Of a DNA stretch of 32,554 bases, positions 1 to 32,554 are shown piece after piece. The notes under the pieces are model-generated. The model was not told the origin of the DNA and ran no database searches. It saw only the letters and a list, made by a program, of their open reading frames with translations. The DNA comes from Acidobacteriota bacterium (lineage in GTDB: Bacteria; Acidobacteriota; UBA6911; RPQK01; JAPXNP01). Location: NCBI GenBank assembly GCA_030597245.1, contig JAUVSF010000005.1:1-32554 (forward strand), read 5' to 3'. The translations under genes were made by a program, and so were the position numbers. Each line of letters begins with the position of its first letter. Position 1 is the stretch's first letter.

Positions 1-222
1 CAGGAGGGGTATGATCTTGTGCTTCTGAAAAAAGTTGCGGGTTTTACTCGGATTCCGGTGATTGCGTCAGGTGGTGCAGGCTCGCCGGAACATCTTCTCT
101 CGGCGCTTAGGGACGGCGAAGCGGATGCGGTTCTGGCCGCTAGTATCTTTCATTACGAGCGCTATTCGATAGCTGAAGTCAAGGAGTTCTTGAGCAAGGA
201 AGGTGTGGTGGTCAGACAGTGA
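1..222 (+). CDS. hisF: Imidazole glycerol phosphate synthase subunit HisF, C-terminal fragment (5' end outside window)
   Basis: Frame 1 is open from base 1: QEGYDLVLLKKVAGFTRIPVIASGGAGSPEHLLSALRDGEADAVLAASIFHY, the HisF C-terminal phosphate-binding motifs; followed directly by hisIE. Confidence 0.92.
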   Translation, partial: QEGYDLVLLKKVAGFTRIPVIASGGAGSPEHLLSALRDGEADAVLAASIFHYERYSIAEVKEFLSKEGVVVRQ

Positions 223-842
223 GAGAAGTTGATATAGAGGCTCTGGATTGGGATAAGTCAGGCGGGCTGATACCTGCAGTCATTCAAGACATCGGCACTG
301 GATCAGTCCTGATGGTGGGCTATATGAACCGCGAGGCGCTGAAAGAAACCTTTGATGCCGGAAAGGTAACCTTTTTCAGTCGAAGTAGAAAGCAGCTTTG
401 GACAAAGGGGGAGACTTCAGGTAACTACCTCATCTTCAAAGGAATTCAGACGGACTGCGATGCGGATGCACTCCTCATTCAAGCTGAACCGTGCGGGCCA
501 ACCTGTCATCGAGGGACTGTCACATGTTTTCAGGATGAGGCGCGGTTCAAGGGTATTACTTTTTTGAATCACCTGGAGAGTCTAATCATAAGCCGGAAGC
601 AGGAAATGCCTGAAGGTTCGTACACGGCTCATCTGTTCAGTTGCGGTCTCCCTCAGATCAGCAAGAAACTGGGGGAAGAGGCGATTGAGGTCATAGTTTC
701 AGTCCTTCAGGACCGACAGCAGACGCTCGAGGAGACTGCGGATTTGCTGTACCACCTGCTCGTCTTTCTGGTTGAAAGGAAAGTCAGCCTTGATGAAGTC
801 GTTGACGAACTGGAACGAAGGCATGGGGGGGGGAATCGGTGA
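219..842 (+). CDS. hisIE: Bifunctional phosphoribosyl-AMP cyclohydrolase / phosphoribosyl-ATP pyrophosphatase HisIE
   Basis: GTG start overlaps the hisF stop. HisI motifs (VLMVGYMNREAL, FFSRSRKQLWTKGETSGN, D.DADALL.. PCGPTCHRGTVTCF) are followed by a HisE domain (KKLGEEAIEVIVSVLQ..ETADLLYHLLV). Confidence 0.95.
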   Translation: MREVDIEALDWDKSGGLIPAVIQDIGTGSVLMVGYMNREALKETFDAGKVTFFSRSRKQLWTKGETSGNYLIFKGIQTDCDADALLIQAEPCGPTCHRGTVTCFQDEARFKGITFLNHLESLIISRKQEMPEGSYTAHLFSCGLPQISKKLGEEAIEVIVSVLQDRQQTLEETADLLYHLLVFLVERKVSLDEVVDELERRHGGGNR

Positions 843-849
843 TCGAGGC

Positions 850-910
850 AAGTAAGTAGTAAGTAGTAAGTAGTAAGTAGTAAGTAGTAAGTAGTAAGTA
901 GTAAGTAGTA
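850..910. repeat. Tandem heptamer array, unit TAAGTAG, about 8.5 copies
   Basis: Read directly: agtaagtagtaagtagtaagtag... with 7-bp period, starting 8 bp after the hisIE stop. Confidence 0.97.
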
Positions 911-1107
911 CGCCTGACCGTTGGAACTGCACGCCTAGACTTTGTCGTAAGCTTAATCGTAAACTTCGTCGGAAACTGGGTGGGATGGACCGACAAGGAT
1001 GACGACAAAGCTCGCGACAAAGGGGAGGCTGTGGTAAGTGATCGGTAATCAGGGTGGAGCCAGGAACCTGAGGGCTGGGTGGGCTGTTGCTCAAACCGCG
1101 CCAGCCC

Positions 1108-1274
1108 AAGCTCGAAATCCGAAGATCGAAACAAGTTCTAAATGAAAAAGTCTAAGGTCTAAACACCTTGAAGTGACTGTTTCTAAATAGCTTATCAGCA
1201 ACAGCCTGTTTCAGTCATTAGATATTTGAGCTTGAGATTTGTTTCGAATTTCGAGCTTCGAACTTCGGATTTGG
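1108..1274. repeat. Dispersed palindromic element, copy A (~170 bp), heptamer-built inverted ends
   Basis: Left end: aagctcg aaatccg aagatcg aaacaag. Right end (reverse complement): aaatccg aagttcg aagctcg aaattcg aaacaaa. Core ...cctgtttcagtc... is shared with copy B at 8808-8978. Confidence 0.8.
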
Positions 1275-1361
1275 CGGGGTAGTCGGTCAAGAAGATATAC
1301 CACCAAGGCACCAAGCACACCAAGAAAAAGTCAGCCGCAGAACGGGAGAATCTCTACAAGC

Positions 1362-1396
1362 CCTCAATACTCCAATACTCCAATACTCCAAGACCC
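1362..1396. repeat. Short tandem array of 8-mers (TCCAATAC)
   Basis: tcaatac tccaatac tccaatac tccaagac read directly; lies at the 3' end of the minus-strand ABC gene. Confidence 0.85.
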
Positions 1397-1401
1397 AACC
1401 C

Positions 1402-2382
1402 TCATGCCAAGATTTGGCCATGAGAAGCTTCCTCGTAGCGTTTGCCGGTTCGAAAAGCCTCCACGAAAGAATCCTCGGATCGGTGAAACTCGTCGGTTGT
1501 GCCCTGAAATCTGATATGGCCATCCTTCAGGAGCACAATTCGATCCGAGACGATCTCGAGGCATTTGAGATCATGAGTGACGACGACAGAAGTTAGATCC
1601 TCCTTGTCGCCAAGTTTTCGGATCAATCGACTGAGACTCTTCCCTATGATCGGGTCCACCCCCGTGGTGGGTTCGTCGTACAGAATGACATCGGGGTTAA
1701 TAGCGATTGAGCGCGCTATTGCGACTTGTTTCTTGGCGCCGACTCCCAGTTCGTCGTAAACAAAGTCACCCATTCCGTCCAGTTCCACCGCTTCGAGAAG
1801 GTAGTCAACTCGCTCCTTGATTTCGCTTTCAGTTAGCACCCCGCGCTCCCGCAGGGGATAGGCGATGTTCTCACTAACGTTGAGAAAATCGAAAAACGCG
1901 CCGCTCTGGAAGACATACGACACACGCTTCCTGATTTCCAGGAGTTCGTCTTCACCTAGGTGGCCCAGGTCGACGCCTTCAAAGAGAATTAACCCGGAAT
2001 CAGGTTTCAAAAAGCCTGCCAGCAACTTAAGAAGTACACTCTTTCCGGTACCGCTTCTTCCGAGAACGCCAAGTACCTCTCCGCAGTGCACTGAAAGAGT
2101 GATCCCTTCCAGGACTGGGTGATCAAACGCCTTTCTGACGTTGATAACTTCTATCAGGGGGAATTCTCCGCGCTCGCCACATCCTGCCGGCTCCGTCTCC
2201 TCCTGTTCGGAAACGCTACCCGGCTTGCCCAGGAAACGTCGAACCAGAATAGAGAGGAGAATGATGGCGTACGTCGAAAATAAAAGAAGCAGGAAGAGCT
2301 TGAAGACCTGCATTAGGACTCTTACAAACAGGGTACGCCAGCCCGGATGAGGCCGCCTGATTCCCGTATCTAAACGGTCCAC
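1402..2382 (-). CDS. MlaF-like ABC transporter ATP-binding protein with N-terminal transmembrane segment
   Basis: Walker A GRSGTGKS, Q-loop YVFQSGAFFDFLNVSENIAYPL (MlaF-like), Walker B VILYDEPTTGVDP, H-loop VVVTHDL; N-terminal FKLFLLLLFSTYAIILLSILV hydrophobic stretch. Confidence 0.85.
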   Translation of the reverse strand: MDRLDTGIRRPHPGWRTLFVRVLMQVFKLFLLLLFSTYAIILLSILVRRFLGKPGSVSEQEETEPAGCGERGEFPLIEVINVRKAFDHPVLEGITLSVHCGEVLGVLGRSGTGKSVLLKLLAGFLKPDSGLILFEGVDLGHLGEDELLEIRKRVSYVFQSGAFFDFLNVSENIAYPLRERGVLTESEIKERVDYLLEAVELDGMGDFVYDELGVGAKKQVAIARSIAINPDVILYDEPTTGVDPIIGKSLSRLIRKLGDKEDLTSVVVTHDLKCLEIVSDRIVLLKDGHIRFQGTTDEFHRSEDSFVEAFRTGKRYEEASHGQILA

Positions 2383-2425
2383 CGGCTCTAGAGATAGCCG
2401 GCCAGGTCGTTATCAGGCTGAGGCC

Positions 2426-2764
2426 TCAGTGCCGAATCTGAAATCTGGTTAACTTGCGAGCCATTTCCTTTTTCTGTTTGGTATCGCTTTTGCGATACTC
2501 CTTGAGCCAGTTCCGCAAGTCATTCGGGTTCATTTCAAGGACCTCACAGACCCAGTGAAAACTACCGGGCCGATTCTCGTATGAATAAAACCAATCAAGG
2601 GCGTCTTGGCGCCATTCTTCCCATTCTTTGTTGGAAGCCTTTTTCGGCGCGACAATATCTCTGAAGGCTTGGAGCAGAATTCCAAGAGCCAGATTCCTTA
2701 ATGAGGGTTCAGGCTTCTTCGTTTGTGGATATAGTCCTTCGCTCTCTAGTGCTGATGTTCTCAT
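2426..2764 (-). CDS. Conserved hypothetical small protein
   Basis: 112-aa ORF; DALDWFYSYENRPGSFHWVCEVLEMNPNDLRNWL resembles a small bacterial protein type with an 'A..W..S....pFSF..vCe.L..dp..LR..L' pattern (recalled, not searched). Confidence 0.65.
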   Translation of the reverse strand: MRTSALESEGLYPQTKKPEPSLRNLALGILLQAFRDIVAPKKASNKEWEEWRQDALDWFYSYENRPGSFHWVCEVLEMNPNDLRNWLKEYRKSDTKQKKEMARKLTRFQIRH

Positions 2765-2966
2765 AATTTTCTGTTATACCGTCCTTCAAATCGGAAAATC
2801 GGAGAGTTCGAGTTACTGGAAAAAAGCTTTTTACCAGATTTTGACAAAAAAACCTAGAACTTTCTTAACTTTTTCCATCCAATGGTTTGATGCAAGTCGA
2901 AGGGGAAAAGTTTCGATCCGTAGAAATTTCCGCTACAATGTCGCTTTCTTTCTTGAGGAGTAGAGA

Positions 2967-3488
2967 ATGAGCGTCGAAAGACAGAATGCAGTAACGCTGA
3001 AGGGTCAACCGCTTACGCTGGTTGGACCGGAACTGAAAGCTGGGGATCAAGCTCCTGATTTTCAAGTAGTGGGAACAAATCTGAAGCCCCTGACATTAGC
3101 CGATACCGGAGGCAAGGCCAGGATCTTCAGTGTGGTGCCTTCCCTTGACACTCCGTTGTGCGATTCACAGACCCGACGTTTCAATAAGGAAGCCGCGGAG
3201 TTGAAGGGTGCCAAGATCTATACCGTGAGCATGGATCTTCCATTTGCCCAGAGCCGCTGGTGTGCCGCCGCCGGAGTTGGAAGGTTGGTGATGCTTTCGG
3301 ACCACAGAAACGCCAGTTTTGGTGAGAATTACGGGACGCTGATCAAGGAACTGAGGCTCGATGCGCGTGCAATTTTTGTTGTAGACGAAAGCGGCACCAT
3401 TCGTCACGCAGAGTATGTAGGAGAAGTTGGCGATCATCCGGATTACGATGCCGCACTTGAGGCGGCCAAGAAGATTCTTGGAGCATAG
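2967..3488 (+). CDS. tpx: Thiol peroxidase (peroxiredoxin, Tpx type)
   Basis: GDQAPDFQVV, VPSLDTPLCDSQTRRFN (peroxidatic Cys) and DLPFAQSRWCAAAGV (resolving Cys). Confidence 0.95.
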   Translation: MSVERQNAVTLKGQPLTLVGPELKAGDQAPDFQVVGTNLKPLTLADTGGKARIFSVVPSLDTPLCDSQTRRFNKEAAELKGAKIYTVSMDLPFAQSRWCAAAGVGRLVMLSDHRNASFGENYGTLIKELRLDARAIFVVDESGTIRHAEYVGEVGDHPDYDAALEAAKKILGA

Positions 3489-5026
3489 TGCGTAAATTTG
3501 TCGCTCTCCTGACTGTGTCGTTCGTTCTCAGCGTTCAGGGCGGATTGAGTTCACAGTCTGTGGGTGGGCTGGAGGCGGCCCGCAATTACGTTGACAAGCA
3601 TTGGGCTGAAGTTCTCGAGGAGTTTGTGGCCCTCCTCAAGATTCCGAATATTGCCTCGAATCGGGAAGACCTGTGGAGAAATGCCAGAGTTCTACTCGAT
3701 ATGTTGTCGAAGAGGGGTGTCGCAGCCGAAATACTGGAGGCTGGCGGAGCCCCTTTTGTAATAGGAAGTCTGGAGGCGCCTCAGGCACAGGGGACCCTTC
3801 TCTTGTACGCCCATTACGATGGGCAACCTGTAGACCCGGCTCGCTGGACCGGATCTCACCCTTTTGAGCCGGTATTGCGAGACGCCGGCCTCGATGATGG
3901 TGGTGCCGTCATCCCCCTGCCGGTCGTTGAACGTCCGAATGACGATTGGAGGCTTTACGCGCGGTCTGCTTCCGATGACAAAGCGCCGATCGTGGCAATG
4001 CTTGTGGCTCTGGACGCCTTGAGAGCCAGTGGTGTTCCTCTCACTTTCAATCTACGGTTTCTCTTTGAAGGAGAGGAGGAAGCGGGCTCACCCAATTTGC
4101 AGGAGTTTCTGAAGCAATACGGCACCCGACTGGCATCCGATGCTGTGCTCGTCGCCGATGGACCTGTCTTTATTACAGGTGAACCCACGCTGTACTTTGG
4201 CGCCCGTGGGATCACTACTCTCGAAATCACTGTATACGGAGCCAGACACCCTCTGCACAGTGGGCACTATGGCAATTGGGCGCCAAACCCGGCAATGATG
4301 CTGGCCGAACTCTTATCATCGATGAAGGATTCCGATGGGAGAGTCCAAGTTGCAGGGTTCTACGACGGTATTGTGCCTTTGAGTCCACTGGAACGCACCT
4401 ATCTGGACCGCATTCCAAGAGTCGAGGCGCAGTTAATGGCGGATCTTTGGATAGCTCAGCCGGAAACCTCCGCCCGCCTGGTTGAATCTATTAACCTGCC
4501 TTCGCTGAATGTACGAGGCATGAATAGCGGATGGGTGGGTGAGCAAGCTCGTACGATAATCCCAGATTCTGCTACGGCTTCGTTGGACTTGCGGCTGGTT
4601 CACGGGATTGACCCATCGGTTCAGGAGGACCGGGTGATAAACCATATCCGTCAAAACGGATACCGGGTTGTCGGGGAGGAACCGGACGCGATGACTCGTG
4701 CCGAGAGTCCGAAACTTGCCCGCGTTGTGCGCGGCAGAGGATATCCGGCATATCGATCTCCGATGGAACTTCCCCTGTGTCGAAGGATGGTTGACTCGAT
4801 GGAAGAGTCGTTCGAAAGTATTGTCGTTCTTCCGACTCTTGGCGGGAGTGTACCGCTCTATCTTTTCCATAAGGTGTTGGGAGTCGATGCGATTATCGGA
4901 GTCCCGATCGTCAATCCGGACAACAATCAACATAGCCCAAACGAGAATCTGCGGTTGGGTAACTTCTTTAGCGGTATCGAGACCTTCGCTGTTCTTTTCT
5001 CATCGAAGGCCGAAGAATCTCGGTGA
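3488..5026 (+). CDS. Secreted M20-family metallopeptidase (dipeptidase-like)
   Basis: GTG start shares the last base of the tpx stop; signal peptide; LLLYAHYDGQPVDPARW, FLFEGEEEAGSPN, HSPNENLRL motifs. Confidence 0.88.
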   Translation: MRKFVALLTVSFVLSVQGGLSSQSVGGLEAARNYVDKHWAEVLEEFVALLKIPNIASNREDLWRNARVLLDMLSKRGVAAEILEAGGAPFVIGSLEAPQAQGTLLLYAHYDGQPVDPARWTGSHPFEPVLRDAGLDDGGAVIPLPVVERPNDDWRLYARSASDDKAPIVAMLVALDALRASGVPLTFNLRFLFEGEEEAGSPNLQEFLKQYGTRLASDAVLVADGPVFITGEPTLYFGARGITTLEITVYGARHPLHSGHYGNWAPNPAMMLAELLSSMKDSDGRVQVAGFYDGIVPLSPLERTYLDRIPRVEAQLMADLWIAQPETSARLVESINLPSLNVRGMNSGWVGEQARTIIPDSATASLDLRLVHGIDPSVQEDRVINHIRQNGYRVVGEEPDAMTRAESPKLARVVRGRGYPAYRSPMELPLCRRMVDSMEESFESIVVLPTLGGSVPLYLFHKVLGVDAIIGVPIVNPDNNQHSPNENLRLGNFFSGIETFAVLFSSKAEESR

Positions 5027-5075
5027 ATCGACTCCGTTCTCCAGCCCGTGCGATTGATACCACCTAAGATCTTCG

Positions 5076-5543
5076 TTGGGGACCGTGGCGCTGGAGGGGG
5101 CCAGAGATCAGAGATCGCTTGCAGGCTCGGCTGTGGATTGGCAGAATACTCGCGTGTCGGAAGACTCCCCAAGGATAGACCCGCTATATAGGAACGCCCT
5201 GAGAGAGGCTAAGATCATTCTTCTCACTTGGGCAGTTTTCCTGATCTATACCGTCACCTATTGTTACCTTTATGGGTACCTGTCTCATGAAGGAACTCCT
5301 GAATCGACCGGGCCGGACATAGGCGCGCTTGTAGGCCCTCTGTCGAGTTTCAACCGTGATCCGGCATCTCTCACCACTCCACTGGGGCTGGCCATCCCGG
5401 ATTGGGTTTTCTACGGCGTTGTCTTGCCTTGGGTTCTTTGTATTCTCTTTAGTCTGTGGTTCTGTCTTTTCTACTTTAAAGAAGACGATCTTGGCTCAGA
5501 TGGGGCCTTACGGGGGGACGGAGTTCCAGATGACGTCCACTAA
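5076..5543 (+). CDS. Small membrane protein, probable accessory subunit of the following symporter (start could be GTG at 5154)
   Basis: Two hydrophobic segments (IILLTWAVFLIYTVTYCYLYGY; WVFYGVVLPWVLCILFSLWFCLFYF); end overlaps the symporter start, an arrangement typical of SSS symporter pairs. Confidence 0.7.
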   Translation: MGTVALEGARDQRSLAGSAVDWQNTRVSEDSPRIDPLYRNALREAKIILLTWAVFLIYTVTYCYLYGYLSHEGTPESTGPDIGALVGPLSSFNRDPASLTTPLGLAIPDWVFYGVVLPWVLCILFSLWFCLFYFKEDDLGSDGALRGDGVPDDVH

Positions 5544-7407
5544 CCCGATCACAATAGCCACCTTTCTGGTCTACATCGCAGGTGTTTTTGTCCTGGCTGC
5601 GCTTTCACATCGCTTCCTGGCAAAGAAAGAGTTCCTGACTGAGTACTTTCTGGGAAGTCGCGGGCTCCGGAGTTGGTCGCTGGCCTTCGCCTTCGCGGCG
5701 ACAGCGACTTCCGGAGGGAGTTTTATCGGCTTCCCCTCGCTCATCTATAGTTATGGATGGATCCTCGCTTTCTGGATTAGCAGCTATTTGATCTACCCGC
5801 TTTGCGCAATGGGAGGCATGGGCAAACGGTTGAATCAGGTGGCTCGAAAAAGTGGAGCGATTACAATACCGGACGTTCTCCGAGATCGTTTTGAATCTCC
5901 TGCTCTCGGCTTGTTCACTACCTGCACGATTCTGCTTTTCACAACCTGTAATCTTGTCGCTCAGTTCCAGGCCGGCGCACTTATCGTCGAGGAGACTTTC
6001 AACCTGCCTGAAAGCTGGGGATACATTGTGGGCCTGCTGGTTTTTGCTGCAGTTGTCGTCATCTACACTGCCTATGGTGGTTTCCGGGCAGTGGTCTGGA
6101 CAGACGTTATGCAGGGTGTGGTGATGGCCGTTGGTGTTGTGTTTCTCCTACCGGTCATAGTCAGTCAGGTGGGGGGGCTGGATCAGGTGGTTGAGAGACT
6201 CAAGGCACAGCCGCCAACGTTGGTTACGTCGATTCCCGGAGAAAACAATGATCTTGCTTTCATATTGAGAAGGGACTCCTATCAGTCTGTTCCGATCGTT
6301 GGCCTTCAGTATGTAGTCTCGGAAGCTACTCTGGACTATCCGAGGGCCACTCTTGAAGAAGGCACGTCTGAACAGGGTTGGGTGATTCAAGTGGAACTGG
6401 CAACTGACGAAAGTTCTCATGTCCTCACAACCGCACGAGAGGTCAAAGAAACTGTTATGAGTGACCCTGTCCTCGGCGACCTGCTGCGAGTTGAACTGGC
6501 GTACGAGAACGATGGCACCAGGGAGGTAGGTCCGTTTGCCACCGTGCACTTCGCTAGGGGTGAAGAGCGTCTGTTTGGGCCTGGAAGAAGGCCTGATGGG
6601 CTCCCGTTTCATCCTTTGGGCCTCGCTATCTCTTATTTCCTGATGTGGGCGATCACGGCGATGGGCCAACCGGGAATGATGGTCAGGCTGATGGCATTCA
6701 AAGACAGTAAGACTTTGAAGAGAGCAATGCTGATTGTAACGGCATACTTCGCAGTGATTTATATCCCTCTGGTTTTCATCTTCACGGCGGCAAGGATCCT
6801 CCTCCCGTACATTCCACCTGAAAGCGCCGATAAGGCCATGGTGCTGGTGGCCACGCGGATTGTAGGCAACCTGGGGCCGTGGCATGCTGTTTTGGCTGCT
6901 GTATTTGTAGCAGCCCCATTCGCAGCCGTCATGTCTACGGTAGACAGTTTCCTGCTTTTGATCAGCTCTTCAATCGTCCGCGACATCTACCAAAGGTCGA
7001 TTAATCCGAACGTCACCGAAAAGGTGGCCAAGTGGACGAGCTATGTAACTACTGTAATTGTGGGAGTTATCGTAACTCTACTGGCAACTCGTACCATTGA
7101 CTTCCTGCAGTACATTGTTGTCTTCACCAGCAGTGGTTTCGCGTGCACCTTTCTGGCCCCGACCTTGCTCGGGATCTATTGGAAAGACATGACTCGGGAG
7201 GGCGCTTTGGCGTCTGCGATCGGAGGTCTGGGAGTCATTTTGGTATTTTTCTTACCGACCCTGTTTGGTGGAAGCCGAGTCAATCTTTTCGGATTGCATC
7301 CGGTCGTCTGGGGTTTGGCAGCCTCTTTTCTTCTTGGCTTCATCGTTAGTCGGCTTACAGGGCCATCACCCGGCCATCTTGTGCGACGGTATTTCTATGT
7401 AAGCTAG
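5530..7407 (+). CDS. Sodium:solute symporter (SSS family), with an extra soluble segment
   Basis: EYFLGSRGLRSWSLAFAFAATATSGGSFIGFPSLIYSYGW, VIYTAYGGFRAVVWTDVMQGVVM and MGQPGMMVRLMAFKDSKTLKRA are SSS motifs. ATG at 5530 is preferred over the listed 5356 start. Confidence 0.88.
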   Translation: MTSTNPITIATFLVYIAGVFVLAALSHRFLAKKEFLTEYFLGSRGLRSWSLAFAFAATATSGGSFIGFPSLIYSYGWILAFWISSYLIYPLCAMGGMGKRLNQVARKSGAITIPDVLRDRFESPALGLFTTCTILLFTTCNLVAQFQAGALIVEETFNLPESWGYIVGLLVFAAVVVIYTAYGGFRAVVWTDVMQGVVMAVGVVFLLPVIVSQVGGLDQVVERLKAQPPTLVTSIPGENNDLAFILRRDSYQSVPIVGLQYVVSEATLDYPRATLEEGTSEQGWVIQVELATDESSHVLTTAREVKETVMSDPVLGDLLRVELAYENDGTREVGPFATVHFARGEERLFGPGRRPDGLPFHPLGLAISYFLMWAITAMGQPGMMVRLMAFKDSKTLKRAMLIVTAYFAVIYIPLVFIFTAARILLPYIPPESADKAMVLVATRIVGNLGPWHAVLAAVFVAAPFAAVMSTVDSFLLLISSSIVRDIYQRSINPNVTEKVAKWTSYVTTVIVGVIVTLLATRTIDFLQYIVVFTSSGFACTFLAPTLLGIYWKDMTREGALASAIGGLGVILVFFLPTLFGGSRVNLFGLHPVVWGLAASFLLGFIVSRLTGPSPGHLVRRYFYVS

Positions 7408-7432
7408 TTGATGCACGCCAATGTGATGATTT

Positions 7433-7480
7433 AGCCACTGATTCACAGAATACGGGTCTGTGTTCTAGTGTTTAGTGGCT
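7433..7480. repeat. Imperfect inverted repeat in convergent spacer (CCACT.../...AGTGG class)
   Basis: agccact(7433-7439)..cacaga(7444-7449)..tctgtg(7457-7462)..agtggct(7474-7480), between two convergent genes. Confidence 0.65.
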
Positions 7481-7500
7481 GGCGGAGGGTGACGTTCAGA

Positions 7501-8562
7501 TCAGGATGCCAAGACTCGCTGGAAAAAGGTGATCCAGTTACCGTGGAAGATCATCCTGATCTCTTCTTCAGAATAACCACGGCGCTCCAAGATCGGCTCC
7601 AGCTTCTGAAGATCAGCTATTGTATCGAGATCTTCGGGCGTCTGCTCAGTGCCAAAGCCCCCATCGAGATCTGAACCGATTCCCACGTGGGAACAGTCTC
7701 CAGCCATCTGACAGATGTAGTCGATGTGGTCAACGACTGTTTCGAGGCGGGTATCTTGAGGTGTAGACTTTCCCCTGACCCAGTTTGGCGTAAGCATCCA
7801 GGCGTCGAGTGCCACTCCGATCACGGCCTCTCGTTCAAGCAGTATCCGCATCTGCTCATCGCTCAGTTGCCGCTGCCCAGGCACCAGGGTACGGGAGTTG
7901 TGATGGCTGGCCAGGATTGGCCCTTCAAATCGATCGGCCGCCTCGAGGTACGCGATATCAGCGAGGTGTGTCATATCAAGAATGAAACCCACCTGCTCCA
8001 TCGAACGAAGCAGCTGAAATCCCTCCGGGGTGAAGCCTCCTTCGGTGCCGGTGCCGTGTACGTACTGGTTTATACCGAAATGAGCTGGACCGATAATCCG
8101 GAGTCCGGCTTCCCACCACTCCGGCAACTGGTTCGGGCTCTCGATCGAGTCGGCGCCTTCCATGCTAAGAAGGAATCCAAGGGAAGCCGCTGGTGCGTTT
8201 TCATGCCAGTTGGAGAGATGATCGGTAAGGTCGTTTGAGTTGCGAATCCAGACTAAGTCGCCTCGTTGACACATCCGGCGGTAGCACTCCAGTTGATCCT
8301 GGCCGGCCCGATAGGCGGCATTCCTCTCCTGATAGGGCAGAAAGGGTGGATTTCCTTCCACAACCCGTTTTGCCAGCAGTGTGGCAATTGCCAGGCCAAC
8401 TTCAGCCTTCCTCATTTCCGGTATCGAAACCGTATTTCTGCCACGACCAGTCTGTTCCATCCCCTCCTCAGATTTTCGAATCTCATGGATTTCAAGAGAA
8501 AGATTTCGGCCCCAGTCAATGACGTTCCAAGCCAGATCAAGATGTGAGTCGAAGATAAGCAT
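7501..8562 (-). CDS. Membrane dipeptidase (M19 / renal dipeptidase family)
   Basis: FDSHLDLAWN, LLSMEGADSIE, HFGINQYVHGTGTEGGFTPEG, DMTHLADIAYLEAA, ASHHNSRTLVPGQRQLSDEQM, VGIGSDLDGGFG. Start set at ATG 8562 because upstream residues look like translated repeat. Confidence 0.9.
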   Translation of the reverse strand: MLIFDSHLDLAWNVIDWGRNLSLEIHEIRKSEEGMEQTGRGRNTVSIPEMRKAEVGLAIATLLAKRVVEGNPPFLPYQERNAAYRAGQDQLECYRRMCQRGDLVWIRNSNDLTDHLSNWHENAPAASLGFLLSMEGADSIESPNQLPEWWEAGLRIIGPAHFGINQYVHGTGTEGGFTPEGFQLLRSMEQVGFILDMTHLADIAYLEAADRFEGPILASHHNSRTLVPGQRQLSDEQMRILLEREAVIGVALDAWMLTPNWVRGKSTPQDTRLETVVDHIDYICQMAGDCSHVGIGSDLDGGFGTEQTPEDLDTIADLQKLEPILERRGYSEEEIRMIFHGNWITFFQRVLAS

Positions 8563-8611
8563 ATGAAGTGACAATCTAACAGAAATCGAAGCTTGCTGGG
8601 AACTGGGTAGT

Positions 8612-8640
8612 CGGTAATCGGTAATCGGTGATCGGTCATC
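8612..8640. repeat. Heptamer array CGGTAAT/CGGTGAT/CGGTCAT, 4 copies
   Basis: cggtaat cggtaat cggtgat cggtcat, 7-bp period. Confidence 0.93.
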
Positions 8641-8696
8641 AGGGTGAAACCGGGGACATGGCTTGAACCTTGGAGCTTGGTATCTTAAATCGTGCT

Positions 8697-8736
8697 CGGC
8701 CTGCCGCGCCGTAGCTCGAAGAGCGAAGGGGGGTGC
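8697..8736. repeat. Dispersed hairpin element, copy 1 (CCGTAGCTCGAAGAGC)
   Basis: cggcctgccgcgccgtagctcgaagagcgaaggggggtgc matches 17005-17043 cggcctctcctccgtagctcggagagcaaaggcggatgc. Confidence 0.75.
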
Positions 8737-8807
8737 TCGTAATCGTAATCGTGATCCGCGTGTCCTCCGTAGCTTTAAGGTCTGTTGCCAAAATAGGTAC
8801 ACAGGCG

Positions 8808-8978
8808 AAGCTCGAAGCTCGAAGATCGAAACAAGCTAGAGATTCGAAAGTCGAAGGTCCAAACACGCCGAAGTGTCTGATTTCCAGTCACTTACAGACA
8901 GTATCCTGTTTCAGTCCTCAAATATTCGAGCTTGAGAGTTGTTTCGTGCTTCGGAGTTCGAACTTCGAACTTCCGCTT
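8808..8978. repeat. Dispersed palindromic element, copy B (~170 bp)
   Basis: Left heptamers aagctcg aagctcg aagatcg aaacaag. Right (reverse complement) aagttcg aagttcg aactccg aagcacg aaacaac. Core tcctgtttcagtc...cgagcttgagagttgtttcg aligns with copy A at 1108-1274. Confidence 0.8.
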
Positions 8979-9001
8979 TTTCGATTTGAGCAACACGCCC
9001 T

Positions 9002-9085
9002 GGGAACTGGGAGCTGGGAAATTGGGAGTTGGAAATTGGGAATTGGAAATTGAGAGTTGGGAGTTGGGTATTGGGAGTTGGGTAT
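9002..9085. repeat. Degenerate heptamer array (TGGGAGT-like), 12 consecutive units
   Basis: Splits exactly into gggaact gggagct gggaaat tgggagt tggaaat tgggaat tggaaat tgagagt tgggagt tgggtat tgggagt tgggtat. Confidence 0.97.
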
Positions 9086-9147
9086 TGTCCCCTTTGTCCC
9101 CTTTGCCGTTCGGAACCGAATCATGAAGGTGTTATGGTAAATGGATC

Positions 9148-10197
9148 ATGATTGCTTCAGAGATTGAAACCCCTGCCGCTGTAGTTGACCTTGCCCGTTT
9201 GGAAGCCAACATCGTGCGATTTCAGAAGTACCTTGACAAGCACGGAATCGTGAATCGTCCGCACATTAAAACGCACAAGATTCCAGAAATAGCCCATATG
9301 CAGTTGACTCAGGGGGCGGCGGGCATTACTTGTCAGAAACTTGGGGAAGCCGAGGTAATGGTCCAGGCAGGAATACGAGATATCCTGGTCCCTTACAACA
9401 TTCTGGGCGTTCAGAAGCTGAATCGCTTGATTCGGCTGGCAAAAAGAGCCCTAATCAGTGTGACAGCCGATTCGAGTGTTACGGTATTGGGGCTATCGGC
9501 TGCCGCTCACGAAAACGGTGTACATATCCCTGTATTGGTTGAATTCGACACTGGCCTGAAGAGATGTGGGGTCGAGACACCTCAGCTCGCAGCGGAACTC
9601 GCCACTTTAGTTGAATCATCTCCCGGCCTGCAGTTTGCCGGTTTGATGACCTACCCGATGAACGAAAACACGGGTCCTTTTGTCGAGGAAGTAAGAAAGC
9701 TGGTTGAGCCGAAGGGGATGGAGGTTGCATGCGTTAGTGTCGGAGGTACCCACTGCATGTGGGAAGCTCACCAGCATCGAGAGGTCACCGAATACCGGGC
9801 AGGCATGTATGTCTACGGCGACCGCTACACCCTTGAGAGTGGAGCGATGACACTGGAGCAATGTTCTTTCTCCATCAGGAGCACCGTGGTCAGTCGCCCA
9901 TCTCAGGAGCGAGGCATTCTGGATGCGGGTAGTAAGTCACTTTCCTCTGATTTGTTAGGTCTTGAAGGGCATGGCCTCATTCTCGAATACCCGGAGGCCC
10001 AGATTTACGGGCTCTCCGAGGAGCATGGGCACGTCGAGTTCTCTCGCTGTGATTCCAAGCCGGAGATTGGAGAAGTCGTCACTATTCTTCCTAATCACTG
10101 TTGTGTTGCCAACAACCTGTTCAACGAAGTGATCGGTGTCCGTGATGGACAGGTGGAAGTCGTCTGGCCGGTTCAGGCTCGCGGTGCTGTGCTGTAG
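9148..10197 (+). CDS. D-threonine aldolase / D-serine dehydratase-like PLP enzyme (alanine racemase N-terminal fold)
   Basis: [29 protein letters not shown] (PLP lysine region), [15 protein letters not shown]-terminal [11 protein letters not shown] (His-x-Cys metal site). Confidence 0.88.
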
Positions 10198-10203
10198 AAA
10201 CTC

Positions 10204-10280
10204 ACCACCAAGGACAACAGGGACACCAAGGTAGACCCATTCATCTTCGTGTTTCTTGGTGCTCTTGGCGTCTTGGTGGT
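10204..10280. repeat. Imperfect inverted repeat ACCACCAAG...CTTGGTGGT in convergent spacer
   Basis: accaccaaggacaacagggacaccaagg ... cttggtgctcttggcgtcttggtggt. Confidence 0.75.
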
Positions 10281-10298
10281 AAATCCTCCAGCCTCGGT

Positions 10299-11450
10299 TC
10301 ACTCCTCCTCTGGAACGAAAGTAACCTCGATTTCGAACTCTGATTTGAGGCCAATATCCGGCCCCACTAGAAGGTTCCGAACTGTGAACGGAACGGTGAT
10401 CTTCTTGGTACCTGACCGATCTTCCGAAGTGCCTTCTAACTCCAGGAGTACTGTCCTGTTCGCTTGAAGGGCCAGGCCTTCATCAGGCAGCTCGACCTCC
10501 ACGATCTGATCGTCAAATTCGAGCTCGTACTCGATGTCCGAATAGTTGCGGATCTGTACGTAGGCTCGTCCGTCCCCCTTAATTGTTACAGCAGGATTCT
10601 CGATGTGGATTGAGCGCGTGAAGATTGGCTGCAGGTAAGTCTCCTCGCCGATCAGAAGGGCCCCCGAGTAGACGGCGGTCCGGTGTGCAAAGAGAGCTTC
10701 CTTGATTGACTCGATACTTCGATCCCGAGCGAAGACAAGAGTCATTGGGCGGTGATCTCCCTGGCGGACGTGATAATCCAGATTCAGCGGATTATGGATA
10801 TCCGAGTTGCTCAGCATCGTCAGCTCCTTTTCGATGCACCAGCGGTGTGCCTCAGGATAGTACTGTCGCTCGTTGACGACCTCAATGCCGTGCAGCATCC
10901 CCTGTTCCAGCAGCTGCGAGTGCTCGGGATACCATCTGGCGACCTTGTCCGGCTGCTGTCCTTCCCATCCGGGATGGTTCCAGAAGATGAAAGCACCTTG
11001 ATCGTGGGCTGCTTTCAAAGCATCAGGCCATTCTTCCGTATCCAGGGGGATGGAAGAGTTGAGAAAGATTGCATTCAAATGTCCTGGCGGCATATCGCGG
11101 GTCACTTCTGATCCGCGAATGACGATGATGTCAAGAAGGTCTCCGCGCGGCTTGGCGATCTCGAACGATCTGTCGTGGTTAGTCGGTAAATCTTTCTTGT
11201 GCGGCTGGTATTCGATGTGGTCGGTGATAGCGATGACATCCAGGCCTTCGCGCCAAGCCTCTTCGGGTCTGATATCCGGCCATACAGATCCGTCTGAAAA
11301 AACAGTATGGATATGCAGGTCACATTTCAGCGTCTTATAGCCTGGAATATCGGGGATCTTGAGCGGAATTCGGGTCCTCGTGCGATTCTGCGCCAGGGCG
11401 GGTAACAGGAATAACAGCGACAAGAACAGGGCTACGTATCTTTTTTTCAT
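10299..11450 (-). CDS. PHP-domain metal-dependent phosphoesterase (Sb-PDE-like), secreted
   Basis: KCDLHIHTVFSDGSVWPDIRPEEAWREGLDVIAITDHIEYQPHK, FWNHPGWEG, LSNSDIHNP; signal peptide MKKRYVALFLSLLFLLPALAQ; RBS cggaggaagc upstream of 11450. Confidence 0.85.
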   Translation of the reverse strand: MKKRYVALFLSLLFLLPALAQNRTRTRIPLKIPDIPGYKTLKCDLHIHTVFSDGSVWPDIRPEEAWREGLDVIAITDHIEYQPHKKDLPTNHDRSFEIAKPRGDLLDIIVIRGSEVTRDMPPGHLNAIFLNSSIPLDTEEWPDALKAAHDQGAFIFWNHPGWEGQQPDKVARWYPEHSQLLEQGMLHGIEVVNERQYYPEAHRWCIEKELTMLSNSDIHNPLNLDYHVRQGDHRPMTLVFARDRSIESIKEALFAHRTAVYSGALLIGEETYLQPIFTRSIHIENPAVTIKGDGRAYVQIRNYSDIEYELEFDDQIVEVELPDEGLALQANRTVLLELEGTSEDRSGTKKITVPFTVRNLLVGPDIGLKSEFEIEVTFVPEEE

Positions 11451-11708
11451 GCTTCCTCCGTTGTTCAGCTGGATTCTCCACAATTTGGACAAATCAGTTC
11501 AACTTCGCCTATTACCTGCTCGATTGTCAAGGCCCTTGCTTGTATTCAGGTTCAGTCTGAGCATCCCGCAACACGTGCTGGGATCGGGGTATTTCGAGTC
11601 GTTCAACTGATTTTGAACGCGCAGACACGCTTGCGTAGAGTCATTGTCGAAACTGGTATTGAAGTGTGGCGCTCGCATGGAGCTTTTCGATTCTGGAGGA
11701 GGGAAGAT

Positions 11709-12791
11709 ATGCGTAACTCCTTGTTCCACCTGATAATCCTTTTGAGTTCTGTCTCAGTATGGGCTGAGTCGGACCTCACGTTTCCTCAAATAGCTGTTGG
11801 CGAGTCGTTTGAGACGATTCTTCAGATCGCCAACGACGTGGCTTCTGATGACTCGGTCACCTTTGAAGTCTTCTCGGGCGATTTCGAAGGGCATGGCAAT
11901 GGCGAACCTTTTCCGGTGCAATTCGATGATGGCGAACCTACGGCGGTCCTGACAAGGCAGTTGAGCCCGTTTGAGGAAATAACCGTGCGAATCAGCTTGA
12001 CCGGATCGAAATTGAGAAACGGTTGGCTCCGGGTTCGCTCTGCAGCCACTGGCGGCAAAGTATCGGGGAGTCTCATTTTCAGGGTCAGGAGCGGCGAAAT
12101 GGTCTTTGATTCAGTGGGGGTCACGAATGCAAAGAGATATCGATTCGCCCAGATTCAGTTCGACGATCGAGAGCCAAACGTTGCCACGGGTGTGGCCTTT
12201 GTGAACCCTGATGATGCACCTGTTGAGGTCACGATCGACCTCTTCCGGGGGGAGTTGTTCCTGGAGCGCTTTCATATCGAGTTAGATGCCAACGAACATT
12301 TTGCTAAACTTTTTTCGGAGATCTTTCCCGCATTTGTTCACTCTAACGGGACATTACTTGTCGAGACTTCGGCCAGTCGAACGATCCCAATCCTGACCTT
12401 ACGCCTTGATGGTTCGCAGATGACCAGCTTGCCGGTGCGCCCTCTCGGGTTTTCCCTTCAATACGAGATACGGGATCAGACGGAGACCCTGCTTGAATCG
12501 GGGTTCTGGGTTCTTGACTCGGAAGGCCGCAACCTGATCGGTTTGGGTAGGAGGACGGGTGATTCTCAGAGCGAAGAATTCGGCCTCATTGGAAGTTGGG
12601 TCGGCAGCAGCTTTCAATGTGTTCAGCGTACGACTTCTCTCAACGGTTCCAGTGGAGTTCTCGTTTTCAATGGAACTAGTGTTGGGTTTGAGAAAACGGA
12701 AGGAGAGCCCATTACAGGGAAGGTGACAGAAATCGGTTCTGATGGAGACGTGATTTCAGTGAATGATTTCGTAGCGTTTGCCAAGTACTAA
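11709..12791 (+). CDS. Secreted hypothetical protein, acidobacterial-type repeated beta domain
   Basis: Signal peptide MRNSLFHLIILLSSVSVWA preceded by ctggaggaggg; LTFPQIAVGESFETILQIAN...GWLRVRS...VATGVAFVNPDDAPVEVTIDL resembles a secreted family I recall from Acidobacteriota. Confidence 0.7.
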   Translation: MRNSLFHLIILLSSVSVWAESDLTFPQIAVGESFETILQIANDVASDDSVTFEVFSGDFEGHGNGEPFPVQFDDGEPTAVLTRQLSPFEEITVRISLTGSKLRNGWLRVRSAATGGKVSGSLIFRVRSGEMVFDSVGVTNAKRYRFAQIQFDDREPNVATGVAFVNPDDAPVEVTIDLFRGELFLERFHIELDANEHFAKLFSEIFPAFVHSNGTLLVETSASRTIPILTLRLDGSQMTSLPVRPLGFSLQYEIRDQTETLLESGFWVLDSEGRNLIGLGRRTGDSQSEEFGLIGSWVGSSFQCVQRTTSLNGSSGVLVFNGTSVGFEKTEGEPITGKVTEIGSDGDVISVNDFVAFAKY

Positions 12792-12801
12792 GGACGAAGC
12801 A

Positions 12802-14631
12802 ATGAACGAAACCGCGATCAGATTCCAGCGATCCGACTTGGGTTGCCGACGGGTGTTGACGGGGAAAGTCTTGAGCTTCCTCACCATGGTGCTCATGGTG
12901 GGGGGCAACGCCAATTCTGCTTTAGGCGGGGTCCATCAGTTGTGGGCTGTGGGGGATGGACAGAAGATTGATCGCCTGGAGCTGAACAGCCCATTCAAGA
13001 ACTCGAATTCAGTCTGGGACGGTGAAACAATCAGCATCTTTGCCGCACGCAATGAGATCGTCGCCTTCCAGCTGATTGTGGAGTCTGACGAGGAGGGTAT
13101 TGAGTCCGTGGACGTGTCCTTGCCTGAATTGCGGCACGAGGTATCTGGATCGAAAATCATCTACTCATCTCCGAACCCGGACCCCACGGATTACAGGAAT
13201 CAGTCGATTCAGTTGTTTTCCGTGAACTACATGCAGGTAACGAAGCCTACAAAGGCAAGTTGGATTTATCGAAGCGGCCCCAGTGCGCCTGCCGATCCAA
13301 CCGGCTGGAAACCTGTGCAACTGGTTCCGGAGAATGCGAAGGCCGGCAAGGGCGGTTTTCCCCCGTCCGTTGAGCCATCGAGCAATCAAGCGATTTGGAT
13401 TGAGGTGTACACGGGACGAGACCGGCCGCCAGGTATCTATCGGGGATCTTTGCAGGTCACAGCAGACGGCCAGGAGTCTGTTCTTCCCTTAGAGCTTCGG
13501 CTTTTCAATTTCAACTTGTCCGATAGGAACACGATGCATGCCATGGTTTATTTCGAGGGCAGCCAACCCGTTCTCTACCAGGGCCATCGGCTGGACACCG
13601 AATACCATCGGTTTGCCCATCGCAATCGGATCGAGTTGGTGCACGCCTATAGTATTGAATCCGCAACGGAGAACCAGCAGCGATTTCTGGGTGGTGATTT
13701 CACCGGCGAACAGAGTTATGCAGGTCCGGGCGAGGGTGTGGGCAACATCATCATACCGGATACCTTCTACGGTCCAGGGTCAGATTATGATGACCGGGAC
13801 AGTGCGTGGCGGACGTCGGACGAATGGATCAACTTTCTGGACGCAAACCTTCATGAGTATTTGACGTTCGTATATATGCCCGATGAGCCGGACTCCTCCC
13901 AATTCAATCGGATTCGCAATATTGCTGACAACATCCACTCCAATCCGGGTCCCGGACGAAAACTCCCCATCTTTGTGACACTTGCTTATACCGCGGCATT
14001 GGACACTAGAATAGATTACTGGTGCACGGGTCCCCAGGGCTATGACATCGATCGAGCACTCAAAGAGCGGGAGAAAGGGCATGAGTACTGGATCTATAAT
14101 GGGGGCCGTCCATTTGCCGGCGCTGTTGTGATCGATGCTCCGGCCACCGACTCTCGCGCCATCATCTGGGCCTGCTTCAAGCATGGGATTGATTTGTATT
14201 TCTACTGGCATTCAGTTCACTGGCGTCATAATCATCAGATGAAACCGGGTGCTCCACGGAACCAGGACGTCTGGGGCAATCCAATCACCTTCGATACCGG
14301 TGGATCTTATGCCAATGGTGATGGAGTCCTTATCTACCCGGGAGAAGAAGTTCTTCACCCGGAACATGACCGGGGAATCCCGGGTCCCATCTCAACGATT
14401 CGATTGGCCAATTTCCGACGAGGATTGCAGGACCATCAGTATCTGGTGATGGCTAGCCGTCTTGGACTGAAGAAGTTGACTGAAGAAGCTCTCCAGGAAG
14501 TCGTCCCACGCGTCTTTTCAGACACGGGAGAGAACATTGGCTTTGCGGAACTCGAGGAGACCTTCGAAAGCGCCCGGTTTCGCCTCGGACTTGCCATTGA
14601 GGAGGCGCGTCAACTCAGAAGACGACGCTAG
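12802..14631 (+). CDS. Secreted protein with DUF4091-like glycosidase-related C-terminal region
   Basis: RPPGIYRGSLQVTADG, FVYMPDEPDSSQFNRI, GVLIYPG..., GPISTIRLANFRRGLQDHQYLVMA are typical of DUF4091 proteins. Listed ORF starts at 12778; ATG 12802 also plausible. Confidence 0.75.
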   Translation: MNETAIRFQRSDLGCRRVLTGKVLSFLTMVLMVGGNANSALGGVHQLWAVGDGQKIDRLELNSPFKNSNSVWDGETISIFAARNEIVAFQLIVESDEEGIESVDVSLPELRHEVSGSKIIYSSPNPDPTDYRNQSIQLFSVNYMQVTKPTKASWIYRSGPSAPADPTGWKPVQLVPENAKAGKGGFPPSVEPSSNQAIWIEVYTGRDRPPGIYRGSLQVTADGQESVLPLELRLFNFNLSDRNTMHAMVYFEGSQPVLYQGHRLDTEYHRFAHRNRIELVHAYSIESATENQQRFLGGDFTGEQSYAGPGEGVGNIIIPDTFYGPGSDYDDRDSAWRTSDEWINFLDANLHEYLTFVYMPDEPDSSQFNRIRNIADNIHSNPGPGRKLPIFVTLAYTAALDTRIDYWCTGPQGYDIDRALKEREKGHEYWIYNGGRPFAGAVVIDAPATDSRAIIWACFKHGIDLYFYWHSVHWRHNHQMKPGAPRNQDVWGNPITFDTGGSYANGDGVLIYPGEEVLHPEHDRGIPGPISTIRLANFRRGLQDHQYLVMASRLGLKKLTEEALQEVVPRVFSDTGENIGFAELEETFESARFRLGLAIEEARQLRRRR

Positions 14632-14703
14632 GGAGTCGTGAGCGGACAGATCGTTGCGATCGCGTTAGCCCCTGGTTCGAGTCGACAAGCAACATCTTTG
14701 TCC

Positions 14704-15195
14704 CTACAAGTCATAGAACTGCGTATCAACGCCCTTCAACATCTTGGTGACGTAGACGATCTGGCCCGTATGATAACTGAAGTGTTCGACCACATGAATG
14801 ATGGCTTGGACCAGCGTCACTTCATAGGCTTGGATCTTCCTCTTGGCAAGAAGGGTTGTCCGATCCATTTTCCTCAATACGTCGATGGCCTCGGCGACGG
14901 TATTCTCGAGTTTCTCGATCAATTCCTGGGCCGGCATCGGGCCTTGCTCCAAGAACTCCTGAGCTCGTTGGCGCTGGTCTGGGGCCTCGCCGACGCCCGA
15001 AACAATCCACTGCCGAACATTCCCGTTCAGATGAAGCACCATGTTACCGACGCTGTTGCTTTGCGGATTGGGTCGCCACCACAATTCATCTTCGGAAAGG
15101 AGAGCGATGGCCGCCCGTAGCTTGGGAAGGAAGTCCTCAGCGAGGAATCGTTCGGACTGTCGAACGAACTCCTTGCTAAGAGTCATCTCTCTCAT
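14704..15195 (-). CDS. DinB-like / DUF1572-like four-helix protein
   Basis: LSEDELWWRPNPQSNSVGNMVLHLNGNVRQWIVSGVG ... HVVEHFSYHTGQIVYVTKML; putative metal-binding His residues. Start among 15204/15195/15186, overlapping the upstream gene. Confidence 0.8.
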   Translation of the reverse strand: MREMTLSKEFVRQSERFLAEDFLPKLRAAIALLSEDELWWRPNPQSNSVGNMVLHLNGNVRQWIVSGVGEAPDQRQRAQEFLEQGPMPAQELIEKLENTVAEAIDVLRKMDRTTLLAKRKIQAYEVTLVQAIIHVVEHFSYHTGQIVYVTKMLKGVDTQFYDL

Positions 15196-16822
15196 GGCTG
15201 TCATTCCTCTTGTCGAAAGTTGGCCTGGTCGAACGGTTAGCCAAGTCCCAGGCGCAGAGGAAGACCAATCGAGCCACTCTTTCCATCTTGGGGTAGTTGA
15301 TTTTTTCGGCCGTATCTGAGGTTTGGTGATAGTCGGGGTGGAGGCCCGTTGTGAACAGTAAGGCGGGAACACCCTTCGCGAGGAATGGCCAGTGGTCAGA
15401 CCGGGCAATCAGTTTCAAGGGATGATTCTCCAGATCGTACAAGAAATCAATCCCTATCTCAGCATTGTTCTGCTCAACCAATTGCTTCATGTCTTTGCTT
15501 CTGCTGAAGCCGAGCACATGCAACGTGTTTGCGTTCTCTTCAGCGCTCTGCGCCTCAAGCCCCGCAAACCGGCTATCTTCAGGGTCATCAACCTCCTGGT
15601 TTCTTCCGATCATATCCATTTGGAGGACAGCAACCGTGTCCTCAAGTGCATACTGGGGACGATGCACGTAGTGCCGCGAGCCAAGTAGTCCTTTCTCTTC
15701 TGCATTCCAAAGGGAAAAAACGATCGATCGTCTCGGCTTGACCGGACTCTGTACGAACGCCTCCGCGATTTCCAGAACCGCTGCTGTTCCACTGGCGTCA
15801 TCGTCGGCCCCATTGAAGATGCGATCATTGCGGGCACCAATATGGTCAAAGTGGGCGCTGATCAGGACAGCCTCGTGCCTCACGAAAGGATCGGAGCCTG
15901 GGAGTTTCGCCAGGACATTCTCGACCTGGAATTGGTCGCGGGTCACCTCCGTTCGGATCATCGCCTGGAACCTGTCGAGTGGCCGGCTTTCAGGTAGATA
16001 GCGCTCGTCGATCCGTCCAACAAGGTCCTCGATGCTGATCTCACCCTTCAGAATCTGGTCGAAGAATCTTCGAGAAGTCCAGATCGCCGGGATATCGAGG
16101 TCGCTTGACCAGATTTCAAGCCCGAAACCTCTACTCTTCCCATCCTTTCTCCAGGCCGACCGAGATTTCCTGCCGCTCGCTGCTGGAGAAGTCAGGATGA
16201 CACCCACAGCGCCATGTTCCTGGGCATTCCTGAACTTGTACGGTGCCCGGCTGTAATCAGAAGAAATGAATCCTTCGAAGGGACTCTTGGGGTCTTTCTC
16301 ACCCGGCTCTCCCTCGAGAATCACGACAATTTTGCCTCGTACATCGATCCCCTGGTAGTCGTCGTAGTTCAAGTCGGGAGCGGTGATTCCGTAGCCAACG
16401 AATGCAAGCTGCCCAGAGGCTTCGCCTTTTCCGCTGTAGCGAGAAGGGGCGAAATCGGTGAGGATTTCGCCTTCAAAAGTCCGGCCTGATGCTGAGTCCG
16501 TGAGACGGATCTCGTTGTCCTGGCCCATTTGGGATCGGGTCAGTGTGACGTGTTGATAGTAGCCTCCATCGTCACCAGCAGGCTCCAGTCCCAGCATCTC
16601 AAAGCTGTGGGCGAGATACCGGGCGGCGATTGCATTGGCGAGTGAGTCGGCCTCCCTGCCCCGCATCTCATCAGAAGCGAGAAAAGACACAATTGATTCG
16701 AGTTCCACTGCTGTAATCGTGTCCAGGGCTTCAACGTGAACAGCATCACTCTTGGCTGATAGGTAAAGGCCTAATGTCGCCACGACTGTCGAGAGGGTGA
16801 GAACTATTGATCTTCGATTCAT
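15176..16822 (-). CDS. Secreted M28-family metallopeptidase (with PA-like insert)
   Basis: Signal peptide; LISAHFDHIGARNDRIFNGADDDASGTAAVLEIAEAF, SLWNAEEKGLLGSRHYV, ARSDHWPFLAKGVPALLFTTGLHPDYHQTSDTAEKINY. Confidence 0.93.
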   Translation of the reverse strand: MNRRSIVLTLSTVVATLGLYLSAKSDAVHVEALDTITAVELESIVSFLASDEMRGREADSLANAIAARYLAHSFEMLGLEPAGDDGGYYQHVTLTRSQMGQDNEIRLTDSASGRTFEGEILTDFAPSRYSGKGEASGQLAFVGYGITAPDLNYDDYQGIDVRGKIVVILEGEPGEKDPKSPFEGFISSDYSRAPYKFRNAQEHGAVGVILTSPAASGRKSRSAWRKDGKSRGFGLEIWSSDLDIPAIWTSRRFFDQILKGEISIEDLVGRIDERYLPESRPLDRFQAMIRTEVTRDQFQVENVLAKLPGSDPFVRHEAVLISAHFDHIGARNDRIFNGADDDASGTAAVLEIAEAFVQSPVKPRRSIVFSLWNAEEKGLLGSRHYVHRPQYALEDTVAVLQMDMIGRNQEVDDPEDSRFAGLEAQSAEENANTLHVLGFSRSKDMKQLVEQNNAEIGIDFLYDLENHPLKLIARSDHWPFLAKGVPALLFTTGLHPDYHQTSDTAEKINYPKMERVARLVFLCAWDLANRSTRPTFDKRNDSHERDDS

Positions 16823-16974
16823 TTGCGACTCCCCTGGTCACGGTTACACGAAAACTTCAAATCCAGAGGGAACAAGTCACTATAACAGTTTTATAGGGGT
16901 TCATTGCCGGAAGTAGGGATGGAGCTATTCGCGCTGTAGAGGTTTCTGAGTCCATTGAAGTACCTGGGACCAGT

Positions 16975-17002
16975 GACAAATGGCAAATGGTAAATGACAA
17001 GT
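16975..17002. repeat. Heptamer array GGCAAAT-like, 4 units
   Basis: gacaaat ggcaaat ggtaaat gacaagt. Confidence 0.85.
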
Positions 17003-17004
17003 GC

Positions 17005-17043
17005 CGGCCTCTCCTCCGTAGCTCGGAGAGCAAAGGCGGATGC
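17005..17043. repeat. Dispersed hairpin element, copy 2 (CCGTAGCTCGGAGAGC)
   Basis: Aligns with 8697-8736; GCTC-GRA-GAGC stem-loop retained in both copies. Confidence 0.75.
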
Positions 17044-17054
17044 CCCTGGGGAGC

Positions 17055-17096
17055 AAGACCCAAGACCCAAGGCCCAAGCACCAATTCCCAAGCCTT
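17055..17096. repeat. Heptamer array AAGACCC-like, 6 units
   Basis: aagaccc aagaccc aaggccc aagcacc aattccc aagcctt. Confidence 0.93.
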
Positions 17097-17140
17097 CGAG
17101 ACTCCGAGACCTCGAGACTTCTTCCTCGAGCCCCCGAGAC

Positions 17141-17175
17141 CGTTCGTCGTTCGTCGTTCGCCCCCAGCCCCCAGT
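17141..17175. repeat. Two abutting heptamer arrays (CGTTCGT x3, CCCCAGC x2)
   Basis: cgttcgt cgttcgt cgttcgc ccccagc ccccagt; the phase is kept across the change of unit. Confidence 0.88.
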
Positions 17176-17265
17176 TCAGCCTTCCTAACAAGCCGGGTAC
17201 CACACTTCTTGACGCCGGCTTTTCACTCGGGCACAAGTGTCTCCCCTGTAACAAATCCCTGAAAC

Positions 17266-18285
17266 TCAGAAGAAGATGTCTCGTCGTCTCTTTGTCAACA
17301 ACCAAAGAAAGAACGGTCCCCCGAGGATAGAAGTCAAGATTCCGACCGGAATCTCTGCTGGCGACAGAATGGTTCGGGCGATGGCGTCACAAACGATCAA
17401 GAAAGCCCCTCCAACGAAGAAAGAAGCGGGCACCAGTACTCGATGATCTGCTCCCAACGTTAAACGGAGAATGTGAGGGACGATCAATCCTACAAACCCG
17501 ATCGGACCACTGTAGGCGATAACCGAACCGGTAATCAGGGATGCTCCGAAATACTGGAGCGTGATTACCTTGTTGACACTAACTCCCCGGCTGGCAGCCC
17601 AGTCGTCGCCGGCACTGAGCACGTTCAAATAGCGGCTCAAGTAAAGCAGAATCGGTAATCCAATCGCGAGAAACGGCATTAAGCTGACGATCACTGAATA
17701 GTCGTAGACGTCAAGGCCTCCCATCATCCAGCGCACCATCATGAAGGACTTGGTGAAGTTCGAGAAGTAGTGGATCAACATGATAAGCGCAGCACAGAGG
17801 CAGTTCAGGACAACTCCAGATAGAAGCAACGTGAACGGGGAAACGTGGCGCTGTGTCCTCGAGAGGGTATAGACAAGCGAAACGACCACCACCGACCCTG
17901 CAAATGATGCGAGTGGCAGGAATGCAAATCCATAGAAACTGATTTCCCAGCCCAGCAGGATGGCTAGTACCGCTCCGAGCGAAGCCCCTCCCGAGACGCC
18001 CAGAGTGAATGGGCTGGCCAGGGGATTTCTGAGCACGCCCTGGAAAACGACTCCTGACACGGAGAGAGCACCGCCGACAATGGCGGCGAAAAGGACGCGC
18101 GGGAGGCGGGCTCTGAGCAGGATTTCAAAATCGAGGCTTTCCGGACTCCAGATCGCTTGCTTTAGATTCAAGGAGGTTGGGCCCACCAACGGGGCTATCA
18201 GGATGGCGAGGAAGAAAAGCGCAGACGATCCGATCATCAACAGAACGAATCGGGTTTTCGTCAGTCGAATGGCTCTCATCTTCAA
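17266..18285 (-). CDS. FecCD/BtuC-family ABC transporter permease
   Basis: LPRVLFAAIVGGALSVSGVVFQGVLRNPLASPFTLGVSGGASLGAVLA; GPIGFVGLIVPHILRLTLGADHRVLVPASFFVGGAFLIVCDAIARTI. Confidence 0.93.
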   Translation of the reverse strand: MKMRAIRLTKTRFVLLMIGSSALFFLAILIAPLVGPTSLNLKQAIWSPESLDFEILLRARLPRVLFAAIVGGALSVSGVVFQGVLRNPLASPFTLGVSGGASLGAVLAILLGWEISFYGFAFLPLASFAGSVVVVSLVYTLSRTQRHVSPFTLLLSGVVLNCLCAALIMLIHYFSNFTKSFMMVRWMMGGLDVYDYSVIVSLMPFLAIGLPILLYLSRYLNVLSAGDDWAASRGVSVNKVITLQYFGASLITGSVIAYSGPIGFVGLIVPHILRLTLGADHRVLVPASFFVGGAFLIVCDAIARTILSPAEIPVGILTSILGGPFFLWLLTKRRRDIFF

Positions 18286-18335
18286 ATCATCTTCTCGAGT
18301 CGTCCGGGAATGCTCTTTTTGCGAGAACAGCTTCT

Positions 18336-19133
18336 CTAGTCTCCATATGACAGGACCACTCGACTGTTGGTGCCGTCCGTAATGATATGTGACTCGACAC
18401 CGAACACTTTCTGAATTAACTCTGGGGTGATCAAGGGATCGCTGGATTCCGCCTTTTTCGTTATGTCAGCTTCGATTCTCCCTTCTTTTAAGAAGACAAC
18501 CCGGCTACAGAAAGATTCTGCCAGGTTCAGGTCATGAGTTACCAGGATCAGGGTTGAACCTCGCTGCCGGTGAAGTTCACGGAGGATTTGGTAGATTTGA
18601 AGTTGGTGGGCGAGATCCAGGAAGGCCGTCGGTTCATCAAGTAGAAGGACTTCGGGCCGCTGAGCGAGAGCACTTGCCAAACCGACAAGTTGCTGCTCCC
18701 CGCTGCTCAGTTCATTGAAGTACCTTTCTGAAAGGTGGAGGCAGTCTGTTGAGTCGAGTGATTCCTCGATGACTGAACGGTCTTCAGCTGTCTCGAATAA
18801 GCTGCCCGCCTGGTGCGGAAGTCGTCCCATCAGTACCACTTCTCTTGCGGTGTAAGCGAATGTGATCTGGATCTTCTGCGGTAAGTAGGCTACAACCCTG
18901 GCAAACGAACGTCGGTCCCAGTCCCGGACTGATTTACCCCTGAGAGACAGTGTGCCGGTCCACTCTGTCAGCAGACCGGAAAGCACACGAAGGAGCGTAG
19001 TCTTTCCGGCACCGTTGGGTCCAACAAGGCCTAGGATTTCGCCCGCTTTGAGTGACAGGTCAATGTTCTTCAGCGCCGGGACGGTACCGAAACTGTATCT
19101 CAAACCTTTTGCCTCAATTACCCACTCGTTCAT
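18336..19133 (-). CDS. BtuD/FepC-family ABC transporter ATP-binding protein
   Basis: GLVGPNGAGKTTLLRVLSGLL, LSSGEQQLVGLASALAQRPEVLLLDEPTAFLDLAHQ, LVTHDLNLA; start overlaps upstream gene by ATGA. Confidence 0.93.
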   Translation of the reverse strand: MNEWVIEAKGLRYSFGTVPALKNIDLSLKAGEILGLVGPNGAGKTTLLRVLSGLLTEWTGTLSLRGKSVRDWDRRSFARVVAYLPQKIQITFAYTAREVVLMGRLPHQAGSLFETAEDRSVIEESLDSTDCLHLSERYFNELSSGEQQLVGLASALAQRPEVLLLDEPTAFLDLAHQLQIYQILRELHRQRGSTLILVTHDLNLAESFCSRVVFLKEGRIEADITKKAESSDPLITPELIQKVFGVESHIITDGTNSRVVLSYGD

Positions 19134-20005
19134 TTGAAGTCTTTCCCGTGGAAGATTGTCGCCAATGATGCTACAGCTTCGGCGATTCGGGGCCCCGGCA
19201 CAAGAAAGACGTCACTGGAGACGATATGGACACCGTCGTTCTCCACCGCCCTAATACGTGGAAACTGAGCCCAGATCTCACGTGCCTGTCCGAGTGTCCT
19301 ATCGTCGGGTGCTTCCATGTAAGACATATCGATGATGATCTCAGGGTTTCTGACCAGTATCTGCTCAATTGAGACTTTAGGGTAGGGGGCCGGTAGATCG
19401 GAAAAGATGTTATTTCCTCCGGCCAGTTCAATTAACTGGCCGAGATAACTTCGGGTTCCGACAACATAAATGTCGGTCAATGAGCCGGAATTCCGGCCTA
19501 CCAGAAAGAGCACTTCCTTTTTCGGTAATCCGGATAGTCTGGCTTCTATTTCCGCAAGGTCCCTTTCGATATCAGAAATCAAGGAAGTGGCCGCATCTTC
19601 TCGACCGATGCGTTTCCCGAGTATCCTGATTGATTCGTAGATCTTGGCAAGTGTTTCATGTTCCAGCACCAGCACAGGCAGTGAGAAGGGCTTCAATTTG
19701 TCCTCGAGATCAGCCCGCCCCGAGAGTATAACCACTAAATCGGGCTTCTGACTGAGGACTGATTCGATGTTGGGAACTGCGAAGTCCCCAATAACCGGTT
19801 TCTGCTGCGCTTCCGGGGGGAAGTCACAATAGCTGGTTACACCCACGAGTTCACCTTCCGCCCCCAGGGCATAGATCATCTCTGTGATGCTGGGAGCAGT
19901 AGAAATGATTCGCTTAGGAACGTCGCTGCTTGCTTCGATTGTGGCTATGCCGGCCGTTAATGCCGGCAAAAGAAGCAGAGTGATGATTCCAACCGTTCTG
20001 TTCAT
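19130..20005 (-). CDS. BtuF-like periplasmic substrate-binding protein (cobalamin/heme/siderophore type)
   Basis: RIISTAPSITEMIYALGAEGELVGVTSYCDFPPEAQQKPVIGDFAVPNIESVLSQKPDLVVI closely follows the BtuF pattern; signal peptide from MNRTVGIITLLLLPALTAG. Confidence 0.88.
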   Translation of the reverse strand: MNRTVGIITLLLLPALTAGIATIEASSDVPKRIISTAPSITEMIYALGAEGELVGVTSYCDFPPEAQQKPVIGDFAVPNIESVLSQKPDLVVILSGRADLEDKLKPFSLPVLVLEHETLAKIYESIRILGKRIGREDAATSLISDIERDLAEIEARLSGLPKKEVLFLVGRNSGSLTDIYVVGTRSYLGQLIELAGGNNIFSDLPAPYPKVSIEQILVRNPEIIIDMSYMEAPDDRTLGQAREIWAQFPRIRAVENDGVHIVSSDVFLVPGPRIAEAVASLATIFHGKDFK

Positions 20006-20093
20006 CCGTACTTCCAGTTGCGTCTGCATCGTATGTAAGCCACATTGCCCCCCTACAAGCCGGTGCTTCAACTTGGATGCAAGGCAGGTTTCA

Positions 20094-20149
20094 GGATACC
20101 GGATGGCGGATGCCGGATGCCAGATGCCTGTCGCCAGATACCGGACCCC
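20094..20149. repeat. Heptamer array GGATGCC-like, 8 units
   Basis: ggatacc ggatggc ggatgcc ggatgcc agatgcc tgtcgcc agatacc ggacccc. Confidence 0.92.
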
Positions 20150-20205
20150 GATGTCTTGACCCTGCACCCCCAGATGCCGCCCCCCCGTTTGGGCGGAGGG
20201 AAACA

Positions 20206-20275
20206 GGATCAACCACTAAAGCACGAATTCACTAGTAAGATCTTCTTGTGTCTTAGTGATTTAGTGGTTTGATCC
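20206..20275. repeat. Inverted repeat GGATCAACCACTAAA...TTTAGTGGTTTGATCC
   Basis: ggatcaaccactaaa (20206-20220) versus tttagtggtttgatcc (20260-20275): complementary apart from one inserted base, 39-nt spacer. Confidence 0.88.
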
Positions 20276-20308
20276 CCAGCCCCAAGCCCCAAGACCCAAG
20301 CCTCAAAG
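20274..20308. repeat. Heptamer array CCCAAGC-like, 4-5 units, running into the SDR stop codon
   Basis: ccccagc cccaagc cccaaga cccaagc ctcaaag. Confidence 0.87.
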
Positions 20309-21073
20309 CTGAGCAAGTGTCATTCCACCGTCTACCATCGGTACCTGGCCCGTTGAGTAACGCAGACAGCCGGTTGCCAGAGCAGCAACAGCTTCACCCA
20401 CATCTTCGGGGGTTCCCCATCGCGACTGTGGGATCAGTCCTTCTCTGATGAGTTGATCGTATTTCTCCTTGACCCCTGCTGTCATGTCGGTCTCGATCAG
20501 GCCCGGACGGACTTCGAAGACAGGAATCCCGAATTCTGAAAGCCTGATCGCCCACAGTTGCGTAGCCATGGCAATGGCGGCTTTCGAAATACAGTATTCA
20601 CCTCTGCTGACTGAAGCTACTGTGGCGGAAATCGATGAGATATTGACGATCGTTGCATCGAACTCGGGGTGCTGTTTCCTCTGTTCAATCATCCAGGTGG
20701 CAATCGTCTGGGTCAGAAAGTAGGGTCCTTTCATGTTCACGGTGAACACCCAGTCGAAACTCTCCTCGGTTGCCTCGAGGATGTCCATGCGCTGTTTCGG
20801 TGCGACGCCGGCGTTGTTCACGAGCAGATTGAGCGAGCCAAAGTCGGCGCGTATGTTTTGCACCAACTGCATTCCGGCTTCCGGTCTGGAGACGTCGGCC
20901 TGGTAGTAAAGAACCTGTTGCCCCGGGGAGGCCAACCGTTCGATAGTCTGGCTGACCAGGTTTTCACTTCGGACGCCACACAGCGCAAGATCGAAACCCG
21001 CTTCTGTCAGAGCCGAAGCGATGCCAAGTCCAATCCCTCTGGTCCCTCCGGTTATGAGAGCTACCTTTTTCAT
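20303..21073 (-). CDS. Short-chain dehydrogenase/reductase, 3-ketoacyl-ACP-reductase-like
   Basis: ALITGGTRGIGLGIASAL, LVNNAGVAPK, YCISKAAIAMATQ, RPGLIETDM, STGQVPMVDGGMTL; ATGA overlap with GH88 gene. Confidence 0.93.
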   Translation of the reverse strand: MKKVALITGGTRGIGLGIASALTEAGFDLALCGVRSENLVSQTIERLASPGQQVLYYQADVSRPEAGMQLVQNIRADFGSLNLLVNNAGVAPKQRMDILEATEESFDWVFTVNMKGPYFLTQTIATWMIEQRKQHPEFDATIVNISSISATVASVSRGEYCISKAAIAMATQLWAIRLSEFGIPVFEVRPGLIETDMTAGVKEKYDQLIREGLIPQSRWGTPEDVGEAVAALATGCLRYSTGQVPMVDGGMTLAQL

Positions 21074-22461
21074 GTCCTCTGCTCCTCTCCGCCCCAAAAG
21101 GTGAGATAAGTTTCTTTCCTGATAATTCTCTGTAAGTACAGTGCGAGTTCGCGTGCATGGTAGTCTCCCCACATGCTCGATTCACCACAGGGCACTGACC
21201 GACCGGCTGGAACGTAGTCCCAGCCGTTGGGACGATGGTAGACCGAGTGGAGTATCAGCCCCTGGTGATCGGCATCGACGCTCAGGTAGGGTGAATCAAA
21301 AAGGGTGTCTGCTATGGTTAGACCCGCCTGTCGGTAGTGGGCTGCCTCCTGCTCCGATCCACCGGCCCTGAGGTAAGTCCCCAAGCGGAGGATCCCCTGG
21401 GCTGCGATTGAGGCGGCGGAGCTGTCAACTGGTTCATGGTCATTGAACGGATCGGCGGGGATTTCCAGGTAGTCATCGATCTTCTCAAGTCCCGGTGCAC
21501 CCGTATCCCAGTAGGGAATACCGTTTGCGGGCGAGTTCTCAAGGTAGAAATCAGCCGCAGCCTTTGCAGCTTCGAGCATAAAGCCTTCGATTTCGGCACG
21601 GCCCCCACAGGTCTCCAACTCATCATCGGGCACAGATCTGAGGAATTCCAGTTGCTCGGCGAACCCCAGAATGATCCAGGCCAGGCCTCGTGTCCACGTG
21701 GATCGTGGAGAATATCCTTGCTGGGAATTGGGGCAGCGGTAGTTTCCGTTATTGATATTGAAAATGCTCTCGTGGGCGACTCTTCCTCGCACGTCGTAAT
21801 GATCCCTGTCTTCCCCATAGTAGACCGAATACCGGGCTGTAGAACGGGCGTGCTCGATGAGTCGCTCCAGAAGAGATACTGTGCGATCGTTTTCCTCGAG
21901 GAGAGAGTGTCCAAGGAGATACCCAAGGGCCAGACTGCGCAAGGATCGGATCGTGTCGGCAAACAGAGAGTGGGGTCCATTGAAGGAGTAGATAAAACCT
22001 CCCGTCTGATGCTCTGTCCAGCGCCGCGCCTGCACCGAAGCCGAGCCTTTCAGAGCCAGTTCATAGAAGTCTTTTTCCCAGGAACTTGCCTCCAGCCGGC
22101 CATCAAGAATGAGACGTCTGAGATTGCCAAAAGTGCTTACATTATTGAAGCCGTGGTCGTGCACCCCCATGTGCGTAATGTGGGCTGCCATTCTGCCGAC
22201 GGTCCCGGCTCGCCCCAATTCCAGGAAAGCGGGTTCGAGCGTGGCATCATATTGAAGAAGAGCGGACCCGTAATGGAATCCGAGCGTCCACTCTGTCCAG
22301 CCGACCGTGCAGTATCTTCCCTGGACGGTATATACCGGCGAACCGGTAGAGAAATCGAAGCTCGAATCCACCGCTCTGATCTTTGAAGCTGAGGATTCCC
22401 AAAGCCGTTCAATTTTGGTCAGGAGATCTGATGGTGCGATACTTGGATTACTGCGGATCAT
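21070..22461 (-). CDS. Glycoside hydrolase family 88-like (unsaturated uronyl hydrolase)
   Basis: HMGVHDHGFNNVSTFGNLRRL, YRCPNSQQGYSPRSTWTRGLAWIILGFAEQLEF, PYWDTGAP..., DSSAASIAAQGILRLG. Confidence 0.85.
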   Translation of the reverse strand: MIRSNPSIAPSDLLTKIERLWESSASKIRAVDSSFDFSTGSPVYTVQGRYCTVGWTEWTLGFHYGSALLQYDATLEPAFLELGRAGTVGRMAAHITHMGVHDHGFNNVSTFGNLRRLILDGRLEASSWEKDFYELALKGSASVQARRWTEHQTGGFIYSFNGPHSLFADTIRSLRSLALGYLLGHSLLEENDRTVSLLERLIEHARSTARYSVYYGEDRDHYDVRGRVAHESIFNINNGNYRCPNSQQGYSPRSTWTRGLAWIILGFAEQLEFLRSVPDDELETCGGRAEIEGFMLEAAKAAADFYLENSPANGIPYWDTGAPGLEKIDDYLEIPADPFNDHEPVDSSAASIAAQGILRLGTYLRAGGSEQEAAHYRQAGLTIADTLFDSPYLSVDADHQGLILHSVYHRPNGWDYVPAGRSVPCGESSMWGDYHARELALYLQRIIRKETYLTFWGGEEQRT

Positions 22462-22476
22462 TCGGGCATCTTAGTG

Positions 22477-22494
22477 GAGAAACAAACGTTTCTC
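22477..22494. promoter_or_regulatory. Candidate operator palindrome GAGAAAC-AAAC-GTTTCTC in divergent promoter region
   Basis: Perfect 7-bp inverted repeat, 4-nt spacer, 16 bp upstream of the GH88 start codon. Confidence 0.45.
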
Positions 22495-22584
22495 AATCAC
22501 TCTTTAGTTTACTGACTTCCGATCAACGAAACCAGGGTCTGAAGCCTGCCGCAGAGACTCCTCGGCATGCTAGGATTAGAGACC

Positions 22585-23424
22585 ATGATTATTTCTCTCT
22601 GCAACGAAGTTCTCCGTGACATGAGCTTCGCCGAGCAGTGTTCTTTTGCTTCGGCGTTAGGGTATGGAGGGCTGGAGATAGCGCCTTACACACTCGATGA
22701 GGAACCCCACCTTGTTTCTGCTTCGAAACGGGCGGAATGGCGAAGACTTGCCGCTGATTCGGGTATCAAGATCACTGGGCTCCACTGGCTATTACTGACG
22801 CCGGCCGGGCTCTCGGTCACTACTGCCGACGACTCGGTCAGGCAACGGACGCTGGATGTGATGCGCGGGCTGGTGGAACTGTGTGCGGATTTGGGAGGGA
22901 GTGTCCTGGTCCATGGATCCCCAAAGCAGCGACTCATCGCTGATGAAGAGGATCGCGAAGAGGGAAGCAGGCGTGCTGAAGGGGTGTTTGCTGAGATAGC
23001 CCGTGAAGCTGAAGCCAAAGGAGTCACCTATTGTATCGAGCCTCTCAGTAAGGCTGAGACCAATTTCATCAACACCATTTCTGAAGCCGCCGATCTGGTA
23101 AGTCGGATTGGGAGCCCTGCCTTTCGCACGATGCTGGATACGAAGGCAGCTTTCTCCTCTGAGACGGAATCGATACCGAACCTGATTCGTGAATGGTTTC
23201 CCCAGGGTGTGATTGGACACGTACATGTCAACGATCGGAACCTGAGGGCACCGGGACAGGGCGAGGACCTGTTTGCACCGGTTTTTGAGGCTCTAAATGC
23301 ATACGGTTATGATGGCGTAGTCTCCGTTGAACCCTTTGATTACTTCCCGGATGGTAGATCTGCTGCTTCACGGGCGATCGGATATATTCAGGGAATCCTG
23401 GAGACGATCGAACATCAGAAGTAG
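22585..23424 (+). CDS. Sugar phosphate isomerase/epimerase (xylose isomerase-like TIM barrel)
   Basis: GYGGLEIAPYTL, ITGLHWLLLTPAG, LVHGSPKQR, YCIEPLSKAETNFINT, VIGHVHVNDRNLRAPGQGEDLF, GYDGVVSVEPFDYFPDG. Confidence 0.88.
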   Translation: MIISLCNEVLRDMSFAEQCSFASALGYGGLEIAPYTLDEEPHLVSASKRAEWRRLAADSGIKITGLHWLLLTPAGLSVTTADDSVRQRTLDVMRGLVELCADLGGSVLVHGSPKQRLIADEEDREEGSRRAEGVFAEIAREAEAKGVTYCIEPLSKAETNFINTISEAADLVSRIGSPAFRTMLDTKAAFSSETESIPNLIREWFPQGVIGHVHVNDRNLRAPGQGEDLFAPVFEALNAYGYDGVVSVEPFDYFPDGRSAASRAIGYIQGILETIEHQK

Positions 23425-23477
23425 GATCATTCCCGTCCCACCGGCTGACGGTTTAGCTTTGGAAGACAACTCGCGGT

Positions 23478-23487
23478 TAAGCGCTTA
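23478..23487. promoter_or_regulatory. Candidate LacI-type operator core TAAGCGCTTA
   Basis: Perfect 10-bp palindrome between the isomerase and cupin genes. Confidence 0.4.
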
Positions 23488-23522
23488 CGCAACTACGAGA
23501 TTATCGAAAACGGAGAAAGAAG

Positions 23523-23963
23523 ATGATTATTGCCGATTTGGCGGAAACTGAAGGAAGGGGATATCCAGCCGGACGCCGCACTCAAAACTTGGTCGGAGGT
23601 CTTTCGCCAATCGTAGCGGAACACTTCTGTATGGGATATGTGACGCTGGAGCCTGCAGGGGGACAGGTTCCCTGGCATAACCAGGACCAGGAGGAAATTT
23701 ATTTTGTACTGGAAGGTGAGGGGGAGATGTGCCTTGGCGGAGAAAGAGCCCCGATCAGGGCCGGGCAGGCTGTCTATATTCCTCCCGGAGAGTTCCACCA
23801 GGTGACGAATACGGGAGATGCCCGAATGGTCATGGTTTATTGCTACTCCCCGGCTGGAGATGTCGCTCACTGGCGTCAGGAATTGGATGGGACGCTTCCA
23901 AGGGAGGGAATCGAGGTTCCATCCCTTCCTGAGGGCGCTCAACCTCAGTTTGGCAAGGTGTGA
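23523..23963 (+). CDS. Cupin-domain protein
   Basis: GYVTLEPAGGQVPWHNQDQEEIYFVLEGEGEMCLGGERAPIRAGQAVYIPPGEFHQVTNTGDARM. Confidence 0.9.
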   Translation: MIIADLAETEGRGYPAGRRTQNLVGGLSPIVAEHFCMGYVTLEPAGGQVPWHNQDQEEIYFVLEGEGEMCLGGERAPIRAGQAVYIPPGEFHQVTNTGDARMVMVYCYSPAGDVAHWRQELDGTLPREGIEVPSLPEGAQPQFGKV

Positions 23964-24076
23964 ACGTCGCTTGTTTGTGCCTTCAAAGGGATGTGGGCGA
24001 GATCTGTGAGCGCCGGTTGTTACACGACAGATGGGAACCAGAAACCGTCATCTGAAACGATTCAGGGAGTTTCGCG

Positions 24077-25228
24077 ATGAATAGACAATCCGTCGGCATC
24101 ATCATGAACGGTGTGACTGGCCGCATGGGTACGAACCAGCATTTGATGCGGTCAATTCTCGAGATTATCAGGGAGGGTGGGATCACACTTAAAGACGGCA
24201 GCATTATTGTTCCCGATCCTCTCCTTGTGGGACGAAATCCTTCGAAACTCGAGGATTTGGCAGAAGCCACAGGACTGAAGAAGTGGACCACCAGTCTGGA
24301 TGCCGCCCTGAGTGACTCGAGTTGCTCAGTGTATTTCGATTCGCAAACGACGAGCTTACGCTTCGAAGCAGTGAGCAGAGCAATTGAATCCGGCAAACAC
24401 ATTTACTGCGAAAAGCCAACCGCCCTTACGCTCTCTGATGCCGTTTGTTTGTGCCGACTGGCAAATGAGGCGCCCGTGAAGCATGGTGTAGTGCAAGACA
24501 AGCTCTGGCTGCCCGGGATGATCAAGTTGAAGGGGCTCATCGATGAAGGGTTCTTTGGCAGGATTCTTTCAGTTCGAGGAGAGTTCGGATACTGGGTGTT
24601 TGAGGGGGATACCGTTCCCTGCCAGCGTCCCTCGTGGAACTACAGAAAAGAGGACGGCGGAGGCATCATCCAGGACATGCTTCCCCATTGGCGTTATCTT
24701 CTGGACAACCTGTTTGGAGACGTGAAAGCGTTGTCCTGTCTGGCTGCTACTCACGTGAACGAGCGATGGGATGAATTAGGCCGGAAGTACAGTTGCACCG
24801 CCGAGGATTCAGCATACGCTTCCTTCGACCTGGAGGATGGCGTGGTGGCGCACTTCAACTCTTCCTGGTGTGTTCGTGTCAGGCGGGATGATCTTCTGAC
24901 TCTCCAGGTGGATGGGACGGGGGGATCTGCAGTCGCGGGGCTGCGTGATTGTTTTGTGCAGCCTGGGGCAGCGACACCGAGGCCGGTTTGGAACCCTGAC
25001 ATAGAAAGTACGATAGACTACTTTGACGATTGGATGGTGGTTCCCGAACGCCAACCGTTTTGCAACGCTTTTAAAGTTCAGTGGGAGCTTTTCCTGAGAC
25101 ATGTGTTCGAAGATTCACCTTTCCCATGGGATCTTTTCGAGGGTGCGAAGGGGGTGCAGTTGGCGGAGAAGGCCGTGGAGTCATGGACTGATCGGCGGTG
25201 GGTTGACATTCCCGACCTGACTGTTTAG
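24077..25228 (+). CDS. Gfo/Idh/MocA family oxidoreductase
   Basis: GIIMNGVTGRMGTNQH, YFDSQTTSLRFEAVSRAIESGKHIYCEKPTALTLSDAV (EKP motif), WNYRKEDGGGIIQDMLPHWRYLLDNLFG. Confidence 0.88.
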   Translation: MNRQSVGIIMNGVTGRMGTNQHLMRSILEIIREGGITLKDGSIIVPDPLLVGRNPSKLEDLAEATGLKKWTTSLDAALSDSSCSVYFDSQTTSLRFEAVSRAIESGKHIYCEKPTALTLSDAVCLCRLANEAPVKHGVVQDKLWLPGMIKLKGLIDEGFFGRILSVRGEFGYWVFEGDTVPCQRPSWNYRKEDGGGIIQDMLPHWRYLLDNLFGDVKALSCLAATHVNERWDELGRKYSCTAEDSAYASFDLEDGVVAHFNSSWCVRVRRDDLLTLQVDGTGGSAVAGLRDCFVQPGAATPRPVWNPDIESTIDYFDDWMVVPERQPFCNAFKVQWELFLRHVFEDSPFPWDLFEGAKGVQLAEKAVESWTDRRWVDIPDLTV

Positions 25229-25377
25229 ACCGGACTGGACTCATTCTCCTTGCGTTGCCTCTTGCTGGTCGTCGTATTCGAAATGGTATCCGAGAACTGC
25301 GGTCCCGCCGGTTGCCGTTTTGAGGAGAGTCACAAACTTTGGTAGAATTCGCTATTTTCTAATTTCAGGATATTTCT

Positions 25378-26541
25378 ATGGGCAAGAGAATTGGAATCTT
25401 GACAGGTGGCGGTGATGTGCCCGGCCTTAATCCGTGTGTTCGGGCAGTCGTTTACAGGGCTACGGACGATGGAGATGAGGTGATAGGAATCCGCCGAGGT
25501 TGGCGGGGACTCCTGAATTACGATCTCGACGATAAGGATTCACCGGAAAAGCACACCGTTAACCTCACGAAAGAGATGGTGCGGACTGTTGGAAGGACCG
25601 GTGGCACTTTTCTTCATACTTCTCGTACTAATCCGTCGAATGTCGACAAGGAACACGTCCCACTATTCCTTCGGAATACATCTGCAGCACAGGAGCATCG
25701 CCAGTCCGTCGATTTAACAGGTCACATTCTGAAGGTACTGGATCATCTGGGTATTGGGACTCTGATTCCGATTGGAGGTGACGATACGCTTAGTTATGCC
25801 CACCGCATGTATCAGGAGGGTGTCAAGGTTGTTGCAGTCCCGAAAACGATGGACAATGACGTTTACGGGACGGATTACTGCATTGGGTTCTCGACTGCTG
25901 TGACCCGAAGTGTTGAGTACATCACTCAGTTGAGGACATCGATTGGGTCGCACGAGAGGATAGGGATCGTTGAACTATTTGGGCGAAACTCCGGCGAAAC
26001 TTCCCTAATGGCTGCCTACCTGGCGGGAGTTGACAGGGCTATCATCAGTGAAGTCCCGTTCGATCCGGATAGATTGGCCAGGCTTTTGGCTGACGATCAG
26101 GAGCGGAGTCCCAGCAATTATGCGGTTCTGACCATTTCTGAAGGAGCTCGGATGATTGGAGGAGAGATCCTCGAATCGGGTCCTGCGGATGCTTACGGCC
26201 ACCGTAAGCTGGGCGGAATCGGAAACGTGACCGCTGCGGAAATCCGACGCCGGACTGGCCGGAATATCATCTATCAACAGCTCGGTTACTTGATGAGAAG
26301 CGGAGCCCCCGACTCGCTGGATCGGATGGTTTCGGCCAATTACGGAAGTCTTGCCATTGACCTGATCCAGAAGGGTGAGACGGGTCGCCTGGTGGTGCTT
26401 CGGGAGGGCCGTTATGGCCACGAAGACCTTGACATCCTCGCCGAAGGCGTCAAGCGTGTCGATGTCGACACATTTTACGATCTCGATCAGTATCGACCCA
26501 AAGTGACCGATGTTATGGGCAAGCCGATGTTTCTCTACTGA
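25378..26541 (+). CDS. 6-phosphofructokinase, predicted pyrophosphate-dependent
   Basis: [71 protein letters not shown] plus PKTMDND is the PPi-type combination. Confidence 0.88.
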
Positions 26542-26578
26542 TCCGGAACCTGGGATTGCCAACCAGAGCACCGTCCTG

Positions 26579-26608
26579 CGCGTGCGCGTGCTCGTACTCG
26601 TAATCGAC
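26579..26608. repeat. Hexameric degenerate array (CGTGCTCGTACTCGTAATCG), plus orientation
   Basis: gcgcgtgcgcgtgctcgtactcgtaatcgacc; related to 8733-8762 gtgctcgtaatcgtaatcgtgatccgcgtg. Confidence 0.75.
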
Positions 26609-26730
26609 CGCCTTCCGAGAGTGTGGTTCTGAGGAACCGTACCTGCTTAGCGTCTCATCCTCGCCTGTGCCTGCACCCTCGACCTTTCCGTGAATTGATG
26701 TTGTCGGCAAGGCCGCTCTGCATCGACGGC

Positions 26731-26792
26731 GGAACTGCCAGCGTCCCGATTAGTCAGCAACCTGTCACAGCGGGCGGGACGCTTGCAGTTCC
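26731..26792. repeat. Strong inverted repeat: 18-nt arms with 17 complementary positions, 26-nt loop
   Basis: ggaactgccagcgtcccg (26731-26748) versus cgggacgcttgcagttcc (26775-26792). Confidence 0.9.
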
Positions 26793-26910
26793 TTTGAGAC
26801 GCCAGTGGTCCTTCAGCAACCGGCTTGAAAGTAATGTGGGTTGAAAGGCCCGGGAAAAGAGTCATCGTGGTTGACCGGGAAAGGGAGGAGCGGAAGGCGA
26901 ACGACAAGAC

Positions 26911-26959
26911 ATTTACGATTTACGATTTACGAATGTTGAATTTCGATTTACGAGTGTCG
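26911..26959. repeat. Heptamer array ATTTACG-like, 7 units
   Basis: atttacg atttacg atttacg aatgttg aatttcg atttacg agtgtcg. Confidence 0.93.
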
Positions 26960-26989
26960 AGCACGAGCACGAGCAGGATCACGAGCACG
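26956..26989. repeat. Hexameric array CGAGCA/GGATCA, opposite orientation to 26579-26608
   Basis: gtcgagcacgagcacgagcaggatcacgagcacg. Confidence 0.85.
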
Positions 26990-27020
26990 AAAAGAGGGGG
27001 GAAGGGGGCCGAGGGTTGGG

Positions 27021-29882
27021 TTAGAACGAGTACTTCAGGGCGATCTCGATTTCCCTTGCTCGAGCAGCACCAAAAATCTTGCCAAACAGGTCGGTTCCGA
27101 AACTCGAGTTTGGGCGGTCGAAATTGACGTTGTTAAAGGCGTTGAAAAACTCGAGCCGAAACTCCAGCAAATCTCCGTCTGAGAAGCGTGTCTGCTTAAT
27201 CACGCTGAGATCCCAAGCCTGGTAGCCCGGACTTGTCAAAATGTTCCGGCCCGAGTTTCCGAAGCTATAGGGGGCCGGCTCAGCAAAAGCACTTGTGTCG
27301 AACCATTGATCAATTGACCGAGCACTTGAAGGAAGGACACCGGAAGAGAGTCGGTCGGGACGGTCTCCGTAAACACCGTCGTTGTTTAAGTCGCCCGGGA
27401 GCGTAACAGAAAAGGCCCTCCCATCTCGAATCTCGGTAATCCCGGAGAGGCGCCAGCCGTCGATGGCCCAGTTAACCCAGGCAGAGGTGTCCTGGAAGGG
27501 GCCCAGAGACGTCAAAGGCAAGTCGACAATGTAGTTGAGGAAAAATCGGCGTTTTGGAACCCAGTTCGATGTCGCCTTTTCCGCTCTCAAGTTCCTTGGA
27601 TTTGATGGATCTCCCCAGATTTCATCGGAAAGGATGCTATTCCACTCAAATCCTGAGCGTAGTGATAAGCCGGCCGAGAGTCTCTTCTGAGCCGTGAAGT
27701 CCAAACTGTGTCCCGTAAAACTCCCGCCATCATTGACGATTGAGAATCGGCCGAAATTGGGGTTTGGTCGCCGTTCCTGGATTTGTCCTTCACCGGGCAA
27801 CGGCACGTTTCCCGGAATGACGCGTGTCGCACTCGAGCCTTTCCGACCTACATATGCCACCTCGAAGCTCCAGTTCCTGACGAACTCGTTGTTGACCGCC
27901 AGCCTCCAGTAGTGCCCGTACGCGTTGCTCAACCGGGGTTCCATCCCGCGCATCGTCATTTCGGCTGTGGCATCGCTTCCAAAAGGGTCTTCGATGTCGA
28001 TGGTCGGCTCAGTGTTTGACGATTCTGCACTCTCAACAAAGTAGAACGGGTAGTTTCGGGTGAGTGAACGGGTAAAGTACCATTGGCTCGGCGGATTGTA
28101 CCAGATGGAATAACTTGCCCTTACTACCAGTTGATTGGTCCCCATCGGGCTCAAGGACAGGCCAAGATGCGGAGACCAGTCATTCTTGTCTGGGAAAACC
28201 AAAGACCCCGGCACTGCACCATCGAACCCCAGCTCAGAGGCACGCTGCGAACCGGCGATAATGATTTCCCCATCGACCGGTGGCTCGAATAGCAGAGGAT
28301 AAAACCCCGAAACGTTGTCGGCGATCGAATGATAAGGGGGGATGAATCGATACGTCATCCCGTACGAGAAAGACAGGTTGGGTTTCGCTTTCCACTGGTC
28401 TCGGAATGAGAACTCCAACTGGTTTCGTCTCAGGTCTGCACGATCAGATCCAATCCCATGAGACGCGGAATCGGGTATCCCCAGCAGAAAGTCTGCAAAA
28501 CCGTCGCCTGTGAAGGTGCCGTTATAAGAAAACGCTCCTCTGTAACGTCCATCAGACCTGAAGTTATTCAGTTGACGTCCCGTGATTTCGAAGCTTGCTC
28601 GAAAGGTATGATTATTCTTAACGTAAGTAAGACTCGTATCTAGAGAGAGGCGGTTCCGGACTGAACTCTCTGGCGATGACCGGTCCCCAAACGATGTATA
28701 TCCGGTCAGGTTGAAGGCCGGATATCCCTCCTCGAGGGGATCGTTGATTCTGAGGCCCTCGATCCCGAGTGATTCCAGCAATCCCTCATTTCCGGCATTC
28801 CTTGAAAGACCATAGTCGCTGCTTCGGTCGAACTCGAGCTTCGCAAATGTAAGCAGTCGGTCGGATGCCGACCAGTTATAAGACAAGGAAGCCTCGTGGT
28901 CTCTCCCCACCGTGTCAGAGTTGAAAGTTGGAAAATTATGCACACGAACACGGTTGGCTCTGGTGTAGACATACTCAACGAAGAGCTTGGATCGAGGGTT
29001 CAGATCTATATCGGCCCTGGTACTGAAGTGATCATGGTTCCGTACCAGCGGATCATTGTTCACATAGTTACGATCTGGATCCTCTCTGTTCGGGTCGGGA
29101 ATGACATCCAGGAGTCGCAGAGCAACCGGACTGATGCGGTCTTTAGGGATTCTGTTGTCGGGAAAAGGGAGTCCGGTCAACGGGTCGATGATCGGGACCT
29201 CCAAAGCGCTGAAGTCGCCGCCTTTCATAGCTGGACTCGGAACATGGGATAGAAGAGTGGAGCCCTGGTTAATTCTCAATCCGTCATAGCTGCCGAACAA
29301 AAAGATCGCAGACGAAAGCTGCATTCCCAACGTGAAACCGAACTGGTTCCTTTTATATTCCGGCAGGGGCTCGCCAGGAGGATCGAAGTAGTTTGGCGCA
29401 TCGAAGTTGTCATTGCGGTGGAATTCATAAAGCGATCCGTAAAACCTGCCCTGCTTCCTGGCCGGAAAGGGATTAATGAGGTCGGATAGGTTCTGAGAGT
29501 TCAGGGTCGAGGTTTTAGTGACGCCAATTTCGTACTCGCGAATGGCGGCAAGCGATGAATCGCCTTCCTCTTCCGGTTTCAGGTTGAGTTCTCGAGTTTC
29601 TCCCTCCTCAACTAGAATCTTTGTTAAGAGGGTCTGACCACCCTTGTCCTGGCGATAAATTCGATAGTGCCCAGGGGGGAGCTGAACTGAGAATTGTCCG
29701 GCATCATCCGTCTTAACGGTAGTCTCTTCACCAGTCGAAGAATTGACGACCAGCAGCTCAGCATTCGGAGCAGCAGCCCCGGAGGTTTCCTGGACAGTTC
29801 CTTCCACAGTAGCCGTAGCGGCGAACACTCTTCCACCCAGAACGAGAAGAGTCAAAAACGCCAGCATCGACACCCGCTTCAT
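27021..29882 (-). CDS. Oar-like TonB-dependent-receptor-type outer membrane beta-barrel with N-terminal carboxypeptidase-regulatory (CnaB-like) domain; plug seems absent
   Basis: Signal peptide; VEGTVQETSGAAAPNAELLVVNSSTGEETTVKTDDAGQFSVQLPPGHYRI; FYGSLYEFHRNDNFDAPNYFDPPGEPLPEYKRNQFGFTLG...FGSYDGLRINQG; terminal IEIALKYSF (C-terminal Phe, BAM-type). Confidence 0.88.
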   Translation of the reverse strand: MKRVSMLAFLTLLVLGGRVFAATATVEGTVQETSGAAAPNAELLVVNSSTGEETTVKTDDAGQFSVQLPPGHYRIYRQDKGGQTLLTKILVEEGETRELNLKPEEEGDSSLAAIREYEIGVTKTSTLNSQNLSDLINPFPARKQGRFYGSLYEFHRNDNFDAPNYFDPPGEPLPEYKRNQFGFTLGMQLSSAIFLFGSYDGLRINQGSTLLSHVPSPAMKGGDFSALEVPIIDPLTGLPFPDNRIPKDRISPVALRLLDVIPDPNREDPDRNYVNNDPLVRNHDHFSTRADIDLNPRSKLFVEYVYTRANRVRVHNFPTFNSDTVGRDHEASLSYNWSASDRLLTFAKLEFDRSSDYGLSRNAGNEGLLESLGIEGLRINDPLEEGYPAFNLTGYTSFGDRSSPESSVRNRLSLDTSLTYVKNNHTFRASFEITGRQLNNFRSDGRYRGAFSYNGTFTGDGFADFLLGIPDSASHGIGSDRADLRRNQLEFSFRDQWKAKPNLSFSYGMTYRFIPPYHSIADNVSGFYPLLFEPPVDGEIIIAGSQRASELGFDGAVPGSLVFPDKNDWSPHLGLSLSPMGTNQLVVRASYSIWYNPPSQWYFTRSLTRNYPFYFVESAESSNTEPTIDIEDPFGSDATAEMTMRGMEPRLSNAYGHYWRLAVNNEFVRNWSFEVAYVGRKGSSATRVIPGNVPLPGEGQIQERRPNPNFGRFSIVNDGGSFTGHSLDFTAQKRLSAGLSLRSGFEWNSILSDEIWGDPSNPRNLRAEKATSNWVPKRRFFLNYIVDLPLTSLGPFQDTSAWVNWAIDGWRLSGITEIRDGRAFSVTLPGDLNNDGVYGDRPDRLSSGVLPSSARSIDQWFDTSAFAEPAPYSFGNSGRNILTSPGYQAWDLSVIKQTRFSDGDLLEFRLEFFNAFNNVNFDRPNSSFGTDLFGKIFGAARAREIEIALKYSF

Positions 29883-30571
29883 AATATAAGTTTACCCGAA
29901 ATGATCATGTTTTGGACCGGAAAAATCGCCCTCAAGACAGGCTCGTTTCCCGGTGTGTCAAATTCAAACACAATTGTCTCGTCATCAGTTGTGACGACAG
30001 GAACGCCTTCGAGGTTTCTCGGAAAAACGAATTTTGCCCCCACGCTGGCCTCCCTCGGCGGGTAATAGGCATCAAGTTGAATTCTCGGGAAACTCTCTGT
30101 CGAGAGGTAAGCCCGGTTCTTCAGGGTTTCCAGGGACTGTCTTTCAAGAAACCGATCGAAGCCCGATTCCCGGTTATGGTCATTGGAGCGAAAACTGACA
30201 GCCACAATGATCCACTTGGAGACATCGAGATCGACGATCTCTGCTATCTGGTGATCAACTCGTTGCTTCTCCTCATCGGGTAACTGATCGTAGCCGAGGT
30301 TGATCAGCTGGACTCGAGCGTATGCTTTGCGAACGGGTTCGGCGGAAAGGAGCCTCACAAAGTAGGTACTATAGATCTCCTTTTCACCCTGTATGCCACT
30401 GCCAACCCCCCCCACAACCCGCGTGAAGGTTTCCTGACGCACCCAAGCCGATTTGGTCAAGATTTCGACAGCTTCCGGAAGACTCCAGCTCCGGAATGCG
30501 TCTTCTGCTCGGGACGGGCTCGAGACCACCGGGACGAAGCTGAGAATTAAGAAGATGATTGAGACTCGCAT
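29879..30571 (-). CDS. Secreted hypothetical protein, translationally coupled to the Oar-like protein
   Basis: Signal peptide MRVSIIFLILSFVPVVSSPSRA; WSLPEAVEILTKSAWVRQETF...GVGSGIQGEKEIYSTYFVRLLSAEPVRKAYARVQ; stop overlaps the 29882 start by ATGA. Confidence 0.75.
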   Translation of the reverse strand: MRVSIIFLILSFVPVVSSPSRAEDAFRSWSLPEAVEILTKSAWVRQETFTRVVGGVGSGIQGEKEIYSTYFVRLLSAEPVRKAYARVQLINLGYDQLPDEEKQRVDHQIAEIVDLDVSKWIIVAVSFRSNDHNRESGFDRFLERQSLETLKNRAYLSTESFPRIQLDAYYPPREASVGAKFVFPRNLEGVPVVTTDDETIVFEFDTPGNEPVLRAIFPVQNMIISGKLIL

Positions 30572-30760
30572 GCGTTCCGGGTCACCGACACCAAAGACGA
30601 ACAGGGACAGCTTAAGTATGCTGCCCGAAGGCCTCTCAGTTCAAGTTGCGACACAACCTCCTAACCCCTTCGTGACATAATAGCGGGGGTCGTTATCGGT
30701 GTATCGTTCCAAGGTAAAATTCAGCAACGCTGACACCAACCCAATTTAGAAGAATATGCG

Positions 30761-32506
30761 ATGAATCTGACACTCATCCGCCGCAGAATCTTCTCAATAA
30801 TCCTCTTGGCTTTCACCTGTTCCTGGCTCCCTGCACAGTCCATTAACGAGTACCGGCAGCAGGTTTCGAGTTTGATGATTGATTTCCGGTGGGAGGAAGC
30901 CCTTCATCTTGCACGTGCAGGGCTGGAGCAGTTTCCCAAGGATCCTGATCTGTTAGTCGCAGCAGGGGCGCTCTCGATGAAGCTCGGAAAGACTTCGGAA
31001 AGTGCACGTCTGGTCAGGAGAGCTCTGCAGCAACCGCAGGTGAATCCTACCCTCTTAGGGATTCTTGCCGATCTGAGATTGACCGGTGGGGATTCCGGAG
31101 CTGCCGTTGCCCTATATGAGAAGGCGCTCGAGGCTGGAAACGATCAAGCCTCGCTTCGATACCAACTCGCCAGGGCTCTTCTTGAGCAAGGCCGTGAGGA
31201 GGAGGCTCTGGAGAGTAGTGCTCGGGCGGTGGAACTGGATGGGCAGAATCCGAAGTACAGAAGTCTTTACGCATCGCTGTTGGATCGGAGCGGCCAGCCT
31301 GATAAAGCCGTACTGGAGTTGAAGCTGGCTCGAGCCCTGGCTCCGGAGGATGCTCGAATACTGTTGCGATTGAGCGACAAACAGAGACATCTGGGTCATC
31401 CCGGCCGCGCCATTGAGTTCCTCGAAATGGCCCGCGAAGTGGACCCCGAGAATCCGCTTTATCCGTCACTTCTGGCCGAACTGTATCAGGAACTGGGTGT
31501 GGCCTCGGAAGCGGAGGCTGCCGGCAAGACCGCCGCCAGGCTGGACAGTGCATTCGAACTCTATATGAAAGCCTTGGAACTGGTTTCAGAAGGCCGACCC
31601 TCGGAAGCGGTACCACTCTTAGAGAAAGCCACGGCTGAGGCTCCCGAGTTCGCGACGGGAACGCTCTTTCTCGCTCATCTGTACCGCAAGGTAGGAGAGC
31701 CCGAAAAGGCTCTCGAGCTGTACAATCAGATCCTTGAGCACAATCCCTCCAGCTCTCGGGCTACTCAAGAGTTGGCCTGGCTGTACGTGACCCGTGGCGA
31801 TTTCGACTCGGCCGTTTCATTACTCGAGGCTTCAACTCAGAGACAGGACAATCTGCATCTACTCGAGGGCTACCGGAAGCAGTTAGCTGAAGATTGGGAT
31901 GGAGCGATCTCAGAGTTCATGAAGGTGGAACCGGCCTATCCCCTGGATACGGGCGTGTTGTTGCAACTTAGTTTCTGCCTCAGCTCAGTGGGGAGGGCAG
32001 AAGAGGCTCTCCGCTATCTCGAGAAAGCCTACACGGTCAGCCCCGGGGATGCTGAGATTGAGAACGCAGCTCGTAGAGTGCGTTTCGAACACGCGGTCAG
32101 GATGGAGAATCAGGGCCGGTGGGCGGCCGCCTTGCCGCTACTCGAGCGCCTTTGCCTGGAAGAGGAGAACGCTGAGTATCGGCTTCATAAGGCCTATGCG
32201 GAACAGAAACTGGGCCGTTTCAGGGAAGCGATCGAGGATTACAGGAGTGGCCTCCGCCTCGATCCGGAGGCTTCTTGGGCTCGTATCAATCTGGCAGTAT
32301 GCCTGGATGCACTCTTCCTCTACCACGAAGCTACTGAGCAGTGGCAGTATCTGGTAACACAGGACCCTCAGCCCAAGCACATCTACGGATTGGGCCTGAG
32401 TCTAATCCGATACTGGAAGCTGAAGGAGGGTTGGTCGTTGGTTGAGCAGGCAGCTACTGCAGGTCACCTGCCGGCTGAGAAGTTGTTGAAGCGGAGAAGA
32501 CGGTGA
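30761..32506 (+). CDS. Secreted TPR-repeat protein
   Basis: Signal-like N-terminus; repeated TPR signatures (KPEKALELYNQILEHNPSSSRATQELAWLYVTRGDFDSAVSLLE; RFREAIEDYRSGLRLDPEASWARINLAVCL). Confidence 0.9.
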   Translation: MNLTLIRRRIFSIILLAFTCSWLPAQSINEYRQQVSSLMIDFRWEEALHLARAGLEQFPKDPDLLVAAGALSMKLGKTSESARLVRRALQQPQVNPTLLGILADLRLTGGDSGAAVALYEKALEAGNDQASLRYQLARALLEQGREEEALESSARAVELDGQNPKYRSLYASLLDRSGQPDKAVLELKLARALAPEDARILLRLSDKQRHLGHPGRAIEFLEMAREVDPENPLYPSLLAELYQELGVASEAEAAGKTAARLDSAFELYMKALELVSEGRPSEAVPLLEKATAEAPEFATGTLFLAHLYRKVGEPEKALELYNQILEHNPSSSRATQELAWLYVTRGDFDSAVSLLEASTQRQDNLHLLEGYRKQLAEDWDGAISEFMKVEPAYPLDTGVLLQLSFCLSSVGRAEEALRYLEKAYTVSPGDAEIENAARRVRFEHAVRMENQGRWAAALPLLERLCLEEENAEYRLHKAYAEQKLGRFREAIEDYRSGLRLDPEASWARINLAVCLDALFLYHEATEQWQYLVTQDPQPKHIYGLGLSLIRYWKLKEGWSLVEQAATAGHLPAEKLLKRRRR

Positions 32507-32516
32507 CGGGTAGGGT

Positions 32517-32554
32517 CGGTTATCGGTTATCGGTCATCGGTCATCGGTGAACGG
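32517..32554. repeat. Heptamer array CGGTTAT/CGGTCAT, at least 5 units, runs off window end
   Basis: cggttat cggttat cggtcat cggtcat cggtgaa cgg; same unit family as 8612-8640. Confidence 0.95.

Follow-up and report, generated by a model that had tools for sequence, protein, structure and literature searches.

The palindromic repeat at positions 1108–1274 of the window (the whole 32,554-nucleotide stretch of DNA analyzed here) is very probably the middle of a MITE that occurs in about 200 copies in the genome of this uncultured acidobacterium and is bounded by terminal inverted repeats (TIRs) and target duplications (TSDs). The ends of this MITE carry exchangeable palindromes, and its heptamer core is probably one that was captured and amplified.

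Borders and abundance of the element

The left and right heptamer arrays of this repeat, copy A, were found with the units and at the positions that a sequence-only reading had assigned to them (Table 1), and the core enclosed by these inverted aaNNNcg arrays at 1108–1274 is non-coding, as that reading had held. The second copy to which it had pointed, copy B, is also real; positions 8802–8972 align without gaps to copy A at 74% identity. The borders drawn at 1108 and 1274 were too narrow. Comparison of the genome copies together with their flanks demonstrated that the homology reaches outward to GGGTCTGTTGCCCAAA on one side and to TTTGGGCAACACGCCC on the other. These sequences are 16-bp TIRs, and the heptamer arrays, which had been taken for the ends of the element, sit inside them. 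The full heptamer element, of which 1108–1274 is only the inner part, is mostly 205–240 bp long. It has the consensus GGGTCTGTTGCCCAAACCGCAACAGCCC-(AAGCTCG..AAATCCG..)-AAACAAG-core-TTGTTTC-(GAATTTC GAGCTTC..)-GGATTTGGGCGGGGTGCCCTTTTGGGCAACACGCCC.

Table 1. Positions of the two MITE copies and of their parts in the window
Feature	Positions	Strand	Remarks
MITE copy A, 3'-truncated	1080–1281	+	lacks the TIR and the target duplication of the right end
Copy A left TIR, degenerate (TGGGCTGTTGCTCAAA versus GGGTCTGTTGCYCAAA)	1080–1095	+	
Copy A left subterminal heptamer array (AAGCTCG AAATCCG AAGATCG AAACAAG)	1108–1135	+	
Copy A core, imperfectly palindromic	1136–1237	+	like heptamer-palindrome cores of other phyla beyond shuffled controls
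Copy A right subterminal heptamer array (reverse complement AAATCCG AAGTTCG AAGCTCG AAATTCG AAACAAA)	1238–1274	-	
MITE copy B, complete, both TIRs	8778–9000	+	profile E=2.3e-55
Copy B left TIR (AGGTCTGTTGCCAAAA)	8778–8793	+	
Copy B left heptamer array (AAGCTCG AAGCTCG AAGATCG AAACAAG)	8808–8835	+	
Copy B right heptamer array	8939–8973	-	
Copy B right TIR (TTTGAGCAACACGCCC)	8985–9000	-	

With up to one mismatch, the TIR pattern had 66 + 60 matches (126) in the window's own assembly (G000, a 748-contig draft of 5.33 Mb), versus 0 + 1 for a reversed control. Exact TIRs numbered 58 in G000, 39 in the genus-mate G001, 10 in G005, and 1 in G016, and none was detected in the remaining 34 genomes of the class. 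TIR-bounded elements are mostly 200–300 bp long (full range, 65–387 bp), and full copies, compared in pairs, have a median identity of 83%.

A search of G000 with window positions 1095–1280 gave 40 scored copies with 81–100% identity among 194 first-look candidates. A full-element profile built from 24 copies matched 19 places at E<1e-5, about 8 of which are at least 170 bp long, in a sample of 510,395 bp (contigs C1–C60, arbitrarily chosen), and no match was obtained at the same threshold in the reversed 510-kb sequence. Extrapolated from 19 places per 510 kb, a genome would hold about 200 places (copies or fragments), with near-complete copies numbering about 85. The sequence-only reading had proposed this search of the host genome and had named a total of two copies, with no empty sites, as the outcome that would speak against it; the estimate is about 200 copies instead of two, and empty sites were found as described below. 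Many copies are also present in G001. The copies are mostly intergenic, though crude ORFs span 79% of the 510-kb sample; 6 of the 19 sampled copies lie between convergent genes, some overlap predicted ORFs, and both orientations occur. The element gives a strong fold, a long imperfect hairpin. In both species, one conserved gene takes its last codons and its stop from a MITE half-copy located at its 3' end (L172:441-, L312:444-).

In the window, the profile of 24 full-length genome copies matched copy A at 1081–1285 (model positions 2–213 of 230, E=1.9e-62), and the 3' truncation point lies just past ~1281. An orthologue of copy A was found in G001 (contig C611, locus L094), where the flanks are about 90% identical and the right end is truncated in the same way. 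Based on this shared place and truncation, copy A is old; its insertion and the loss of its right TIR both predate the separation of the two species. When L094 was compared with window positions 1081–1280, the left halves were identical and the right half of copy A had clustered A-to-T changes, possibly an assembly error near the contig end. A ACCACCAAGGCACCAAG-type repeat adjoins copy A (window ~1301–1330) and is also seen at L149, L188, and L201; in G001, the same motif makes up the central part of some elements bounded by the TIRs. Copy B is flanked by TTTA and TGGG, that is, by no target duplication, and a TGGGAAT-type heptamer array starts at 9001, exactly at its right TIR, replacing the expected duplication. 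Because copy A has no right TIR and copy B has no TSD, the mobility of the window copies is deduced from their sister copies.

Target duplications and empty sites

Identical 4-bp flanks were observed in 22 of the 58 TIR-bounded elements of G000 and G001 with both flanks known, against 1.4 expected, and 4-bp flanks with one mismatch in 16 further elements, against 8.2 expected; the expected numbers were derived from mismatched flank pairs. The TSDs have the consensus TNNA, with T in the first position in 35 of 44 cases and A in the last position in 35 of 44, and a few elements have 5-bp duplications. The flanks of the remaining 20 elements differ at two or more bases, and it therefore seems that many copies are old or rearranged.

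For 27 elements, the expected empty site was assembled from the two flanks and a single TSD copy and looked for in G000 and G001. Ten of these joined sites were aligned, two of them exactly to the base and eight approximately. The exact empty sites were those of the C368 element, compared with the same host repeat at C373 with a single TTCA, and of the C281 element, compared with C562 of G001 with a single TCCA; in each case the target is itself a repeat. The approximate sites include that of the C33 element at C570 of G001 and, in the opposite direction, those of the G001 elements at C224 (flanks GTTA/TTCA) and C163, which correspond to unoccupied sites at C606 (TTCA) and C124 of G000, respectively. 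Since the approximate sites have substitutions or small gaps by the junction, they demonstrate the absence of the element but not the exact junction. Taken together, the TSDs and empty sites support transposition.

Three MITE copies, L078, L081, and L042 (C368, C51, and C134 of G000), occupy the same position within a longer repeat of ~190 bp, which is also present without the MITE at C373, C428, C216, and C571. The one internal position shared by the three copies suggests that the MITE-bearing repeat was itself probably duplicated. A preference for insertion into heptamer arrays was too weak to claim (3 of 58 flanks versus 1.6% of random positions).

The sequence-only reading had left the choice between a MITE and a REP-type element. 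TIRs at defined borders, a TSD of constant length, and precise empty sites were all found, and the element is short, non-coding, and present in high copy, in agreement with the former. An autonomous partner is not required of a MITE, and such partners are often lost.

Interiors of the TIR-bounded elements and heptamer palindromes elsewhere

The same TIRs enclose CCAA-type heptamer palindromes (L034, L035, L047, L056, L169, and L195), a CGGAGCC palindrome (L045, L159, L196, and L197), and, in L201, a CACCAAG palindrome between heptamer ends. L175 is a chimera within these TIRs, its left half being CGGAGCC and its right half heptamer. In addition, there are minimal TIR-bounded forms of 65–81 bp (L152 and L168), and the TIRs in G005, a member of the same order, enclose near-perfect 170-bp hairpins (L156 and L160). 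TSDs accompany several of the elements with other interiors. These results show that the palindromic interiors can be exchanged and that the TIRs serve as their carrier; the heptamer-armed core is one such interior. Because the same TIRs and TSDs surround heptamer-less interiors, the heptamers are dispensable for mobility and the arrays are a passenger. The number of heptamers per copy changes in whole units (0–4 on the left and 2–6 on the right), which fits slippage, the likely cause of the variation in arm length.

A period of 7, 14, or 21 was found in 76 of the 121 tandem arrays (63%) in the 510-kb sample, with many unrelated units. The free arrays of the window have three unrelated units (AGTAAGT at 851–910, TGGGAAT at 9001–9087, and TCGGTCA at 32516–32548). 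The link that had been drawn between the element and the heptamer arrays lies more in a common 7-bp period than in common sequence, since most free arrays have unrelated units; the element was rejected as their source for the same reason. The GGATGCC array at one MITE remnant shared by the two species as orthologues comprises 3 units in G000 (L171) versus at least 13 in G001 (L202), a difference consistent with slippage. CGCCGTAGCTCGAAGAGCGAAGG is a further repeated motif near heptamer arrays (window ~8708–8732 and L171).

Named genomes were scanned for the pattern TTCGAAACAAA-N85-115-TTTGTTTCGAATTTCG. The scan gave 18 stretches, which belong to Phycisphaerae/Phycisphaerales, Balneolales, Desulfobacterales, other Deltaproteobacteria, Aminicenantes, another acidobacterium, and Firestonebacteria. 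A sparse palindrome plan, CGAAACAAA-N~100-TTTGTTTCG, thus recurs across phyla that include Planctomycetes. In most of the 18 stretches, the arms consist of CGAANNN heptamers and the apical part varies; the TIRs of the MITE were not seen at them. A profile of 15 cores from other phyla (the acidobacterial one excluded) scored 18 of the 19 window-genome cores above 8 bits, versus 4.1 bits for the best of 380 dinucleotide shuffles with the ends kept; as the 19 cores are mutually related, this is one family-level result. Two of the cross-phylum palindromes, L134 and L141, have an extra GC-rich CCCCGCGGACC inside the left heptamer arm, and in L134 a near-complement of it lies on the far side of the right arm, as would be expected if palindromes grew by insertions made in pairs.

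Among 396 genomes of the phylum, the exact pattern occurred 40 times in G000, 17 times in G001, 3 times in G210, and at most once in each of the others, where many single matches look like chance. Based on these counts, the core is rare except where the TIRs carry it. Outside the genus, the palindrome has 1–3 exact pattern matches per genome, and its copies differ greatly from one another and give no indication of a recent spread. The palindrome matched no Rfam family, a literature search for two sequence strings gave no occurrence, and the cross-phylum heptamer palindrome is apparently undescribed. The core likeness supports the assignment of the heptamer core to a palindrome that other phyla carry in low copy number, as resemblance rather than as proven descent, and convergence towards an A/T-rich palindrome of 7-bp periodicity is a possible source of it. 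At somewhat less than an even chance, we consider that an undescribed cross-phylum family of intergenic palindromes, with an origin or function of its own, has met here with a TIR/TSD 'palindrome carrier' that spreads diverse local palindromes.

Transposition, alternative explanations, and related systems

No TIR-flanked gene was found among the 6 PF01609 genes of G000 and the 4 of G001, G005, and G016, and no PF05598 or PF13586 gene was present in the genomes tested. These searches, which covered three DDE families and in which G000 is a 748-contig draft, gave no autonomous partner with the same TIRs. Viral contigs had 43 solitary TIR matches, no TIR pairs, and no heptamer palindromes. At C87 of G001, a DDE gene lies about 1 kb from a half MITE; it stands past a truncated copy and has no TIR, and therefore looks like a separate insertion. 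IVP/four-helix-bundle (PF05635) genes were rejected as autonomous partners, as none of the 30 loci had a paired element; one single TTTGTTTCG-type match and one single CGAAACAAA-type match were present at the 23S rRNA IVP loci (n=30). Derivation from the IS5/IS1182 superfamily was likewise not supported, as these searches gave no transposase of that family bounded by these TIRs.

TIRs, constant short TSDs, and empty sites are typical of DDE-type cut-and-paste transposition acting in trans. Assigned from the form of the TIRs and TSDs only, a DDE-type transposase, now lost or unrecognized, would bind in trans to the TIRs, make cuts staggered by 4 bp in the target, and paste the element there. 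An ancestor of the genus is probably where the heptamer core was captured by the TIRs, and amplification followed. Candidate routes for the exchange of interiors are the capture of a palindrome between two TIR copies and recombination between hairpins.

The element could instead be derived from REP/BIME or IS200/IS605 sequences and be moved as single-stranded hairpins by a Y1 transposase (RAYT) that recognizes the heptamer arms. Its many palindromic, intergenic copies and long imperfect hairpin would agree with this, and G000 contains two Y1_Tnp genes. However, the element and its motifs are absent from the surroundings of both Y1 loci, so that RAYT was rejected as a partner and the IS200/IS605-like or RAYT gene with shared ends, which the sequence-only reading had suggested looking for, was not found in the genome. 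Y1 (IS200/IS605) chemistry makes no target duplication, and the 4-bp TSDs, TIRs, and single-TSD empty sites are at odds with the single-strand chemistry of HUH enzymes; we regard this origin as very unlikely. It is also improbable, though a little less remote, that the unit which moves or is selected is the heptamer-armed palindrome itself, the GGGTCTGTTGCCC repeats being either incidental or the outermost part of that palindrome. Other phyla do have palindromes built on this plan without these TIRs, and a core-only profile scores above shuffles, but the insertion borders in the genus are set by the TIRs and TSDs, other interiors are moved by the same TIRs, and outside the genus the palindrome is too rare and too dissimilar among its copies to indicate recent spread.

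The mostly intergenic location, the copies between convergent genes, and the strong fold would suit a structured RNA or cis-regulatory element, e.g. a terminator or attenuator, which is conserved for its function and repeated because it is useful. In contrast, Rfam gave 0 matches at the gathering score in 16 loci and chance-level matches only at E<=5 in the window, and copies are present or absent between species with TSDs, occur in both orientations, and in part overlap predicted ORFs. A primary function of this kind is thus highly improbable, whereas the secondary co-option of copies for an RNA or regulatory role is possible. Simple heptamer slippage, by which a tandem array happened to become inverted with no transposition, is scarcely credible, because it cannot yield ~200 dispersed copies with a common core, TIRs, TSDs, and empty sites. 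It would agree with the predominance of period 7, 14, or 21 in the sampled arrays and with the whole-unit changes in the arms, and heptameric SSRs are known to be over-represented in bacteria, for which a polymerase-slippage hypothesis has been reported (PMC4692102).

The element, read as a MITE bounded by TIRs and TSDs, has counterparts among described mobile sequences. Correia/NEMIS-type MITEs are similarly 100–250 bp long, intergenic, hairpin-forming, and bounded by TIRs, with copies in the order of hundreds, but have different TIRs, a TA duplication instead of the 4-bp TNNA, and no heptamer arms; we know of no interior exchange in them. IS5-like and IS1182-like DDE insertion sequences also have short TIRs starting with GG or GA and TSDs of about 4 bp, and no member with the TIRs described here was found in the genomes tested. 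The nearest described case is that of the BrickBuilt and 464/PgRS MITEs of Porphyromonas gingivalis, which are likewise short, non-autonomous, and TIR-bounded with an internal tandem-repeat block, and in which the TIRs of two families are similar but the remaining sequence of the elements is not related (PMC4596501). Their repeats are 23 and 41 nt long, whereas the heptamers here form the inverted arms of a palindrome; their TIRs resemble those of resident IS5-family elements (GAGACCTTTGCA), whereas no partner was found in our searches; and their copies are far fewer, whereas here there are more interiors, one of them related to the cross-phylum palindrome. Heptamer arrays have been described for GGGAATC in Xanthomonas and Nostoc (PMC4692102) and for TAACTGA in Beggiatoaceae (as cited in PMC4853749). 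Like the arrays here, these heptameric SSRs are intergenic tandem 7-bp units, variable in number and sometimes inverted, and they are described simply as arrays rather than as the subterminal arms of a mobile element with TIRs and TSDs (PMC4692102, PMC4853749).

One TIR pair with the same TSD signature accompanies at least four unrelated palindromes as well as the two-kind chimeras L175 and L201. MITEs are usually regarded as internal-deletion derivatives of one insertion sequence. With one TIR pair around diverse palindromes and chimeras, the origin of new MITEs becomes testable within one genus. About 200 hairpin-forming copies would be expected to hamper assembly (748 contigs here). Through its heptamer interior, the MITE is connected with a palindrome that recurs in several phyla, and also with the excess of 7-bp tandem repeats in bacteria, which is unexplained.
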